Source: Microbacterium foliorum (GTDB taxonomy: Bacteria > Actinomycetota > Actinomycetes > Actinomycetales > Microbacteriaceae). Taken from it: a stretch of DNA of 64,000 bases. Within the stretch, counting starts at the first letter, position 1; each line of letters begins with the position of its first letter. The position numbers were made by a program, and so were the translations under genes. Location: assembly GCF_006385575.1 (NCBI RefSeq), contig NZ_CP041040.1:744001-808000 (forward strand), given 5' to 3'. This document shows, piece after piece, positions 1-64,000 of the stretch. Under the pieces are notes generated by a model, which worked only from the letters and a program-made list of their open reading frames with translations, was not told where the DNA came from and did no database searches.

Positions 1-231
1 GCCGTGCACGCGGTACCCGTACAGCTGTCCCGGCTGCACGGAGGGCAGATAGCCGTGCCACACGAACGCGTCGACCTCTTCGAGCGGAATCCGCTCTTCA
101 TTGCCGTCGTCATCGAAGAGGCACAGCTCGACCTTCTCGGCACCCTCGCTGAACAGGGCGAAGTTCGCGCCCTGACCGTCGAAGGTCGCACCGAGAGGGT
201 ACGGGGAACCAGGCCAGATCTCGCGGCTCAC
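1..231 (-). CDS. glgX: Glycogen debranching enzyme GlgX, N-terminal fragment (cut by window edge)
   Basis: Only the first 77 codons are in the window; the gene continues past base 1. The fragment reads [15 protein letters not shown], then a stretch typical of the CBM48-type N-terminal domain of GlgX/isoamylase proteins, including [18 protein letters not shown] and YGYRVHG. The family hydrolyses alpha-1,6 branches of limit dextrins during glycogen breakdown in the cytoplasm. The GTG start at 231-229 overlaps the TGA of the upstream 94-residue gene in a GTGA motif, so the two are probably translationally coupled. The identity rests on the N-terminus alone; a maltooligosyl trehalose trehalohydrolase (TreZ) is a less likely alternative. 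Confidence 0.82.
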
Positions 232-512
232 TGAGCGCGCCGCTTCGAGACGGCGCGGTGCAGGACAGTCCGCACCGCGTCGTGGAAGTCGTGCACCTGA
301 GCGATCTCGTCTGCGTGATGATAAGGGTGGCCCACGTAGCAGACGAAGACCGGATGCACGTGCTCGACGTATCCGACCGGACCTTCGTGGAGCACGACGT
401 ACCGATCGAGGTCGACACGTTCGTAGAGGGGCTCGGCCGGCGTGGAGGCTTTCATGGGAGCCTGGCCGTCCGCGGGCTTGTGGTCATGCGCGGTATGGGT
501 CTTCGCAGTCAT
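228..512 (-). CDS. Conserved small protein of unknown function, coupled to glgX
   Basis: This 94-residue protein is not one I recognise. The start is ATG 512-510 because AGGAG lies just upstream; the reading frame is open further upstream to 542, but without a ribosome binding site there. The N-terminal 25 residues are polar and His/Lys-rich and probably disordered. The rest ([20 protein letters not shown], then [12 protein letters not shown]) is rich in His, Tyr and Val and looks like a compact beta-containing fold, with no membrane segment or signal peptide. Its stop codon overlaps the glgX start by 4 bp, which links it to glycogen metabolism by position only. Confidence 0.6.
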
Positions 513-689
513 GAGGGCTCCTGTTCTGTTGATGGGCTCCACGCTAAGAGATCCGAGTTCTCAGGGGAACACCATTGCCTCCGCGGGACGAACGCGCTAT
601 GTCGTGAGAGCGGGTCGGGGCAGTGCAATCACCCCGCGGCCACCTGCGAGAATGGAAGCCCCGTGCCGATCCCGAACCGAGGAGCTCCC

Positions 690-2093
690 GTGCAGTACAT
701 CTCCACCCGAGGCGGCATGCAGCCGCTGCCGTACTGCGAGACCCTGCTCGAGGGGCTCGCTCCCGACGGTGGACTGGCCGTGCCCGAGACGATGCCCACG
801 GTCGACGGTGAGACGCTCGAGCGCTGGCGCGCCCTGACATACCCGCAGCTCGCCACGGAGGTGCTCGGGCTCTTCGCCACGGACATCCCCCGCGCCGACC
901 TCGCACGCATGACCGAGGCCGCGTACGAGCCGTTCCCCGAAGAGGTCGTGCCGCTGCGCTCGATCGATGACGACCTCACTCTCGTAGGTCTCTCCGAAGG
1001 GCCGACGCTGGCCTTCAAGGACATGGCCATGCAGTTCCTCGGCCAGGTGGTCGAGTACGCGCTCGAGCGCAAGGGGTCGGTCCTCAACATCCTCGGCGCG
1101 ACCTCCGGAGACACCGGATCAGCCGCCGAGCACGCTCTTCGCGGCAAGGACCGCATCTCGGTCTTCATGCTGTCCCCGAAGGGGCGCATGAGCGCATTCC
1201 AGCGGGCGCAGATGTTCTCGCTCGATGACGAGAACATCCACAACATCGTGGTCGACGGTGTGTTCGACGACTGCCAGAACCTCGTCAAGTCGCTTGCGGG
1301 CGATCTCGACTTCAAGCGCGCTCAGAACCTCGGTGCGGTCAACTCGATCAACCTCGCCCGCATCACCGCCCAGGTCGTCTACTACTTCTGGGCATGGCTG
1401 CGCGCGACGGATGCCGGCGGATGGACCGAGGTGTCCTTCACGGTGCCGTCCGGCAACTTCGGCAACATCCTCTCGGGCTTCTTCGCGAAGGAGATGGGGC
1501 TGCCGATCCGTCGCCTCGTGCTCGCCGCCAACGAGAACAACGTGCTCGACGAGTTCTTCCGCACCGGCGTCTACCGGCCGCGGAGCGCGGCCCAGACGCT
1601 CGCGACCTCGAGCCCGTCGATGGACATCTCGAAGGCCTCGAACCTCGAGCGCTTCATCTTCGAGCTCGTCGGGCGCGATGCCACCCGCGTGGTGAAGGCG
1701 TGGCAGGATCTCGACACCCAGGGCTTCTTCGATTTCACCGCCGATCTCGCTCGTTTCGTCGACGAGTTCGGTATCGTCAGCGGCACCTCGACGCACGCCG
1801 ACAGGCTCGCGACGATCAAGGCGGTCTACGAGGCGACGGGCGACATCATCGACCCTCACACCGCCGACGGGGTCAAGGTCGCCCGCGAGAACATCGAACC
1901 GGGTGTGCCGATGCTCGTTCTCGAGACCGCGAAGCCGCAGAAGTTCGCCGAGACGATCCGCGAGGCGATCGGTGTCGAGCTCGAGTACTCGTCAGAGCTG
2001 CGCGCCATGCTCGATGCTCCTCAGCTCCGCACCGAGATGGCCGACGATGAGCAGGAGCTCCGCGCCTTCGTCGAGGCGAAGGCCCTGCGCTGA
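690..2093 (+). CDS. thrC: Threonine synthase
   Basis: The 467-residue protein is a PLP-dependent fold-type II enzyme that converts O-phosphohomoserine to threonine and phosphate. It starts QYISTRGG, typical of the long (bacterial/fungal) ThrC class. The PLP-binding lysine is K110 in GPTLAFKDMAMQF, followed by the glycine-rich GATSGDTGSAAEHAL. The GTG at 690 was chosen because GAGGAG sits about 5 bp upstream and the family N-terminus begins there; the frame is open far upstream but that part is not family-like. It stands alone here, divergent from the small gene upstream of glgX and convergent with the VOC gene; no other threonine pathway gene is adjacent. Confidence 0.95.
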   Translation: MQYISTRGGMQPLPYCETLLEGLAPDGGLAVPETMPTVDGETLERWRALTYPQLATEVLGLFATDIPRADLARMTEAAYEPFPEEVVPLRSIDDDLTLVGLSEGPTLAFKDMAMQFLGQVVEYALERKGSVLNILGATSGDTGSAAEHALRGKDRISVFMLSPKGRMSAFQRAQMFSLDDENIHNIVVDGVFDDCQNLVKSLAGDLDFKRAQNLGAVNSINLARITAQVVYYFWAWLRATDAGGWTEVSFTVPSGNFGNILSGFFAKEMGLPIRRLVLAANENNVLDEFFRTGVYRPRSAAQTLATSSPSMDISKASNLERFIFELVGRDATRVVKAWQDLDTQGFFDFTADLARFVDEFGIVSGTSTHADRLATIKAVYEATGDIIDPHTADGVKVARENIEPGVPMLVLETAKPQKFAETIREAIGVELEYSSELRAMLDAPQLRTEMADDEQELRAFVEAKALR

Positions 2094-2120
2094 GCCGGAC
2101 CTGCTAGGTCGAGGGGCGAC

Positions 2121-2531
2121 TCACTCGGGGTCGCCGTGCAGCATCCACGGCACTCCGAACCGGTCGACGAGCATCCCGAAACTGCCGCCCCACGGGGGAG
2201 TGTCGAGCGGCATGGTGATCGCCGCGCCGTCAGACAGGGCGTCCCACACCTGCTGCGTCTTCTCCTGCGAGTTTCCGCTGAGCGAGACCGAGAATCCCTG
2301 CGGCGGCTCGAACGGGATGCCGTCGGGGGTGTCTGACGCCATGAGCACCAGGCCGTCTGGCGTCGTGAGCTGCGCGTGCATCACGAGATCGTGCTGATCG
2401 GGGTTCTGCACCATGTCGGGGAACTCGCCGAACACGTTGATCTCGAGGTCACCGCCGAGGATGCCCTGATAGAACTCCATCGCCTGTCGCGCTTCGGTGC
2501 GGAACGAGAGATACGGATTGAGTGTGGCCAT
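2121..2531 (-). CDS. VOC-fold protein, PhnB/glyoxalase-like
   Basis: A 136-residue cytoplasmic protein of the vicinal oxygen chelate superfamily, PhnB-like (also annotated as 3-demethylubiquinone-9 3-methyltransferase domain). The diagnostic start is LNPYLSFRTEARQAMEFYQ, and the end WGGSFGMLVDRFGVPWML is typical of PhnB homologues. The family is paired beta-alpha-beta-beta-beta modules; members rarely have a proven substrate. A GGGGGC stretch upstream of the ATG can serve as the ribosome binding site. It converges on thrC with a 27-bp gap. Confidence 0.85.
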   Translation of the reverse strand: MATLNPYLSFRTEARQAMEFYQGILGGDLEINVFGEFPDMVQNPDQHDLVMHAQLTTPDGLVLMASDTPDGIPFEPPQGFSVSLSGNSQEKTQQVWDALSDGAAITMPLDTPPWGGSFGMLVDRFGVPWMLHGDPE

Positions 2532-2625
2532 GACTGCCCCCAGAGATGTCAGGCGGGGCCGCCGTCGGCCCTGCTGCGGCTCATTCTGCGCCGGGGGTCG
2601 GACATCCGCAAGAGCGACTCCTCGC

Positions 2626-2892
2626 TCAGTCGGGGAGCGCCTTCACAGCGGCCGTCAGCACCTGAGGGACCGTCGGCACGCCTTCTGCCCGGAAGACCTC
2701 TGCGCCCGAGGCATCGCGGATGATGACCGTGGGGGTGAAGCGGATCTCGAGCGCCTCGGCAGCATCCGGCTCCGAGGCGACGTCGATCTCGGTGACGGTC
2801 GCGTCGGGAAGGTAGCGCACCGCATCCGCCACGACCGCGCGGGTTCGAGAGCAGGCTCCGCAGAACGCGGAGGTGACCAGCGTGAGTTCCAT
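2626..2892 (-). CDS. Small thioredoxin-fold protein (CxxC)
   Basis: This is an 88-residue single-domain thioredoxin-like protein. It opens MELTLVTSAFCGACSRT, with the redox pair Cys-Gly-Ala-Cys near residues 11-14, and has the cis-proline strand FTPTVIIRD expected of the fold. It has no signal peptide, so it should act in the cytoplasm as a small thiol-disulfide carrier or reductant donor. The ATG at 2892 is preceded by GAGAGGAG; the longer open frame upstream has no such site. It lies 62 bp downstream of the DUF1801 gene on the same strand and may share its transcript. The partner is unknown. Confidence 0.8.
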   Translation of the reverse strand: MELTLVTSAFCGACSRTRAVVADAVRYLPDATVTEIDVASEPDAAEALEIRFTPTVIIRDASGAEVFRAEGVPTVPQVLTAAVKALPD

Positions 2893-2954
2893 CGCTCTCC
2901 TCTCGGTTCTCGATGTGCAACCCGGCACCGGCCCGCCGTGTTCCCGGAACGAGG

Positions 2955-3353
2955 TCAGAACTCGGTGCGTTTGACGAGGCCCCGATTCGTGCGGATGTGC
3001 TCGTAGTCCCACTGCACGACCCGGGACTCCGACAGCCAGACGGCGAGACGGTCGGTGTCGATCTCTGACGCGTCGACGAATCTCGCCTCGGCCGCCTCGA
3101 ACGAGCCGGAGGCGACGAGCCCGGGCTCGGCGAACGACTGGCCGCTCCAGAACATCAGCCGCACGGCATCCTTCAACCGGTCGTATCCCACGATCGGATT
3201 GCCGTCGAGGAACCAGACGGGGTGCGCGTGCCAGACCTTGGCGGTCGCCTCGGGGAGTCCTCGGTCGATCTCGTCGGCCAGCCGCTCGCAGATCTCACGA
3301 TCTTCGTGTGCGAGCCTCTGGTGGTAGTCGTCGATCTCCGGCGCACGGGTCAT
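2955..3353 (-). CDS. DUF1801 domain protein
   Basis: A 132-residue protein matching the DUF1801 (YdhG-like) fold: an N-terminal helical part (RLADEIDRGLPEATAKVWH), the core AHPVWFLDGNPIVGYD, and a C-terminal strand/helix region. Family members include a proposed iron chaperone and many unassigned proteins, so no function is claimed. The start chosen is ATG 3353, where the family N-terminus begins; no strong ribosome binding site is visible, and the open frame to 3482 would overlap the FUSC gene. It sits downstream of that gene and upstream of the thioredoxin-like gene. Confidence 0.75.
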   Translation of the reverse strand: MTRAPEIDDYHQRLAHEDREICERLADEIDRGLPEATAKVWHAHPVWFLDGNPIVGYDRLKDAVRLMFWSGQSFAEPGLVASGSFEAAEARFVDASEIDTDRLAVWLSESRVVQWDYEHIRTNRGLVKRTEF

Positions 3354-3391
3354 GGTGCGAGTATGCCCCGCGCACGCACTTGCGTCGAGAG

Positions 3392-4402
3392 TCAGGTGCG
3401 AGGCGTCGTGGCCCGAGGGTGCAGCATGCCCGAGAGGGCGCCGAGCGCAGCACCCACGAGGGTGTCGACGATACGCTCCCACGCGACATCCATCGAACCG
3501 ATCTCGCCGGTTGCCGCACCCGTCAGCAGGAGCACGAGCGGCGTGATGAAGACGAGAGCGAGAGCGTAGTGGCGCACCACCACGAGCTCGATCGTGAACT
3601 GCAGGGCGCCCAGAAGCAGCGCCAGCCAGAGACCCGACGGATGCAGCAGGGCGAGCAGCGCGTAGACTCCCGCGCCGACGACGGTCCCGAGCATGCGGTG
3701 CAGTCCGCGCTGCACCGCGGCGCGGCGGGCTGCCGCGACCCCGATGACCGCGACGGCCGATCCGACGATCCAGTACGTCCGCGTTGGGTCGATCACCAGC
3801 CCCAGCAGAACGCCGACGACGGCGACGAGGGCGACTCGGACCACCAGCATGCGCGAATCGGCCGTGAAGGCGGGCCCGGGCAGGAGCTCACGCAGCGGCC
3901 GGGCCGAGATCGACCGTGCGCGAGGGCGCAGAAGTGGCGTCATCGCGATCAGATAGGAGAACACGCATCCGGCCGCGAGCGCGGCGAGGTAGACCATCGG
4001 TGCGATCGGCGAGCTGACGATCACATGGGCCGAGAGTCCGAAGACCAGCACGAAGAAGAGGGGCCCCGGTGGGCCGAGCCGGAAGCCGAACGACAGAGCC
4101 GCGCTGACGACCGCGACCACCACGACGCCGATGCTCACGAGCCATGCGTTCGCAGAGGCAGCGACTCCGAGCGCGGCGCTGGCGATCAGGCCCGCGGCGA
4201 CGAAGGGCAGGATCCTCGCGCGATCGATCACCGGGGCGGTGCCCGCGAAGAGCACCGTGAACGCGCCTGACGCCGCGACGTAGCCGAGCGACGGCTGGCC
4301 GAGCAGAGTCATGACGGCGATCGGCACCGCGATGCCCAGAGCCGCCTGGGTCGCGAGGTGCCAGCGCGGACCGCGCTTGGGTGCCAGGGCGAACAGGCTC
4401 AT
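3392..4402 (-). CDS. FUSC-family integral membrane protein (putative aromatic-acid or small-molecule exporter)
   Basis: This 336-residue protein consists mostly of membrane segments in two clusters: roughly residues 20-145, then 190-310 after a cytoplasmic linker (RPRARSISARPLRELLPG). The two-block layout and the pattern VIGVAAARRAAVQRGLHRMLGT resemble the FUSC/aromatic acid exporter group. The substrate cannot be read from sequence. The start is uncertain: ATG 4402 has GGAGGG only one base away, which is too close for normal use, and the frame is open to 4495. It is divergent from the M20 peptidase gene with about 140 bp between. Confidence 0.75.
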   Translation of the reverse strand: MSLFALAPKRGPRWHLATQAALGIAVPIAVMTLLGQPSLGYVAASGAFTVLFAGTAPVIDRARILPFVAAGLIASAALGVAASANAWLVSIGVVVVAVVSAALSFGFRLGPPGPLFFVLVFGLSAHVIVSSPIAPMVYLAALAAGCVFSYLIAMTPLLRPRARSISARPLRELLPGPAFTADSRMLVVRVALVAVVGVLLGLVIDPTRTYWIVGSAVAVIGVAAARRAAVQRGLHRMLGTVVGAGVYALLALLHPSGLWLALLLGALQFTIELVVVRHYALALVFITPLVLLLTGAATGEIGSMDVAWERIVDTLVGAALGALSGMLHPRATTPRT

Positions 4403-4545
4403 CCCTCCATTGTCTCGCGGTGTCGTCGCCCCGAGTGACGGCCGTGAGCCGTTCCGGTCGCGGTTCGTGCCGCTCCGCTCCGTGCCACGCGGCACGAACT
4501 GCGCCCGGAGCGCGGCTGGAAGCCGATGATCGGCCCGGCGCTACG

Positions 4546-5889
4546 ATGGCCGACGTGACAGAACCTCGACCGGGAATCGCCGAACGGCTCTCGCAGATGA
4601 TCCAGCTCCCGACCGTGTCGGCCGAGCTGGACGAGCGCGGAACCGAGCCGTTCGAGGCCTTCGTCGGACTGATCGCCGACCTCTATCCGCTCGTCCACGA
4701 GCACCTGACGCTCGAGCGGCATACCGATTTCGGACTGCTCTTCCACTGGTCGGGCAGAGGTGCCGGAGCCGACGGGCCGGTCGTGCTGATGGCGCACTAC
4801 GACGTGGTCCCGGTGGATGAGAGCGATCCGTGGACGCATCCTCCGTTCGCGGGCGTCATCGCCGACGGGGTGGTCTACGGCCGCGGGGCTCTCGACGACA
4901 AGGGGCCGCTGATCGTCGTGCTCGAGGCGGTCGAGAATCTGCTCGCCGAGGGGTTAATCCCCGCACGGGACGTCTATCTCTCGTTCGGCGGCAACGAGGA
5001 GACCTTCGGCAGAGCAGCCGAGGAGATCGCGCGGGTGCTCCGCGAGCGAGGCATCGTCCCGTGGCTCGTGGTCGACGAAGGCGGTGCGGTCGTCGAGGCG
5101 CCGCTGCCCTTCGTCCCAGGGCGAGCGGCGATGATCGGCGTCGGTGAGAAGGGCATCATGACGCTCACTCTCTCGGCGCGCGGCGAGGGCGGCCACGCAT
5201 CGGCACCACCCTCTCTCACGGCGGTCCGGCGGGTGGCGAGGGCTGTGGATCGGCTCGGTCCGCGGACGTTCCGACCTCGTCCGTCGAAGGCGATCGGGCG
5301 GATGCTGTCGCAGCTCGGCGCTCAGACCCCCGGCCCCGCGCGGCATCTGCTGCGCCTGCTCGGCTCCGCCCCGCTTCTGACCGGCCGGCTGTTCGCCGCG
5401 CTCGGGGGCGAGCCCGCAGCTCTCGTGCGCACGACGGTGGCTCCGACGATGCAGTCGGGCGGCACGGCGGCCAACGTCCTGCCCTCGCAGGCGTCGGCGA
5501 CCGTGAACATCCGTATCGCTCTGGGCGAGACGACACAGCAGACCGTGCTGCGGGTGCGTCGGCGCATCCGGGATCCGCTCATCACGGTCACCGTCGAGGA
5601 GGCGAGCGAGCCGTCGCCCGAGTCGGCGACCGACAACGCCCAGTTCGCGCTGCTCGCCGATGCGCTCGCGGTCTCGCATCCTGGAGTCCCCGCCGTGCCG
5701 TATGTGATGATGGCGGCTACGGACTCCCGTCACTTCCACCGCTTCGCGCCCGCTGTCTACCGCTTCGCGCCGCTCGACATGTCGAACGCGCAGCGGGCGT
5801 CGATCCATGGCGTGGATGAGAGCGTCGAGATCGCTGCGCTCGAGCGAGGGGAGCGGTTCCATCGGTCTCTCCTCGAGAAGCTAGGGTGA
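4546..5889 (+). CDS. M20-family metallopeptidase (dipeptidase/carboxypeptidase-like)
   Basis: The 447-residue cytoplasmic protein is a zinc peptidase of the M20 family that trims small peptides or acylated amino acids. Metal and catalytic motifs are in place: MAHYDVVPV (first His and Asp), YGRGALDDKG (bridging Asp), GGNEETFGR (catalytic and metal Glu pair), VVDEGG, and a distal His in the ATDSRHFHRF region. The internal GEGGHASAPP stretch belongs to the dimerisation lid. ATG 4546 or GTG 4555 could start it; neither has a strong Shine-Dalgarno sequence, and ATG is preferred. The MFS gene follows after 58 bp and may be co-transcribed. Confidence 0.9.
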   Translation: MADVTEPRPGIAERLSQMIQLPTVSAELDERGTEPFEAFVGLIADLYPLVHEHLTLERHTDFGLLFHWSGRGAGADGPVVLMAHYDVVPVDESDPWTHPPFAGVIADGVVYGRGALDDKGPLIVVLEAVENLLAEGLIPARDVYLSFGGNEETFGRAAEEIARVLRERGIVPWLVVDEGGAVVEAPLPFVPGRAAMIGVGEKGIMTLTLSARGEGGHASAPPSLTAVRRVARAVDRLGPRTFRPRPSKAIGRMLSQLGAQTPGPARHLLRLLGSAPLLTGRLFAALGGEPAALVRTTVAPTMQSGGTAANVLPSQASATVNIRIALGETTQQTVLRVRRRIRDPLITVTVEEASEPSPESATDNAQFALLADALAVSHPGVPAVPYVMMAATDSRHFHRFAPAVYRFAPLDMSNAQRASIHGVDESVEIAALERGERFHRSLLEKLG

Positions 5890-5947
5890 TCTCACCCCCT
5901 GACGGGCGTCTCGCCGCCCGACCCAGCCCTTTCACCGAGGAGCCGCG

Positions 5948-7402
5948 ATGACGCGCACCCGTACTCTGGGAACCCTCGCCACGGTCGTCGGCTTCCTCGC
6001 CTTCGTCGAGTTCACCAGCGGCGTGCTGCAGGGGTACTACACGCCCATGCTCACCGACATCGCGCGGCATCTGGGCATCCACGACGCCGACGTCAACTGG
6101 TTGGAAGGCACGCAGCTCATGCTCTCGGCGCTCGTCGTGCCGGCGTTCGCGAAGCTCGGCGACATGGTCGGTCACAAGCGGATGCTGCTGATCTCGACGG
6201 CGCTGACCGCCGCGGCGGCGCTCGTCCTGCCGTTCACGGACTCATTCCCCGTGTTCCTGATCGGCTGGACGCTGATGGGCTTCTATGTCGTCTGGCTGCC
6301 GCTCGAGATCGCTCTCATCTGGTCACGCTCCCGCCGGATGGAGGGGCGATCGTCGATCACGGCGAAAGCCGCAGGGCTGCTGGTCGCGGCGCTCGAAGGC
6401 GGTGCGATCATCGGTGCTCTCGTCGGCGGTGCGCTGATCGACGTCCTGCCGTTGACGGTCGTGCTGCTCATCCCTGCACTGCTCGTCGTCGTCTGCTTCT
6501 TCGTGATCCTGTTCGGGGTGCAGGAGTCGCCCGATCCGACCGGTGGTGTGTTCGACACGGTCGGCGTCGTGCTGATCTCGCTCGCCCTGATCTGCTTCAC
6601 CGGTGGTCTGAGCCTGCTCCGCCTCGAGGGCGGGCTCGCCAATCCCTGGTCATGGGCGGTCGTCGTGCTCGGCATCCTGCTGGTCATCCCGTTCGTGCTC
6701 TGGGAACTGCGCTGCGACGACCCGCTCATCGACGTGCGCATGTTCCGCTCACCGGCCCTCGGTCCCGTGTTCCTCACAGCCGGACTCTTCGGGGTGAGCG
6801 TGCTGGGAGCCCAGGCCCCGCTCTCGACATTCGCCCGCACCGATCCGGGCGTCTACGGCTATGGCCTCGGAACCACGGGCTTCGCGACATCGCTGATCAT
6901 CGGGCTGTACCTGATCGCGATGATCGCGGGTGCACTGCTCTTCCCTCTCGTCGCTCGGGCGCTGACTCCGCGGATCACCCTGATGGGCGCGTCTCTCCTC
7001 GTCGGCATCGGTTTCCTGCTGTTCCTGCCGTTCCATGATTCGTATCTGCAGGTGGTGACCAACATGGTCGTCGTCGGCCTCGGCTCCGGAGCGCTGGTGG
7101 CGGCGCTCCCCGCGGCGGCGGCATCGGCGGCCCCCGCGACGCAGACGGGTGTCGCGACCGGGCTCACGAACTCGGTCAAGACGGTCGGTGGAGCGATCGC
7201 CTCGTGCATATTCGGGATCGCGCTGCTCAACGGCGTGAGCGGAGCTGTCGAAGGCACCGCCGGGTCGTTCGCCGGGTACGTCACGGTGTGGGTGGTCTGC
7301 GGTGTGACGGCCCTCGTCGCCGCCGCGATCCTGGTCTTCGTTCCGAAAGAGGCCTTCACCGACCGGACGGATGCCGAGGCCGTCGCCACGCCGATCGTCT
7401 GA
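5948..7402 (+). CDS. MFS transporter, DHA2-like drug exporter
   Basis: This 484-residue integral membrane protein has about 14 predicted membrane helices and the MFS motif GDMVGHKRMLL between helices 2 and 3. Motif C-like GGAIIGALVGGALID in helix 5 indicates an antiporter of the drug:H+ DHA2 type. Drug range cannot be told from sequence. ATG 5948 has GAGGAG about 6 bp upstream. It follows the M20 peptidase gene by 58 bp and converges on the hydrolase gene with only 2 bp between stop codons. Confidence 0.9.
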   Translation: MTRTRTLGTLATVVGFLAFVEFTSGVLQGYYTPMLTDIARHLGIHDADVNWLEGTQLMLSALVVPAFAKLGDMVGHKRMLLISTALTAAAALVLPFTDSFPVFLIGWTLMGFYVVWLPLEIALIWSRSRRMEGRSSITAKAAGLLVAALEGGAIIGALVGGALIDVLPLTVVLLIPALLVVVCFFVILFGVQESPDPTGGVFDTVGVVLISLALICFTGGLSLLRLEGGLANPWSWAVVVLGILLVIPFVLWELRCDDPLIDVRMFRSPALGPVFLTAGLFGVSVLGAQAPLSTFARTDPGVYGYGLGTTGFATSLIIGLYLIAMIAGALLFPLVARALTPRITLMGASLLVGIGFLLFLPFHDSYLQVVTNMVVVGLGSGALVAALPAAAASAAPATQTGVATGLTNSVKTVGGAIASCIFGIALLNGVSGAVEGTAGSFAGYVTVWVVCGVTALVAAAILVFVPKEAFTDRTDAEAVATPIV

Positions 7403-7404
7403 CG

Positions 7405-8220
7405 TCAGCCGGGGTCGAGGTCGAGGATCCGGGCGATCTCGGGCCAGGCCTGCACGCCGAGGGCTGCATCGGCAGACGGCGTGCCGCCCCGAGCCATGTG
7501 CACGCCGCCGGTGGAGGGAGACTCGCCGGGGAGGAGCAGCCGATGCCCCGCATCCGGATGCTGCACGACCGTCGTCGGCCTGCCATGGGCCTGACGACGC
7601 TGCGCGATCGCCTTTACGAATGCGGCGCTCGGCCATACGCGGTCGTCGCCACCGGCGATCAGCAGAAGGTCTCCGGAGATCCGCTCGACGGGAATCGTCG
7701 CCGCCTCAGTGAGCGCCGGATCGAGGTTCAGGCTCGACGAGTACAGCGGAAGATACTCCGGCGGATCGGTGGTCGGCGTCCATGCCGGGTCGAATTCGAC
7801 CGCCGGCAGCGGAGAACCTCGCAGAGTCCAGTGCGACGACCACCGCCCCTCTGCCAGCCCCGACCAGACGACGGACGAGGGGGAGACGGCGATGGTCGCG
7901 TCGACCTCGACGGTGGTCGCGGTGACGAGGGCCGCCTCGGCGCCGAAGGACGTTCCGAAGATCGCCACGCGATCGTGGTCTCGTCGCAGCAGCTCGATCT
8001 GGTCGATGAACAGTTCTATCGGAACCTCGTGGGGCGCGGGTCGCTGGCCGATGCCGCCGAACCAGCGGATCGCGCGCACCCGGGCGCCGCGACGGCTCAG
8101 GAGATCGGCGCGAGCGGATTCGAGGCGCCCACTCGAACCGGCGAGCAGCAGTACTGCAGTCCCGCAGGGGCGCTCGGGGGTGGCGTCGTGGATGTCGTCC
8201 GGGGCGATGGGTGAAGTCAC
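7405..8220 (-). CDS. Alpha/beta hydrolase with BAAT/acyl-CoA thioester hydrolase-like C-terminal domain
   Basis: The 271-residue protein has the nucleophile elbow GTSFGAE (Ser near residue 93), an acid region GGDDRVWPS and the catalytic His in PDAGHRLLLPGE, so the Ser-Asp-His triad appears complete. The C-terminal part resembles the BAAT_C domain found in bile acid-CoA:amino acid N-acyltransferases and acyl-CoA thioesterases. There is no signal peptide, so it should act on a cytoplasmic ester or thioester; the substrate is unknown. It ends 2 bp from the stop of the convergent MFS gene, and the coiled-coil gene upstream on the same strand ends 15 bp before its start. Confidence 0.8.
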   Translation of the reverse strand: MTSPIAPDDIHDATPERPCGTAVLLLAGSSGRLESARADLLSRRGARVRAIRWFGGIGQRPAPHEVPIELFIDQIELLRRDHDRVAIFGTSFGAEAALVTATTVEVDATIAVSPSSVVWSGLAEGRWSSHWTLRGSPLPAVEFDPAWTPTTDPPEYLPLYSSSLNLDPALTEAATIPVERISGDLLLIAGGDDRVWPSAAFVKAIAQRRQAHGRPTTVVQHPDAGHRLLLPGESPSTGGVHMARGGTPSADAALGVQAWPEIARILDLDPG

Positions 8221-8235
8221 GTGTTGTGCCTGACG

Positions 8236-8493
8236 TCAGTCGCGGTCGAGACCGAAGGTGCGCTTGACCACGGCCTGCATGTCACGGTCGAGCCCGTCGA
8301 TGCGCGTGTTCACCGTGTCGAAACGGGCGTTCATCTCGTGGCGGAGTCCGCCGATCTGAGCGTTCATCTCGCCGCGGAGTCCGCTGATCTCGGTGCGTAC
8401 GACGCGGATGAACAGGGTCGAGACGACCGTCAGCATGCCGAGCATGAGCGCGGTGAAACACCCGATCATCGTCCAGATCTGAGCGTTGTTCAT
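8236..8493 (-). CDS. Small membrane-anchored coiled-coil protein of unknown function
   Basis: An 85-residue protein with one N-terminal membrane segment (about residues 5-28, IGCFTALMLGMLTVVS), followed by a regular amphipathic helix in which ISGLRGEM, IGGLRHEM and similar units recur at about 11-residue spacing. That is the pattern of a trimeric or tetrameric coiled coil. Its likely topology places the helix in the cytoplasm. The start is ATG 8493; the frame stays open to 8526, and GTG 8502 is possible. No function is claimed. It is upstream of the BAAT-like hydrolase gene and 15 bp from it. Confidence 0.6.
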   Translation of the reverse strand: MNNAQIWTMIGCFTALMLGMLTVVSTLFIRVVRTEISGLRGEMNAQIGGLRHEMNARFDTVNTRIDGLDRDMQAVVKRTFGLDRD

Positions 8494-8646
8494 GAGGTGC
8501 ACCCTGTCATCCTCGCATCGTTCCACTCCGATGATCGGAATCGAGGTCGCTGTATACCGTCATCCCGAGCGGTGGGAGCAACTCGATCGCAGGGCCGCGT
8601 GTGCAGGAGGGGTGGGCGGTGACTCCTCGTCACTGCCCACCCCTGG

Positions 8647-9057
8647 TCAGTCGCCCTGCGCGCGAGGGGGGTTGTGCATGAATTCGACCCGGATGCCGCT
8701 GGCATCCTCGACGAACGAGGCGTAGTAGTCCTCGCTGAACCGCTCGTAGATCTTGGGTTCACGGACAACGGTCCACCCTGCGGCGACGGCGACCGCGTGC
8801 AGACGGTCGACCTCATCGCGGGAATCGACGGCGAATGCGAGATGCTGCCATCCGACGCGTCCGTGCACGTGCGGGCCGCTGCCCTCCTCGCGCGGGGCGA
8901 AGATGATGATCTCGGTCTCCTCGCCGTGATGCCAGGAGATCCCGTTCTCGGCTTCGGCCCCGAACTCATACCCGAGGGCGGTGAGCACGGGGTGGAACTG
9001 CGCGCGCCCGCGCTCGACGTCGTCGACGGTGATGCCCAGGTGATCGAGAAGTGCCAT
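8647..9057 (-). CDS. VOC-fold protein (glyoxalase/bleomycin resistance-like)
   Basis: The 136-residue protein has the paired VOC modules: LDHLGITVDDVERGRAQFHPVL opens module 1, WQHLAFAVDSRDEVDRLHAV opens module 2, and IRVEFMHN closes it. Possible metal ligands are the His near residue 5, a middle His in WQHLAF, and the Glu of VEFMH. Substrate is unknown. ATG 9057 is taken as start because the family N-terminus begins there. It is 41 bp downstream of the siderophore-interacting protein gene on the same strand and could be a distal member of the iron-controlled transcript. Confidence 0.85.
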   Translation of the reverse strand: MALLDHLGITVDDVERGRAQFHPVLTALGYEFGAEAENGISWHHGEETEIIIFAPREEGSGPHVHGRVGWQHLAFAVDSRDEVDRLHAVAVAAGWTVVREPKIYERFSEDYYASFVEDASGIRVEFMHNPPRAQGD

Positions 9058-9098
9058 GCGACCAGTCTTGCAGGCTGGCATCCGACGCCTCGGGAGGC

Positions 9099-9866
9099 TC
9101 AGTGCGGCGCGTGGTACTCGGCTTCGCCGCGCTTCCAGTAGCCCTTCACCACGGCACGCCCGGGGTCGATGCCCCAACGGTCGAGCAACGCGCGGCCGGG
9201 CTTGACGATCGACTGCTCGGCCGCGATGAACACGAACGGGTCGTCACCGATCGCATCCTCCGCCACCAGGTCGTCGAGGAACGCGATGAGCGCGGACCCC
9301 GAAGGCTCGGCACTCCGATGCAGCCACTCGATGTCGACGGGCGCTTCGATGTCGACCTCTCGGCCGGCCGAGACCGTCTCGATCACGATCCGGGCCGGAA
9401 TGCCCGCGGGGATGAGCGCCGCGAAGCGCCGGATCGCGGGGATGGCCGTCTCGTCTCCGACGAGCAGCCAGGAGTCGGGGCTGCCGTTCAGCACGGCCGA
9501 CCCGCGCGGACCGCCCACACCGATCGATGACCCCAGAGGAGCAGTCGCCGCCCAGGGCGCCGCGACACCCGAGTCGCCATGCACGGCGAATTCGACGTCG
9601 AGCCAGTCCTCGCCCCACGCGAGCGGTGTGTACTCGCGACTCGGCGCAGCCCGCATCTCCTCGACCGATCCCACCGGGCCTGCAGGGAAGAACAGACGCA
9701 TGTGGTCGTCGGAACCCGGGGAGTCGAAGCCCTCGAGATCGCTGCCCGTGAGGCGCACGCGCACGAAGTCGGGTGCCAGCCATTCCCGGGCGCTCAGCGT
9801 GACGGTGCGGAAGCGCAGATCGAGGCCTCGGCGCTCGATGGAGAAACCGGATTTCGTATCGCTCAT
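9099..9866 (-). CDS. Siderophore-interacting protein (FAD-dependent ferric-siderophore reductase)
   Basis: A 255-residue cytoplasmic flavoprotein of the ViuB/SIP family, which reduces ferric siderophores so iron can be released after uptake. The FAD-binding beta-barrel covers about residues 20-115 (DDHMRLFFPAGPV, SREYTPLAW), and the NAD(P)H-binding lobe follows (SWLLVGDETAIPAIRR). The C-terminal VVKGYWKRGEAEYH, with its Lys-Gly-Tyr-Trp, is the usual SIP ending. It is divergent from the siderophore ABC importer, and a DtxR/IdeR box covers its own start codon, so iron should repress it. Confidence 0.93.
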   Translation of the reverse strand: MSDTKSGFSIERRGLDLRFRTVTLSAREWLAPDFVRVRLTGSDLEGFDSPGSDDHMRLFFPAGPVGSVEEMRAAPSREYTPLAWGEDWLDVEFAVHGDSGVAAPWAATAPLGSSIGVGGPRGSAVLNGSPDSWLLVGDETAIPAIRRFAALIPAGIPARIVIETVSAGREVDIEAPVDIEWLHRSAEPSGSALIAFLDDLVAEDAIGDDPFVFIAAEQSIVKPGRALLDRWGIDPGRAVVKGYWKRGEAEYHAPH

Positions 9867-9884
9867 AAAGTAAGGCTAACCTAT
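9866..9884. promoter_or_regulatory. DtxR/IdeR-type iron box 1
   Basis: Against the 19-bp consensus TTAGGTTAGGCTAACCTAA this site matches 15 positions by eye, with the whole GGCTAACCTA half intact. It begins on the first base of the divergent SIP start codon, so a bound repressor would block SIP transcription. DtxR/IdeR proteins bind such sites as Fe2+-loaded dimers. Confidence 0.85.
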
Positions 9885-9892
9885 CTTCGAGG

Positions 9893-9911
9893 CGGAGTTA
9901 GGGGAACCTAA
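9893..9911. promoter_or_regulatory. DtxR/IdeR-type iron box 2
   Basis: This second site lies 8 bp from box 1 and matches the same 19-bp consensus at 13 positions by eye (GTTAGG in the left half, AACCTAA in the right half). It is 58 bp upstream of the siderophore-binding lipoprotein start and is the likely repressor site for that operon. The two boxes sit close enough for cooperative binding. Confidence 0.75.
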
Positions 9912-9968
9912 GTCCGCCTGTCCTGCGCCGCCCGCGCGCACCAATCACCGCAGAACAGGAGTCTCTCC

Positions 9969-10961
9969 ATGTCCATGCCCAGAATCCTCAGCGCCACGAG
10001 CGTCGGTCTCGTCGGTCTCCTCGCCCTCGCCGGCTGCGCCTCCGGAGCCGAAGCCGAGCCGGCGGAGACCGCGGCCGCCGCCGACTCGGTCACGATCGAG
10101 GACAACACCGGATCGCACGAGATCGCCACTCCTCCCGCCTCCGTCGTCGCACTGGACAACCGGACCTTCCAGACCCTCTCCGACTGGGGTGTCGAGCTCT
10201 CCGCCGGCGCGGTCGCGCTCATGCCCGACACCGTGTCATACCTCGACGACGACTCGATCGTCGACATCGGCCTGCACAGCGAGCCCGACCTCGAGGCGAT
10301 CGTCGCCGTCGAACCCGACCTCATCATCAGCGGACAGCGCTTCACTCAGCACAACGAGGCCATCGCCGAGCTCGTGCCCGACGCCACGATCATCGATCTC
10401 GAGCCTCGCGAGGGCGAACCCTTCGACGAGGAGCTCAAGCGGCAGGTGACCGTGCTCGGCGAGATCTTCGGCACGCAGGATGACGCGCGGGCACTGGTCG
10501 ACGACTTCGACGCGGCGGTCGAGCGGGCGAAGGCCGCCTACGACGACGCCGACACGGTCATGGCCGTGAACACCTCGGGTGGCGAGATCGGCTATCTCGC
10601 CCCGACCGTGGGTCGCTCCCTCGGGCCGATCTACGACATCCTCGGGCTGACCCCGGCACTCGAGGTCGCCGATGCCTCGGACGACCACCAGGGAGACGAC
10701 ATCTCGGTCGAGGTGATCGCCGCCTCGAACCCCGACTGGCTCCTCGTGCTCGACCGCGACGCCGTCTTCGCCGCAGAGACCCCCGACTACGTGCAGGCAT
10801 CGGAGATCCTCGAGAACTCCGAGGCACTCGCCGGCGTCACGGCCGTCGCTGACGAGCAGATCGTCTACATGCCCACCGACACCTATCTGAACGAGGGCAT
10901 CCAGACATACACGACGTTCCTGAACGACTTCGCCGACGCCCTCGAGGCCGCACAGAAGTAG
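9969..10961 (+). CDS. Siderophore ABC importer, substrate-binding lipoprotein
   Basis: The 330-residue protein has a lipoprotein signal ending LALAGC (Cys23), so it is anchored outside the membrane. The mature part is a class III (helical-backbone) binding protein resembling the FatB/CeuE/YclQ group, which carries catecholate siderophores such as petrobactin; VVALDNRTFQTLSDWGVE and EPDLIISGQRF are typical. AGGAG precedes ATG 9969. It is the first gene of a four-gene importer operon with two permeases and an ATPase, behind a DtxR/IdeR box. The exact ligand is not determinable here. Confidence 0.92.
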   Translation: MSMPRILSATSVGLVGLLALAGCASGAEAEPAETAAAADSVTIEDNTGSHEIATPPASVVALDNRTFQTLSDWGVELSAGAVALMPDTVSYLDDDSIVDIGLHSEPDLEAIVAVEPDLIISGQRFTQHNEAIAELVPDATIIDLEPREGEPFDEELKRQVTVLGEIFGTQDDARALVDDFDAAVERAKAAYDDADTVMAVNTSGGEIGYLAPTVGRSLGPIYDILGLTPALEVADASDDHQGDDISVEVIAASNPDWLLVLDRDAVFAAETPDYVQASEILENSEALAGVTAVADEQIVYMPTDTYLNEGIQTYTTFLNDFADALEAAQK

Positions 10962-11013
10962 GTCGCTCGGCGGCATCCGCTCGAGGGCGGATGCCGCCGG
11001 TCGGCGTCTCACG

Positions 11014-12003
11014 ATGACCCGCACCGCGTTCTCCACCGAGCCGCCCCGGTCTGCCGGGCGGCTCTTCGACGTCAGGCTCCTCGTCGGCATCCTCGTCGTC
11101 GTCGCCCTTCTCGTCGTGTCCCTGTTCACCGGGGTCTACGACATCGCCGGGGCCGCTGACGGTGCCGAGATGTTCCAGATCACTCGCGTCCCGCGCACGA
11201 TCGCCCTCGTTCTCGCGGGGGCCGCGATGGCGATGGCCGGACTGGTGATGCAACTCCTCACCCAGAACCGCTTCGTCGAACCCACGACCACCGGCACCAC
11301 CGAATGGGCAGGGCTCGGTCTGCTCACCGTGATGGTGCTCGTGCCGAACCCCTCGATCCCGCTGAGGATGGCAGGCGCGATCATCGCGGCCTTCATCGGC
11401 ACCATGGTGTTCTTCGCCTTCCTGCGGCGGGTCTCGCTGAAGTCGTCTCTCATCGTCCCGATCGTCGGCATCATGCTGGGGGCCGTCGTCGGGTCGGTAT
11501 CGACCTACTTCGCGCTCGCGACCGACTCGCTGCAGGCTCTCGGGGTCTGGTTCGCAGGCAGCTTCACCTCGGTGCTCCGCGGACAGTACGAGATGCTCTG
11601 GATCGTCGCGATCGTCGGAGTGGTCGTCTTCATCGTCGCCGACCGTCTCACGATCGCAGGGCTGGGGGAGGAGATCGCGACGAACGTCGGGGTCGACTAC
11701 AACCGGGTGATCCTGCTGGGCACAGCGCTCATCGCCGTCACCACGGGCGTCGTCACGGTGGTCGTCGGCAACCTTCCCTTCCTCGGGCTGATCGTGCCCA
11801 ACGTCGTCTCGATGGTCCGCGGCGACGATCTGCGCAGCAACCTGCCATGGGTATGCCTGCTCGGCATCGCGATCGTCACAGTCTGCGACATCATCGGACG
11901 GACGATCATCATGCCGTTCGAGGTGCCGGTGTCGCTGATCCTCGGCGTCGTCGGGGCGATCGTCTTCATCCTGCTCCTGCTGAGGCAGCGTCGTCGTGGC
12001 TAG
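11014..12003 (+). CDS. Siderophore ABC importer, FecCD-type permease 1
   Basis: This 329-residue FecCD/BtuC-type permease has about nine to ten membrane helices and the sequence RVPRTIALVLAGAAMAMAGL that marks this family after the first helix. NLPFLGLIVPNVVSMVRGDD contains the cytoplasmic coupling helix that contacts the ATPase. It is closest in style to YclN/FatD. It follows the binding-protein gene by 52 bp and overlaps the next permease by 8 bp; the two form the heterodimeric pore. Confidence 0.92.
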   Translation: MTRTAFSTEPPRSAGRLFDVRLLVGILVVVALLVVSLFTGVYDIAGAADGAEMFQITRVPRTIALVLAGAAMAMAGLVMQLLTQNRFVEPTTTGTTEWAGLGLLTVMVLVPNPSIPLRMAGAIIAAFIGTMVFFAFLRRVSLKSSLIVPIVGIMLGAVVGSVSTYFALATDSLQALGVWFAGSFTSVLRGQYEMLWIVAIVGVVVFIVADRLTIAGLGEEIATNVGVDYNRVILLGTALIAVTTGVVTVVVGNLPFLGLIVPNVVSMVRGDDLRSNLPWVCLLGIAIVTVCDIIGRTIIMPFEVPVSLILGVVGAIVFILLLLRQRRRG

Positions 12004-13021
12004 CGCGACAGCGGTCGGCACCCGCACCTCCGGATCCTTCACGACGCCGCGCGCGCGGCGTCGGTACATCATCGTGCTCGGCATCCTCGTCGTCCTCTCC
12101 GTGGCCTTCGCCTTCGCTCTGCTCGCATGGGAGAACCCGATGCCGATCGGATCGCCCGGGTTCTGGCGCATCGCGAAGCTCCGGGTGACGAACGTGACCG
12201 TGATGGCCGTGGTCGCAGTGGCGCAGGCGATCGCTACCGTGAGCTTTCAGACGGTCACCAACAACCGCATCATCACGCCGTCGATCATGGGATTCGAGTC
12301 GCTCTATCGCGTCGTGCAGACGACCACGGTGTACCTGTTCGGCGTCGCCGGTCTCGTGGCGATCCAGGGTGTCTGGCAGTTCGGTCTGCAGGTCGTGATC
12401 ATGGTGGGGCTGGCGATGGCGCTGTACGGATGGCTGCTGTCGGGGCGCTACGGCAACCTGCAGATCATGCTGCTCATCGGGATCATCATCGGAGGGGGCC
12501 TCGGAGCGATCTCGACCTTCATGCAGCGGCTGCTCACGCCCAGCGAGTTCGACGTGCTCGCGGCGCGACTGTTCGGCAACGTCTCCAACGCCGACGCGTC
12601 GTATCTGCCTCTCGCGATCCCTCTGTGCGTCGCGGCCTCGGCGCTGCTCTGGATGAGGTCCAGGAGACTGAACCTGCTCGCGCTCGGCCCTGACGTGTCG
12701 CGTTCGCTCGGACTCGACCACAAGCGCGAGCTCTACATCGTGCTCTTCCTCGTCGCCGTCCTCATGGCGACATCGACCGCGCTGGTCGGGCCCATGACGT
12801 TCCTGGGCTTCCTCGTCGCGACCCTCGCCTACCAGTTCGCCGACACGTACGACCATCGACTCATCTTCCCCGTGGCCGTGCTCACGGCCTTCACGATCCT
12901 CGCCGGGGCGTACTTCGTCATGAAGAACGTCTTCTATGCGCAGGGCATGGTCTCGATCCTCATCGAGCTCGTCGGCGGAACCGTCTTCCTCATCGTCATC
13001 CTCAGAAAGGGCAGGCTGTGA
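11996..13021 (+). CDS. Siderophore ABC importer, FecCD-type permease 2
   Basis: A 341-residue second permease of the FecCD family (YclO/FatC-like). It starts at GTG 11996, inside the last codons of permease 1, so translation is probably coupled. Family features include ITPSIMGFESLYRVVQT, the Gly-rich MLLIGIIIGGGLGAIST helix, and GPMTFLGFLVATLAYQ as coupling helix region. The cytoplasmic N-terminal 20 residues are Arg-rich. Its stop overlaps the GTG of the ATPase gene. Confidence 0.92.
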   Translation: MASATAVGTRTSGSFTTPRARRRYIIVLGILVVLSVAFAFALLAWENPMPIGSPGFWRIAKLRVTNVTVMAVVAVAQAIATVSFQTVTNNRIITPSIMGFESLYRVVQTTTVYLFGVAGLVAIQGVWQFGLQVVIMVGLAMALYGWLLSGRYGNLQIMLLIGIIIGGGLGAISTFMQRLLTPSEFDVLAARLFGNVSNADASYLPLAIPLCVAASALLWMRSRRLNLLALGPDVSRSLGLDHKRELYIVLFLVAVLMATSTALVGPMTFLGFLVATLAYQFADTYDHRLIFPVAVLTAFTILAGAYFVMKNVFYAQGMVSILIELVGGTVFLIVILRKGRL

Positions 13022-13773
13022 TCACACTCGACGGCGTCCGCCGCGACTACAGCGACGAGGTCGCGATCGGCCCCGTGGACCTCGAGATCCCCGCCGGCGG
13101 GATCACCGCGCTGATCGGTCCCAACGGCGCGGGCAAGTCGACGCTGCTCACCATGATCGGACGGCTCGGCGGCATGGACGCCGGGGCGATCGAAATCGCC
13201 GGCTACGACGTCGCGACCACGAAGTCGAAGGACCTCGCGAAGATCGTCTCGGTGCTCCGCCAGGAGAACCACTTCGTGACGCGGCTCACCGTGCGCCAGC
13301 TCGTCGGATTCGGGCGCTTCCCGCATTCGCAGGGCCGGCTGACCCGCGACGATGAGGAGATCATCAGCAGAGCGATCGACTTCCTCGACCTCGGCGACCT
13401 GGAAGGGCGCTATCTCGACGAGCTCTCCGGAGGCCAGCGACAGCGGGCCTACGTCGCGATGGTGCTGGCGCAGGACACTGCGTTCGTGCTGCTCGACGAG
13501 CCGCTCAACAACCTCGACATGAAGCATGCCGTGCAGATGATGAAGCACCTGCGTCGGGCGGCTGAGGAGCTCGGGCGGACGATCGTGATCGTGCTGCACG
13601 ACATCAATTTCGCGGGACACTACGCCGATCACATCTGCGCCATGAAGGACGGTGAGGTGGTGGAGTTCGGACCACCCTCCGAGATCATGACCGGTGAGGT
13701 GCTCACTCGAGTGTTCGACACATCGGTGCAGGTGGTCGAGGGTCCCTCCGGTCCCCTGGCCGTGTACTACTGA
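13018..13773 (+). CDS. Siderophore ABC importer, ATP-binding protein
   Basis: The 251-residue ATPase has Walker A GPNGAGKST (about residues 35-43), signature LSGGQRQRAYVAM, Walker B VLLDEPLNNLD and switch His in VLHDINFAGHYADH. The pattern is that of FepC/YclP-type siderophore importers. The GTG start overlaps the permease stop in GTGA, so the operon is fully coupled at its 3' end. It converges on the 65-residue membrane protein gene with only 4 bp between stop codons. Confidence 0.94.
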   Translation: MITLDGVRRDYSDEVAIGPVDLEIPAGGITALIGPNGAGKSTLLTMIGRLGGMDAGAIEIAGYDVATTKSKDLAKIVSVLRQENHFVTRLTVRQLVGFGRFPHSQGRLTRDDEEIISRAIDFLDLGDLEGRYLDELSGGQRQRAYVAMVLAQDTAFVLLDEPLNNLDMKHAVQMMKHLRRAAEELGRTIVIVLHDINFAGHYADHICAMKDGEVVEFGPPSEIMTGEVLTRVFDTSVQVVEGPSGPLAVYY

Positions 13774-13777
13774 CGGC

Positions 13778-13975
13778 TCAGAGCTCGACGCCGTGGTCTT
13801 CGTCGTTGACGCCGGCGTTGCGGCCGCGGCGGGATTCGTAGCCGATGAACCAGCCGAGCCAGACGATCGCGGCCAGGAGGATGCCGAGCCAGACGTTCTG
13901 GAAGATCAGGCCGATCACGACACCGAGGATGAGAAGCCCTGCGGTGACGGAGAAGCGGAGTACGTTGCGCGACAT
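13778..13975 (-). CDS. Small membrane protein of unknown function
   Basis: A 65-residue protein with two closely spaced hydrophobic helices (about residues 8-25 and 27-46) separated by an Asn-Val turn, then an Arg-rich and acidic cytoplasmic tail (YESRRGRNAG, then a run of Asn, Asp and Glu). I do not recognise the family; tiny two-helix proteins of this kind are common in actinobacteria. It is isolated between the iron operon and the glycosylase gene. Confidence 0.6.
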   Translation of the reverse strand: MSRNVLRFSVTAGLLILGVVIGLIFQNVWLGILLAAIVWLGWFIGYESRRGRNAGVNDEDHGVEL

Positions 13976-14012
13976 GGGCTCAGCCTAGGGGCGATCCTCT
14001 CGTCGGGGGAGG

Positions 14013-14972
14013 TCAGCGACTGCGGTGGTCTTCGGGAGAGAGCCGTGGTCCTCGACGGGGCTCGCTCACTCCGCTCGCGAAGATGAGCCGGATGACGCGC
14101 TGGCGGTGGCCTGCCCACGGGGCGAGCAGATCGAGCATCCCGTCGTCATCGGTGCGATGCCCGGTGAGCGCGTACCCGACCTCATGGGCCAGGTGGTAGT
14201 CGCCGACGCTCACCGCGTCCGGATCACCGAGTGCCCGGATGCGCGTCTCGGCCGAGGTCCACACACCGATGCCGGGGAAGCTCGTCAGCACACGGTCGCG
14301 CTCGTCGCCGGTGGATGCGGCCAGCAGCGCGCGGGAGATGCTGTCGGCCCGCTCGGCGACTCGCACGATGGTCTTCGACTGCGGTGGCTGCACCGCGACC
14401 CGATGCCAGTCCCATGAGGGGATGCGACGCCACTCCGCCGCGGTCGGCGCGGTGTACATCGGGCGCGGGGTCGGGCCGGGTGCGCGTTCGCCGAACTTCG
14501 TGACGAGCAGCCTCCAGGTGCGGAAGGCCTCGAGACCGGTGACCTTCTGCTCGATGACGGCGCACGCGAGGGCGTCGAACACCACGCCGGTGCGGGCCAG
14601 GCGGATGCCTGGCGAACGACGGGCGACCTCGGAGATCAGCGGATGGTGCGAGGGATCGAAGCCCGAGGGGTCGTCGCCTGCGCCGCACAGGTCGGGCACG
14701 GTGTCGAGCGCGTGATCGGCGCCGCCGCCCCACGCGGTGGCCCGGATCTCTCCGCTCTGCGCGCGCAGCGCCAACGTCGCGGCGCCGAGCGGAGTCCGGA
14801 GGGTGCGCCAGATCACCGGACCGTCGAAGACCATGGTCGGGTCGCCGGGGCCTCGCCGCAGCATCCCGACCGTCGAGCGGAGATCGACGGGTGCCGCGGG
14901 CCGATACACGGTCTCTCGCGGTGCGCCGGAAGGAGCCGCGTCGGCGGCTCCGGCATCCGCGGTCAGGGTCAT
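14013..14972 (-). CDS. AlkA-like DNA-3-methyladenine glycosylase (HhH-GPD superfamily)
   Basis: This 319-residue protein should remove alkylated bases in base excision repair. The C-terminal half carries the helix-hairpin-helix motif FPGIGVWTSAETRIRAL followed by VSVGDYHLAHE, whose Asp is the expected catalytic residue of the GPD motif. The N-terminal part matches the AlkA-type beta domain (YRPAAPVDLRSTVGMLRRG). ATG 14972 is preceded by GGTGGGG. A wider open frame upstream overlaps the regulator gene and is not family-like. It is 35 bp downstream of the winged-helix gene, same strand. Confidence 0.85.
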   Translation of the reverse strand: MTLTADAGAADAAPSGAPRETVYRPAAPVDLRSTVGMLRRGPGDPTMVFDGPVIWRTLRTPLGAATLALRAQSGEIRATAWGGGADHALDTVPDLCGAGDDPSGFDPSHHPLISEVARRSPGIRLARTGVVFDALACAVIEQKVTGLEAFRTWRLLVTKFGERAPGPTPRPMYTAPTAAEWRRIPSWDWHRVAVQPPQSKTIVRVAERADSISRALLAASTGDERDRVLTSFPGIGVWTSAETRIRALGDPDAVSVGDYHLAHEVGYALTGHRTDDDGMLDLLAPWAGHRQRVIRLIFASGVSEPRRGPRLSPEDHRSR

Positions 14973-15007
14973 GCGCCCCACCATACGTGGCGGGCCTGAC
15001 ACTCGGA

Positions 15008-15712
15008 TCAGAAGCGGTCGGGCGAGGGGGTGCCGTGGCCGTAGCGGATGACGACGTCGGCGTGACGGTCGAAGCGGTAGCCGATGCCGCGCACGGTGCG
15101 GACGATGTCCTCGTAGCGGCCGAGTTTCGCGCGCAGACGCCGCACGTGCACGTCGATCGTGCGCTCGCCGGGGGTCTCGTCGTCCTGCGCCTGCCACAGT
15201 GCCGAGACGAGTTCGCTGCGCTCGATCGTGCGCCCCTCGCGGAGCACGAGGTACTGCAGCAGCTCGAACTCCTTGTAGGTGAACGCCGCGGACTCTCCGT
15301 CGATCAGCACGCGCTTGCGCGAGATGTCGACGACGACGCCACCCTCTTCGTCGGTGGTCTCCTCTTCTGCGGCGGCCTTGGTGCGCGCGATCGCACCGGG
15401 CTCGTGCAGCGCCAGGCGGACGACGTCGAGGTCGCGGCCCCCAGATCCGTGTGGGGCGAGTGCGACGGTCGCGTGCGTCTCGGCGCCGGGCGCGAGCTCG
15501 GCGAGAGTGCGGCGCAGGGCGTCGACCAGGAGGGGAAGGCTGACTCCGGCTTCGGCTGCCTTGATCTCGTCGAGACCGACGTAGAGGGCGAAGCCGCGGG
15601 GCGAGCGGACGGCGGGAAGATCTGCGTCGAGCGGGGCGGCCGCGGGTGCCGATGCGGCGGTGCGGACGGTTGCGGTGGCGGCGGGACGCTCGAGAAGTGC
15701 GGTGTTCGACAT
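15008..15712 (-). CDS. Winged-helix DNA-binding regulator (OmpR/PhoB-type effector domain, no receiver)
   Basis: The 234-residue protein ends in a clear OmpR-type Trans_reg_C domain (about residues 125-228): FTYKEFELLQYLVLREG, then RTIDVHVRRLRAKLG as recognition helix and VRTVRGIGYRFD as the wing. The N-terminal 110 residues are not a receiver: there is no Asp phospho-acceptor pattern. Instead they have an Ala/Pro-rich start and a domain with FALYVGLDEIKAAEAGV and a paired-helix segment ELAPGAETHATVALAP. It may sense through that unknown domain or act unphosphorylated. No kinase gene is adjacent. Confidence 0.8.
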   Translation of the reverse strand: MSNTALLERPAATATVRTAASAPAAAPLDADLPAVRSPRGFALYVGLDEIKAAEAGVSLPLLVDALRRTLAELAPGAETHATVALAPHGSGGRDLDVVRLALHEPGAIARTKAAAEEETTDEEGGVVVDISRKRVLIDGESAAFTYKEFELLQYLVLREGRTIERSELVSALWQAQDDETPGERTIDVHVRRLRAKLGRYEDIVRTVRGIGYRFDRHADVVIRYGHGTPSPDRF

Positions 15713-16042
15713 GATGATGAAGTCCTCAGGACGTGAGCCGGGAAGGGGCTCTGATGCGTTGCATGAATGACCGGGCGAGCCGGAAGAGCGAGCAAAGGGT
15801 GGATGCTCGATGACCCATACCTCGCAGATCGCGAGAAGTCAGGTCAGACGGAGTGGCTGTTCGTTCAGCGACACATTCGGCAACACATGCCAACGCGACC
15901 GGGCATCATCATCCCGGCAGTCCTGTTCGCCTCCTGGGCGGACAAAGGGCTTGCGTTGGTAGTCATGGGGGGATTATGTCGGAAGAAGTCCGTGCGTGTC
16001 AAAACGGCCGACCGTGGTGGGGGCGGGCGTAACGTGGTGAGG
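15713..16042. other. 330-bp gene-free stretch with a possible 12-codon leader ORF on the minus strand
   Basis: This gap holds the divergent promoters of the winged-helix regulator (minus) and the GNAT gene (plus). On the minus strand ATG 15764-15762 opens a 12-codon frame (MQRIRAPSRLTS) ending in TGA at 15728-15726, 13 bp before the regulator start, which could be a regulatory leader peptide. Several short inverted repeats are present, for example around 15815-15840 (CTCGCAGATCGCGAG). No tRNA or larger gene is visible. Confidence 0.4.
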
Positions 16043-16351
16043 GTGACCATTTCGACGCTCGCATCCGGTTTCATCCTCACCGACGAGAAGGACGCCTCGC
16101 GGTACACGCTGACGCGCGACGGGCAGCTGGTGAGCGTGCTCGACTACCGCGACGACGGACGCACGATAGCCCTGACGAGGGCCTTCACGATCCCCACTTT
16201 CCGCGGCCACGGCTACGCGGGGACTGTCGTCGAGGGGGCAGTCGCCGACATCGAGGCGCGCGGAGATCGAAAGGTCGACGCGGTGTGCTGGTACGTCTCC
16301 GACTGGTTCGAGGCGCACCCCGAGCACGCGGCTCTGCTGCGCTCGCGCTGA
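16043..16351 (+). CDS. Small GNAT-like N-acetyltransferase (Acetyltransf_CG type)
   Basis: A 102-residue protein resembling the short GCN5-related family (YjdJ-like). The acetyl-CoA binding segment is FTIPTFRGHGYAGTVVEGAV, with the Arg-Gly-His-Gly-Tyr-Ala loop, and the typical ending is DWFEAHPEHAALL. Substrate is unknown. The start is uncertain among GTG codons near 16037-16043; GTG 16043 (VTISTLASG) fits the family length best. It lies upstream of the MFS exporter gene, but that gene has its own promoter-like sequence. Confidence 0.75.
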   Translation: MTISTLASGFILTDEKDASRYTLTRDGQLVSVLDYRDDGRTIALTRAFTIPTFRGHGYAGTVVEGAVADIEARGDRKVDAVCWYVSDWFEAHPEHAALLRSR

Positions 16352-16373
16352 CGCATCGTCGTGTGACGCTGTG

Positions 16374-16499
16374 TTACACGACGACGTTCGTCCGGTATTA
16401 TGGATACCCTGCTCAGCCCCGTCGGCTGAGGTGGTCAGGCGCTGACGCGCGCTGGTCCGAGGCTCGAAACCTCCGGCATCGTTCCCGACACCGGAGGTT
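16374..16499 (+). promoter_or_regulatory. Promoter and structured leader sequestering the MFS gene ribosome binding site
   Basis: A promoter-like pair TTACAC (16374-16379) and TATTAT (16396-16401) with a 16-bp spacer predicts a transcript starting near 16408. The leader then folds into three hairpins: CTCAGCC/GGCTGAG (16412-16430, loop of 5); a bulged stem around 16436-16454; and AACCTCCGG (16468-16476) with CCGGAGGTT (16491-16499). The last arm contains the GGAGG ribosome binding site 5 bp before the ATG at 16505. This layout is that of a translational switch. Confidence 0.6.
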
Positions 16500-16504
16500 C
16501 TTCC

Positions 16505-17950
16505 ATGTCATCGTCCTTGCGCGCCCGCCCCCAGACCCGGTGGTGGGCGCTCGTCGTCATCTCTCTCACGCAGCTGATCGTCGTTCTCGACGGCACCATC
16601 GTCAGCATCGCCCTGCCGCAAGCCCAGGCGTCTCTCGGTATGAGCGACGGCCAGCGTCAGTGGGTCGTCACGGCATACGCCCTGGCCTTCGGCGCACTGC
16701 TCCTGCTCGGCGGCCGCATCGCCGACTACGTCGGCCGCAAACGTGTCTTCATGATCGGCATGGTGGGCTTCGGCGCCGCATCCCTCTACGGCGGCCTCGC
16801 GCAGTCGGGGTGGGAGCTCATCCTCGCCCGCGGCCTGCAGGGCGTCTTCGCCGCACTTCTCGCTCCGGCGGCTCTCGCGCTGCTCACCGTGACCTTCCCC
16901 TCGGGGCGTGAGCGCAACACGGCGTTCGCGGTCTTCGGGACCGTCGCGGGAACCGGCGCTGCCGTCGGCCTGCTGCTGGGCGGATTCCTCACCGAGTTCA
17001 CCGACTGGCGATGGTGCCTGCTGGTCAACCTCTTCTTCGTCGCGATCGGCCTCGTCGGCGGAGCGCTCTTCCTCACCGAGAGCAAGGCGGAGGGCGACAA
17101 CCGATACGACGTCTGGGGTGCGATCACCGTGACCCTCGGTCTCGGATCGCTCGTCTACGGCTTCAGCCTCGCCGAGAACGGCTGGGGCGACCCGCTGACC
17201 ATCGCGTTCCTCGTTCTCGGTGTCGTTCTGCTCGCCGTGTTCGTATGGGTCGAGAGCCGTGTGTCGCAGCCGCTCCTTCCGCTGCGTGTGGTGGCCGACC
17301 GGGTCAGGGGCGGTGCCTTCCTGATCCAGGGGGTCGCCGGCGCGATCATGATCGGCGCCACCCTCTATCTGACCTTCCACCTCCAGTTCGTGCTCGGCAT
17401 GGGCGCACTCCAGGCGGGAGCGGCGACCCTTCCGCTCCCGATCGCGACGATGATCATCGCTCCCATCGCGACGAAGCTCCTCACGGTGATCGGGCCGCGT
17501 CCGATGATGATCGTCGGGCCGCTCATCGCGGCAGCCGGTCTGTTCCTCCTCTCCGGGATCACCCCCGATGGGGCGTATCTCGTGCAGATCGCGCCGGGGC
17601 TCGTGCTCCTCGGCATCGGAATGGGCTTCGTGTTCATCCCGCTGCAGAACCTGGCTCTCACCGGAGTCGCGCCGCACGACGCGGGCATCGCCTCGGCCGT
17701 CGCCAACTCGGCCATGCAGATCGGCGGATCGATCGGACTTTCCGTGTTCACGGCCGTGTACGCGGCGTCGGTGGGCGGGCATGCGCAGACCGAGCTCTCC
17801 CCGTCGCAGCTGACCGACGCCTACGGGTGGGTCTTCATCGTCGCGTCGATCCTGATGGTCGTCGCCGCCGTGATCGCCGCCGTCATGGTGCGCGGCACGA
17901 GGGACGAGCTGATGCCGTCGCAGCCGGGGCTCGCCGTCGGCGCGCACTGA
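16505..17950 (+). CDS. MFS drug exporter, DHA2/EmrB-QacA family (14 TM)
   Basis: The 481-residue protein has the 14-helix pattern of drug:H+ antiporters. VVLDGTIVSIALPQAQASL (motif D1 of DHA2) lies in helix 1, GGRIADYVGRKRVFM is motif A, and FGTVAGTGAAVGLLLGGFL corresponds to antiporter motif C in helix 5. Substrates are unknown. There is no regulator gene next to it; instead the ribosome binding site is buried in a leader hairpin, suggesting control at translation. Confidence 0.92.
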   Translation: MSSSLRARPQTRWWALVVISLTQLIVVLDGTIVSIALPQAQASLGMSDGQRQWVVTAYALAFGALLLLGGRIADYVGRKRVFMIGMVGFGAASLYGGLAQSGWELILARGLQGVFAALLAPAALALLTVTFPSGRERNTAFAVFGTVAGTGAAVGLLLGGFLTEFTDWRWCLLVNLFFVAIGLVGGALFLTESKAEGDNRYDVWGAITVTLGLGSLVYGFSLAENGWGDPLTIAFLVLGVVLLAVFVWVESRVSQPLLPLRVVADRVRGGAFLIQGVAGAIMIGATLYLTFHLQFVLGMGALQAGAATLPLPIATMIIAPIATKLLTVIGPRPMMIVGPLIAAAGLFLLSGITPDGAYLVQIAPGLVLLGIGMGFVFIPLQNLALTGVAPHDAGIASAVANSAMQIGGSIGLSVFTAVYAASVGGHAQTELSPSQLTDAYGWVFIVASILMVVAAVIAAVMVRGTRDELMPSQPGLAVGAH

Positions 17951-18059
17951 GACGTCCACGGCATCCGTTCCGCTCTGATTCCCGTCATTTCGGGGGCCAG
18001 GAACGGATGCCGCGGCACGCCTGGGGCCGAATGTCGGTGGGGGTTCGTAGCGTGTGAGT

Positions 18060-19214
18060 ATGCGAATCCTGCACACCTCCGACTGGCACATCGGCCGCAC
18101 CTTCCATGGCAACTCGACCATGGACGCGCTGGCCGAGGTGCTCGGAGCGCTCACGGTGCAGGTTCGGGAGAATGCGGTCGACGTCGTCATCGTCGCCGGT
18201 GACGTCTTCGATTCGGCGACGCCGGCCGGCCCGGCGTACACGCTTCTCGGCGACGCGCTCGTCGCGCTGCACGAGACGGGCGCCCGCGTGATCGTCACGA
18301 GCGGCAACCACGACTCCGCCGCTCGTCTCGGGTTCCAGGCGCGGCTGCTCCGCGACGGCATCCACGTGCTGACCGATCCGCTCGCGATCGGCACGCCGGT
18401 CACGCTGAGCGACGCCGATGGCCCTGTGCACTTCTACGGCATCCCGTACCTCGAGCCGGCCATCGTGAGACAGCACTGGATCGGAGCAGATCTGCGCACG
18501 CAGGCGCAGACGCTCGCGCATGCGATGGATCTCGTCCGCGTGGGGATGCAGGCGCACCCGGGGCGATCCGTCGCGATCGCGCACTGCTTCTCCGCGGGCG
18601 TCGACGCCACGGTCGGTCTCGAGCGCGAGGTGCGCCAGGGGGGTCTCGACGTCGTGCCGCTCTCGGTCTTCGACGGCCCAGACTATGTCGCCCTCGGGCA
18701 CATCCACGGGCGCCAGCAGATCAGCGAGCGGGTGCGCTATTCGGGCGCTCCACTGCACTACAGCTTCGGCGAGCAGAGCAAGCCGCGCGGTTCGTGGCTG
18801 GTCGACCTCGATGCCTCGGGCCTGTCAGCGGTCGAGTGGCTCGATCTGCCCGTCCCTCGTCGCCTGGTGACCCTCACGGGCACCCTCGACGAGATCCTGT
18901 CTCCCGAGAACATCGCGGCGCACTCCGACGACTGGGTCTGCGCGGTGTACACCGATGCGCTCGCCCAGACCGAGCCGATGCGTCGCCTCCGCGAGCGGTA
19001 TCCGCACTGTGCCATGGTTCAGCACCAGCCGGCTGAGACATCCGCGGAGGTCGAGCGCTCCTATGTCGATCGGCTGCGCGGTGCTGTCAGCGACCCCGTG
19101 CGCATCGAGGCCTTCCTCGAGCACGTCCGCGCGGGCCATGGTGCCACCGAGCGCGAGGGCGAGCTGATCCGCGAGGTCCTCGATGACCGCGTCCGCGCCG
19201 AAGCCCTCATCTAG
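18060..19214 (+). CDS. sbcD: Exonuclease SbcCD nuclease subunit SbcD
   Basis: The 384-residue Mre11-type phosphoesterase opens MRILHTSDWHIGRTFHG. All phosphoesterase motifs are present: motif I (DWH), motif II AGDVFDSATP, motif III SGNHDSAARLG, then VAIAHCF and LGHIHGRQQI with the metal-binding His pair. With SbcC it cleaves hairpins and protein-blocked DNA ends. ATG 18060 matches the family start; GTG 18054 two codons earlier is in frame and could be used. The end of the gene is embedded in a 21-bp tandem repeat. sbcC follows after 114 bp. Confidence 0.95.
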   Translation: MRILHTSDWHIGRTFHGNSTMDALAEVLGALTVQVRENAVDVVIVAGDVFDSATPAGPAYTLLGDALVALHETGARVIVTSGNHDSAARLGFQARLLRDGIHVLTDPLAIGTPVTLSDADGPVHFYGIPYLEPAIVRQHWIGADLRTQAQTLAHAMDLVRVGMQAHPGRSVAIAHCFSAGVDATVGLEREVRQGGLDVVPLSVFDGPDYVALGHIHGRQQISERVRYSGAPLHYSFGEQSKPRGSWLVDLDASGLSAVEWLDLPVPRRLVTLTGTLDEILSPENIAAHSDDWVCAVYTDALAQTEPMRRLRERYPHCAMVQHQPAETSAEVERSYVDRLRGAVSDPVRIEAFLEHVRAGHGATEREGELIREVLDDRVRAEALI

Positions 19215-19289
19215 TCCGGTGGCGACTCGATCTCATCCGATGACGACTCGATCTAGTCCGGTGGCGACCCGATGCAGTCCGGCGATGCG
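19209..19289. repeat. 21-bp tandem repeat spanning the sbcD stop codon
   Basis: Three 21-bp units lie head to tail at 19209-19229, 19230-19250 and 19251-19271, and a partial fourth follows at 19272-19289. Units 1 and 3 differ at one position (GACTCG versus GACCCG); unit 2 is more diverged. The sbcD TAG is inside unit 1, and an in-frame TAG recurs in unit 3. The array fills most of the sbcD-sbcC gap. Confidence 0.85.
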
Positions 19290-19328
19290 TCACCGCGATC
19301 ATGCTCCGAGAGTGAAGAAGGTGCTCTG

Positions 19329-22325
19329 ATGCAGCTGCACCGACTGGAGGTCGAAGGATTCGGCCCGTTCCGCGAGCGGCAGACCGTCGACTTCGATGCG
19401 TTCGCCGACGACGGGATCTTCCTGATCGCCGGGCGCACAGGTGCCGGCAAGTCCAGCATCCTCGACGCCGTCTGCTTCGGCCTCTACGGCGGAGTCCCGC
19501 GGTACGAGGGTGGCGAGAAGCGGCTTCGCAGCGATCACTGCGAGCCCGACGACGTCACCGAGGTCGTGGTGGAGTTCAGCACTCCGGCAGGCCGATACCG
19601 CGTCATGCGTTCGCCCGAATACGAGCGCCCCAAGAAGCGCGGCGGGGGCATGACGGTGCAACCCGCAGCCGTGCAACTCCACACGATGGTCGGCGGCGAA
19701 TGGATCGGTCTCGCCGCGAAAGAGCGCGAGGCCGCCTACGAGCTCGACGAGATCCTGCAGCTCAGCCGCGAGCAGTTCCTGCAGGTGATCCTGCTCGCGC
19801 AGAATCGCTTCTCGGAGTTCCTCCTCGCGGGGAGCAAAGAGAGACAGTCGTTGTTGCGGCGGCTGTTCGGCACCGAGCGGTTCGAAGACGTGCAGGCGCG
19901 GTTCGACGAACGACGCAAGGCGGCTGAGCAGGCCCTCGGGGCACGCCTCGCAACGGTGTCCGCCCGCCTCGAAGAAGGCGAGCGGCTCGTCAGCAACGCC
20001 GACCTCGGCCACGACAGCGAGGGGCAGGGAGAAGACAGGGGCGCGATCGAGTCAGAGCCTGTCGCGGTGACGAACGAGGAGCGCCTCGACGGTCTGCGCC
20101 GTGCGAAGGCTCGTGCCGATTACCGCGCGGAACGTCGAGCGGCTGAGCGCCTCGAGGCGGAGAAGCAGTCGGATGCCGCCGACGCCGCGCTCGCGATCGC
20201 GCGCGAGGAGCAGCGGGCACAGATCGAGCGAGATCGGGCCAGGGCCGCGCTCGCACGCCTCGAGGCCGACGAGCCGCACATCGCCGCTGCGCGCAGCGAG
20301 CTGCAGAACGCCAGAGCTGCGGAGTTGCTGCGCGGCCCGATCGCGACCGCGGCAACAGCGGCGGCGGCGCACGAGACGGCACTCGAGGCCGAGGAGCGAG
20401 CGCGAGCGGCCTGGGAGGCGCACGACATCGTCGCGGACGATCTCGCCGAATGGGCTGCCGACCGCACCGCGCAGATCGGTGCCTGGCAGCGGGCGGCGGA
20501 GCTGGAACGCTCTGCGTCAGCCCTCGACGCCGAGTTGGCTGCGGCCTCCGATGCAGTCGCGGCGGCGACCGCGCGCATCGAAGCAACAGAGGCCGATCGT
20601 GTCGCTCTTCCCGCACAGCTCGACGAGCTCACACTCGCGCGCGACGCGGCGAGGCAACTCGCCGGTCGCGTCGGAGACCTGGCCGCAGCGCGGGATGCTG
20701 CTGCAGTGCGGCATGCGGCGGCGCTCGAGGCAGTCCGTCTCAGAGCCACCCATGCCGACGCCGAGCGGGAGCTCGCCGACGCGAGTGTGGCGCTCGCTGC
20801 TGCTCAGGCAGCGCTGGCTCAGCTCAGGCAGCGTCGACTCGACGGATTCGCGGGGGAGTTGGCGACGTCGCTGCACGAGGGTGAGGCGTGCCCGGTATGC
20901 GGGTCGCACGAGCACCCGGCTCCCGCCGTGCATGCCGATCCTGTCTCTGCCGACGACGTCGACGAGGCCGAAGCCGCACGTGACGCCATCGCGCAGCGCG
21001 AGCGAGATGCGGCGGAACTGACATCGACACTGCGTGCCGACCTCGCCGCGGCGATCACGCGCGCAGACGCTCGAGAGGTCGATGAGGCCCGCGCAGAGCT
21101 CGACGCGGCCACAGCAGCGCACGCACAGAGCGCGGATGCCTCCGAACAGCAGACCGCTCTCGAGCAGCAGCGTGAGGTTCTGCTCGAGCGCATCCGCCGT
21201 CTCGACAGCGACCGCGAACGTGATTCCACGGCGCTGGCTGCGGCGCGCGAAGCGCACGCGCTCGTGGCGCAACGCGTCGCCGATACGCGGGAGGCGATCG
21301 CCGAGGCGAGAGGATCCTACGAGTCCGTGGCCGAGAGGCTCACGGCCATGCGCGCCGAGGTGCAGGCCGCTCTCGCGCTCGTCGAGGCGGTCGCAGAACG
21401 GACGCGCAGGGCCGAGGCGGCGACTGTTGCGAACGCCGAACAGGACGCGGCGCTGGAAGCATCGGAGTTCGACGGCGTCGCTGCGGTCGAGCTGGCACTC
21501 CGCACCGCCGCCGCGCAGGCGGCTCTCGAGAGCCGAGTCACTCAGCACTCCGTCCAGCGAGAGAAGGAGCGCGCGATCCTTCTCGACCTCGAGCTCCGCA
21601 CACTTCCGGAGGAGACGATCGACCTGGGGCCTGCCGAGCTGCTGTCCCTCACCGCGCGGCAGCGTTGGTCCGCCGCGGTCGACGAGGCAGGGCGGGCGGC
21701 AGGCGTGTCGGAGCAGCTCACTGCGGTGATCGAGGCCACGGCATCAGAACACGCCCGCATCGCAGACGACGCAACCGACTACGAGGTTCTGCGAGGACTC
21801 GCCGACACGATCGCCGGGCGAGGGGCGAACGTCCGCAAGATGACGCTCGAGACATTCGTCCTCGCCGCTGAACTCGAAGAGATCGTCGACGCCGCGAACC
21901 GCCGACTCAGCGACATGTCGACGGGGCGGTATCAGCTGCGCCACTCGGATGCGCTGGCCGCCCGCGGGGCTGCGTCAGGGCTCGGCATCGTCGTGTTCGA
22001 CGCATTCACCGGCCAGACCCGGCCCGCGCAGTCGCTGTCGGGTGGCGAGACCTTCCTGAGCTCCCTCGCCCTCGCTCTCGGACTCGCCGAGGTGGTCACG
22101 GCGCGAGCCGGCGGCATCCGTCTCGACACCCTGTTCATCGACGAGGGGTTCGGCTCGCTCGACGGCGACACTCTTGACGTCGCCATGCGCACGCTCGACG
22201 AACTGCGCCAGGGCGGCCGCACCGTCGGTGTCATCAGTCACGTCGAGGCGATGCAGGAGCAGATCCCCGCGCAGCTCAGGGTGCGTGCGACGTCGAGCGG
22301 CCCGAGCGTCATCGAAGCGCGCTGA
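19329..22325 (+). CDS. sbcC: Exonuclease SbcCD ATPase subunit SbcC
   Basis: This 998-residue SMC/Rad50-type ATPase has Walker A GRTGAGKSS at about residues 35-43 and an N-terminal globular region up to about 200. Long Ala/Glu/Arg-rich coiled coils follow on both sides of a zinc hook, CPVC near residue 522 (EGEACPVCGSHEHPAP). The C-terminal lobe has signature LSGGETFLSSLALALG and Walker B TLFIDEGFGSLD. ATG 19329 has GAAGAAGG upstream and begins MQLHRLEVEGFGPF, the normal family start; the frame is open earlier through the repeat region. It partners SbcD. Confidence 0.95.
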   Translation: MQLHRLEVEGFGPFRERQTVDFDAFADDGIFLIAGRTGAGKSSILDAVCFGLYGGVPRYEGGEKRLRSDHCEPDDVTEVVVEFSTPAGRYRVMRSPEYERPKKRGGGMTVQPAAVQLHTMVGGEWIGLAAKEREAAYELDEILQLSREQFLQVILLAQNRFSEFLLAGSKERQSLLRRLFGTERFEDVQARFDERRKAAEQALGARLATVSARLEEGERLVSNADLGHDSEGQGEDRGAIESEPVAVTNEERLDGLRRAKARADYRAERRAAERLEAEKQSDAADAALAIAREEQRAQIERDRARAALARLEADEPHIAAARSELQNARAAELLRGPIATAATAAAAHETALEAEERARAAWEAHDIVADDLAEWAADRTAQIGAWQRAAELERSASALDAELAAASDAVAAATARIEATEADRVALPAQLDELTLARDAARQLAGRVGDLAAARDAAAVRHAAALEAVRLRATHADAERELADASVALAAAQAALAQLRQRRLDGFAGELATSLHEGEACPVCGSHEHPAPAVHADPVSADDVDEAEAARDAIAQRERDAAELTSTLRADLAAAITRADAREVDEARAELDAATAAHAQSADASEQQTALEQQREVLLERIRRLDSDRERDSTALAAAREAHALVAQRVADTREAIAEARGSYESVAERLTAMRAEVQAALALVEAVAERTRRAEAATVANAEQDAALEASEFDGVAAVELALRTAAAQAALESRVTQHSVQREKERAILLDLELRTLPEETIDLGPAELLSLTARQRWSAAVDEAGRAAGVSEQLTAVIEATASEHARIADDATDYEVLRGLADTIAGRGANVRKMTLETFVLAAELEEIVDAANRRLSDMSTGRYQLRHSDALAARGAASGLGIVVFDAFTGQTRPAQSLSGGETFLSSLALALGLAEVVTARAGGIRLDTLFIDEGFGSLDGDTLDVAMRTLDELRQGGRTVGVISHVEAMQEQIPAQLRVRATSSGPSVIEAR

Positions 22326-22330
22326 GACTG

Positions 22331-22370
22331 GGCGTCCCCTCGCCGGAGGGAGCAGGTTTCCGTGGACGCC
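22331..22370. terminator. Possible hairpin between convergent sbcC and nucleosidase genes
   Basis: GGCGTCC (22331-22337) and GGACGCC (22364-22370) form a perfect 7-bp stem around a 26-nt loop in the 51-bp gap between the two stop codons. It could terminate either transcript, but the long loop and missing T run make it weak. Confidence 0.3.
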
Positions 22371-22376
22371 TGTTCG

Positions 22377-22934
22377 TCAGACGCCGTACTCCCGGCGGAT
22401 CACGTCACGCAGCTGCACGCTGCACCGCGCGATCGCCTCGCGGAAGTCGACGAGCGCGCCGTCCTCAGCTCGGTCGGAGATCGCGCGGAACGCGCGGATC
22501 GGCACGCCGAACTGCTCGGCGACCCAGATGTACGCGTAGGTCTCCATGTCGACCAGACCGGCACCGGAAGGGCGGATGACGGCAGTGATGCCGGCATCGC
22601 CGACGAAGCTGTCGCCGGTCGCGATCAGCACGCCCTCGCGGCCGGTCGACACGCGCGCGGGCAGCGACACATGCTGACCTGCGACACCGTCGAGGTCGAA
22701 CACGTCGTGCTGCAGCGCGCTGCCGATCTCATGCACGGTCGCTTCGAGGTCAGTGTCGATGCCGCCGGCCGTGCCGACGACCACCACCTCGGAGTACTCC
22801 TTGGCGTCGAGCGCACGGGTGAGGCCGAACACGGCCTGCATCTTGCCCTCGCCGGTGACGAGCTGGTCGAATCCCTCGAGCTCCTCCGGGAACGCTGCGA
22901 GTTCGGAGGCCATGGCTGCGACGAGAAGTTTCAC
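22377..22934 (-). CDS. Purine nucleosidase (MTA/SAH nucleosidase-like)
   Basis: A 185-residue cytoplasmic protein of the nucleoside phosphorylase/nucleosidase fold. It has VVVGTAGGID, TGDSFVGDAGI, the ribose-binding VDMETYAYIWVAEQFGVP with the Met-Glu pair, and AISDRAEDG with the catalytic Asp region. These are the landmarks of 5'-methylthioadenosine/S-adenosylhomocysteine nucleosidases, though it is shorter than E. coli Mtn (about 230 residues). The start is GTG 22934, after AGGATGG, where the family N-terminus (KLLVAAMASELAAF) begins. Divergent from nadE. Confidence 0.82.
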   Translation of the reverse strand: MKLLVAAMASELAAFPEELEGFDQLVTGEGKMQAVFGLTRALDAKEYSEVVVVGTAGGIDTDLEATVHEIGSALQHDVFDLDGVAGQHVSLPARVSTGREGVLIATGDSFVGDAGITAVIRPSGAGLVDMETYAYIWVAEQFGVPIRAFRAISDRAEDGALVDFREAIARCSVQLRDVIRREYGV

Positions 22935-23046
22935 TCCGCCATCCTGCCAGGTCGATCGGCCGCCGCGAAGCCCTGCGCGTGCGGCCGACGTCATCTCGAT
23001 GTAACACTGGGGGAGGATACTGGCGTCGGGCAGACCGGAGGAACAC

Positions 23047-23865
23047 ATGACCCTGCAGCAGCAGATCTCTGAAGCACTCGGCGTGAAGCCTGAGATCGAT
23101 CCGGCAGCCGAGGTGGAGAGCCGCGTCGGCTTCCTCGTCGACTACCTGCGCACGACGGGCGCGAAGGGCTTCGTGCTCGGGATCTCGGGCGGTCAGGACT
23201 CGACACTCGCCGGACGACTCGCACAGCTCGCGGTCGAGCGTGTCCGCGCCGAGGGCGGAGAGGCGAAGTTCCTCGCCGTCCGCCTGCCGTATCGGGTGCA
23301 GAAGGATGCCGCGGATGCCGAGGCTGCCCTCGAGTTCATCGCGCCCGACTCCTCGGTCGAGGTGAACATCCAGAACGGTGTCGACGGCGTCGAGGAGGAC
23401 ATCGAGTTCGCCGTCACGAGCGACATCAGCGACTTCAACCGCGGCAACATCAAGGCGCGCGTGCGCATGGTGACCCAGTACGCGCTGGCGGGGCACGATG
23501 GACTGCTCGTGATCGGCACCGACCACGCGGCTGAGGCCGTCACGGGTTTCTACACGAAGTTCGGCGACGGCGCGGCCGACATCCTTCCGCTCTCCGGTCT
23601 CAGCAAGCGTCAGGGCCGGTCTCTGCTGCTGCTGCTCGGAGCACCGGATCGTCTCGCCTACAAGGTGCCGACGGCCGACCTGCTCGACGGTCAGCCCGGT
23701 CGGGCCGACGAAGACGAGCTGGGGCTCACGTATGAGCAGATCGACGACTTCCTCGAAGGGCGTGAGGTCGACCCCGACGTCGCGGGTCGCATCGAAGCCC
23801 GCTACCTCGCGACCCAGCACAAGCGCAACCTTCCGGTGACGCCAGAAGACACCTGGTGGCGCTGA
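23047..23865 (+). CDS. nadE: NH3-dependent NAD+ synthetase
   Basis: The 272-residue protein makes NAD from deamido-NAD, ATP and ammonia, the last step of NAD biosynthesis. The pyrophosphatase P-loop SGGQDST (residues 47-53) is intact, as are [21 protein letters not shown] and [11 protein letters not shown]. It lacks a glutaminase domain, so it is the short ammonia-using form like E. coli NadE. GAGGA precedes ATG 23047. Divergent from the nucleosidase gene with 112 bp between. Confidence 0.97.
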
Positions 23866-23936
23866 CACGCGTCGCCTCGTGATCCCGTGTCGGATGCCGC
23901 GGCTAGTGTCGAAGCATCCGAGGGAACGGGAGAATC

Positions 23937-26900
23937 GTGCGGATCGACACTCAGGCGCAGCGCGTCATCTGGAGCGCGAGCGACCTCAAGGCGGCCGCCG
24001 AATGCGAATTCGCCTGGTGTCGAGCGATCGATGCGAAGCTGGGCCGCGTTCCCGCCGTCGAAGAGCCTGAGGACGCGACTCTCGCCAGGGCCGCGCTGCT
24101 CGGAGACGTCCATGAGCAGAACGTCCTGGCGCGGTACCTCGACGAGCTCGGTGCCGATCGCGTGCATCTCGTCGAGAAGGTCTCGTCCGTCGACGCCGAG
24201 GCCCTCGCGGCGGCTGTCGACGAGACCGTGGGAGCGCTCGGCTCCGACGCCGTCGTCGTCTTCCAAGCCGCCTTCGCGACACCCGAATTCGTCGGGTTCG
24301 CCGACTTCCTGAAGCGCGACGACGACGGGCGCTGGCGGGTGCAGGATTCCAAGCTCGCCCGCAAGGCGCGGGTCACCGCACTCATGCAGCTGGCGGCATA
24401 TGTCGATCAGCTCGATCGGCTGGGCATTCCCCGATCCGACGAGGTCGATCTCATCCTCGGCGACGGAACACTGAGCACCCACGCAGTCGACGACCTCCTT
24501 CCGCTGTTCCAGGTGCGCAGAGCGCGCCTGCGTGCGCTCATCGCCGATCGTCGAGTCGACGAGGGCTCCGCCGGTGCCGCGCTGGCGTGGGGCGATGACC
24601 GCGGCGACCTCGAGGTCGTGGCCTGCGGGCGATGCGCGACGTGCGAGGAGCAGGTGATCGCGCATCGCGATCTGCTGATGGTCGCGCGCATGCGGCCCGT
24701 CCAGCGGGCACGGCTGCGGGCGGCCGGGATCGAGACCATCGATGCCCTGGCCGACGCAGCCACGCCTCCTGACGGCATGAACACCGACACGTTCGAAACG
24801 CTGCGGGCGCAGGCGAGGCTGCAGATCCGCGCGGATGCCGAGGGCGCGCCGACCTATGACGTGCACTATGCCGCGGCGATCCACACCCTGCCCGTGCCGA
24901 GCCACGGCGACATCTTCTTCGACTTCGAGGGCGACCCGCTCTACACCGAGCCGGCGCCTGACGGGGAGGCCCACTGGGGGATTGACTATCTCTTCGGATG
25001 GGTCGACAACACCGACCAGTACACGGCGCTGTGGGCCCACGACTTCGCGGCGGAGCGAGAGGCGTTCGAGCGCTTCCTCGACTTCGTGAAGGTGCGCAGA
25101 GCCGCGCACCCCGGCATGCACATCTACCACTACGCCCCCTACGAGACCTCGCACCTCGTGGCGATGGCCGCGAGGCACGGCGTGCGCGAGGGCGAGATCG
25201 ATCGGCTGCTGCGTGAAGGAGTGTTCGTCGACCTCTATCCGCTGGTTCTGCGCACCGTGAGGGTCGGCACGAGGTCGTACTCGATCAAGAAGCTCGAGCC
25301 GCTCTACATGGGCGAAGACGTGCGCACGAGCGACGTGCAGAAGGGCGACGACTCGATCGTCCAGTACGTGGCGGCCCGCGAACTCGCGGCGGCAGGGGAG
25401 CAGGAAGAGGCGGACGCGGTGTTCGCCGATCTCGCCGACTACAACCGCTACGACTGCGTGTCGACGAGGCGCCTTCGCAACTGGCTGATCGACATCGCCC
25501 GGAAGGAGGGGGTGACCCCCGCCCCGCCCGATGAGGCCGACGAGGTCATCTACGAGCCGTCCCCCCGGTCGGTCGCGCTCCTCGCCGACGCGGAACGGGC
25601 CGTAGAGGCCGGCGGCGACGGGCAGGTGCATCGCATCGCGGCGGCAGCGATCGACTACTTCCCCCGAGAGGCCAAGAGCTTCTGGGTGTCGCACTTCCAG
25701 CGACTGCGCGAGCCCGTCACGATGTGGGACGGCACTCGCGATGTCGTGCGAGTCGATCGCATGTCGTCGACGGTGCAGCGAGACTGGAGCGTCGGTGAGG
25801 GGCGCCGGGTGATGTCGCGTGCCATCGAGATCCGCGGCGAGGTGTCGCCGGGAACGACCCTCGGCGCCGGATCACAGCCGTTCGCCCTGTACCCGGTGCC
25901 CGCGCCTTTCGACACCGATGCCCCGTCCCGCGCGGTGCACGTCCCGCACACGGTCACGGTCGCCGAGGCGCTCGACGACGGCTATCTGATCACCGAGACG
26001 GCGATCCAAGGACAGACCTGGGACGAGCTGCCTCTCGCTCTCACCCCGGCGGCGCCGCCGCGCGTCGTCTCGCTGCAGGGCGCGATCGACGAATGGGCCG
26101 ACACGGTCCATGCGGCAGCGCCCGGGTTCCCTTCTGATGCGGCCACCGACATCCTGCGCCGGATCCCTCCGCGGACGCTCTCGGGCAGCCTGCTGCCGGA
26201 GAGCGGCGGTGACACGATCGATGCGATCGTGCGCGCCGTCCTCGATCTCGACCGCAGCTACCTCGCCGTGCAGGGCCCTCCGGGCACGGGCAAGACCTAC
26301 ACGGGCTCGCAGGTGATCGCGCGACTGGTGAAGGAGCACGGCTTCACGATCGGCGTCGTCGCGCAGTCGCACGCGATCATCGAGAATCTGCTCGAGCGAG
26401 TGGTGGCCGACGGTGTTCCCGCGGCGCAGGTCGCCAAGTCCCCGAAAGACCCGTCGAAAGACCCGTCGTACACGGTGATCCCCAAGAACGGTATGGCCGC
26501 GTTCCTCGGCGAGCACGCCGAGCACGGCGCCGTGGTGGGCGGCACCGCCTGGGACTTCAGCAACACCGCTCGGGTGGAGCGGGCAGGCCTCGACCTGCTC
26601 GTGGTCGATGAGGCGGGGCAGTTCTCGCTCGCCTCCACGATCGCCGTCGCGGCAGGCGCCAAGCGGCTGCTGCTGCTCGGAGACCCGCAGCAGCTTCCCC
26701 AGGTCAGCCAGGGCGCGCACCCCGAGCCCGTCGACACATCGGCGCTCGGCTGGGTCATGGACGGCGATGCGGTGGTGCGACCCGACTACGGCTACTTCCT
26801 GGCACGCTCATGGCGTATGCATCCCCGCCTCGCCGCGCCGGTGTCGAAGCTCGCGTACGCCGGGCAGCTCGCGTCGGCTCCCGGCACCGAGCGGCGTGCG

Positions 26901-27407
26901 CTCGAGGGCATCGATCCCGGTCTGCACATCGTCCCGCTCCGCCACCGCGGCAACGCGACGCAGTCGCCGGAGGAGGCCGACGCGGTGGTGGCACTCGTGC
27001 GCGACCTCGTCGGGCGAGCCTTCACAGACAACGATGCCGACGCCACGGTCCGTCCGCTCGCGCAGACGGACATCATCGTGGTCGCGCCCTACAACGCACA
27101 GCGTCAGACCGTGCACGACGCGCTCGCCGCGGCGGGCTTCCCCGACGTCCCGGTCGGCACGGTCGACAACTTCCAGGGCAAGGAGGCGGTGGTGTCCATC
27201 ACGTCCCTCGCGGCATCCAGCGGACGCGATGCCCCACGCGGTCCGGAGTTCCTGCTGCTGCAGAACCGACTGAACGTGGCGATCTCGAGAGCGCAGGTCG
27301 CGGCATACCTCATCCACTCACCGGCCCTGCTCGACGACCTGCCCCGCACACCCGAGGGGGTCGCTCGCATGAGCGCCTTCGCGCGGCTGGTCGGTGCGGC
27401 GAGCTGA
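23937..27407 (+). CDS. TM0106-family RecB-like nuclease fused to a UPF1-like SF1 helicase
   Basis: A 1156-residue fusion. The N-terminal half has a RecB/Cas4-like nuclease region (KAAAECEFAWCRAIDAK, then VQDSKLARKAR), a CGRCATCEEQ cysteine cluster and an RNase-H-like block (HGDIFFDFEGDPL, YNRYDCVSTRRL). The C-terminal half is a superfamily 1 helicase: Walker A QGPPGTGKTYTGSQ, DEAGQFSL as Walker B, GDPQQLPQVSQG, and VDNFQGKEAVVSITS with NRLNVAISRA. It should process or unwind nucleic acid ends in the cytoplasm. GTG 23937 follows GGGAG. The family's biological role is unsettled. Confidence 0.88.
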   Translation: MRIDTQAQRVIWSASDLKAAAECEFAWCRAIDAKLGRVPAVEEPEDATLARAALLGDVHEQNVLARYLDELGADRVHLVEKVSSVDAEALAAAVDETVGALGSDAVVVFQAAFATPEFVGFADFLKRDDDGRWRVQDSKLARKARVTALMQLAAYVDQLDRLGIPRSDEVDLILGDGTLSTHAVDDLLPLFQVRRARLRALIADRRVDEGSAGAALAWGDDRGDLEVVACGRCATCEEQVIAHRDLLMVARMRPVQRARLRAAGIETIDALADAATPPDGMNTDTFETLRAQARLQIRADAEGAPTYDVHYAAAIHTLPVPSHGDIFFDFEGDPLYTEPAPDGEAHWGIDYLFGWVDNTDQYTALWAHDFAAEREAFERFLDFVKVRRAAHPGMHIYHYAPYETSHLVAMAARHGVREGEIDRLLREGVFVDLYPLVLRTVRVGTRSYSIKKLEPLYMGEDVRTSDVQKGDDSIVQYVAARELAAAGEQEEADAVFADLADYNRYDCVSTRRLRNWLIDIARKEGVTPAPPDEADEVIYEPSPRSVALLADAERAVEAGGDGQVHRIAAAAIDYFPREAKSFWVSHFQRLREPVTMWDGTRDVVRVDRMSSTVQRDWSVGEGRRVMSRAIEIRGEVSPGTTLGAGSQPFALYPVPAPFDTDAPSRAVHVPHTVTVAEALDDGYLITETAIQGQTWDELPLALTPAAPPRVVSLQGAIDEWADTVHAAAPGFPSDAATDILRRIPPRTLSGSLLPESGGDTIDAIVRAVLDLDRSYLAVQGPPGTGKTYTGSQVIARLVKEHGFTIGVVAQSHAIIENLLERVVADGVPAAQVAKSPKDPSKDPSYTVIPKNGMAAFLGEHAEHGAVVGGTAWDFSNTARVERAGLDLLVVDEAGQFSLASTIAVAAGAKRLLLLGDPQQLPQVSQGAHPEPVDTSALGWVMDGDAVVRPDYGYFLARSWRMHPRLAAPVSKLAYAGQLASAPGTERRALEGIDPGLHIVPLRHRGNATQSPEEADAVVALVRDLVGRAFTDNDADATVRPLAQTDIIVVAPYNAQRQTVHDALAAAGFPDVPVGTVDNFQGKEAVVSITSLAASSGRDAPRGPEFLLLQNRLNVAISRAQVAAYLIHSPALLDDLPRTPEGVARMSAFARLVGAAS

Positions 27408-27436
27408 GGCAGCACCGTGAACAGCGAGGTAGAGCG

Positions 27437-28213
27437 ATGACCCACACGATCGATGAGATCCTGCGCGCGTCGGCGGCGTGGGTCTGGTTCCCCCGCGACA
27501 GCGATCAGCAGAAGAATCACCTGCAGCTGGTCCGTTACCCTGCGCGCTTCGGCGGCGGAGTGCGGGGCTCCCAGGTCGACTCTGATGCCGACCCCGTCAC
27601 CGTGCTCGACCATGCGATCGAGCACACGAGGGCCTGGCGCGAGACGGAGTTGCGGTTCTGGACCAACGCGTCCGATCGCCCCGATCTCGAGGAGGAACTG
27701 CGGCGGCGAGGAGCGGAACATGTCGACACGGTCGCCGTGTTCGCTCGCCCGATCGAGGGATCGATCGTCGACGTCCCCCTCGGGATCAGCGCAGAGGTCG
27801 TGCGGACGCTCGACCAGGTTCGCGAGGTCGACCAGATCAACGTGCCCGTCTGGCAGCAGCAGCCACTCGACGAAGAAGGGCTCCGCGTCGAATTCGATGA
27901 GATCACATCGAATCTCGACGCGGGAAAGATCTTCCGCGTGCTCGCGCGATTCGACGCGGACGGCGAGGCGGTGAGCACGGGTGGCTGCACGATCGCCGAC
28001 GGGTTCGCCCGGCTGTGGGGCGCGGCCACGCTCGAGCACGCGCGGGGGAGAGGTGCCTATCGCGCCGTCCTCGCCGAACGGCTGAGAGTGAGCGCCGCAC
28101 TCGGAGCCACGACCGCCCTCGTGAAGGGTCGCACGGCGACGTCGGCGCCGATCCTCGCGGGAGCCGGATTCACGCACCACGGAGACGAGCGCGGCTACCG
28201 ACTCACCGTGTGA
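27437..28213 (+). CDS. GNAT-fold acetyltransferase-like protein
   Basis: The 258-residue protein shows a two-lobed layout: an N-terminal region without clear motif (AWVWFPRDSDQ, LRFWTNASDRPDLEEEL) and a C-terminal GNAT-like half. The latter has the acetyl-CoA region LEHARGRGAYRAVLAERLR with an Arg-Gly-Arg-Gly-Ala loop, and ends ILAGAGFTHHGDERGYRL, a common GNAT closing strand. Substrate is unknown. ATG 27437 is preceded by GAGG. It follows the nuclease-helicase gene by 29 bp and may share its transcript. Confidence 0.75.
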   Translation: MTHTIDEILRASAAWVWFPRDSDQQKNHLQLVRYPARFGGGVRGSQVDSDADPVTVLDHAIEHTRAWRETELRFWTNASDRPDLEEELRRRGAEHVDTVAVFARPIEGSIVDVPLGISAEVVRTLDQVREVDQINVPVWQQQPLDEEGLRVEFDEITSNLDAGKIFRVLARFDADGEAVSTGGCTIADGFARLWGAATLEHARGRGAYRAVLAERLRVSAALGATTALVKGRTATSAPILAGAGFTHHGDERGYRLTV

Positions 28214-28306
28214 GTCACGTCATCGGAATCGTCGGCGACAGCGAATACCCCGCCGACCGTGCTGCACCGGTGTGCAGACTCCGCTTCGCCCGGGGAGATG
28301 CGGTGA

Positions 28307-29368
28307 TCAGGCCACGCTGTCGCCGAGCTCCTCACGCAGAATCCGTGCTCCTGCCGCCAGCGCGCTCAGCTTGTCGAGTGCGACCCGCCTCGGCAGTGGT
28401 GCCATACCGCAGTTCGAGCTGGGAATCAGCAGCTCTGCGTCGACGAACTCGAGCGCGCGGCGCAGGGTGTCGGCGACTTCTTCCGGAGTCTCGATCTTCT
28501 CGCTCGACACATCGATCGCCCCGAGCATGACCTTCTTGCCGCGGATGAGCTCGATGAGGTCCATCGGCACGTGCGAGTGGTGGCTCTCGAGCGAGATGAT
28601 GTCGATGGACGACCCCTGCAGAAGCGGGAACGACTCCTCGTACTGCCTCCACTCCGCCCCGAGGGTCGCCTTCCAGTCGTTGTTCGCCTTGATCCCATAG
28701 CCGTAACAGATGTGCACAGCCGTCTCGGCGTTCAGCCCTTCGACGGCGCGCTCCAGGGCCGCGATGCCCCAGTCCTTCATCTCATCGAAGAAGACGTTGA
28801 ACGCGGGCTCGTCGAACTGGATGATGTCGACTCCCGCGGCCTCGAGCTCTCTCGCCTCCTGATTGAGGATCGTCGCGAACTCCCACGCCAGCTTCTCGCG
28901 GCTGCGATAGTGGCGGTCAGCCAGGGTGTCGATCATCGTCATCGGGCCCGGCAGCGCCCACTTGATCGGCTGATCGGTCTGCCGGCGCAGAAACGCCGCG
29001 TCCTCCACGAAGACGGGCTTGCGGCGGCTCACTGCACCCACGACAGAGGGCACGCTCGCGTCGTAGCGGTCGCGGATGCGGACGGTCTCGCGCTTCTCGA
29101 AGTCGACGCCGTCGAGGTGTTCGATGAACGTGGTGACGAAGTGCTGGCGAGTCTGCTCGCCGTCGCTGACGATGTCGATGCCGCGTCGACGCTGCTCGTG
29201 CACCGCGGCTCGCAGCGCATCATGCTTGCCCTCGGCGAGTGCATCGCCCTCGAGCTCCCAGGGCGACCAGAGCACCTCCGGTCTTGCGAGCCATGCCGGC
29301 TTGGGCAGGCTCCCGACGATCGAGGTGGGGAGGAGAGCTCGCCCGGTCGTCGAGCCAGCGCCGGTCAT
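28307..29368 (-). CDS. mesD: Folate-independent methionine synthase, MesD type
   Basis: This 353-residue protein resembles the catalytic C-terminal half of MetE but lacks the MetE N-terminal half. Likely zinc ligands are H219 and C221 (VHICYGYG), E261 and C320 (SSNCGM), as in MetE; the homocysteine-binding start is SIVGSLPKP. In Price and colleagues' classification of 'core' methionine synthases, MesD is the type found next to DUF1852 (MesX), needing both MesX and oxygen, with a methyl donor that is not methyl-folate. Its ATG overlaps the mesX stop in ATGA, which supports the MesD assignment over a generic MetE-like protein. Confidence 0.88.
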   Translation of the reverse strand: MTGAGSTTGRALLPTSIVGSLPKPAWLARPEVLWSPWELEGDALAEGKHDALRAAVHEQRRRGIDIVSDGEQTRQHFVTTFIEHLDGVDFEKRETVRIRDRYDASVPSVVGAVSRRKPVFVEDAAFLRRQTDQPIKWALPGPMTMIDTLADRHYRSREKLAWEFATILNQEARELEAAGVDIIQFDEPAFNVFFDEMKDWGIAALERAVEGLNAETAVHICYGYGIKANNDWKATLGAEWRQYEESFPLLQGSSIDIISLESHHSHVPMDLIELIRGKKVMLGAIDVSSEKIETPEEVADTLRRALEFVDAELLIPSSNCGMAPLPRRVALDKLSALAAGARILREELGDSVA

Positions 29369-30354
29369 CGGACGGGAGCCGGGTAGGCGGCGGCCCACTG
29401 ATCCAGCACGCGCCGGTGGGGCGTCACGAAGTGCTCGTCCGCGTAGCGTCCCTGCACGACTGCGAGCTGGCTGCGCTCTTCGCGGTCGTACGTGATCTCC
29501 GTCTGCTGGAAGTCTTCATGCGCCAGGCTCGGACGGTACACGCTCTCTGCGGGCGTGTTCGCGTTGTAGATCTCGGGCCGGTAGATCTTCTGGAAGGTCT
29601 CCATCGTGCTGATCGTGCCGATGAGCTGCAGATCGGAGTAGTCGCTCAGAAGATCGCCACGGAAGTAGAAGGCGAGCGGGGCGACGCTGCCGCGCGGCAT
29701 GAAGTACCGCACCTGCAATCCCATCTTCCCGAAGTACTCGTCGGTGAGCGAGAAGGAGTCCTGGACGTACTCGGCGCCGAGCACGGGGTGGTGATTGCCG
29801 TTGCGGCGGTACGTCCTGCTGGTCGAGACGCTGATGCAGATGACCGGCAGCGTCGGGAACCGCTCCTGATACGCGTCGGACTCGAGGAAGTGCTGGAAGA
29901 GCTTGCCGTGCAGCACGCCGAAGTCATCGGGAGTCGCGAATCCGCCGGCGGCTGCGCTCGCCGCGGGCAGGACGACGCTGAAGTCGTAGTCGCGAAGGTA
30001 GGAGGAGAAGTTGTTCCCCACGATCCCTTGGTGACGCTCTCCGGTCAATCGGTCGACGATGTGGATGTCGAGGACTTCGAGGACCGGGAACTCCCGATCT
30101 TCGCCGTCGGCGAATCGCAGCTGCACGGAGACGATGTCGAGCTCGACCGAGTAGCGGTCGCCGTCAGGGCTGTCACCGCGTGCGAGATCGTTGAACCGAC
30201 GGTCGATCATCGTGAGGGCATTGCGGAGGTTCTGCTGGCGCCGCTCACCGCGGGCGAGGTTGGCGAAGTTGGTGGTGATCCGCGAACTGTCCGACGGGGC
30301 GTAGTCCTCGTCGAAGCGCGTGGTGGTGATGCTGAACGTGATCTCGTTCGCCAT
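29365..30354 (-). CDS. mesX: MesX (DUF1852), partner of MesD
   Basis: The 329-residue DUF1852 protein is recognised by TRITTNFANLARGERRQ, RNALTMIDRRFNDLARGD, DRYSVELDIVSV and GNNFSSYLRDYDFSV. Known for the family: it is always beside MesD, and genetic data show MesD needs it for methionine synthesis. Its chemistry is unresolved; an oxygen-dependent role, perhaps in providing the methyl group, has been suggested. It is soluble with no signal peptide. It is first in the mesXD operon, divergent from a LysR gene. No clear Shine-Dalgarno sequence precedes its ATG, but a GC-rich hairpin lies in the leader. Confidence 0.9.
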   Translation of the reverse strand: MANEITFSITTTRFDEDYAPSDSSRITTNFANLARGERRQQNLRNALTMIDRRFNDLARGDSPDGDRYSVELDIVSVQLRFADGEDREFPVLEVLDIHIVDRLTGERHQGIVGNNFSSYLRDYDFSVVLPAASAAAGGFATPDDFGVLHGKLFQHFLESDAYQERFPTLPVICISVSTSRTYRRNGNHHPVLGAEYVQDSFSLTDEYFGKMGLQVRYFMPRGSVAPLAFYFRGDLLSDYSDLQLIGTISTMETFQKIYRPEIYNANTPAESVYRPSLAHEDFQQTEITYDREERSQLAVVQGRYADEHFVTPHRRVLDQWAAAYPAPVR

Positions 30355-30376
30355 GAGGGGCCAATCCGGGAGAAGA

Positions 30377-30393
30377 GAGGCCGGCTCGGCCTC
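30377..30393 (-). promoter_or_regulatory. GC-rich hairpin in the mesX leader
   Basis: On the minus strand GAGGCCG and CGGCCTC form a perfect 7-bp stem with a 3-nt loop, ending about 22 bp before the mesX start codon. The spacing fits a leader-RNA element or pause site; no T run follows, so it is not a normal terminator. Confidence 0.35.
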
Positions 30394-30451
30394 GCGAAAG
30401 CTGTGTTCTCATGGTGCGGCCGCAGCGAGGCCATCGGGTAATTCGGCTCCA

Positions 30452-30467
30452 CTATGCGGTGATATAG
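30452..30467. promoter_or_regulatory. Candidate LysR-type binding site between mesX and the LysR gene
   Basis: CTAT and ATAG arms flank 8 bp in this site, giving the interrupted dyad with the T-N11-A spacing typical of LysR-type regulators. It ends 9 bp before the regulator start, a usual place for autoregulation, and is about 100 bp from mesX. Confidence 0.4.
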
Positions 30468-30476
30468 CCTTCTCCT

Positions 30477-31451
30477 ATGCCCAGGCGATCGAGCGGTATC
30501 ACGCTGCAACAGCTCCAGTACTTCATCGAGGTCGCCGCGGAAGGTTCGATCACCGCCGCGGCCGACGTGCTCTATGTCGCTCAGCCCACCATGTCGGCGG
30601 CGATGAAGGACCTCGAGAACCGGGTCGGCCGTGCTCTTCTGACCCGCTCGGCCAGGGGCGTCACGCTCACCAGCGACGGGTCGGAGTTCCTCGGATACGC
30701 CAGACAGATCGTCGAGCAGGCCGAGCTGCTCGAGCAGCGCTATCTGGGGCGGCCGCCGTCACGCCGCCTTCTCGGGGTGTCGACGCAGCACTATTCCTTC
30801 GCCGTCGATGCGTTCGTGCGGATGGTCAAGGGCTCGAGCGCGGCCGAGTACGAGTTCTCACTGCGCGAGACCCGCACGTGGGACATCATCGAAGACGTGC
30901 GGACGCTGCGCAGCGAACTCGGCATCCTCTTCCGCAACGACTTCAACCGGAACGTCATCGACAAGCTGCTGCGAGACTCTGGTCTCGCGTTCCATCCGCT
31001 CTTCATCGCCGAGCCGCACATCTTCGTCTCGCGACGGAACGCGCTCGCCTCTCGAGAGCGGGCGACGCTCGACGATCTCGTCGGTCTGCCGCGGCTCACC
31101 TTCGACCAGGGGGCGAACAACTCGTTCTACTTCGCCGAGGAGATCCTGTCGACCCTCTCGAGCTCGCGGGAGATCAGGGTCTCCGACCGAGCGACGATCT
31201 TCAACCTCATGATCGGGCTCGACGGCTACACGATCTCGACGGGCATCATCAGTGACGATCTCGATCCCGAGATCGTCGCTGTGCCCCTCGACGTCGACGA
31301 TCACATCGAGATCGGATGGGTCGGGCGCACGGCGATCCCCCTCACCGAGCAGGCGAAGCGGTATCTCGTCGAGGTGCGCGACGTCGTCGCGGGCTTCGGC
31401 GTGGCGCTGCTCGACGAGGGCGAGTCGGCGATGCCTCAGACGGTGCCGTAG
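30477..31451 (+). CDS. LysR-family regulator, probably of mesXD
   Basis: The 324-residue protein has an N-terminal winged HTH (about residues 9-66; [19 protein letters not shown], then [16 protein letters not shown]) and a LysR-type effector domain from about 95 ([17 protein letters not shown]). Its divergent position 122 bp from mesX suggests control of the methionine synthase genes, perhaps in response to a sulfur metabolite; that is inference. The 3' end overlaps the convergent upp gene by 16 bp. The short start MPRRSSGI is preferred; no strong ribosome binding site is visible. Confidence 0.9.
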
Positions 31452-32068
31452 AGGCGGTCTCCGGCGTCGCCGAGCCCGGGGACGATGTAGCCCTTCTCGT
31501 TCAGACGCTCGTCGAGCGCGCCGAGCACGATGGTCACATCGCGGTCGCCGACGAGCGCCTCGATCGCGGCGAGACCCTCCGGCGTTCCCAGCAGGCAGAT
31601 GGCCGTGACGTCCTTGGCCCCGCGGTCGAACAGGAACTGGATGGCCGCAGCCAGCGAGCCACCGGTTGCGAGCATCGGGTCGATGGCGAAGCACTGGCGG
31701 TCGCTGAGGTCATCGGGGAGACGCTCGGCGTAGGTGGTCGGCTCGAACGTCTCTTCGTCGCGGACCATCCCGAGGAACCCGACCTCGGCGGTCGGCAGCA
31801 GCTTGACGAGACCTTCGAGCATGCCGAGACCTGCACGCAGGATCGGGACGACGATCGGACGCGGCTCGGAGATCTTGACGCCCATCGTCGTGGTCACCGG
31901 AGTGGTGATCTCGACCGGACTGACCTTCACGTTGCGGGTCGCCTCGTACGCGAGCAGCGTCACGAGCTCTTCGGTCAGCTGGCGGAAGACCGGCGACGGT
32001 GTGCGATGGTCGCGCAGCACCGAGAGCTTGTGAGTGACGAGAGGGTGGTCGGCGACGTGGACACGCAT
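31436..32068 (-). CDS. upp: Uracil phosphoribosyltransferase
   Basis: A 210-residue pyrimidine salvage enzyme that makes UMP from uracil and PRPP. The PRPP-binding loop is [10 protein letters not shown] (D130 onward). The uracil-binding C-terminus [17 protein letters not shown] is complete, and PILRAGLGM is the conserved flexible-loop region. The length matches E. coli Upp (208). It begins [15 protein letters not shown], the usual family start. Its last codons overlap the convergent LysR gene. Divergent from tadA with 81 bp between. Confidence 0.97.
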
Positions 32069-32149
32069 GCTTACAGGCTAATGCGCCGGACGCCCCCGTA
32101 CGACATCGGATGCGCGGGGCGGCTTCTGCGGCTGTCGTAGGCTCGACCC

Positions 32150-32605
32150 ATGACCGCCGCCGACATCATCGCGATGCGCCGCGCGCTCGAGCTCGCGGCC
32201 GACGCCGCGGCAGCGTCGGAGATCCCCGTCGGCGCGGTGGTGCTCGACGCCGAGGGGCGGATCTTCGCGGAGGGTCGCAACAATCGCGAGGCGACCGGCG
32301 ATCCGACCGGTCACGCCGAGGTCGAGGCACTGCGTGCTGCCGCGGCATCCGCCGGCTCGTGGAATCTCGAGGGCAATACCCTCGTCGTCACGCTCGAGCC
32401 CTGCCTCATGTGCGCAGGGGCGATCCTGCAGGCGCGAATCAGCCGAGTCGTCTTCGGCGCCTGGGACGACAAGGCGGGGGCCGCCGGGTCGATGTACGAC
32501 GTGCTGCGCGACCGTCGGCTGCCGTATCGTGCCGAGGTCATCGGCGGAATCCAGGCAGACGACGCCGCGGCTCTGCTGCGGGACTTCTTCGAGCAGCGCC
32601 GCTGA
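32150..32605 (+). CDS. tadA: tRNA adenosine(34) deaminase TadA
   Basis: This 151-residue cytidine-deaminase-fold enzyme converts A34 to inosine in tRNA-Arg(ACG). The zinc site is H55-A-E57 (GHAEVEAL) and P84-C85-L-M-C88 (EPCLMCAGAI). AWDDKAGAAGSMYDVLRD corresponds to the conserved TadA region that contacts the anticodon. It is an essential housekeeping gene in most bacteria. It converges on the CDF transporter gene with 21 bp between. Confidence 0.95.
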   Translation: MTAADIIAMRRALELAADAAAASEIPVGAVVLDAEGRIFAEGRNNREATGDPTGHAEVEALRAAAASAGSWNLEGNTLVVTLEPCLMCAGAILQARISRVVFGAWDDKAGAAGSMYDVLRDRRLPYRAEVIGGIQADDAAALLRDFFEQRR

Positions 32606-32626
32606 CGGTCGCCGACGTGGTGCGAG

Positions 32627-33598
32627 TCAGTCCGAGGACTTGAGCACGAACACGTCGGTCGACGGCTCCGGATCGAGCGACGGCCGATACACGTCGGGCT
32701 CGATGTAGATGACCCTGGCCGTCGGCACGGCCTCGCGGATGCGGGCCTCGATCGCGTCGATGTCGACGGCGGCCTCGCGCAGCGGCTTGTCGGAATTGAG
32801 CGCGATCTTCGCGGCCACCATCAGCTCGTCGGGGCCGAGGTAGAGGGTCTTCATGTGGATGATCTTCTCGATCTCGTCGCCCGCGTTGATCGCGTCGACG
32901 ATGCGATCGTGATCGGCCTGCGTGGCTCCCTCACCCACGAGGAGGCTCTTGGTCTCGACTCCGAGCACGATCGCGATGACCACGAGCAGGATGCCGATCA
33001 TCAGGGTGCCGAGAGCGTCGAACAGCGGGTTGCCGGTGATCACGGTGAGGCCGACGCCGAGCAGCGCGAAGGTGAGCCCGGTCAGTGCTCCGACGTCTTC
33101 TAGCAGCACGACGGGCAGCTCCGGTGCCTTCGCGCGGCGGACGAACGACACCCACGACTGGCCCTCGTCGCGCACGAGGTTGCTCTCCTTGACGGCCGTG
33201 CGCAGCGAGAACGACTCGAGACCGATCGCGACGACGAGCACGACGAGCGGCAGCCACCACCAGGTTTTGTCGAGCTCGTGCGGGTTGGTGAGCTTGTCGA
33301 TCGCCTCGTAGATCGCGAACAGGCCACCGACGGAGAACAGGATGATCGACACGACGAAGGCGTAGACGTAGCGCTCCCGGCCGTAGCCGAACGGGTGCGC
33401 TCGGTCGGCCCCGCGCTTCGCCTTGCGCCCACCCACCATGAGCAGCAGCTGGTTGCCGGAGTCGGCGACCGAGTGGATCGCCTCCGCGAGCATCGACGCG
33501 GATCCTGAGAGCGCCCAGGCGACGAACTTCGCCAGGGCGATGCCCAGATTCGCCAGGAACGCCGCGAGAATGGCCTTGCCGCCGCCGGATGCACTCAT
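32627..33598 (-). CDS. Cation diffusion facilitator family transporter
   Basis: The 323-residue protein has about six membrane helices in the first 230 residues and a cytoplasmic ferredoxin-like C-terminal domain. The first metal-site segment is AEAIHSVADSGNQLLLMVG (His-Ser-Val-Ala-Asp), and HPFGYGRERYVYAFV follows helix 2, as in CDF proteins. These export divalent metals such as Zn2+, Fe2+ or Mn2+ by proton exchange. The substrate metal cannot be set from sequence; it is the slightly divergent actinobacterial form. It is divergent from proC with 60 bp between. Confidence 0.9.
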   Translation of the reverse strand: MSASGGGKAILAAFLANLGIALAKFVAWALSGSASMLAEAIHSVADSGNQLLLMVGGRKAKRGADRAHPFGYGRERYVYAFVVSIILFSVGGLFAIYEAIDKLTNPHELDKTWWWLPLVVLVVAIGLESFSLRTAVKESNLVRDEGQSWVSFVRRAKAPELPVVLLEDVGALTGLTFALLGVGLTVITGNPLFDALGTLMIGILLVVIAIVLGVETKSLLVGEGATQADHDRIVDAINAGDEIEKIIHMKTLYLGPDELMVAAKIALNSDKPLREAAVDIDAIEARIREAVPTARVIYIEPDVYRPSLDPEPSTDVFVLKSSD

Positions 33599-33658
33599 GC
33601 GTCGAGTCTAGATCCGCTCGTCCGTGGTCGCCCGGAGCGCCCGCCGTAGGATGACGAC

Positions 33659-34498
33659 ATGGCTGATTCTCTTCCCGCTCTCGCGTTCCTCGGTGCCGGT
33701 TCGATGGGCGGCGCGATCCTCCGAGGGGTCGTCGCATCCGGGATCCCCGTCGACGGAGGCATCACCGCGACGAACCGCTCAGCCGAGAAGGCGGCGGCCT
33801 TCGCCGACCTCGACGGCGTCACGAGCATCGCGCTCTCCGAGACACCGGACGGCAACGCGCAGGCGGCACAGTCGGCTCGGATCGTCCTGGTGGGCGTGAA
33901 GCCGGCGATGGTCCCCGATCTGCTGCGCGAGATCGCGCCCTCTCTGCCCGACGACGCGATCGTGGTGAGTCTGGCGGCCGGGGTGACCCTGCAGACCTTC
34001 GCCGACAACCTCGGCGCCGACGTCCGTGTCATCCGCTCGATGCCGAACACCCCGTCGACGGTCGGCAAGGGCGTCACGGGTCTCGCGGCGGGAGCAGCCG
34101 CATCCACCGACGACCTCGCTCTCGTGCACCGTCTCTTCGCGACTGTGGGTGCAGTCGTCGAGGTTCCGGAGTCGCAGATCGACGCCCTGTCGACGATCTC
34201 GGGGTCGGGCCCCGCTTACGTCTACCTGCTCATCGAGGAGCTCACGAAAGCCGCCGTCGGCATGGGCTTCAGCGAGGGCGACGCGCGAGTCATGGTGGAG
34301 CAGACCTTCATCGGAGCGACCGCACTGCTCGACGCCTCGGGCGAGGAGCCGTCCGAGCTCCGCCGCCGGGTCACGAGTCCCAAGGGCACCACCGAGCGAG
34401 CCGTCGCGGTGCTGCAGGATGCTCACCTGGACCGGACGTTCGCGGAGGCCGCGGATGCGGCGCTGGCCCGGGCGAAAGAGCTGGCGGCCGGCGGCTGA
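33659..34498 (+). CDS. proC: Pyrroline-5-carboxylate reductase
   Basis: A 279-residue NAD(P)H-dependent enzyme, the last step of proline synthesis. The Rossmann start is LAFLGAGSMGGAILRG. The catalytic/dimer domain shows SMPNTPSTVGKGVTGLAAG, then ISGSGPAYVYLLIEELTKA and VTSPKGTTERAVAVLQ, the family signature near the C-terminus. The DUF1905 gene follows after 1 bp and is surely in the same transcript. Confidence 0.96.
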   Translation: MADSLPALAFLGAGSMGGAILRGVVASGIPVDGGITATNRSAEKAAAFADLDGVTSIALSETPDGNAQAAQSARIVLVGVKPAMVPDLLREIAPSLPDDAIVVSLAAGVTLQTFADNLGADVRVIRSMPNTPSTVGKGVTGLAAGAAASTDDLALVHRLFATVGAVVEVPESQIDALSTISGSGPAYVYLLIEELTKAAVGMGFSEGDARVMVEQTFIGATALLDASGEEPSELRRRVTSPKGTTERAVAVLQDAHLDRTFAEAADAALARAKELAAGG

Positions 34499-34499
34499 C

Positions 34500-34787
34500 A
34501 TGCAGCTGCGGTTCACGGGTCAGATCTGGTTCTGGCGCGGACCGGCGCCGTTCCACTTCGTGACCGTGCCACCCGCCGAGAGCGAGAGGATCGGCGAGGT
34601 CGCGAGCGTCGTCACGTACGGGTGGGGGATGATCCCCGCATCCGTGACGATCGGGCGCACGAGCGTGACCACGGCACTGTGGCCGAAAGACGGCGGCTAC
34701 ATCGTGCCGATCAAGAAGGCGCTGCAGGATCGTGAGGGCGTCGGGATCGACGACGTCGTCGAGATCATGCTCGACATCGACGCCTGA
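34500..34787 (+). CDS. DUF1905 domain protein
   Basis: This 95-residue protein matches the short DUF1905 fold: FTGQIWFWRGPAPFHFVTVP, then YGWGMIPASVTIG, and DGGYIVPIKKALQDREGVGI with its conserved Lys pair. The family is small and soluble with no assigned activity. Its ATG comes 1 bp after the proC stop, so the two are expressed together. The gene is complete, and the domain is not joined to the bacteriocin-protection domain it is sometimes fused with. Confidence 0.82.
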   Translation: MQLRFTGQIWFWRGPAPFHFVTVPPAESERIGEVASVVTYGWGMIPASVTIGRTSVTTALWPKDGGYIVPIKKALQDREGVGIDDVVEIMLDIDA

Positions 34788-34808
34788 ACTCGCGAGGGCA
34801 CCAGCCGC

Positions 34809-35480
34809 TCAGCGGTCGAGTGCGGCGAATCGCTCGATGTCGCTGTTGGTTCCCGAGACGATGATGAGGTCGTGGTTCGTGACGATCGTGTTGGCCTCGG
34901 CGTAGCGGAACGGCTTGCCGGGGCTCTTCACCCCGACGACGGTGACCTTGTACTTGCTGCGCACGCCGGACTCGTTCAGACCCACGCCGCGGATGAACTT
35001 CGGCGGGTACATCTTCGCCAGGACGAAGTCGTCGTCGAAGCGGATGAAGTCGAGCATGCGACCGGAGACGAGGTGGGCGACGCGCTCGCCGGCCTCACGC
35101 TCGGGGTAGATGACGTGGTTGGCGCCGACGCGGGCGAGGATCTTGCCGTGTGACTGCGAGACGGCCTTGGCCCAGATCTGGGGCACCTTGAGGTCGACGA
35201 GGTTCGCGGTGATCAGCACGGATGCCTCGATCGACGAGCCGACGGCGACGACGGCGACCTGGAAGTCCTGAGCGCCGATCTGACGCAGGGCGTCGATGTT
35301 CTTCGCATCGGACTGCACGGTGTGGGTGACGCGGTCCGACCACTTCTGCACGAGCTCGAGGTTCGCGTCGATGGCCAGCACTTCGCGGTCGAGGCGATCG
35401 AGCTCGCCGGCACACGCGGCACCGAACCGGCCGAGACCGATGACGAGGACGGGAGCATCGCTCCGGAGTACTTCAACCAA
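34809..35480 (-). CDS. TrkA-type potassium channel regulatory protein (KtrA/CeoB-like)
   Basis: The 223-residue cytoplasmic protein has an RCK_N Rossmann domain (VLVIGLGRFGAACAGELDR, Asp at the end of strand 2 in VLAIDANLE) and an RCK_C domain from about residue 135. It gates the TrkH-type channel in response to nucleotides such as ATP/ADP or NAD(H). A single RCK_N+RCK_C unit matches KtrA rather than E. coli TrkA. The start is probably TTG 35480, which overlaps the end of the channel gene by 8 bp; GTG codons nearby are alternatives. Confidence 0.9.
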   Translation of the reverse strand: MVEVLRSDAPVLVIGLGRFGAACAGELDRLDREVLAIDANLELVQKWSDRVTHTVQSDAKNIDALRQIGAQDFQVAVVAVGSSIEASVLITANLVDLKVPQIWAKAVSQSHGKILARVGANHVIYPEREAGERVAHLVSGRMLDFIRFDDDFVLAKMYPPKFIRGVGLNESGVRSKYKVTVVGVKSPGKPFRYAEANTIVTNHDLIIVSGTNSDIERFAALDR

Positions 35481-36903
35481 CGATCGGCCTTTCGACGGGC
35501 AGCGAGTAATACTGCGATCGCGATGTCGCGGCGACTGCCGCGGCGAGAGTCACTGTACCAACGCGCCCCATGAAGACGGTGGTCGCGAGCACGTACTTGG
35601 CGGAATCGGGGAGTTCCGCGGTGAGGCCGGTCGAGAGGCCGACGGTGCCGAACGCGGAGATCACGTCGAACAGCACATGACTGATGTCGGCCTTGGTGAT
35701 CTGGGCGATGATGATCGTCGACAACGCGACGATCGTGGCACCCCACGCGACGACGCTGAGTGCCACCCGCTGCACGTCGCTGGGGATGCGGCGGCCGAAG
35801 ACCTCGACCGACTGGCGACCCTTGGCCTCGGACCACACGGCGATGGCGAGTACTGCGAGAGTCGTGACCTTGATTCCGCCGGCGGTGGATGCGGAACCGC
35901 CGCCGACGAACATCAGCATGCTCGCGGCCAGCAGCGACGAGCCGTTCAGGTCGTCCATCTCGATCACGTTGAAGCCGCCCGAACGGGTCATCGCCGAGAG
36001 GAAGAACGCCTGGAATGTGGTGTCTGCGGCATCCATCGACCCGAAGGTCTTCGGGTTGTTGTACTCGAGGATCAGGAAGACGGCTGCGCCGAGCACGAAC
36101 AGGAGAACAGTGGTGACGAGGGTGAGCTTGGTGTGCAGTGACCACTTCTTCACATGCCACACATGCTTGGCCAGTGTGTAGATCACGGGAAAGCCGATGC
36201 TCCCGAGGAAGACGCCCACCATCAGCAGCGACAGCACGAGATAGTCGTCGGCGAAGACGGCCACGCCGCCGTCGTTGGGAGCGAACCCGGTGTTCGTGAA
36301 CGCCATCGCGGCGAAGTACGGCGCCTCCCACAGCGCGGCGATCGGGTCGACCTCGGCCAGGACCAGTGCGGGGTAGAGGAGGATCGCGAGAGCGCCCTCG
36401 ATGATCAGCGCCGACACCGCGACGGTGCGCAGAAGCTGGCCGACCTCGCCCAGTCGAACGGTCTGGCTCTCGTTCACGACACCGCCGTGCGCGCGCAGCG
36501 GGTTCGTGTCTCCGGCGGCCATGAGCTTCGCACGCAGACCGAGTCGCTTCGAGATGACCAGGCCCATCAGAGAGGCGAGCGTGAGCACGCCGAGGCCACC
36601 GATGTTCACGCCGATGAAGATCAGCACGTGCCCAAACGGAGACCAGTGATTCGCCATGTCGACGGTGGCGAGGCCCGTGACGCAGATGGTCGACACAGCG
36701 GTGAACAGCGCATCCGCCAGCGGCGTGACTGTGCGCGATGCCGACGCGATCGGCAGTGACAGCAGCACGGTGAACACGAGGATGAGCAGCGCGAAGATGA
36801 CGATCGCGAAGCGTGAGGGCGACGAGGTGATGAGGTGCTTGCCCCACGATGCGACGTTCTGAAGACGCTGTCGAGGTGACGACGCCGAAGCGATGCCCGA
36901 CAT
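35473..36903 (-). CDS. TrkH/KtrB-type potassium uptake protein
   Basis: A 476-residue membrane protein with four pore repeats whose filter glycines are visible: STICVTGLATVD, FTNTGFAPNDG, MTRSGGFNVIE and GTVGLSTGLTAE. It takes up K+ (possibly with Na+ coupling) together with the downstream TrkA-type subunit. ATG 36903 is preceded by AAGGGGG; the open frame to 36972 has no such site. The gene is divergent from an ArsR-type regulator with about 100 bp between. Confidence 0.92.
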   Translation of the reverse strand: MSGIASASSPRQRLQNVASWGKHLITSSPSRFAIVIFALLILVFTVLLSLPIASASRTVTPLADALFTAVSTICVTGLATVDMANHWSPFGHVLIFIGVNIGGLGVLTLASLMGLVISKRLGLRAKLMAAGDTNPLRAHGGVVNESQTVRLGEVGQLLRTVAVSALIIEGALAILLYPALVLAEVDPIAALWEAPYFAAMAFTNTGFAPNDGGVAVFADDYLVLSLLMVGVFLGSIGFPVIYTLAKHVWHVKKWSLHTKLTLVTTVLLFVLGAAVFLILEYNNPKTFGSMDAADTTFQAFFLSAMTRSGGFNVIEMDDLNGSSLLAASMLMFVGGGSASTAGGIKVTTLAVLAIAVWSEAKGRQSVEVFGRRIPSDVQRVALSVVAWGATIVALSTIIIAQITKADISHVLFDVISAFGTVGLSTGLTAELPDSAKYVLATTVFMGRVGTVTLAAAVAATSRSQYYSLPVERPIVG

Positions 36904-37006
36904 CGAGTCCCCCTTCGCTTCACCTCGCCACGCACCGCGGCTGCTCGACGTCGATCGCCGAGCCTTCGTCATGGTACTCCGTGCCAGGGACGACTACCCT
37001 GATCAC

Positions 37007-37423
37007 ATGACGGACATCTTCGACGTGATCGCAGACGGTACGAGGCGAGACATCCTCCAGCTCCTCCTGCGACGCACCACCGAAGGGGACGCCGGCACGA
37101 GCGTGAGCCATATCGTCGCCGACCTCGGCATCAGCCAGCCCACAGTGTCGAAGCATCTGAAGGTGCTCCGCGAGGCCGAACTGGTCAGCGTGCGCGAAGA
37201 CGGCCAGCGCCGCTTCTACAGCCTCGCCGTCGAGCCTCTCGAGGTCGTCGACGACTGGCTCGTCCCGTTCCTCATGGACGCCTACGGCGATGACGCGCCG
37301 GACATCGCCTACCCCGGGCAGCCACTGCCCGACTCTGCGGCACACGCCGCAGAGGTGGTCGGTCGTGCGGCGGCATCTGCGAAGCACGTCGTCGCCAACG
37401 CGTTCAAGCGCTTCGGCGGCTGA
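37007..37423 (+). CDS. ArsR-family winged-helix regulator
   Basis: This 138-residue protein has an ArsR-type HTH (about residues 1-80): FDVIADGTRRDILQLLL, then LGISQPTVSKHLKVLREAEL as recognition helix and VREDGQRRFYSLA as the wing. No Cys-rich metal site is visible, so the signal is probably not a soft metal. The C-terminal part (FLMDAYGDDAPDIAYPG and an Ala-rich helix) is longer than in minimal ArsR proteins. It is divergent from the TrkH gene, which suggests a possible target. Confidence 0.85.
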   Translation: MTDIFDVIADGTRRDILQLLLRRTTEGDAGTSVSHIVADLGISQPTVSKHLKVLREAELVSVREDGQRRFYSLAVEPLEVVDDWLVPFLMDAYGDDAPDIAYPGQPLPDSAAHAAEVVGRAAASAKHVVANAFKRFGG

Positions 37424-37429
37424 CGCCCC

Positions 37430-37491
37430 GACGCACGTCGCCCCGGACGCACGTCGCCCCCGACGACAACGGGGGGCCTGTCATCGGGGGC
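37430..37491. repeat. Two 16-bp direct repeats followed by overlapping GC hairpins
   Basis: GACGCACGTCGCCCC occurs at 37430 and again at 37446, each with one more base. Downstream GCCCCC (37456-37461) can pair with GGGGGC at 37472-37477, or GCCCCCGA with TCGGGGGC at 37484-37491. These competing hairpins may terminate the ArsR gene transcript; no T run follows. The rest of the gap to 37633 shows nothing else. Confidence 0.45.
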
Positions 37492-37633
37492 GTGGCCGCG
37501 GGCCCCAGCCCGCGTGACTCGGACGGTGCCATCGTGAGTCGTGGATTCAGCATCCCAGCGCAGCCTGAGCGGTTCCGGCATACGTCCTATGTCTGCGCTG
37601 TGACGAGCGTGAGCCGTCCGGGGGAGTCGTTCC

Positions 37634-38452
37634 TCAGCGCCGCGCGGCTCTGCGTCGGAACAGCCACGCACCCCACACGACCGAGCTGGCCAGGATCAGG
37701 ACGCACCACCCGATCGCCCACAGCGGCTCAGTCGCCAGCGGAGCATCGGTGAGCAGGCCCCGGATCGTGTCGACGATCGGCGTGATCGGCTGGTAGGTCG
37801 CGACGGGCTGAAGCCACTCCGGCATGCTCGCCACGGGCACGAACGCGCTGGAGAGATAGGGGAGGAACAACAGCACGAACCCGTATCCGTTCGCGCCCTC
37901 CGGTGACCTCGCCGCCAGACCGATCGCGGCGAACAGGTAGGTGATCGCCAGGATGTACAGGGCGATGAGTCCGGCCAGCGCCAGCCATTCGATGAACGAC
38001 GCATCGGGGCGGAAGCCGACGAGAATGCCCACGACGATCACGATGGCGGTGGCCACCAGGTTGCGCAGCAGGCTCGCCACGACATGACCCGTGAGCACCG
38101 CCCCCGCGCGCAACGGCATGGTGCGGAAGCGGTCGATGATCCCCGTGCGCATGTCGTTTGCGACGTACACGGCGGTGGAGGACGCTCCGAAGCCGGCGCA
38201 CGTGAGGATGATGCCGGGCACGACGTAGTCGACGTATGCACCGGAGGGGTCGATCGCGCCGCCGAACACCCACGTGAACATCAGCATGAGCATCACGGGC
38301 AGCAGGATCGCCATCAGCAGCGATTCGCCGTCGCGCAGCGAGTGACGCAGGCTCCGGCCCACGAAGACGGCCTCGGCGGTCAGGCCCCCCAGACGTGGGC
38401 GCGGCCGGAATGTGGAGGGCGGTGTGAGGGTGACCGCTGTCGTGGCGTTCAT
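37634..38452 (-). CDS. ABC-2 type exporter permease (DrrB-like)
   Basis: The 272-residue permease has six membrane helices and the ABC-2 signature region, with DYVVPGIILTCAGFGASST following helix 2 and LPYLSSAFVPVASMPEWLQ before the last helix. That is typical of DrrB/daunorubicin-type exporters. With the upstream ATPase it should export a hydrophobic drug or lipid. Its ATG overlaps the ATPase stop (ATGA). The operon is divergent from a TetR gene. Confidence 0.9.
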   Translation of the reverse strand: MNATTAVTLTPPSTFRPRPRLGGLTAEAVFVGRSLRHSLRDGESLLMAILLPVMLMLMFTWVFGGAIDPSGAYVDYVVPGIILTCAGFGASSTAVYVANDMRTGIIDRFRTMPLRAGAVLTGHVVASLLRNLVATAIVIVVGILVGFRPDASFIEWLALAGLIALYILAITYLFAAIGLAARSPEGANGYGFVLLFLPYLSSAFVPVASMPEWLQPVATYQPITPIVDTIRGLLTDAPLATEPLWAIGWCVLILASSVVWGAWLFRRRAARR

Positions 38453-39342
38453 GAGTGCTCCTTCGTGAGCTCGGCGACGGGCTCGGTCGTCGTGACCGCG
38501 AGGAAGACGTCGTCGAGGGTCGGCCGGCGAAGCGAGACGACGCCGTCGAGGCCCTCTTCGTCGAGGCGATCGAGCGCTCGCCGCAGGTCGGCGACCGTGC
38601 CGTCGGTCGCGATCTCTCGCACCAGGTCACCCTGCGCGTCGTGCAGCTCGACCGTGTCGCCGCCGATGCGCGCCTTGAGCTCGTCGGCGGTGCCGAGTGC
38701 GGCGATCCGACCCTCGTGCAGCACCGCGATGCGATCGGCGAGCTGATCGGCCTCCTCGAGGTACTGCGTCGTGAGCAGCACAGTCGTCCCCGCGGCCGCG
38801 ACTGTGCGGATGAGCTCCCAGAGATCGCGCCTGCTTCGGGTGTCGAGGCCCGTAGTGGGCTCGTCGAGGAAGAGCACCTCGGGAGTGACGACGAAGCTCA
38901 GAGCGAGGTCGAGACGCCGCCTCATGCCCCCTGAGAAGGTCCGCACGGATCGCGTGGCCGCATCCGTGAGGTCGAAGCGTGAGATGAGCTCGGCCGCCCG
39001 GCGTGCCGACTCGATCCGGGTCATGCCTGCAAGCCGGGCGAACATCACGACGTTGTCGATCGCGGTCAGACCGTCGTCGACGGCGGCGGACTGTCCGGTC
39101 AGGCTGATTCGTCGCTGGACCTCTCGAGCTTCGGTGCGCGTGTCGAACCCGGCGACGAGAGCACGGCCGGCGTCTGCGGTCGTCAGCGTCGTGAGGATGT
39201 TGATCGTGGTCGTCTTGCCCGCGCCGTTCGGCCCCAGCAGTGCGAAGACCTCGCCGCGTGACACGGTGAACTCGAGGTCGTCGACCACTCGTTTCTTTCC
39301 GAAGGCCTTGCTCAGCCCGCGGACTTCGATCGCCTGATTCAT
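38449..39342 (-). CDS. ABC-2 exporter ATP-binding protein (DrrA-like)
   Basis: A 297-residue ATPase with Walker A GPNGAGKTTT, signature FSGGMRRRLDLA, Walker B VLFLDEPTTGLD and H-loop replaced by the DrrA-type TTQYLEEADQLAD (Gln instead of His). The C-terminal tail after about residue 215 matches the DrrA-specific extension (LRRPTLDDVFLAVT). ATG 39342 is preceded by GGAAGG; the open frame upstream runs into the regulator intergenic region. Coupled to the permease gene. Confidence 0.93.
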   Translation of the reverse strand: MNQAIEVRGLSKAFGKKRVVDDLEFTVSRGEVFALLGPNGAGKTTTINILTTLTTADAGRALVAGFDTRTEAREVQRRISLTGQSAAVDDGLTAIDNVVMFARLAGMTRIESARRAAELISRFDLTDAATRSVRTFSGGMRRRLDLALSFVVTPEVLFLDEPTTGLDTRSRRDLWELIRTVAAAGTTVLLTTQYLEEADQLADRIAVLHEGRIAALGTADELKARIGGDTVELHDAQGDLVREIATDGTVADLRRALDRLDEEGLDGVVSLRRPTLDDVFLAVTTTEPVAELTKEHS

Positions 39343-39364
39343 CGGTGCTTCCCTTCCATACTGG

Positions 39365-39440
39365 AACTGTGTACGGGCAAAACTGTGTGCGTGATACTCA
39401 ATTGTGTATGACAGTAACACACTGTTTACGAAATATACAG
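39365..39440. promoter_or_regulatory. Operator array between the ABC exporter and the TetR gene
   Basis: This AT-richer region repeats a half-site close to AACTGTGTAC at 39365, 39381, 39400 and 39420. Two dyads are clear: TGTGT/ACACA (39403-39407 and 39417-39421) and CTGTTTA/TATACAG (39422-39428 and 39434-39440, one mismatch per arm). The latter is 15 bp before the TetR start. The array covers both divergent promoters, as expected for TetR autoregulation and control of the exporter. Confidence 0.65.
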
Positions 39441-39455
39441 AAGTAGGATGGCCGC

Positions 39456-40388
39456 ATGACCGAGATCGAGCCTCCGGAGCTGCCGCGCGGAATCGCACTC
39501 GCCTGGGGGGTCGCGACGAACCCTCAGCGGGGACCCAAGCGCGAGATGAGCGTAGAGCGCATCGTCGACGCCGCCGTCGAGTTGGCGGATGCCGACGGGA
39601 TCGGCGCCGTGTCGATGGCTGCCGTCGCGGCGGCGCTCGGATTCACACCCATGTCGCTGTATCGATACGTGAGCGCGAAGGACGACCTGCTGCTGCTCAT
39701 GCAGGAGCAGGCCACGGGGTTGCCGCCGGAGACGGTGCGAGAGCTCGACGGCTGGCGCGCGAGGCTCCTTGCGCTGTACGCCGAGCAGGTGCTGCTGTAT
39801 CAGCGCCACCCCTGGATGCTGTCTCTGCCGATCAACGGCTCGCCGATCACGCCCCACAGCTCTGCGTGGCTGGACGCGAGTCTCGAGGCGCTGGAGACGA
39901 CGCCGCTCTCGGCAGATGAGCGCATGGCCGTGGCGCTGGCGGTCACCGGGAACGCGCGGTGGTGCGGAATCGTGCAGGCCGGCTACACGGAGCAGGCCCG
40001 AGGCAGCGGACTCGGGCCGGATGAGGTGGCACGCCGCGAGTCCGAGCTCTACGACCGCGTCATCACGGCAGACGAGTTCCCCGCGCTGCGCCGTGCGATC
40101 GACGACGGGGTGTTCACCTCGCCCTCCGATCCGTTCCGATTCGGCATCGAGCGCGTGTTCGACGGTGTCGCCGCCTACATCGACTCCCTCGACCGCGGAG
40201 CGCCGGCTCAGCCGGTGACCGACTGGATCGCCCTCGACCCGGTCGAGCTCACGGGTGATCGACGCCTCAAGGAGGCGCAGAAGGCTGTGCGGGAGGCCGA
40301 GAAGGCGCTCCGGCTCGCGCACAAGGCCGAGCGTCAGGCGCTCCGCGAGGCTCGCGAGCGAGTGGCGAGAGCGGCCAAGTCCCGCTGA
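39456..40388 (+). CDS. TetR-family regulator (TetR_C type) with C-terminal coiled coil
   Basis: The 310-residue protein has an HTH at about residues 30-80 (RIVDAAVELADADGIGAVS, then LGFTPMSLYRYVSAKDDLL) and a TetR_C-type ligand domain that reads like tetracycline-repressor C-terminal families. It is longer than most TetR proteins (about 200 residues): the last 50 residues form a charged Lys/Glu/Ala helix (RLKEAQKAVREAEKALRLA) likely to be a coiled coil. Divergent from the DrrAB-like exporter, which it probably represses until a drug binds. Confidence 0.9.
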   Translation: MTEIEPPELPRGIALAWGVATNPQRGPKREMSVERIVDAAVELADADGIGAVSMAAVAAALGFTPMSLYRYVSAKDDLLLLMQEQATGLPPETVRELDGWRARLLALYAEQVLLYQRHPWMLSLPINGSPITPHSSAWLDASLEALETTPLSADERMAVALAVTGNARWCGIVQAGYTEQARGSGLGPDEVARRESELYDRVITADEFPALRRAIDDGVFTSPSDPFRFGIERVFDGVAAYIDSLDRGAPAQPVTDWIALDPVELTGDRRLKEAQKAVREAEKALRLAHKAERQALREARERVARAAKSR

Positions 40389-40483
40389 TCAGGTGATCCT
40401 CACTGATCACACACGCCACATGGGTTTACACGCGTCCCAGATTCCCCCTAGAGTGTGCACAAATCGAGAAAGGGGTACGTGGG

Positions 40484-40675
40484 ATGCCCGAGGTTCCAGA
40501 TGTCCGGTTCCTTACGGTGGCTGAGGTCGCCGAACTCATGCGCGTGTCGAAGATGACCGTCTATCGAATGGTGCACGCTGGGGAGCTGCCTGCCATTCGC
40601 TTCGGTCGCAGTTTCCGGGTTCCGGAATCCGCGGTGGCCGATGCTCTGCAACGACCGATAGCCGACGTCGGCTGA
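40484..40675 (+). CDS. Excisionase-like HTH protein (MerR/HTH_17 type; Rv0500A-like)
   Basis: This 63-residue single-domain DNA-binding protein reads FLTVAEVAELMRVSKMTVYR followed by LPAIRFGRSFRVPESAV, a winged HTH of the excisionase/BldC kind. Its closest remembered relative is mycobacterial Rv0500A, which precedes the bS22 gene Rv0500B just as here. GAAAGGGG lies upstream of the ATG. The order suggests a role tied to ribosome protein expression or development, not mobile DNA; there is no integrase nearby. Confidence 0.85.
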   Translation: MPEVPDVRFLTVAEVAELMRVSKMTVYRMVHAGELPAIRFGRSFRVPESAVADALQRPIADVG

Positions 40676-40762
40676 CGCTCTCGTCTCGGTCTCGAGAGCG
40701 CGTGCGGCGAGAGCTCCACTGTTTGCTAGACTGATCCGAGGCATTTTTCCGTGCCCGTACCC

Positions 40763-40786
40763 GGGTGTCCGTCACCGACGACACCC
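40763..40786 (+). promoter_or_regulatory. Hairpin in the bS22 leader
   Basis: GGGTGTC (40763-40769) and GACACCC (40780-40786) form a perfect 7-bp stem with a 10-nt loop, 24 bp before the bS22 start. A promoter-like TAGACT lies upstream near 40727, so the hairpin should be within the transcript. A role in autoregulation by the small basic ribosomal protein is possible but unproven. Confidence 0.45.
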
Positions 40787-40810
40787 AGCCACTGACTTAG
40801 TGAGGTTTCC

Positions 40811-40909
40811 GTGGGTTCTGTCATCAAGAAGCGCCGCAAGCGCATGGCGAAGAAGAAGCACCGCAAGCTGCTTCGTAAGACTCGCCACCAGCGTCGCAAC
40901 AAGAAGTAA
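40811..40909 (+). CDS. Ribosomal small-subunit protein bS22 (AURKAIP1/COX24 domain)
   Basis: A 32-residue, extremely basic protein beginning MGSVIKKRRKRMAKKKHRK and ending in Arg, Asn and Lys residues. Only a few residues near the C-terminus differ from mycobacterial bS22, which sits in the 30S subunit near the decoding region and makes an intersubunit contact. The start is GTG 40811, with TGAGG about 6 bp upstream. A strong terminator follows 13 bp after the stop, so the gene forms its own short transcript or the end of one with the HTH gene. Confidence 0.93.
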   Translation: MGSVIKKRRKRMAKKKHRKLLRKTRHQRRNKK

Positions 40910-40922
40910 GCGACCAGACACG

Positions 40923-40950
40923 AGCGCCTGTCTCCGGACGGGCGCTTTGT
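40923..40950 (+). terminator. Rho-independent terminator after bS22
   Basis: AGCGCCTGTC (40923-40932) and GACGGGCGCT (40937-40946) make a 10-bp stem with one G-U pair around a TCCG tetraloop. TTTGTGTCTCT follows. It is the clearest intrinsic terminator on the plus strand in the window. Confidence 0.85.
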
Positions 40951-40990
40951 GTCTCTGCCCCCGGTTTCCCACTCGTCGCAGGAGCATGCC

Positions 40991-41293
40991 ATGAAGTCGA
41001 TCACCGTCACCGAGCTCGCCGAGCGTTCGAACACTCCGCTCATCGATGTCCGCGAGGTCGATGAGTTCGCCGCCGGACACGTTCCCGGCGCGGTCAACAT
41101 CCCGATGTCCGAGATCGGCAACCGTCTCGAAGAGCTTCCTGCAGAGTCGTTCGACGTGATCTGCCAGGCCGGCGGACGCTCGGCACGCGTGGTCGAGGCG
41201 CTCGAAGCCCGCGGTTACGACGCGACCAACGTCGAGGGTGGAACGGGCGAGTGGATCGCTCAGGGCCGCGATGTCGAGGTGCCGTCGGCGTGA
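40991..41293 (+). CDS. Single-domain rhodanese
   Basis: The 100-residue rhodanese-like protein has the entry motif LIDVREVDEFAAGHVPGAVN and a catalytic loop ICQAGGRSARV with the active-site Cys (about residue 58). Family members shuttle sulfane sulfur or act on persulfides. ATG 40991 is preceded by AGGAG. Its stop overlaps the GTG of the glutaredoxin-like gene, so it heads a coupled three-gene set with that gene and a Dabb-family gene. Confidence 0.9.
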   Translation: MKSITVTELAERSNTPLIDVREVDEFAAGHVPGAVNIPMSEIGNRLEELPAESFDVICQAGGRSARVVEALEARGYDATNVEGGTGEWIAQGRDVEVPSA

Positions 41294-41580
41294 CCACGCT
41301 GACCCTCATCGGCAAGCCCGACTGCCACCTGTGCGACGTCGCGTCCGAGATCATCGACTCCGTGGTCGCCGAACTCCCTGACGCGGCTGCCGAGCGCATC
41401 GAGATCGTCGAGGCGTCGATCAAGGACGATCCCGCACTCTACGAGCTGTGGTGGGAGAAGATCCCGGTCGTCCTCATCGACGGGGAGCTGCATGCGCACT
41501 GGCGCCTGTCGGCCGATCGGCTGCGCGATGCGCTCGAATCCGCCGTGCAGCACGACGCACTGGAGAAGGAAGCGCGATGA
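41290..41580 (+). CDS. Glutaredoxin-family protein (DUF836-like, CxxC)
   Basis: A 96-residue protein with the start TLIGKPDCHLCDVASEII, giving Cys-His-Leu-Cys at about residues 12-15, and KIPVVLIDGELHAHWRLS with the cis-Pro before the last strand. It is a glutaredoxin-like small thiol carrier of the actinobacterial type that would work with mycothiol. GTG 41290 overlaps the rhodanese stop (GTGA), and its own stop overlaps the ATG of the next gene (ATGA). Confidence 0.88.
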   Translation: MTTLTLIGKPDCHLCDVASEIIDSVVAELPDAAAERIEIVEASIKDDPALYELWWEKIPVVLIDGELHAHWRLSADRLRDALESAVQHDALEKEAR

Positions 41581-41876
41581 TCCGTCACGTCGTCACCTGG
41601 AAGCTCGCCGCAGACGATGCAGCGACGCGCTCCGAGCAGGCCGCCGAGGTCGCTCGCAGGCTGAATGAACTAGACGGCGTCGTGCCGCAGCTTCGCTCGA
41701 TCTCTGCGGGCGCGAACATCGCATATCCCGACGCGAACTGGGACGTCACCCTCGTTGCGGACGTCGATTCGATCGATGCCCTCGAGGAATACCAGGTGCA
41801 CCCGGCTCACGAAGAGGTCGTGGCGTACGTGCGCTCGGTGGTCGCGTCGCGCGTGGCCGTCGACTTCGAGGTCTGA
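41577..41876 (+). CDS. Dabb-family (stress-responsive alpha/beta barrel) protein
   Basis: This 99-residue protein has the dimeric ferredoxin-like Dabb fold: MIRHVVTWKL opening strand, helix EQAAEVARRLNELDG, strand NWDVTLVADVDS, then HPAHEEVVAYVRSVVASRVAVD. The conserved His at position 4 and the HPAHEEV segment are family marks. Function ranges from stress proteins to polyketide cyclases, so none is assigned. It is the last gene of the coupled rhodanese-glutaredoxin set. Confidence 0.88.
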   Translation: MIRHVVTWKLAADDAATRSEQAAEVARRLNELDGVVPQLRSISAGANIAYPDANWDVTLVADVDSIDALEEYQVHPAHEEVVAYVRSVVASRVAVDFEV

Positions 41877-41920
41877 GCCGCCGGTCTGCAGCTGTCGATC
41901 CGACGGGAGCAGGTGGAGTC

Positions 41921-42544
41921 ATGGGCGAGATCACCTGGCGCGACGTGACCGTCGTGTGGGCGCGGCCCCCCGACCTTCAGGGGTTCACCGAATCCGACGC
42001 CGCCGCGATGGGGCAGGGGCAGATCGACCGCTTCCGCGAGCTGACCGGCAGGCGGGCCCAGGGGTTTCTGGCGGGGAGGGCACTGATCCGCGAACTCGTG
42101 CGCAGATTGCACGGCTCCGACGAGGTTCGGCTCTCCAGCCGCTGCGCGCGATGCGGCGCGGATCACGGCCGGCCGCGCTCCGCCGGCGTCTCGCTCAGCG
42201 TGAGCCATGCCGAGGATCTGGTCGTGGTGGCGGCGACAGCGGGGTCGACCCTGCTGGGCGTCGACGTCGAGCAGGCGACAGCCGATGGCCGCCTCGACGG
42301 GTTGGGGCCGCTGTTCCCCGACGGCAGCGCTCCGGATCTCGCGGCGTGGACGCGCATCGAAGCGGCCGTCAAGGCGGATGGTCGCGGCTTCGAGATCGAG
42401 CCGCCTGAGGTACTCCTGCAGCCGCGCTCCGATGGCGTGGAACCGCGCGTGTGGTCGGCGACGCTCCCCGGGCGCCGGGAGCCCCTCGAGGTCACGACGC
42501 TCATCGGGCCGCCCGGATACGTGCTGAGCGTCGCGGTCGGCTGA
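41921..42544 (+). CDS. 4'-phosphopantetheinyl transferase (Sfp superfamily)
   Basis: The 207-residue enzyme attaches the phosphopantetheine arm of CoA to carrier-protein serines. Key motifs are SLSVSHAEDLV (His96), GVDVE (Asp/Glu at 115-117) and WTRIEAAVKADG (Glu147, Lys151), which form the Mg and CoA site. QGFLAGRALIRELV and SSRCARCGADHGRP are the typical N-terminal motifs, the latter with a Cys pair. The carrier domain nearest to it is in the synthetase encoded 1.3 kb away on the other strand, which it probably activates. No Shine-Dalgarno sequence stronger than GGGAG is seen. Confidence 0.9.
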   Translation: MGEITWRDVTVVWARPPDLQGFTESDAAAMGQGQIDRFRELTGRRAQGFLAGRALIRELVRRLHGSDEVRLSSRCARCGADHGRPRSAGVSLSVSHAEDLVVVAATAGSTLLGVDVEQATADGRLDGLGPLFPDGSAPDLAAWTRIEAAVKADGRGFEIEPPEVLLQPRSDGVEPRVWSATLPGRREPLEVTTLIGPPGYVLSVAVG

Positions 42545-42550
42545 TTCTCT

Positions 42551-42586
42551 GCCGTCAGCGCTGCCGTCAGCGCTGCCGTCAGCGCT
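42551..42586. repeat. Three perfect 12-bp tandem repeats with an in-frame stop in each
   Basis: GCCGTCAGCGCT occurs three times in a row at 42551, 42563 and 42575. On the minus strand each unit reads CAG-CGC-TGA-CGG in the frame of the M1 peptidase gene, so the TGA stop codon at 42581-42579 is duplicated twice downstream. The array lies between the convergent phosphopantetheinyl transferase and M1 peptidase genes. Confidence 0.9.
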
Positions 42587-43886
42587 GGCGCCGGGCAGCG
42601 GGGAGCGCGGGAAGCGGGAGCTCGTCGATCCAGGTCCGCACGAGGGCGCGCGCCTGGCCGCCGGCGACCTCGTCGACCAGCCCGAGGAAGTCGTCGCTCG
42701 TCACCGCGAGCCGAGCGAAGCGCGACGTCCACTCGCGCGTCAGAGCGAAGAACCGCTCGTCGCCGATCGTGAGACGCAGGGCATGCAGGGCGAGGGCGCC
42801 GCGCTTGTACACGCGGTCGTCGAACATGTCGTTCGGGCCGGGATCCGAGAGCACGAGGTCTTGGGGGAGTGTGCGGAGAGCGGCGTGATGCATCAGGGCC
42901 TTCGCGTGGGCGGTGGGCCCTCCCGCGGCCTCGGACCACAGCCACTCCGAGTAGCACGCGTATCCCTCGTTCAGCCAGATGTCCTGCCAGCGGGCGACGC
43001 CGACGCTGTTGCCGAACCACTGGTGTGCGAGCTCGTGCGCGATCAGCCGCTCGCTTCCACCCAGGCCGTCGACGTGGTTGGCACCGAAGATCGCCATGCC
43101 CTGAGCTTCGAGCGGGATCTCGAGCACGTCGGGGGTGACGACGATCTTGTACGACTCGTAGGGGTACGGGCCGAAGGCCTCGACGAACGTCTCCATCATC
43201 TGCGGCAGTGCGGCGAAGTCGGAGCGCACCCTCGGCGCAAGCGCTCGGGGGTGGAACAGCCGCCCCGGCGTCGCGCCGAGCTCGACCCTGTCGTCGTCGT
43301 ACTGACCGAGCTGCACCGTCATCAGATACGTGGCCGTCGGCACCGGCTGGTCGAAGGTCCAGCGAGTGCGGCCCCGCTGCGTAGACCGGGTGGCGGCGCC
43401 GCCGCTCACGACGGTGTATTCGGGGTCGGCGGTGAACTGCAGGCGATACGTCGCCTTGTCGGAGGGGATGTCATTGCACGGGAACCAGGTCGGAGCGCCG
43501 GTCGGCTGCGACGCGACCAGCACGCCGTCCTCGAGCTCTTCCCAGCCGAGGAGTCCCCACCGTGTGCGGCGAGGCGACGGGGCACCCGAGTACTCGACGG
43601 TGACGGTGAGTTCCTGACCGCTCGCTCGCTCGCCGCCGAACGTCACCTTGAGCCGCCGGTCGTCCTGCCGGAACGAGGCGGCTCGGTCGCCGCTCACCCG
43701 CACCTTCGTGGCCTTGAGTCCGACGAGGTCGAAGGACACGTGCTTGGCCGACTCCTGCATCCGCAACCGGATCGTCGCGATGCCCGTGAGGCGGTTCGTC
43801 GTCACGCGGTAGTCGATGGCGAGGTCGTAGTGCAGCACCCCGTAGCGCCGATCACCGCTGTGCGGGGTGTACGGGTCGACGTTCAT
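42579..43886 (-). CDS. Short M1-family zinc metallopeptidase
   Basis: A 435-residue M1 peptidase without signal peptide. The zinc site is H284-E-L-A-H288 with E307 (WLNEGYACYSEWLW), and the catalytic Tyr is likely the one in DRVYKRGALALHALR. The usual aminopeptidase GAMEN motif is not recognisable; the equivalent stretch is PLEAQGMAIFGANH. At 435 residues it has only the N-terminal beta domain and catalytic domain, unlike 850-residue PepN. Its ATG overlaps the stop of the Pls-like synthetase gene (ATGA), so it is translated with it and may trim or degrade the product. Confidence 0.88.
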   Translation of the reverse strand: MNVDPYTPHSGDRRYGVLHYDLAIDYRVTTNRLTGIATIRLRMQESAKHVSFDLVGLKATKVRVSGDRAASFRQDDRRLKVTFGGERASGQELTVTVEYSGAPSPRRTRWGLLGWEELEDGVLVASQPTGAPTWFPCNDIPSDKATYRLQFTADPEYTVVSGGAATRSTQRGRTRWTFDQPVPTATYLMTVQLGQYDDDRVELGATPGRLFHPRALAPRVRSDFAALPQMMETFVEAFGPYPYESYKIVVTPDVLEIPLEAQGMAIFGANHVDGLGGSERLIAHELAHQWFGNSVGVARWQDIWLNEGYACYSEWLWSEAAGGPTAHAKALMHHAALRTLPQDLVLSDPGPNDMFDDRVYKRGALALHALRLTIGDERFFALTREWTSRFARLAVTSDDFLGLVDEVAGGQARALVRTWIDELPLPALPAARRQR

Positions 43887-46800
43887 GCGTCGGAGGCCTG
43901 GTAGGAACGCACCTTGACGGCACGCCACGGGCCGATCGGGTTGCCGCTCCACCTGCTGCCGACGGGCACGAACTCGCCGCGCATCACGAGCGACGCAGGG
44001 CCGACCGTCGCATCCGCTCCGATCGTCGCCGCGGGGAGGATCACGCTGTGCGGCCCGAGGGTCGCACCGTTCTCGAGGGTCACTGCGTCGATGCTCATCA
44101 CTCGATCATGGAACAGATGCGTCTGAACCACACATCCGCGGTTCACCGTGGCGCCGTCGCCGAGCGTCACGAGATCGGGCTCGGGCAGCCAGTAGCTGTC
44201 GGTCCAGACGCCTCGACCGATCTTGGCTCCGAGTGTGCGCAGCCAGATGGCGAGGGCGGGCGTACCGGAAGCCGCGTTCGCGAACCAGAGGGCGGCGACC
44301 ATCTCAGTGAACGTGTCGGACACCTCGGTGCGCCAGACGAAGCTCGACCAGAGCGGATGCTCTCCGGCACGGATCGGCCCGACGATGATCCACTTCGCCG
44401 CTGTCGTGACGAGGGCGGCGATCGCGCCGGCGGCGAGCATGACGGCGCTCGAGAGCACGACCGCCCAGCCGAGCCCCCATGTCTCGACCACCGCGGCGAG
44501 CGTGAGCATCACGGCGAGTCCGATCGCGCAGGTCACGAACACCGGGATGATGCGCCCCAGCTCCCAGAGCGCTCGCGCGACGCGCAGACCGGTGCGGGGG
44601 CGATAGGTGCGCTCGAGGTCGGAGTCGTTGACCACCCGACGCAGTCGCGCGGCGGGCGAGCCCAACCACGACGACCCGGCCTTCGCCTTGGGCGGCGCGA
44701 CAGACAGCACGGCCACGAGGCCGTCGCGGGGCACGTTGTGCCCGCCGGCCGCCATGCCGGAGTTGCCGAGGAACGCGCGCTTGCCGATCCGCGCCGTGCC
44801 CAGTCGCATCCACCCACCCTGCAGTTCGTAGGTGGCGACCATCGTGTCGTCGGCGAGGAATGCGCCGTCCGCGATCGTGGTGAGCTTCGGGATGAGCAGC
44901 ACCGTCGACGCCTCGACATCGCGACCGACGTCGGCACCGAGGGCGCGTAGCCAGAACGGCGTGAAGCTGCTGGAGTACAGGGGGAAGAGGAAGGTGCGCG
45001 CAGAGTCGAGCAGGCGTTCGGTCGTCCACGCCTGCCACGCGACGCGGGAGCGCACCGGGTACACGCCCTCGCCCAGGCCGACCCCGAGCACGCGCACGAG
45101 AAGCAGCACGAGGGCGGCGAACACCACACCCGCGAGCAGCACGGCGGGAACGAGCAGCGCCAGGACGCCGGGGATCGCGGCTGCGAGGGAGTCGGCTCCT
45201 CGGATGTTGAGTGCCACCACCCATGCGCCTGCGGCCAGCGAGACGACGGGCAGCAGGCCGAGGAACGCAGACGATGCGGCGTACGCCCACAGCCAGCGGG
45301 TGCGGCTCGGCGGACGACCGGCCGCGAACGGCTTCGAGACACCGCCGATGCGTGCTGCCGGGGATCCGGCCCAGCGCTGCCCTGAGCGCACGCGCCCGAA
45401 CACGGCGGAACCGGGTGCGATCTCGGCGCCGCGGCCGATCTTCGTGCCGGGAGCGAGGGTGCTGCGTGCGCCGATCGTCGAGTCGGCGCCGATCCGGATG
45501 CCGCCGATGCGCACGGTGTCGCCGTCGATCCAGTACCCGGTGAGGTCGACCTCGGGCTCGATCGAGGCCCCGGCCCCGATGTCGAGCATGCCCGTGATCG
45601 GGGGCACCGTGTGCAGATCGACGTCCTTGTGGATCCGTGCGCCGAGCGCCCTGGCGTAGTAGACGACCCAGGGCGCACCCGCGAGGCCCACCGGGTCGAC
45701 CTGCTGCGCGATCTGCTCGGCGAGCCAGAGACGCAGGTGCACGCCGCCGCCCCGCGGGTAGTCGCCGGGCCGGAGACCGGCGAGCAGAAGGCGGGCAGCG
45801 ACCGCGGCGATGGTCATCTTGCCCAGCGGGGTCACGAAGATCACCAGGCCGACGACGATCGTCCACACCGGAACGGCGGGAAGAAACTCGAATCCGGGGG
45901 TCAGGCGCAGGAGCCAGCTCGCGGTGAGCACGAAGAGCAGCCAGCGGATGCCGGTGAACACGAACAGCGGCAGCCCCGCGATCGTCTGCACCCACTGCAT
46001 CCGCCGCGGTGTCGGTGCCTGCTGGCTGAAGACCCGCTCAGCGGTGTCTTCGTCGTCGGCTTCGTCGTCGACGGCATCGGCCATCTGACGAAGCCTCGGC
46101 AGATCGTAGACGTCGGTCATCGTGAACTCTGGTGCGCGGGTGCGCAGGCGCGAGACCAGCTGCGCGGCAGCGAGTGAGCCGCCACCGAGCTGGAAGAAGT
46201 CGGCGTCCTCATCGCTCGGGCGGACGCCGAGCACGGCGAACCACTGCTCGGCGAGCCAGGCGGCGGTGCCGGAGAGCGACGATTCGCCCTCATCGCCGGA
46301 ATCGAGAGGCCACGGGAGCGCCGCCTTGTCGACCTTGCCGGAGGTGCGGACGGGCAGGTCATCGACGGTCGCGAGCAGCGGAATCAGGGGAGCGGGCAGC
46401 ATCTCGGCGAGCTCGCCGCGCGCCACCTGCCTGTCGAAGCCCTCGTCGGGGACCACATAGCCGACGAGGATCGGCATTCCGGCCTCGGTCTTCTGCACGA
46501 CCACGGTCGCCGCCGAGACGGAGCTCAGTCCCTGCAGCGCCGTCTCGACCTCGCCGAGCTCGATGCGGCGCCCGCCGATCTTGACCTGGTCGTCGGCACG
46601 GCCCTGGAAGATCAGGCCCTCGGGCTCGACGCGCACGACATCGCCGGAACGATAGGCGCGGTCCCAGCCGAGCGTCGGCATCGGCGCGTACTTCTCGGCA
46701 TCCTTGGCGGGGTCGAGATAGCGGGCGAGGCCCACGCCGCCGATGATGAGCTCTCCCGCTTCGCCGTCGGCGACGCGCTGACCTTCTGCATCGACCACGG

Positions 46801-47800
46801 CCAGCGACCAGCCGTCCAGGGGCAGGCCGATGCGCACCGGACCCGTGCCGTCCATGAGCGAGGCACACGCGACGACCGTGGCCTCGGTCGGGCCGTACGT
46901 GTTCCAGACCTCGCGTCCGTCGGATGCCAGCCGCGCGACCAGCTCCGGAGGGCAGGCTTCGCCGCCGAAGATCAGCAGGCGCACGTTCTCGATCGCATCC
47001 TGGGGCCACAGGGCTGCGAGCGTGGGCACCGTCGAGACGACCGTGATGCCGTGCCCGAGCAGCCAGGGACCCAGATCCTCGCCCGACCGGACCAGAGCCC
47101 TCGGCGCCGGAACGAGACACGCGCCGTGGCCCCAGGCGAGCCACATCTCCTCGCACGATGCGTCGAACGCGACCGAGAGGCCCGCGAGCACGCGGTCGCC
47201 GGGGCCCAGCGGAGCATCCTGCAGGAACAGGCGCGCCTCGGCGTCGACGAAGGCGGCCGCGGAGCGATGCGAGACGGCGACGCCCTTGGGCACCCCGGTC
47301 GAACCGGAGGTGAAGATGATCCACGCGTCGTCGTCGACGGTCGGCGGTGCGACGACGGGCACCGCCGAGGTGCTCGGGTGCGGCGTCGCGCTGGAGAACA
47401 GCTCCCTCGCGTCAGAGGTGTCGGCGGGGCGGTAGCCCGCGTCGGTGATCATGCCGACGATGCGTGCCTCGCGGAAGACGAGATCGGCCCGCTCCTGGGG
47501 GTCGTCCGCATCGACCGGGACGTATGCCGCGCCGGCGGCCATCGTGCCGAGGATCGCGATGTAGAGATCACGGCGGCCGGAGGTCATCCTGATGCCGACG
47601 CGATCGCCCTGACTCACGCCCTGCTCTCGCAGAACGGCGGCGGTGCGCCACACCTGCGCCAGCAGCTCCGCGTAGCTCAGCGCGCCGTCGGCGTCTTCGA
47701 CTGCCGATGCATCGGGATGCCGCTCGGTGGTGTCCCGGAGGATGTCGATCAGCGTGCGGGGGAGTGGCGCCTCGGCAGCGCGGTCGAGCGCCTCCTGCAC
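43883..47800 (-). CDS. Pls/PosA-family non-ribosomal peptide synthetase (poly-amino-acid synthetase-like)
   Basis: A 1305-residue protein. Residues 1-500 are an adenylation domain with A3 TSGSTGVPKG, A5 NTYGPTE, A7 YRSGDVV, A8 DDQVKIGGRRIELGEVE and A10 TSGKVDKAAL. A carrier domain follows, with Ser542 in FQLGGGSLAAAQ. From about 620 there are several membrane segments alternating with hexapeptide (left-handed beta helix) repeats such as IGARSTLAPGTKIGRG, the C-terminal plan of epsilon-poly-L-lysine synthetase and PosA, which make isopeptide homopolymers without a condensation or thioesterase domain. The start is GTG 47800, 1 bp after the H1-like gene stop; the open frame to 47875 overlaps that gene. 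There is no Shine-Dalgarno sequence, suggesting reinitiation. Confidence 0.9.
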   Translation of the reverse strand: MQEALDRAAEAPLPRTLIDILRDTTERHPDASAVEDADGALSYAELLAQVWRTAAVLREQGVSQGDRVGIRMTSGRRDLYIAILGTMAAGAAYVPVDADDPQERADLVFREARIVGMITDAGYRPADTSDARELFSSATPHPSTSAVPVVAPPTVDDDAWIIFTSGSTGVPKGVAVSHRSAAAFVDAEARLFLQDAPLGPGDRVLAGLSVAFDASCEEMWLAWGHGACLVPAPRALVRSGEDLGPWLLGHGITVVSTVPTLAALWPQDAIENVRLLIFGGEACPPELVARLASDGREVWNTYGPTEATVVACASLMDGTGPVRIGLPLDGWSLAVVDAEGQRVADGEAGELIIGGVGLARYLDPAKDAEKYAPMPTLGWDRAYRSGDVVRVEPEGLIFQGRADDQVKIGGRRIELGEVETALQGLSSVSAATVVVQKTEAGMPILVGYVVPDEGFDRQVARGELAEMLPAPLIPLLATVDDLPVRTSGKVDKAALPWPLDSGDEGESSLSGTAAWLAEQWFAVLGVRPSDEDADFFQLGGGSLAAAQLVSRLRTRAPEFTMTDVYDLPRLRQMADAVDDEADDEDTAERVFSQQAPTPRRMQWVQTIAGLPLFVFTGIRWLLFVLTASWLLRLTPGFEFLPAVPVWTIVVGLVIFVTPLGKMTIAAVAARLLLAGLRPGDYPRGGGVHLRLWLAEQIAQQVDPVGLAGAPWVVYYARALGARIHKDVDLHTVPPITGMLDIGAGASIEPEVDLTGYWIDGDTVRIGGIRIGADSTIGARSTLAPGTKIGRGAEIAPGSAVFGRVRSGQRWAGSPAARIGGVSKPFAAGRPPSRTRWLWAYAASSAFLGLLPVVSLAAGAWVVALNIRGADSLAAAIPGVLALLVPAVLLAGVVFAALVLLLVRVLGVGLGEGVYPVRSRVAWQAWTTERLLDSARTFLFPLYSSSFTPFWLRALGADVGRDVEASTVLLIPKLTTIADGAFLADDTMVATYELQGGWMRLGTARIGKRAFLGNSGMAAGGHNVPRDGLVAVLSVAPPKAKAGSSWLGSPAARLRRVVNDSDLERTYRPRTGLRVARALWELGRIIPVFVTCAIGLAVMLTLAAVVETWGLGWAVVLSSAVMLAAGAIAALVTTAAKWIIVGPIRAGEHPLWSSFVWRTEVSDTFTEMVAALWFANAASGTPALAIWLRTLGAKIGRGVWTDSYWLPEPDLVTLGDGATVNRGCVVQTHLFHDRVMSIDAVTLENGATLGPHSVILPAATIGADATVGPASLVMRGEFVPVGSRWSGNPIGPWRAVKVRSYQASDA

Positions 47801-47801
47801 G

Positions 47802-48509
47802 TCAGTTCGCAAGGAGGTCGAGCAGTGCGGCCTTCGACAGCCGCGAGTATCCGGTGCGGCCCTCGGCGCGGGCACGGGCCCGGAGCTCGACGACAGTGAG
47901 ATCGCTCAGCTCGGACGCAGAGGCTTCCGCCGGTGCGGTCTTCTTCGGCGTCGCCCTCTTCGTGGTCGTCGCCTTCTTCGCAGCAGGGGCGGCAGGCGTC
48001 GTCGGTGCCTTCGGTGCGACCGCGGGCGCCGCCGGCTCGGTGGTCTTCGCGGCGGGAGACGTGGAACCGTCGGGCGTGGTCGTAGCCTTCTTCGACGCCG
48101 ATGGGGCCTCGGTGGACGGCTTGGTGGCGGACTTCTTCGCGCCCGACTCCTTCGCCTCGGACTTCTTCGCGCCTGGCTTCTTCGCCTCGGACTTCTTCGT
48201 GTCGGACTTCTTGTCGGCCTTCTTCGCCTCGGCCTTCTTGTCGGCCTTGTTCGGAGCCTGCAGACGCGCGGCGGCCTCGTGGAGGCGCTCGGTGGCGGCG
48301 GTGGCCGCCTTCGCGACCTTCTTCGGACGGTCGGCGATCTTCTTCTTCGATGCGCTCGCCGCGTCCTTCGCGTCCTCGACGAGAGGCTTGAGCTTCTTCG
48401 CCGCCTTCTTCGGAAGGGTCTTGATCAGCTTCTTGGCGTCCTTCGCGGCATCCTTGGCGGCATCGAGTGCTGCCTCGGCGTTCCGGTGGGCGGGGGTCTT
48501 CTTGGCCAT
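47802..48509 (-). CDS. Histone H1-like Lys/Ala-rich protein with C-terminal Rho-N/SAP-like domain
   Basis: This 235-residue protein begins MAKKTPAHRNAEAALDAAKD and consists mainly of Lys/Ala-rich repeats (KKADKKSDTKKSEAKKPG and similar) that resemble histone H1 tails or the C-terminus of mycobacterial HupB. The last 35 residues form a folded unit, LSDLTVVELRARARAEGR followed by YSRLSKAALLDLL, as in the N-terminal domain of Rho or SAP domains, which bind nucleic acid. AGGAGG precedes ATG 48509. It is the first gene of the operon with the Pls-like synthetase and the M1 peptidase. A nucleoid-binding role is inferred. Confidence 0.78.
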   Translation of the reverse strand: MAKKTPAHRNAEAALDAAKDAAKDAKKLIKTLPKKAAKKLKPLVEDAKDAASASKKKIADRPKKVAKAATAATERLHEAAARLQAPNKADKKAEAKKADKKSDTKKSEAKKPGAKKSEAKESGAKKSATKPSTEAPSASKKATTTPDGSTSPAAKTTEPAAPAVAPKAPTTPAAPAAKKATTTKRATPKKTAPAEASASELSDLTVVELRARARAEGRTGYSRLSKAALLDLLAN

Positions 48510-48744
48510 GATCGATCCTCCTGTGCGACCCGAGCGCGTCCGCCGGGTGTTGGCAGAGAGGATACTCAGGCAAGGTGAACAATCGGTGCCGCGTCGGCGG
48601 TGCGCCATGTCATATCCCGTCACACTTGCAACACAAATGTGATCCGCTGAAGGCGGCTGGCGACCGGTCGGGCCGGGCGGTGCATGTTTAGATGTTCTCC
48701 TACCCCTCCGTGGGCAACCACACCCTCGTCGTTCAGGAGCTGAC

Positions 48745-49560
48745 ATGCGCCGTCGCAACATCATCGCCGGGATCGCGCTCGCCGCGACCGCCACTCTCGC
48801 CCTCGCCGGCTGTGCGACGGGCAGTGGAGACGCAGGCTCGGGCGAGCCCGCGGCCGGTGACGAGTACGGCCTCATCGAGGCGGGCACCCTGACTGTCTGC
48901 TCCGACATCCCCTACGCTCCGTTCGAGTTCGAGGGCGGCGACAACGGCACCGGCTACACCGGCTTCGACATCGACCTGCTCGACGCGATCGCCAAGGAGC
49001 TCGACCTCAAGCTCGCGGTGCAGGACGTCGGATTCGACGCGCTGCAGTCGGGCACGACGCTCGCGGCCGGCCAGTGCGACGTCGGCGCCTCGGCGATGAC
49101 GATCACTGACGAGCGCAAGGCCAACATCGACTTCTCCGAGCCGTACTACGAGTCGCTGCAGTCGCTGCTGGTGCGCACCGACTCGGGCATCGAGTCGATC
49201 GACGACCTCTCCGGCAAGAATGTCGGCGTGCAGCAGGGCACCACCGGCGAGGCGTACGCGACCGAGAACGCCGAGGGCGCCCAGCTCGTGCAGTACCCCT
49301 CCGACGGCGAGCTGTGGCCCGCGATGCAGGCCGGCCAGATCGACGCGATCCTGCAGGACCAGCCGGTGAACCTCGAGCACGAGAAGGCTGACAGCGCCTA
49401 CAAGATCGTCGAGGAGTACGAGACCGGCGAGTCCTACGGCTTCGCCTACGCGAAGGGCGAGAAGGATGCGCTGCGCGAGGCGGTCGACGGTGCGCTGCAG
49501 GATCTCCGCGACAGCGGCGACTACCAGACGATCTACGACACCTACTTCACCGCGAAGTAA
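48745..49560 (+). CDS. Polar amino acid ABC importer, substrate-binding lipoprotein
   Basis: A 271-residue family 3 solute-binding protein with lipobox LALAGC (Cys23). The mature protein shows TLTVCSDIPYAPFEFE, the family signature GFDIDLLDAIAKEL, and DFSEPYYESLQSLLV. Ligand specificity (Arg, Gln, Cys or similar) cannot be told reliably. AGGAG precedes ATG 48745. It is first in an operon with one permease and one ATPase, the standard minimal set for this family. The 235-bp gap before it holds a promoter-like TTTAGATG near 48687 and nothing else visible. Confidence 0.93.
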   Translation: MRRRNIIAGIALAATATLALAGCATGSGDAGSGEPAAGDEYGLIEAGTLTVCSDIPYAPFEFEGGDNGTGYTGFDIDLLDAIAKELDLKLAVQDVGFDALQSGTTLAAGQCDVGASAMTITDERKANIDFSEPYYESLQSLLVRTDSGIESIDDLSGKNVGVQQGTTGEAYATENAEGAQLVQYPSDGELWPAMQAGQIDAILQDQPVNLEHEKADSAYKIVEEYETGESYGFAYAKGEKDALREAVDGALQDLRDSGDYQTIYDTYFTAK

Positions 49561-49594
49561 TCGGCGAGCGACGTAGGACAGGGAGACCTTGACA

Positions 49595-50392
49595 ATGGCG
49601 TTGAGGCGCACCACGAAGAGCAAGCTGTATCGGTACACCGTCTATGCGATCCTGATCGCGGTCGTCGTCTGGCTGATCGTCAGCACCGACTGGGCGAGGA
49701 TCGCGCAGCTCTACTTCAACCCGGAGATCGCCGCCAAGATGCTCCCGGGCATCATCACGACGGCGCTCGTGAACACACTGTGGTTCACGGCGGTCGCGTT
49801 CGCGGGAGGTCTGCTGCTCGGCATCCTGCTGGCGCTCATGAAGCTGTCGAGCATCGGGCCCTTCCGCTGGATCGCGACGGCATGGATCGAGCTGTTCCGC
49901 GGGCTTCCCGCGATCCTCACGATCTTCGCCATCGCCTTCATCCTGCCGATCGGACTCGGCGTGCCTGGGACCAAGCTCGGTGGCCCGGTCGTGCTCGGAC
50001 TGATCGGTCTGATCCTGGTGGCGTCGGCCTACATGGCCGAGACGATCCGCGCGGGTATCCAGGCGGTTCCGAAGGGGCAGACCGAAGCCGCGCGCTCCCT
50101 CGGCATGTCGCCCATGAAGACGACCTTCTGGATCGTCGTGCCGCAGGGCTTCCGCATCATCATCCCGCCGCTGACCAACGAGTTCGTGCTCCTGCTGAAG
50201 GACACCTCGCTGCTCTTCGTCGCGGGATCCTTCATCTGGTCGAAGGAGCTCACGAACTTCGCGCGTGACGCGAGCACGCAGAACGCGAACGGAACGCCGC
50301 TGATCATGGCGGCGGCCCTCTACCTGATCGTGACGATCCCCCTCACGCGCTTCAGCGCGTACCTGGAACGAAGGATGTCGAGGCAGCGATGA
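49595..50392 (+). CDS. Polar amino acid ABC importer, permease
   Basis: The 265-residue HisMQ-type permease has about five membrane helices. [21 protein letters not shown] is the coupling loop (EAA motif), and [15 protein letters not shown] is the typical segment following it. A single permease gene implies a homodimer. The start chosen is ATG 49595, with AGGGAGA upstream; TTG 49589 two codons earlier is less likely. Its stop overlaps the ATPase start in ATGA. Confidence 0.93.
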
Positions 50393-51144
50393 TCACCGAT
50401 CTGATTGACGTCCACGCGCCGGCGATCGACCTGCAGGGGCTCGTGAAGAGCTTCGGCGACAACGAGGTGCTCAAAGGCATCGACCTCACCGTCACGAAGG
50501 GCGAGGTGGTGTGCATCATCGGCCCGTCGGGCTCCGGCAAGTCGACCCTGCTGCGCTCGGTGAACCTGCTCGAAGAGCCCACCGGCGGCAAGGTGCTCAT
50601 CGAGGGCATCGACATCACCGACCCCGATGTCGACATCGACCGGGTGCGCACGCGCATCGGAATGGTGTTCCAGAGCTTCAACCTGTTCCCGCACCTCGAT
50701 GTGATGGGCAACCTCATGATCGCGCAGCAGCGCGTGAAGAAGAGGTCGAAGGCCGAGGCCGAGAGAGTCGCGAAAGAGATGCTCGGTCGCGTCGGACTCT
50801 CCGAGAAGGCAGACGCCTTTCCCGGGCACCTGTCGGGCGGTCAGCAGCAGCGCGTCGCGATCGCGCGTGCGCTGTGCATGAACCCCGACATGATGCTGTT
50901 CGACGAGCCGACCTCGGCGCTCGACCCCGAGCTCGTCGGCGAGGTGCTGCAGGTCATGCGCTCGCTCGCCGATGAGGGGATGACCATGCTGGTCGTCACG
51001 CACGAGATGGGCTTCGCCCGCGAGGTCGGGTCGCGACTGATCTTCATGGACGGCGGATACATCGTCGAAGAGGGCGACCCCCGCGAGGTGCTCGCCAACC
51101 CGCAGCATCCGCGTACGCAGGACTTCCTGGCGCGAGTGCTCTGA
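50389..51144 (+). CDS. Polar amino acid ABC importer, ATP-binding protein
   Basis: A 251-residue ATPase with Walker [11 protein letters not shown]-loop [13 protein letters not shown], signature [15 protein letters not shown], Walker [14 protein letters not shown] and H-loop [12 protein letters not shown]. This is the GlnQ/HisP pattern, including the EMGFAR segment specific to amino acid importers. Coupled to the permease gene. A strong terminator follows 21 bp after the stop codon. Confidence 0.95.
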
Positions 51145-51165
51145 TCCTCGGATCACCCGCGCAGA

Positions 51166-51206
51166 CAGAGACCCCCTCCCGCTGATCCAGCAGGAGGGGG
51201 TCTCTG
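51166..51206. terminator. Bidirectional terminator between convergent ABC operons
   Basis: A perfect 14-bp stem is formed by 51166-51179 (CAGAGACCCCCTCC) and 51193-51206 (GGAGGGGGTCTCTG), with a 13-nt loop. It lies between two convergent operons and could stop both, although there is only a short T-rich tail on either side. Confidence 0.8.
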
Positions 51207-51225
51207 TATGCGCGTCGGCGGCGAG

Positions 51226-52305
51226 TCAGCCGCGCGGATGCACGGTCACAGGCTCGGGCGCGACCGCGATGCGCACCCGATCTCCGAAGGCCGGGTGGAT
51301 GCCGGGAGCATGCTGGAGGCGCACCAACTCACCCGACTCCGTGCGCACGAGGGTGCGGCGCATGCTGCCCAGGAACGTGCTCTCCTGCACGAGGGCGTCG
51401 GTCGCGGCATCCGCCTCGGACGCGAAGTGCACGTTCTCCGGGCGCAGGTAGACGTCGACGGGGCCGTCGGCCGGTGACTGCAGGGGGAGCTTCTGGCCCC
51501 ACACCACGACGTGGTCGCCCTCGGCGACGCCCGACACGACGCTCGAGAGACCGACGAACGCGGCGACACCCGCCGTCGAGGGTGTCGTGTAGAGCTGCTC
51601 GGGAGTGCCGATCTGCTCGACGGTGCCTGCGTTCATCACGGCGATCCGGTCTGAGACGGCCAGGGCCTCCTCCTGATCGTGCGTGACGAACACGGTGGTG
51701 ATGCCGAGGCGAAGCTGGATGCGACGGATCTCGTCACGCAGCTGCACGCGCACCTTGGCGTCGAGGGCTGAGAGCGGCTCGTCGAGCAGCAGCACCTTCG
51801 GCTCGGTGACCAGAGCGCGGGCGAGCGCCACTCGCTGCTGCTGACCGCCCGAGAGCTGATGCGGGAAGCGGTCGGCGAAGTCGGCGAGCCCCACCAAAGC
51901 CAGGGCGTCGAGAGCCCGCTTGGCTGCCTCGGCCTTGCCCACCCCGCGGCGCCGCAGCCCGAACGCGGTGTTCTCCGCCACGCGCAGGTGCGGGAACAGC
52001 GAATAGGACTGGAAGACCATGCCGATGTCGCGCTTGTTGGTCGGAACCCGCGAGACGTCTCCGCCGTCGAGCAGCACGGCTCCGCTGTCGAGACCCTCGA
52101 GCCCGGCGAGCACCCGCAGCAGAGTGGTCTTGCCGCAGCCGGAGGGGCCGAGCAGAGAGACGAACTCACCCGGCGCGATGTCGAGGTCGACTCCGTGCAG
52201 CACCGTGTTGCCCGAGTAGCTCTTCACGATGCTCTGCAGCTGCACACGCGTGCCCTCGCCGGCCTCGGCGAGGAGCATGTTGTCGGCGGTCTGGGGGAGG
52301 GTCAT
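51226..52305 (-). CDS. ABC importer ATP-binding protein (PotA/FbpC/PhnT-like, TOBE domain)
   Basis: The 359-residue ATPase has Walker A GPSGCGKTT, Q-loop VFQSYSLFPHLRV, signature [15 protein letters not shown], Walker B LLLDEPLSALDAK and H-loop FVTHDQEEALAVSD. These form the CUT1/polyamine/iron/phosphonate type. A C-terminal TOBE-like domain covers about residues 275-359 (VDVYLRPENVHFA). It is the last of four coupled genes with two permeases and a family 1 binding lipoprotein; ATG 52305 overlaps the permease stop (ATGA). Substrate is unclear: ferric iron, polyamine or 2-aminoethylphosphonate are candidates. Confidence 0.88.
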   Translation of the reverse strand: MTLPQTADNMLLAEAGEGTRVQLQSIVKSYSGNTVLHGVDLDIAPGEFVSLLGPSGCGKTTLLRVLAGLEGLDSGAVLLDGGDVSRVPTNKRDIGMVFQSYSLFPHLRVAENTAFGLRRRGVGKAEAAKRALDALALVGLADFADRFPHQLSGGQQQRVALARALVTEPKVLLLDEPLSALDAKVRVQLRDEIRRIQLRLGITTVFVTHDQEEALAVSDRIAVMNAGTVEQIGTPEQLYTTPSTAGVAAFVGLSSVVSGVAEGDHVVVWGQKLPLQSPADGPVDVYLRPENVHFASEADAATDALVQESTFLGSMRRTLVRTESGELVRLQHAPGIHPAFGDRVRIAVAPEPVTVHPRG

Positions 52306-53096
52306 GAGCGGGCCTTTCCGTTGCCGCGCGCGACGCGGCCGATGAGGAGGAGCAGGAGGAAGACGAACAGCAGCGCCAGCAGGGTGAAGATGGCCGGTGC
52401 GTACGGGTCCTGCTTCTGGACGACGACCATGGCCGTCTGGAACACCTGGCGGTTGAGGAGCGACGCGATCGTGAACTCGCCGAGCACGACGGCGATCGAG
52501 ATCAATGAGGCCGCGAGCAGACCCTGGCGGAGGTTTGGGGCGAGCACCTTCAGCACCACCGTCGGCCAGCTCGCGCCGAGTGAGCGCGCGGCCTCAGCGA
52601 GGGTGCGCAGGTCGGCCGCATCGATGGACGCCTGGATCGACCGGTACGCGAAGGGCAGCACGGTGATGCCGTAGGCGAAGGCCAGCGTCCAGGTGCCGGT
52701 GCCGAGCGAACGGCCGATCTGCAGGTAGATCGGCGCGAGACCGACGACGAGCACGATCGCGGGAATCGAGATCGGCAGCAGCACCGCGAACTCGAACACC
52801 GGCTTGAGCTTCGCGAAGCGCAGGTTGACCAGGATCATCGTCGGCGCGAGCAGGAGGAGCACGATCGCGAGCGTCACCACGGCCAGGATCAGCGAGTTGC
52901 CGAGGCCCATCCAGATGGGCTTGATCGCTGCCGACTTCTCGGGGTCGAACAGGGCGGCCCACCGCTCGAGGCCGAGGGTCCCGTCGGTCTGGCGCAGCGT
53001 ATAGAGGAAGGTCGAGACCAGCGGGATGGCGAAGAACGCGCCGACGACGATACCGATGATCCAGCGGGTCGCGAGAGAAGGGCCGAGACGGTTCAT
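52302..53096 (-). CDS. ABC importer permease 2 (iron/polyamine/phosphonate type)
   Basis: This 264-residue permease has six membrane helices. The coupling loop TLAEAARSLGASWPTVVLKV is the binding-protein-dependent EAA motif, and LLPISIPAIVLVVGL is typical of PotC/CysW-like subunits. The start is ATG 53096, which overlaps the stop of permease 1 (ATGA); GTG 53105 three codons earlier is in frame but would overlap more. It pairs with permease 1. Confidence 0.88.
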   Translation of the reverse strand: MNRLGPSLATRWIIGIVVGAFFAIPLVSTFLYTLRQTDGTLGLERWAALFDPEKSAAIKPIWMGLGNSLILAVVTLAIVLLLLAPTMILVNLRFAKLKPVFEFAVLLPISIPAIVLVVGLAPIYLQIGRSLGTGTWTLAFAYGITVLPFAYRSIQASIDAADLRTLAEAARSLGASWPTVVLKVLAPNLRQGLLAASLISIAVVLGEFTIASLLNRQVFQTAMVVVQKQDPYAPAIFTLLALLFVFLLLLLIGRVARGNGKARS

Positions 53097-54040
53097 GACT
53101 GCCACCTCGCGGCCCGTCGTTGGATGAGCGAGTACAGGGCCATGACGACTCCGACGATCACGATCATGCCCAGCGCGAGTGCGCCGGCCAGGTTCTCACG
53201 GCCGAGCACGGTCTCGCTGGTGAGCGCTGCGCGGATCTGCAGCGGGACGATCTGCGCGCCCTGGCTCGCGAGGGCCGCGGCCGTGGCGTACGACGAGAAC
53301 GCGTTCGCGAACAGCAGCAGCAGGCTCGCGAGAAACGAGGGGGCCAGCACCGGGATGCCGATGCGCAGCCAGAAACTCGAGCTGGTGCCGCCGAGCGTGA
53401 GGTTCGCCTCGGCCCACTGCGGCTTCAGCGCGGCGAGGGCGGGCATGAACGTGATCACCATGAGAGGGATCTGGAAGTAGATGTACGGCAGGATCAGGCC
53501 GGGCAGCTCGTAGAGCCAGGTGCCGTTCTCGAAGATGTCGAAGCCGAAGGTGTCCTGCAGGAACAGCTTGAGCACGCCCTGGATGCCGATCGTGGCGATG
53601 AAGGCGAACGCGAGCATCACGCCACCGAACTGCGCGAGCACGCCGGCCGCGGCATCCACCGTTGAGCGGACGGCCCCGTCGGGGTTCATTCCGAGGAGGG
53701 CATAGCAGACCAGTGCGCCCACGATCGCGCCGACGACGGCGGTCAGCAGCGACAGCCCGGCCGAGTTCGCGAACGTGGCGAGCACGACGGGGTCGCCGAG
53801 GGCCGAGACGTTCGCCCACGTGAACGAGCCGTCCTTCGTGAAGAAGCCCGAGCCGATCGCGAGGATCGTCGGCACGGCGAGGAAGAGCAGCACGTAGGCG
53901 GCGAAGGGCACGAGACCGAGCCAGGCCGCTGACGGCGCCGAGCGCCGGGGCCCCGAGCTGACGGGCCCGGCGCCGGCCGGAGTGAGGGGGACGGGGGCGG
54001 ATGCCGTGGCATCCGCCCCCGTCGTGGTGGCAGTGGTCAC
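53093..54040 (-). CDS. ABC importer permease 1 (iron/polyamine/phosphonate type)
   Basis: The 315-residue permease starts at GTG 54040, overlapping the binding-protein stop in GTGA. It opens with an Ala/Pro/Thr-rich cytoplasmic stretch of about 40 residues before the first helix (LGLVPFAAYVLLFLAVPT). Six helices follow. The coupling loop WAEANLTLGGTSSSFWLRI lacks the standard EAA-Gly spacing (EANLTLGG), a modest departure seen in PotB-like subunits. The longer open frame upstream overlaps the binding-protein gene and is not real. Confidence 0.88.
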   Translation of the reverse strand: MTTATTTGADATASAPVPLTPAGAGPVSSGPRRSAPSAAWLGLVPFAAYVLLFLAVPTILAIGSGFFTKDGSFTWANVSALGDPVVLATFANSAGLSLLTAVVGAIVGALVCYALLGMNPDGAVRSTVDAAAGVLAQFGGVMLAFAFIATIGIQGVLKLFLQDTFGFDIFENGTWLYELPGLILPYIYFQIPLMVITFMPALAALKPQWAEANLTLGGTSSSFWLRIGIPVLAPSFLASLLLLFANAFSSYATAAALASQGAQIVPLQIRAALTSETVLGRENLAGALALGMIVIVGVVMALYSLIQRRAARWQS

Positions 54041-55176
54041 TGGACCGCCGCTGCCCACTTCTCGCCGAGCAGCGTGCCGGCGTTCGTCGACTGCTCCTCG
54101 GTCGGGACGACCGTCTCGCTCGGGACCTCGGGAAGCGCCGCGGCCAGGTCGGCGTCGATCGTGCCGGCCTCGGTCATGGCCTCCATGCGAGCCGGACGAG
54201 CGCCGCCCTTGAGCCACAGGTTCTGCACCTCGTCGCTGTAGAGGAACTCCTGCCACAGGCGTGCGGCCGCCGGGTTCGGGGCATCCTTGTTGATCGCCTG
54301 GTTGTAGTAGCCGGCGTAACCGGTGCCGTCGAAGACGACGACCTCCCAGTTCTCGTTGTCAGCCTTGTGCGAGGCGTTCAGGTAGTCCCAGTCGAAGACG
54401 ACGGGGGTCTCGCCGCTCGCGACGGTCGCGGTGGTGACGTCGACCTTGAGCAGGTTGCCGGCCTTCTGCAGGTCGGAGAAGAAGTCGATGCCCGGCTGGA
54501 AGTCATCGAGCGTGCCGTCGGACTGCACGGTGGCGAGGCCCACGGCGGCGAAGGCCGCACCGGCCTGCGTCGGGTCGCCGTTGATGGCGACGGCGCCCTT
54601 GTACGCGGCATCCTTCAGGTCGTCGAGCGATTCGGGAGCGTCGAACTTCGAGGAGTCGTAACCGATCGACATGTATCCGCCGTAGTCGCCGACGAAGAGT
54701 CCGGTCGGCTCCTTGAGCGCGTCGGGGATGTCGTCCCACGTCTGCACCTGGTACGGGGCGAACACATCGGTGTTCTGCAGGGCGACCGTGAGGCCGAGGT
54801 CGAACACGTCGGGTGCGGTGTCGAGGCCCTCGTTCGTCTTCGCGGCCTGGATCTCTTCCGCGCTCGAGACGTCGGGTGATGCCTCGTTGATCGTGATCTC
54901 GGGGTACTTCTCGGCGAAGAGGTCGAGGATCTCGCCGTAGTTGGCCCAGTCGCGCGGAAGGGCGATGACGTTGAGCTGGCCCTCGGCCTTGGCGGCCTCT
55001 TCGAGCTCGGCGAAGGAGCCGAAGTCCTCGACCGAGGTGGCTGCTGCGGCGTCGACCTCGTCGCTGCCGGCGGCCGGGGCCTCAGCGCCCGTCGCGCAGG
55101 CGGTCAGGCCGAGCGCTGCGGTGGTGAACAGGGCGATGCCGGCGCCGATGCGCGCGCGGCGGTGGAAGTTTGTCAT
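54037..55176 (-). CDS. ABC importer, family 1 substrate-binding lipoprotein
   Basis: A 379-residue solute-binding protein with lipobox LGLTAC (Cys27). The mature protein starts acidic and Ala-rich, then has LNVIALPRDWANYGEILDLF, SPDVSSAEEIQAAK, and GYMSIGYDSSKFDAPESLDD, a PotD/FbpA/PhnS-like pattern. The ligand cannot be assigned; no Tyr pair diagnostic of ferric iron is obvious to me. GAGAGGAC is an excellent ribosome binding site but lies in the 3' arm of a leader hairpin. First gene of a four-gene coupled operon. Confidence 0.88.
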   Translation of the reverse strand: MTNFHRRARIGAGIALFTTAALGLTACATGAEAPAAGSDEVDAAAATSVEDFGSFAELEEAAKAEGQLNVIALPRDWANYGEILDLFAEKYPEITINEASPDVSSAEEIQAAKTNEGLDTAPDVFDLGLTVALQNTDVFAPYQVQTWDDIPDALKEPTGLFVGDYGGYMSIGYDSSKFDAPESLDDLKDAAYKGAVAINGDPTQAGAAFAAVGLATVQSDGTLDDFQPGIDFFSDLQKAGNLLKVDVTTATVASGETPVVFDWDYLNASHKADNENWEVVVFDGTGYAGYYNQAINKDAPNPAAARLWQEFLYSDEVQNLWLKGGARPARMEAMTEAGTIDADLAAALPEVPSETVVPTEEQSTNAGTLLGEKWAAAVQ

Positions 55177-55180
55177 CAGG

Positions 55181-55229
55181 GTCCTCTCGGTGCCCGGCGT
55201 TGCGCGCCGGATTCGGGTTGCGAGAGGAC
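55181..55229 (-). promoter_or_regulatory. Nested leader hairpin hiding the ribosome binding site of the binding-protein gene
   Basis: On the minus strand GTCCTCTCG (55229-55221) pairs perfectly with CGAGAGGAC (55189-55181). Inside it CCGGCG (55210-55205) pairs with CGCCGG (55199-55194) around a 5-nt loop. The 3' outer arm contains GAGAGGA, the Shine-Dalgarno sequence of the lipoprotein gene starting at 55176. The fold therefore turns translation off unless opened. Confidence 0.6.
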
Positions 55230-55356
55230 ACTATGAGCCGCGGGTTGCCGATCATCGCGGCCTCGGTGAACGCGAGGTGTCCGGGTCGTGGCGGGTCGCC
55301 CACGCTCGGCTTGACGCCGGTCGTCGGGGTGACGTGCGGTCTGACATCCTGGACGG

Positions 55357-56184
55357 ATGGACATCGGCAGTGTGCTCGGGCTCGAGCAGCTCACCTGGGG
55401 CACGCTGATCCTCATCGTCATCGCGGCGTTCGCCGCTGGGTGGATCGACGCGGTCGTGGGTGGCGGCGGGTTGCTGCAGCTGCCTGCGCTGCTGCTGATC
55501 CCCGGGATCTCGCCGATCCAGGCCCTCGCCACCAACAAGCTCGCCTCCGTGTTCGGCACGGCCACGAGCAGCGTCACGTACTACCGTCGAGCGAAGCCCG
55601 ACATTCGCACGGCGCTGCCGATGGCCGTGATCGCCCTGGCCGGATCGTTCGGCGGGGCAGCCGTCGCGACGATCCTGCCGGCCGCGGCATTCAAGCCGAT
55701 CATCGTCGTCGCGCTGCTCGCCGTCGCCCTCTTCACGGCGTTCCGCCCACAGATGGGCGCGGCGACGCGCCTGCGGTTCAGCGGCCACAAGCACCACATC
55801 ATGGCAGGGCTCGCCGGACTCGTGATCGGGTTCTACGACGGGCTGATCGGACCGGGAACCGGGACCTTCCTGGTGATCTCGCTCGTCGCACTGCTGGGGT
55901 ACGACTTCCTGCAGGCGAGTGCGAAGGCGAAGATCGTGAACCTCGCCACGAACACCGGCGCGCTGCTCCTCTTCATCCCACACGGTGCCGTGCTGTGGCT
56001 GCTGGGCGGGATCCTCGCGGTGGCGAATGTCGCCGGCAGCTATCTCGGCTCGCGCATGGCGATCTCACGCGGCACGACCTTCATCCGCGTCGTGTTCCTC
56101 GTCGTGGTGGTCGCCCTGATCGCCAAGCTCGGCGTCGACGTGTGGAACGAGAACATCGCGCCCGCGCTCGCCGCCCTGCGCTGA
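55357..56184 (+). CDS. TSUP-family membrane transporter (TauE/SafE-like)
   Basis: The 275-residue protein has about eight membrane helices in two halves, each with the TSUP repeat: AAFAAGWIDAVVGGGGLLQLP with its Gly-rich turn, and GLAGLVIGFYDGLIGPGTGTF in the second half. The family exports or imports sulfur-containing organic anions such as sulfite or sulfoacetate, but substrates are rarely known. Start ATG 55357. Divergent from the binding-protein operon; its stop codon lies in the first bases of a tandem repeat. Confidence 0.88.
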   Translation: MDIGSVLGLEQLTWGTLILIVIAAFAAGWIDAVVGGGGLLQLPALLLIPGISPIQALATNKLASVFGTATSSVTYYRRAKPDIRTALPMAVIALAGSFGGAAVATILPAAAFKPIIVVALLAVALFTAFRPQMGAATRLRFSGHKHHIMAGLAGLVIGFYDGLIGPGTGTFLVISLVALLGYDFLQASAKAKIVNLATNTGALLLFIPHGAVLWLLGGILAVANVAGSYLGSRMAISRGTTFIRVVFLVVVVALIAKLGVDVWNENIAPALAALR

Positions 56185-56474
56185 GCATCCGTCCGTCCCG
56201 CGCGTGCGCGTCGTGAGTCCGATTGCTCTTGGTAAGGCCGGTTCGAGGGGATTCGGACTTCTGGGGCGCACTGTGACTTGTGTGGCGTGCGGCCGCGGCG
56301 GCGCTGAGCATCCGTCCGTCCGCGCGTACGCGTCGTGAGTCCGATTGCGCTTGGTAAGGCCGGTTCGAGGGGATTCGGACTTCTGAGGCGCACTGTGACT
56401 TGCCAGGCCCGCGGCCGCGCCCACCCCACGCCCACGACCAGGGCCGCGGCCAAGCCCCCCGCTGCGCTGAGCAT
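56178..56474. repeat. Two-copy tandem repeat (about 122 bp) with palindromic core, filling the gap before aspS
   Basis: Copy 1 (56178-56300) and copy 2 (56301-56422) differ at about ten positions plus a 1-bp gap; the 11 bp GCGCTGAGCAT start a third copy at 56464. Each copy has AGTCCGA and TCGGACT arms (56216-56222 with 56253-56259; 56339-56345 with 56375-56381) that could form a hairpin around GGTAAGGCCGGTTCGAGGGG. Copy 1 begins over the stop codon of the TSUP gene. No coding gene is supported in 56185-56525; the rest is a GC-rich spacer and the aspS terminator. Confidence 0.85.
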
Positions 56475-56477
56475 GCG

Positions 56478-56516
56478 AAGAGGCCCCCTCCTGCGTGAGC
56501 GGGAGAGGGCCTCTTT
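56478..56516 (-). terminator. Terminator downstream of aspS
   Basis: AAGAGGCC (56478-56485) pairs with GGCCTCTT (56508-56515), and the inner CCCTCC/GGGAGAG segments extend the stem with one or two mismatches, leaving a loop of about 8 nt. It ends 10 bp from the aspS stop codon and may also block readthrough from the repeat side. Confidence 0.75.
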
Positions 56517-56525
56517 GTGCGAGGG

Positions 56526-58307
56526 TCAGGCCTCGTCGTCCTCGGGCTCGAAGTCGACGCCGGCCTCGGCACGCTGCTCGGGCGTGATCGGAGCCGGAGC
56601 AGCAGTCAGCGGGTCGAAGCCGTTGCCCGACTTCGGGAACGCGATGACGTCGCGGATCGACTCGGTCTTCGCCAGGTGCTGCAGCACGCGGTCCATGCCG
56701 AGCGCGATTCCACCGTGCGGCGGTGCGCCGAACTTGAACGCGTCGAGGAGGAATCCGAACTGCTCCTGCGCGACCTGGTCGCTGATGCCCATGACCTCGA
56801 ACACGCGCTTCTGCACGTCTTCGCGGTGGATGCGGATCGATCCGCCGCCGAGCTCCGAGCCGTTGCACACGATGTCGTAGGCGTAGGCGAGAGCCGAACC
56901 GGGGTCGGTGTCGAACGTGTCCTGGAACTCGGGCTTGGGCCCCGTGAACGCGTGGTGCACGGCGGTCCACGCTCCGGCGCCGACGGCGACGTCACCGGAT
57001 GCCACGGCATCCGCGGCCGGCTCGAACATCGGGGCGTCGACGACCCACGTGAACGCGAACTCGTCGGGGTTCAGGTAGCCGAGACGGCGGCCGATCTCGA
57101 CACGGGCGGCGCCGAGAAGAGCGCGGCTCTCCTTGGTCGATCCGGCGGCGAAGAACACGCAGTCGCCGGCGGAGGCTCCGACGAACTCTGCGAGCCCGGC
57201 CTGTTCGGCCTCGGAGAGGTTCTTGGCAGCGGGGCCGCCGAGCGAGCCGTCCTCGTTGAAGAGCACGTACGCGAGGCCGCGGGCGCCGCGCTGCTTGGCC
57301 CAGTCCTGCCAGGCGTCGAGCTGCTTGCGCGGCTGGCTCGCGCCGCCGGGCATGACGACGGCACCGACGTACTCGGCCTGGAAGACCCGGAACGGGGTGT
57401 TCGCGAAGTACTCGGTCGCTTCGACGAGCTCGAGTCCGAAGCGCAGGTCGGGCTTGTCGGAGCCGTACTTCGCCATGGCGTCGGCATAGGTCAGGCGCGG
57501 CAGCGGGGTCTGCACCTCGACGCCGATCGTCTTCCACATCGCTTGGATGAGCGTCTCCATCAGCGTGATGACGTCTTCCTGGTCTACGAAGCTCATCTCG
57601 ATGTCGAGCTGCGTGAACTCCGGCTGACGGTCCGCCCGGAAGTCCTCATCGCGGTAGCAGCGAGCGATCTGGTAGTACTTCTCGACGCCGCCGACCATGA
57701 GCAGCTGCTTGAACAGCTGCGGCGACTGCGGCAGGGCGTACCAGCTGCCGGGGTGCAGGCGCGCAGGCACGACGAAGTCGCGAGCACCCTCCGGAGTCGA
57801 GCGGGTGAGCGTCGGCGTCTCGACCTCGGTGAAGTCCTCGCCGTGCAGCACGTCGCGGACGGCCTTGTAGACGTTCGAGCGCAGACGCAGAGCGGATGCC
57901 GCCGCGGGGCGACGAAGGTCGAGATAGCGGTACTTGAGGCGCGCCTCCTCGCCGACCGTCTCGGTGTCGGCGACGGCCGTCGACACCTGGAACGGCAGCG
58001 GAGCGGACTCGTTCAGCACCTCGACGTCGGTCGCGATCAGCTCGATCTCGCCGGTCGGCAGGTTCGGGTTCGCGTTGCCGTCGGGGCGACGCGAGACCTC
58101 GCCGGTGACCTTGAGGACGAACTCGTTGCGCAGCGGGTGCGCCACCTCTTCGTCGCGGATGACGACCTGGGCGATGCCCGATGCATCCCGAAGATCGATG
58201 AACGCGACTCCTCCGTGATCACGACGGCGATCGACCCAACCCGAGAGGGTGACGGTCTGACCGATTTGCTCGGCTCGCAGTGAGCCTGCCGAGTGGGTGC
58301 GAAGCAC
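56526..58307 (-). CDS. aspS: Aspartyl-tRNA synthetase, non-discriminating type (Asp/Asn)
   Basis: A 593-residue class II synthetase. The N-terminal OB-fold anticodon domain contains [19 protein letters not shown], whose His31 is the residue found in non-discriminating AspRS (discriminating ones have Leu). Motif 2 is [19 protein letters not shown], and motif 3 [16 protein letters not shown]. An inserted GAD-type domain lies at about 290-420. Such enzymes also charge tRNA-Asn with Asp for later amidation by GatCAB. A clear terminator follows the gene. Confidence 0.97.
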
Positions 58308-58436
58308 GGAGGATTCCTCCTGATCTGGGAAATGATGAACCCGCCCATTCTACGGGGGCGGTGTCGCCTCCTCCGCCGGTGGCATATCGGTCAGTAGGAT
58401 CGCCACGACAGCCGCTCGACCAGCGAAAGGGTCATC

Positions 58437-58811
58437 ATGGACTCCAACGGCATCTCGGATCTCTACGCATCGATCTTCTCCGGCACGACGGGCCTGATCG
58501 CCCTCGTCTTCTACGTCCTCGTCGTCATCGGCCTGTGGAAGGTGTTCACGAAGGCCGGCTACCCCGGCATCCTCGCGATCATCCCCATCGTGAACGTCGT
58601 CTTCCTCGTCAAGATCGCCGGGATGTCCGGCTGGCTCGCGCTGCTCTATCTGATCCCCATCGTCGGTTTCATCTTCGGGATCATCGTCGCGATCAAGCTC
58701 GGCGAGCGGTTCGGCAAGGGCGGGCTCTTCTCGTTCTTCCTGCTCTTCGTCTTCCCCTACATCGGGTATCTGGTCATCGGCTTCGGCGAGTCCCGCTACC
58801 GCGCGGTCTGA
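58437..58811 (+). CDS. DUF5684-type small membrane protein
   Basis: The 124-residue protein has four hydrophobic segments (about residues 18-36, 45-62, 66-88 and 95-118) and the motif FTKAGYPGILAIIPIVNVV, matching the DUF5684 family, sometimes seen next to signal peptidase genes. GSRYRAV-like basic C-terminus (ESRYRAV) suggests an inside end. No function is known. The histidine phosphatase gene follows with only 1 bp between, so they form one transcript. Confidence 0.78.
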   Translation: MDSNGISDLYASIFSGTTGLIALVFYVLVVIGLWKVFTKAGYPGILAIIPIVNVVFLVKIAGMSGWLALLYLIPIVGFIFGIIVAIKLGERFGKGGLFSFFLLFVFPYIGYLVIGFGESRYRAV

Positions 58812-58812
58812 C

Positions 58813-59442
58813 ATGGTGGCGTCTCGACTGCACCTCGTCCGACACGGTGAGGTGCACAATCCGAAGCGCGTGCTCTACGGCCGGCTGCCCGACTACCACC
58901 TGAGCAAGGCGGGGCGGGAGATGGCCCAGGCGGCCGCCGATCATGTCGCCTCGCTCGACAGACCGGTGGTAGCGCTGTACTCCTCGCCTCTGGAGCGTGC
59001 GCAGGAGTCGGCCGAGCCTTTCGCGACGCGGTTCGACCTGGTGCCCGAGATCGACATCCGCATCATCGAGCCGACCAACGTGTTCGAGGGCACGCAGATG
59101 CGCCGTTCGCTGATGAACCCACTCAACTGGTGGCACCTGCGTCAGCCGTCGCTGCCGAGCTGGGGCGAGCCCTACGCGTCGATCGCCGAGCGGATGCTGG
59201 GCATGATGGGCGAGGCCTGGCGATCGGTCGACGGCGGTGACCTCGTGATGGTGTCGCACCAGGCGCCGATCTGGATCACCCACCTGCGGGTCGCGGGTCT
59301 GCCGCTGCAGCACGATCCCCGCACCCGGCGCTGCGCACTGTCGAGCGTCACCTCTTTCGAACTCGTCGGCGACGTGTGGCGAGAGGTCGCGTACGCCGAA
59401 CCCGCAGCCACAGGCGGTGCGGTCGACGTCGGGGCGGTCTGA
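58813..59442 (+). CDS. Histidine phosphatase (phosphoglycerate mutase-like)
   Basis: A 209-residue branch 2-type histidine phosphatase. The catalytic RHG motif is LHLVRHGEVHNP (His10-like), and the second His is in VMVSHQAPIW. RVLYGRLPDYHLSKAGREMA and YSSPLERAQESAEP are conserved. Substrate is unknown; the mycobacterial counterpart Rv0525 lies just upstream of the cytochrome c maturation genes, and the same genes occur here 2.4 kb downstream. ATG 58813 is 1 bp after the previous stop. Confidence 0.88.
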   Translation: MVASRLHLVRHGEVHNPKRVLYGRLPDYHLSKAGREMAQAAADHVASLDRPVVALYSSPLERAQESAEPFATRFDLVPEIDIRIIEPTNVFEGTQMRRSLMNPLNWWHLRQPSLPSWGEPYASIAERMLGMMGEAWRSVDGGDLVMVSHQAPIWITHLRVAGLPLQHDPRTRRCALSSVTSFELVGDVWREVAYAEPAATGGAVDVGAV

Positions 59443-59514
59443 CCCTCGGGTCGTTTGCCGCGTCGCGCAGCCGCGCTCAGGGCGCCGTGAGTGACTTCGG
59501 CGCCCGGGGCCGTA

Positions 59515-60183
59515 TCAGTGCATCGGGCGGCGCACCCGCACGACCGCGTCGACCAGAGTGACGTCGTGACCGCGCCAGGTGACGGCACGCTCGACGGTGG
59601 TGTTCGACTCGATGACCCAGTCGGCGCTGAGGTCGAGGGATGCGACGACCTCGGCGGGAGTGGGGAGCGGCGGAGCGTCCGGATCGTGGTCATGGCCGGA
59701 ACCCGGAGGGGATGCCGCATGGCCGACGACCAGCAATCGGCCGCCGGGTGCCACCGCCGAAGCCGCCCGACGCAGGATGGCCTCGCGGGGGAACTCGAAG
59801 GGGGAGTGCAGGAACGCCGACGTCACGAGGTCGTACTCCTGCGTCGGATGCCACGTGGCGAGGTCGGCCTGCTGCCAGGTCACGCGGTCGGCGAGCCCCT
59901 CGCGCGTCGCGTGAAGCGCGGCGACCTCGAGAGCAGCGGCGGAGAGATCGACGGCCGTGACCGTCCACCCGTGTCCCGCGAGCCAGAGCGCGTCGGCGCC
60001 CTCGCCGCACCCGAGCTCGAGTGCGCTGCCCGGCGTCAGTCCGGCCACCTGAGCCTCGACGGTCGCATTGACTCGACCGCTCCACATGCGTCCGTCCTCA
60101 CCGCGGCCGGTGCGATAGCGGTTCTCCCAGAACTCGGACGCGTCGACGTCAGTGCCCGCTGGTTCGTGTGGCATCGCCGTCAT
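59515..60183 (-). CDS. Class I SAM-dependent methyltransferase
   Basis: This 222-residue methyltransferase has motif I ALELGCGEGADALWLA, an acidic end of strand 2 in VTAVDLSAAALEVA, and motif III-like DLVTSAFLHSPFEFPRE. It resembles the tellurite-resistance/TehB or UbiE-like small-molecule type. The N-terminal FWENRYRTGRGEDGRMW is common in thiopurine/tellurite-type relatives. Substrate unknown. Its ATG overlaps the stop of the upstream thioredoxin-reductase-like gene. Confidence 0.88.
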   Translation of the reverse strand: MTAMPHEPAGTDVDASEFWENRYRTGRGEDGRMWSGRVNATVEAQVAGLTPGSALELGCGEGADALWLAGHGWTVTAVDLSAAALEVAALHATREGLADRVTWQQADLATWHPTQEYDLVTSAFLHSPFEFPREAILRRAASAVAPGGRLLVVGHAASPPGSGHDHDPDAPPLPTPAEVVASLDLSADWVIESNTTVERAVTWRGHDVTLVDAVVRVRRPMH

Positions 60184-61193
60184 GCTTTCCGGGCTTCAGC
60201 CAGCGTCGCGGCGGCGGCGGCGACCTCTTCGGCGATGAGCTCACCGTTGACGGTCAGTGCCGCAGTGGCACCGGATCCCATTGCGATCGGCACCAGTGCC
60301 CCCGGATTGGCGGAGTTGCCGACGGCCCACACTCCCGCGACGCTCGTGCGGCCGAAGGCATCGACCTCGGTCCACTGCCCCATCGGTGAGTCGACGCGGT
60401 CGGCGCCCAGCTGGCGCAGGGGGTCGTCGAGGGGCACGAGTGCGGGCTCGGCGAACACCACGTCGAGCGGCACGACGGTGCCGTCCTCCAGGGCGAGTCC
60501 GGTGAGACGGTCCCCGTCGACGGTCACCCGCGAGACGGCTCGATCTTCGAGTCGCACGCCCCGGTGCTCGAGCAGGCGACGGTCGTCAGCGGACAGAGGG
60601 CCGGCGAGAGCGGTGAAGACGGTGACGTCGGGGGAGTAGGGGAGGATCATGTGCACCTTGTGCACTCCGCCCGCAGACCCGAGGAGGACGCCTATCGCGC
60701 GGCCGGTCGCCTCGTAGCCGTCGCAGTACGGGCAGGCGACGACCCCGCGCCCCCACTGCTCGGCGAGACCCGGGATGTCGGGGAGCACGTCGCGAGAGCC
60801 GGTCGCCACGATGAGGCGACGAGCGCTCTCGACCGCGCCGGATTCGGTGACGATCTCGAAAGCGCCGTCGACCGCACGGGTCTCGACGACGTGTGTGCGG
60901 CGGATGACTCCGTCGGCGGCCCGCACCTCGCGGTACCCGTCGTTCACGAGATCGATCGGAGAGTATCCGTCGCGACTCAGCACGCCGTGCATGTGCGGCG
61001 CGAAACGATTGCGGGGCTGGCCACCGTCGAGGACCAGCACCCGGCGGCGTGCACGCGCGAGGATCAGTGCTGCACTCAGGCCGGCGGCACCTCCTCCGAT
61101 GATGATGACGTCCCATCGGTCGCCCGACTGAAGCGGGGTCGGGGTGCTGGGTTCGGTGCCGGTTGCTGAGGTGGTCGGGGAATCGCTTGTCAT
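60180..61193 (-). CDS. FAD/NAD(P)-dependent thioredoxin reductase-like oxidoreductase
   Basis: The 337-residue protein has an FAD Rossmann motif IIGGGAAGLSAALILARA (residues 31-48), the redox pair C154-P-Y-C157 (VVACPYCDGYEATG), and a second nucleotide site GVLLGSAGG. Thioredoxin reductase usually has CATC or CAVC; CPYC is seen in related disulfide oxidoreductases. It probably moves electrons from NADPH to an unknown disulfide partner. The first 25 residues are extra and polar. First in a coupled pair with the methyltransferase gene, divergent from an XRE-cupin regulator. Confidence 0.88.
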   Translation of the reverse strand: MTSDSPTTSATGTEPSTPTPLQSGDRWDVIIIGGGAAGLSAALILARARRRVLVLDGGQPRNRFAPHMHGVLSRDGYSPIDLVNDGYREVRAADGVIRRTHVVETRAVDGAFEIVTESGAVESARRLIVATGSRDVLPDIPGLAEQWGRGVVACPYCDGYEATGRAIGVLLGSAGGVHKVHMILPYSPDVTVFTALAGPLSADDRRLLEHRGVRLEDRAVSRVTVDGDRLTGLALEDGTVVPLDVVFAEPALVPLDDPLRQLGADRVDSPMGQWTEVDAFGRTSVAGVWAVGNSANPGALVPIAMGSGATAALTVNGELIAEEVAAAAATLAEARKA

Positions 61194-61213
61194 GGTCCCA
61201 GAGTCCGCTAGCC

Positions 61214-61247
61214 TGATCGGATCAGCAACAATCGATGCTGAAACAGC
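61214..61247. promoter_or_regulatory. Palindromes in the divergent promoter of the redox/methyltransferase genes and the XRE gene
   Basis: TGATCGGATCA (61214-61224) is an 11-bp perfect palindrome about its central base, and GCTGAAACAGC (61237-61247) is another, 23 bp on. Both lie between the divergent start codons (61193 and 61262) and are candidate operators for the XRE-family regulator. Confidence 0.5.
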
Positions 61248-61261
61248 AAGAAGGAGATCGT

Positions 61262-61846
61262 ATGCCAGACGGCACCCTCGCGCTCATCGGCCCCAGGCTG
61301 AAAGGGTGGCGGGAGAAGCGCAGCATGACTCTCGCAGAGCTGTCGCGGGTGACGGGCATCTCCTCGAGCACGCTGTCTCGTCTGGAGGCCGGCAAACGCG
61401 CTCCGAACCTCGAGCTGGTGATCCCGGTCGCCCGCGCCCTGCGCCTGGAGCTCGACGACCTGGTGCCGCGATCGGCTCCCGATCCGCGTGTCGCGCGCAA
61501 GACGAAGCGCGCCGGAGAGGTCTGGTACGAGTCTCTCTCGCCCGAGATGAGCCCGGTCCAGACCTACAAGGTGACGCTTCCCGCGAATCCCGCAGGTGTC
61601 GTGGTGACACCTCAGCCGCAGGTCCACGACGGGCAGGAGTGGCTGTACGTGCTGTCGGGTCGCCTGCGACTCGTGCTCGGTGAGCAGGATGTCGTCCTCG
61701 GCCCCGGCGAAGCCGCCGATTTCGATACGCGCATCCCCCACTGGCTGGGGGTCGCCGGGGCCGGACCGACGGAGTTCCTGTCGATCTTCAGCAAGGACGG
61801 GAAGCGCATCCACCTCCGTGCCCGCACCGCCGGGTCCAGCGTCTAG
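61262..61846 (+). CDS. XRE-family regulator with C-terminal cupin domain
   Basis: A 194-residue protein with an HTH_3 domain at residues 7-65 (RLKGWREKRSMTLAELSRVT, then SSSTLSRLEAGKRAPNLELV) and a cupin_2 domain at about 105-180 (PQVHDGQEWLYVLSGRLRLV, GPGEAADFDTRIPHWLGV). Such proteins bind a small ligand in the cupin and control nearby genes. ATG 61262 is used because AAGGAG is 6 bp upstream; the frame is open to 61235. It is divergent from the TrxR-like/methyltransferase pair. Confidence 0.9.
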   Translation: MPDGTLALIGPRLKGWREKRSMTLAELSRVTGISSSTLSRLEAGKRAPNLELVIPVARALRLELDDLVPRSAPDPRVARKTKRAGEVWYESLSPEMSPVQTYKVTLPANPAGVVVTPQPQVHDGQEWLYVLSGRLRLVLGEQDVVLGPGEAADFDTRIPHWLGVAGAGPTEFLSIFSKDGKRIHLRARTAGSSV

Positions 61847-61898
61847 ACAGATCTCGCGTCCGGCCCATGCATAGGAACCCCCGCGTAAACTGGGAATC

Positions 61899-62552
61899 GT
61901 GCCACTCGCCTCGACGGTTCGTCCGATCCGCAGCGGCCGCTCCTCCCGCATCCGGCCTTCTCGCCGCGCGGTCGGTGTCGCGCTCGCCGCGGTACTAGCC
62001 ATCGGTCTGAGCGCCTGCGCTCCCGATCCCGTGAACGATTCGTTCCTGAGCGGTGACAACCCCGGTTATGTCGCGGCCGACGGAGCGATCGTCGAGATCC
62101 CGGTCGCCGAGCGCGGTGAACCCGTCGTCGACTTCGGCGGCGTGACCGAGAACGGCGACGACTTCAGCAGCTCCGAGCTTGCGGGCAAGGTGACGGTCGT
62201 CAACTTCTGGTACGCCGGCTGCGCACCGTGTCGCCTCGAGGCGGAAGACCTCGAGAGCGTGTGGCAGGAGCACGGCGGAGACGACGTCGCCTTCCTGGGG
62301 ATCAACACCCGTGATCAGGCCGACACCGCCAAGGCGTTCTCGGCGGAGTTCGGCGTGACCTACCCGAGTCTCATCGATGTCGACACCGCTGAGGCGAAGC
62401 TCGCCTTCGCATCGTCGGTGCCGATCCAGGCGACCCCGACCACTCTCGTGCTCGACAAGCAGGGCCGGGTCGCCGCCCGGATCATCGGGCCGATCGACGG
62501 CACCTCGATCCTTTCGACGCTCGTCAAGGACGCGCTCGCGGAGGACTCGTGA
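61899..62552 (+). CDS. ResA-like thiol-disulfide oxidoreductase (cytochrome c maturation)
   Basis: The 217-residue protein has a lipoprotein signal ending in LSAC (Cys40), preceded by an Arg-rich n-region, so it sits outside the membrane. The thioredoxin domain has the redox motif C108-A-P-C111 (WYAGCAPCRLE). It reduces apocytochrome c or heme-binding Cys so that heme can be attached. The start is GTG 61899; the signal begins shortly after. ccdA and resB follow, so it is the first gene of a System II maturation cluster. Confidence 0.9.
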   Translation: MPLASTVRPIRSGRSSRIRPSRRAVGVALAAVLAIGLSACAPDPVNDSFLSGDNPGYVAADGAIVEIPVAERGEPVVDFGGVTENGDDFSSSELAGKVTVVNFWYAGCAPCRLEAEDLESVWQEHGGDDVAFLGINTRDQADTAKAFSAEFGVTYPSLIDVDTAEAKLAFASSVPIQATPTTLVLDKQGRVAARIIGPIDGTSILSTLVKDALAEDS

Positions 62553-62568
62553 GTCTCTCGGGAGCGGC

Positions 62569-63348
62569 GTGAACCCCGAAGCCATCATCGGATCGGGAGC
62601 CCTCTGGCTCGCGATCCCCGTCGCGATGCTCGCCGGCCTCGTCTCCTTCCTGTCGCCGTGCGTGCTGCCGTTGGTGCCCGGCTACCTCGGGTTCCTCGGG
62701 GGAGCCGTCGCCCCTCGCCGCGCGGCGAACACCACGGACGGCACCGCCGTCTCGACGGTCGAGGCTCCCGCCCGCAGTCGACTCGTCCTCGGTGTGCTGC
62801 TCTTCATCCTGGGTTTCACCCTCGTCTTCATCCTCTACACGGTGCTCAGCGGCACGTTCGGCGTCTTCTTCATCCGCTGGGGTGACCTGATCACTCGCAT
62901 CCTCGGAGTCTTCATCATCGTCATGGGCCTGATCTTCCTGGGCGCCTTCGGGTTCGCGCAGCGCGAGATCCGATTCCACGTCGACTCCAAGGTGGGCATC
63001 ATCGGCGCACCGCTGCTGGGAATCGCGCTCGGAATCGGCTGGGCTCCGTGCATGGGGCCGACGCTCGGCGCGATCATCGCTCTCTCGTTCAACGCCGGCG
63101 ATCCGGTGCGCGCCGGATTCCTCGGCCTCGCCTACTCGCTGGGCCTCGGCATCCCGTTCCTGCTCGTCGCCCTCGGTTTCGGGTGGGCCACGAAGACGGT
63201 CGGGTTCCTCCGTCGCCACATCCGCATCGTGAACATCATCGGCGGCGTGCTGCTGATCGTCCTCGGCGTGCTGATGGTGACCGGGCTCTGGACCGACATC
63301 ATGTCGCGACTCACGGTGGTGATCGGCAGTGTCCCCCTCCCGTTCTGA
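62569..63348 (+). CDS. ccdA: Cytochrome c biogenesis protein CcdA
   Basis: This 259-residue membrane protein passes electrons from cytoplasmic thioredoxin to ResA. It has about six helices with the redox cysteines C31 (SFLSPCVLPLVPGYLGF) and C161 (GIGWAPCMGPTLGAI). The loop after helix 1 is slightly longer than in short CcdA proteins. The GTG at 62569 is preceded by GGGAG. It begins 17 bp after the ResA gene. Confidence 0.95.
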   Translation: MNPEAIIGSGALWLAIPVAMLAGLVSFLSPCVLPLVPGYLGFLGGAVAPRRAANTTDGTAVSTVEAPARSRLVLGVLLFILGFTLVFILYTVLSGTFGVFFIRWGDLITRILGVFIIVMGLIFLGAFGFAQREIRFHVDSKVGIIGAPLLGIALGIGWAPCMGPTLGAIIALSFNAGDPVRAGFLGLAYSLGLGIPFLLVALGFGWATKTVGFLRRHIRIVNIIGGVLLIVLGVLMVTGLWTDIMSRLTVVIGSVPLPF

Positions 63349-63376
63349 TGAGAACACGACGCATCGGAAGGATGAC

Positions 63377-64000
63377 GTGAGCAGCACAACCGAGAGGTCC
63401 AGCGATCCGCTGCGGCCGTCAGACCACGTCGACGGCGAGGAGTCGATCACCCAGCCGCGCCTCGGCTTCGTGGGCTGGCTGCGCTGGGGCTGGCGTCAGC
63501 TGACCTCGATGCGCACCGCGCTGATCCTGCTGCTCGTGCTCGCGATCGCCGCGATCCCCGGCTCGATCTTCCCTCAGCGGATGGCCGACCCCAACGGCGT
63601 CACGGAGTGGGAGCGCAACAACCCCGATCTGTTCCCGGTGCTCGACTCGCTGAAGCTGTTCGACGTCTATCTGTCGCCGTGGTTCTCGGCGATCTACCTG
63701 CTGCTGTTCGCCTCGCTGGTCGGCTGCGTGATCCCGCGCATCCGGCACCACGCCAAGGCGCTGCAGGCGAGGCCGCCCCGCACTCCCGCACGACTGAAGC
63801 GGCTCGCCGACTTCCGCGCTGTCGAGCGCGCCTCGACGGACGCGCCCGCCGACGCTGCGACGACGATCGACATCGCGACGAAACAGCTCAAGGCTCTCGG
63901 ATACCGCGTGGAGCGCTACGACTCGGGGCGCACCTCGTCGGTGTCGGCCGAGCGCGGCTACTGGCGCGAGACCGGCAACCTTCTCTTCCACCTGGCCCTC
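63377..64000 (+). CDS. Cytochrome c biogenesis protein ResB, N-terminal fragment (cut by window edge)
   Basis: The first 208 codons are present and the frame is open at the window end. The start has an acidic, polar N-terminus, then membrane segments at about 50-70 (MRTALILLLVLAIAAIPG) and 105-125 (FSAIYLLLFASLVGCVIP). These are followed by the conserved basic stretch and a periplasmic-type domain. ResB with CcsA forms the System II heme transport and lyase complex; ccsA is expected just beyond. The GTG at 63377 has GGAAGG upstream. Confidence 0.92.
   Translation, partial: MSSTTERSSDPLRPSDHVDGEESITQPRLGFVGWLRWGWRQLTSMRTALILLLVLAIAAIPGSIFPQRMADPNGVTEWERNNPDLFPVLDSLKLFDVYLSPWFSAIYLLLFASLVGCVIPRIRHHAKALQARPPRTPARLKRLADFRAVERASTDAPADAATTIDIATKQLKALGYRVERYDSGRTSSVSAERGYWRETGNLLFHLAL

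Follow-up and report, generated by a model that had tools for sequence, protein, structure and literature searches.

The locus examined here raises two questions: which polymer its poly-amino-acid synthetase makes, and what a histone H1-like protein contributes beside such an enzyme. The original prediction described an H1-like gene, pls and an M1 peptidase gene in one row with a phosphopantetheinyl transferase (PPTase) gene facing them, and all four genes are present in the window, i.e. the whole 64,000-nucleotide stretch of DNA analysed (Table 1). The TGA of the H1-like gene and the GTG of pls are separated by 1 bp, and the start codons were picked by eye. A chance arrangement was excluded because the same arrangement is kept across many genomes. 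No promoter-like sites were found at the locus, and terminator-like sites were at the expected level (1 observed vs. 1.4 expected). The amino-acid ABC transporter (48745–51144) was rejected as belonging to the unit: a permease and a binding protein like those of the transporter were found in the loci of the two nearest relatives only. We consider it likely, on the evidence of the sequences, that the locus is an epsilon-poly-L-lysine cassette from an actinobacterium, most probably a Microbacterium, with the working order PPTase, Pls and M1 peptidase, to which the H1-like protein is accessory.

Table 1. Features of the locus, in window coordinates
Feature	Position	Strand	Basis or remark
PPTase, Sfp-type 4'-phosphopantetheinyl transferase	41921..42544	+	convergent with operon
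M1 metallopeptidase, PldII-type, 435 aa	42579..43886	-	ATG at 43886; HEXXH-18-E + Tyr
ATGA overlap, pls stop/M1 start	43883..43886	-	read from sequence
pls, predicted epsilon-poly-L-lysine synthetase, A-T-TM/C1-C3, 1305 aa	43883..47800	-	GTG at 47800; TIGR02353, 7wew, pocket
Pls membrane part, three TM pairs + three soluble domains	43886..45982	-	TIGR02353, hydropathy
Pls carrier (T) domain including serine	46070..46258	-	PP-binding, 41.6 bits
Pls adenylation domain	46295..47800 (limits approximate)	-	AA-adenyl-dom, 7wew alignment, pocket
H1-like protein, 235 aa	47802..48509	-	ATG at 48509 preceded by AGGAGG
H1-like Rho_N/SAP-type C-terminus	~47805-47927	-	domain weak in window copy

Synthetase and predicted product

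The assignment of the synthetase to the Pls/PosA type was borne out by a match to TIGR02353 ('Pls/PosA family NRPS') at 707 bits, above the cut-off of 423, and by its best PDB match, the epsilon-poly-L-lysine synthase 7wew (614 bits for the A domain), the Streptomyces albulus enzyme, named by reference 13 in PMC10522769. AA-adenyl-dom was matched at 346 bits. Hydropathy revealed six hydrophobic segments arranged as three pairs, and the protein follows the plan of A and T domains, six transmembrane segments and three soluble C-terminal domains, with no standard C or TE domain. This overall enzyme type is shared with PosA, the delta-poly-L-ornithine synthetase.

With pocket positions placed by GrsA numbering, the adenylation pocket reads DAESIGTVVK and is identical to the 7wew pocket taken from the alignment, and through 7wew to that of S. 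albulus. The same code is found in 127 of the 136 aligned synthetase rows, and the carrier serine in 134 of 136, the remaining two being gaps. Alanine at pocket position 2 has been described as the mark of lysine, whereas the PosA pocket is DMEHNGTVSK, with methionine at this position (PMC10522769). The window enzyme has alanine, not methionine, and the pocket therefore predicts lysine rather than ornithine as substrate; of the lysine or ornithine homopolymer proposed originally, lysine is favoured, and a PosA-like enzyme or a poly-ornithine product was rejected. A different cationic homopolymer, poly-ornithine or poly-diaminobutyrate, is most improbable: epsilon-poly-lysine and both of these come from one enzyme family (PMC10522769; PMC8117764), but the window pocket is that of Pls and unlike that of PosA, and the distant synthetases at L127 and L129 differ in pocket (DFECLSVVTK) and lack M1. 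The lysine pocket is also seen in a further distant synthetase, at L143 (39% identity), which has no M1 gene beside it.

Peptidase and phosphopantetheinyl transferase

The window M1 protein matches Peptidase_M1 at 95 bits and M1_N at 64 bits, and its HEXXH-18-E motif and tyrosine are invariant in all 130 aligned M1 rows. An M1 gene of at least 49% identity adjoins pls in 36 of 36 Pls-positive genomes of the genus and in none of the 23 Pls-less ones (p = 7e-17 by Fisher test, which ignores the relatedness of the genomes). Across genus, family, order and class, 130 of the 131 loci whose Pls has at least 50% identity carry the peptidase next to it, and none of the five loci with a synthetase below 50% does; the family-level loci comprise every match of the family search apart from the window itself and G134, which is partial, and the class-level loci are part of the listed class-search matches (40, plus G404, G043 and G045). 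At L157, Pls is present and M1 absent. The 4-bp overlap between pls and M1 occurs in 32/36 genus loci and in 69/80 named relatives, whose loci overlap in species with the genome-derived loci and are not independent samples. An identity as housekeeping PepN was rejected, since the genome carries two more, weaker M1 matches elsewhere (27–30% identity). From family, position and co-occurrence, the window M1 protein is classed as PldII-type.

No N-terminal hydrophobic segment or signal sequence was detected by hydropathy in the window M1 protein, whereas the PldII of S. albulus is reported to lie outside the membrane (PMC9223678). A hydrophobic N-terminal stretch is still shown by 15/130 M1 rows, in which all N-termini other than the window's had been cut to the window start. 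The proposal of a co-translated peptidase that breaks down the polymer or keeps its maker from harm fits the family and the gene order and, like the proposal of a poly-amino-acid synthetase, is already in print for S. albulus and Corynebacterium variabile (PMC4361855; PMC8117764; PMC9223678).

The window PPTase lies below every Pfam cut-off (best E 0.05–0.14), and PF01648 is matched by 25 of 30 aligned PPTase relatives at E ≤ 0.05 (best 6.6e-12). The G-D-E and W-E-K columns, which we read as motifs of the ACPS superfamily, are invariant in the alignment. The gene is convergent with pls within 4.5 kb in 36/38 genus loci and 49/58 loci of other genera, and in four further loci it precedes pls in the same orientation. 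It encodes the sole Sfp-type PPTase that was found in the genome, alongside two PP-binding carriers, those of Pls and the fatty-acid ACP. Family and gene order back the suggestion that this PPTase serves the Pls carrier, and the linked gene would be the likely activating enzyme to include in heterologous production.

Published relatives and proposed working order

The pls–M1 pair is the published pls–pldII operon, 4-bp overlap included, and is already known. In S. albulus, Pls is likewise followed by the epsilon-poly-lysine-degrading PldII in one operon with a 4-bp overlap (PMC4361855; PMC9223678). C. variabile has a proven epsilon-poly-lysine synthetase and a peptidase in an operon, as here, and homologs are named in Microbacterium; in culture, this species with its proven Pls yielded no polymer (PMC8117764). 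Epsilon-poly-lysine clusters of Microbacterium canaveralium, M. jepli, Agrococcus phoenicis and Leifsonia come from the same family and share the synthetase, and a figure legend ascribes to them a 'conserved gene cluster architecture' (PMC12067966). PosA, with its own pocket, is encoded in a single-gene operon, unlike the window locus (PMC10522769).

Neither 'phosphopantetheinyl transferase' nor 'histone-like' occurs in the text of PMC8117764, figures aside, and 'histone' and 'phosphopantetheinyl transferase' have no occurrence in the text on the synthetase in PMC12067966, figure aside. Seven loci of group f25 (probably Streptomyces) were covered, and pls was seen to have neither a PPTase nor an H1-like gene as a neighbour there. 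In the open literature searched, we did not find a PPTase noted as the sole Sfp-type enzyme for two carriers, or an H1-like protein as a part of the cassette. The locus is a known operon plus one patchily conserved extra part.

Protein families, pocket identity, gene order and co-occurrence are established at the sequence level, and the expected product and peptidase activity are carried over from the published relatives. In the proposed working order, the PPTase would place phosphopantetheine onto the Pls carrier, the A domain would activate L-lysine, and the membrane-bound C1–C3 domains would link lysines via the epsilon-amino group, with the chain released outside. The M1 peptidase, probably coupled to pls in translation, would cut polymer that is otherwise harmful to the producer. 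Our best guess is that the H1-like protein would be a basic nucleic-acid-binding protein made together with Pls, covering or organising DNA during polycation production.

Distribution and candidate roles of the H1-like protein

The H1-like protein consists of a basic N-terminal part (net +7 to +21 in 24/24 cases), a variable, repeat-rich Lys/Ala/Pro linker whose net charge varies from -10 to +31, so that some copies are not basic there, and a Rho_N/SAP-type C-terminus, a domain that had been overlooked in the original prediction. Both ends are conserved in the alignment. Rho_N is matched at E ≤ 1 by 22/24 relatives (best 5.6e-7) and SAP by 21/24; for the window copy, E is 0.11–0.14, under both cut-offs. 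DNA binding may be suggested by this domain resemblance, which in the window copy stays under Pfam's cut-off. No known H1-like family (Hc1/Hc2) was matched by the window copy in Pfam to E 10 or NCBIfam to E 0.1, searches in which the HMMER filters lose most weak matches.

Of the 34 genus loci that could be read, 14 have the H1-like gene in the cassette; two others (L050 and L066) were excluded because they are cut off either at the pls start or ahead of it. Among loci of other genera in the family, the gene is present in 12 of 58. Weak matches make up three of these 12 (L107, L115 and L122, with E from 7e-6 to 6e-5), and L089, with a 96-aa Lys/Ala-rich frame and no C-terminal domain, was left out. 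Counting full-length matches only (E < 1e-30), the gene occurs in 15/36 Pls-positive genus genomes vs. 1/23 Pls-negative ones, and 14 of those 15 copies lie directly upstream of pls. The 24 H1-like loci have 15 distinct upstream surroundings, defined with ORFs selected on third-position GC and with an identity rule of 45%. Adjacency by chance was rejected, as the Pls-linked distribution and the 15 contexts speak against it.

The comparison of gene order thus places the link in several genera, beyond close relatives. The coupling of H1-like protein and synthetase is real within the family but patchy, with the gene in 26 of 101 rows of the Pls tree (FastTree only, omitting L067 and class-level, short and distant rows) and in 0 of 35 loci outside the family. 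The 'polycation-handling unit' suggested in the original prediction is a candidate reading, and the linker is not basic in every copy. Because it is absent from most Pls loci, the pathway does not require the H1-like protein. Judged by gene content and order, the gene is an accessory cassette member in part of the Microbacteriaceae.

We tentatively propose that epsilon-poly-lysine makers of this family use a dedicated, in-cassette histone-like protein to shield nucleic acids from their own polycation, beside the degrading peptidase. A somewhat less probable possibility is that the protein binds DNA as a regulator and acts on the cassette or on polymer export and stress genes, as could be suggested by the Rho_N/SAP-type domain and by the position immediately before pls in most carrier loci (divergent in L087 and L107); however, the protein matches no known regulator family, and a repeat-rich linker is uncommon in specific regulators. 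It is rather unlikely that the protein acts on the polymer system instead of chromosome structure, as a scaffold of the Pls membrane complex or as a competitor of polylysine for RNA or DNA. The gene does stay with pls while its surroundings change and the basic N-terminal part is kept, but most Pls loci lack it, and no known interaction motif was found in the protein. That the gene is a bystander, retained only for pls translation signals in its 3' end, is improbable: in the genus, a spacing of 1–37 bp or a small overlap would suit it, whereas the gap reaches ~26–346 bp in other genera, divergent orientation in L087 and L107 makes coupling impossible, both protein ends are conserved and the gene is kept in 15 contexts.

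For shielding, the preferred role, the setting is a producer survival that a review calls largely unknown for epsilon-poly-lysine (PMC9205021), and a conserved extra cassette protein offers a direct gene target for its study. In the family search, the Pls-less genomes G097 and G174 have partial H1-like relatives that score like the weaker pls-linked ones. Matches by the C-terminal domain only were obtained in 45/59 genus genomes (E ≤ 1e-6) and 82/150 family genomes (E ≤ 1e-5), and the genome studied here encodes a second protein that matches by this domain alone. In G046, the genome of L066, an H1-like fragment lies on another contig end.

Locus organization and the predicted product of the synthetase

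The original prediction of a possible poly-amino-acid locus, formed by a synthetase, an M1 metallopeptidase, a histone-like protein and a phosphopantetheinyl transferase (PPTase), described the arrangement correctly, and all four genes are present in the sequence. The stop codon of the gene for the Lys/Ala-rich, 235-residue H1-like protein lies 1 bp from the GTG start of pls, and the pls and M1 genes overlap at ATGA. The genome is a single contig of 3.6 Mb, and the closest named relatives of its Pls are from Microbacterium sp., at an identity of at most 92%, which makes Microbacterium the most likely genus.

Features of the pls locus in the window
Feature	Position	Strand	Remark
PPTase gene	41921-42544	plus	faces the other three genes
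12-bp repeat	42549-42587		about three copies running over the M1 gene end and its stop region, in the gap ahead of the PPTase gene
M1 peptidase gene	43886-42579	minus	
pls	47800-43883	minus	
H1-like gene	48509-47802	minus	
Polar amino-acid ABC transporter	48745-51144		divergent from the H1-like gene

The proposed Pls/PosA-type synthetase was confirmed by a TIGR02353 score of 707 bits (cut-off 423), and comparison with characterized enzymes gave PDB entry 7wew, ‘Epsilon-poly-L-lysine synthase’, as the nearest match to the A domain (614 bits). The ten pocket residues, read at positions that we take from GrsA, are DAESIGTVVK, and the identical ten are readable from 7wew in the alignment. This code recurs in 127 of the 136 aligned rows, with V for I in two rows, DFECLSVVTK in two distant rows, and five rows incomplete at the pocket columns. 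The 127 include the distant L143 synthetase (39% identity), which has the lysine code yet no M1 neighbor; the code thus extends beyond M1-linked enzymes. DFECLSVVTK belongs to distant second synthetases (L127 and L129, 29% identity) without an M1 neighbor, in genomes that hold the Pls cassette as well. Hydropathy analysis resolved three soluble domains and, around them, three pairs of membrane segments (six in all), the plan reported for Pls in the accessible text of PMC8117764. On these sequence features, the enzyme can be assigned as a Pls. Passages of PMC10522769 indicate that the residue at position 2 tracks chain length, with Phe going with diaminopropionate, Met with ornithine and Ala with lysine, and that the PosA pocket is DMEHNGTVSK. 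Epsilon-poly-lysine or poly-ornithine had been proposed as the family product; the lysine pocket with Ala at position 2 agrees with the former, whereas the PosA code differs, and the predicted product is epsilon-poly-L-lysine.

The M1 peptidase and PPTase as cassette members

The M1 gene adjoins pls in all 36 Pls-bearing genomes among the 59 genus genomes surveyed, with the 4-bp overlap in 32 of the 36 loci, and no M1 of comparable identity was found in the 23 genus genomes without Pls, one of which (G049) has a relative at 38% identity. Across genus, family, order and class, M1 stands beside Pls of at least 50% identity in 130 of 131 loci and beside more distant synthetases in 0 of 5; L157 is the sole fetched locus at this identity without the peptidase. 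Among the best 80 named relatives, M1 was present in 80 and the 4-bp overlap in 69. HEXXH-18-E and Tyr are invariant in 130 aligned M1 copies. The available text on S. albulus describes pldII, encoding the main epsilon-poly-L-lysine degradase, as adjoining pls in one operon with a 4-bp overlap (PMC4361855), and PldII as an aminopeptidase translationally coupled to pls (PMC9223678). Parts of PMC8117764 report a pls-peptidase operon in C. variabile, with the synthetase product proven in a heterologous host, and list Microbacterium among the genera with Pls homologs. The co-translated peptidase of the original prediction thus appears to be the known Pls partner, and synthetase and peptidase form an ordinary, already published operon. 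Hydropathy analysis detected no hydrophobic N-terminus in the window M1, at odds with the reported outer location of PldII.

The window PPTase scores below the Pfam cut-offs, but a PF01648 match at E ≤ 0.05 was obtained for 25 of 30 relatives. A single-protein search placed the PPTase at most 4.2 kb from the pls stop codon, mostly at 1.3-1.6 kb, in 34 of the 36 Pls genomes of the genus, and only four weak matches (E 9e-5 to 1e-3) in the 23 without Pls. A profile search located a convergent PPTase no more than 4.5 kb away in 36 of 38 genus loci, the exceptions being L132 and L049 (PPTase elsewhere in the genome), and in 49 of 58 loci from other genera; four loci (L108, L110, L116 and L124) show an alternative arrangement of the pair, in which the PPTase gene precedes pls in the same orientation. 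Elsewhere in the order, the PPTase was detected in 5 of 8 loci from other families, and outside the order in 5 of 27. The PPTase belongs with the Pls-M1 cassette. The genome encodes one Sfp-type PPTase. Two of its proteins score above the cut-off as PP-binding carriers: Pls itself and, encoded within a group of fatty-acid genes, an acyl carrier protein of 82 aa. Pls is therefore the evident client of the PPTase, alongside this acyl carrier protein. A second PPTase match (E 0.01) was rejected, as no PPTase-like frame is present there.

Distribution and sequence of the H1-like protein

Full-length H1-like relatives occur in 16 of 59 genus genomes: 15 of 36 with Pls versus 1 of 23 without (p 0.002), and 14 of these 15 copies lie directly upstream of pls. 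H1-like genes were found in 12 of 58 loci of other family genera (two divergent, three weak) and in 0 of 35 loci outside the family. Within 139 scanned sequences, 27 of 28 H1-like ORFs adjoin pls; the remaining one is L069, fetched because of its H1-like gene, which is full-length, in a genome without Pls, and the window's flanking genes were not found beside it. In the family search, the top six matches from other genera were all pls-linked, but lower-ranked partial matches in Pls-less genomes (G097 and G174) scored like weaker pls-linked ones and count against a strict tie to Pls. All 26 H1-like rows fall inside one clade of 73 rows in the Pls tree. The number of state changes is 13, compared with 22.9 after shuffling, and none of 500 shuffles reached so low a value, the pattern expected of a long-standing companion that was lost or gained several times. 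Because 15 different upstream surroundings were seen in 24 loci and 16 different downstream surroundings in the 22 readable ones, the H1-like gene moves with pls. Conservation of the H1-like, Pls and M1 genes as a unit thus held almost throughout for M1 and Pls of at least 50% identity, and the H1-like gene is a cassette member in part of the family. Neither the PPTase linkage nor the H1-like companion was found by searches of the running text of open-licence papers, and ‘histone’ is absent from the text of the published Microbacterium cluster comparison (PMC12067966).

The N-terminal part is basic and conserved, with a net charge between +7 and +21 in each of 24 copies. The linker ranges in charge from -10 to +31 and, in the window protein, contains short repeats, and the conserved C-terminus is of Rho_N/SAP/HeH type (Rho_N at E ≤ 1 in 22 of 24 relatives), with weak PDB matches to Mu gp35-like protein and Rho. 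Our leading guess, tentative and more doubted than believed, is that the protein may cover nucleic acids against the cell's own polycation. The ABC transporter, unlike the H1-like gene, does not move with pls, and its binding protein and permease are kept at the locus in the two nearest relatives only; the binding protein is nearest to the lysine/arginine/ornithine type, at a score below the cut-off.
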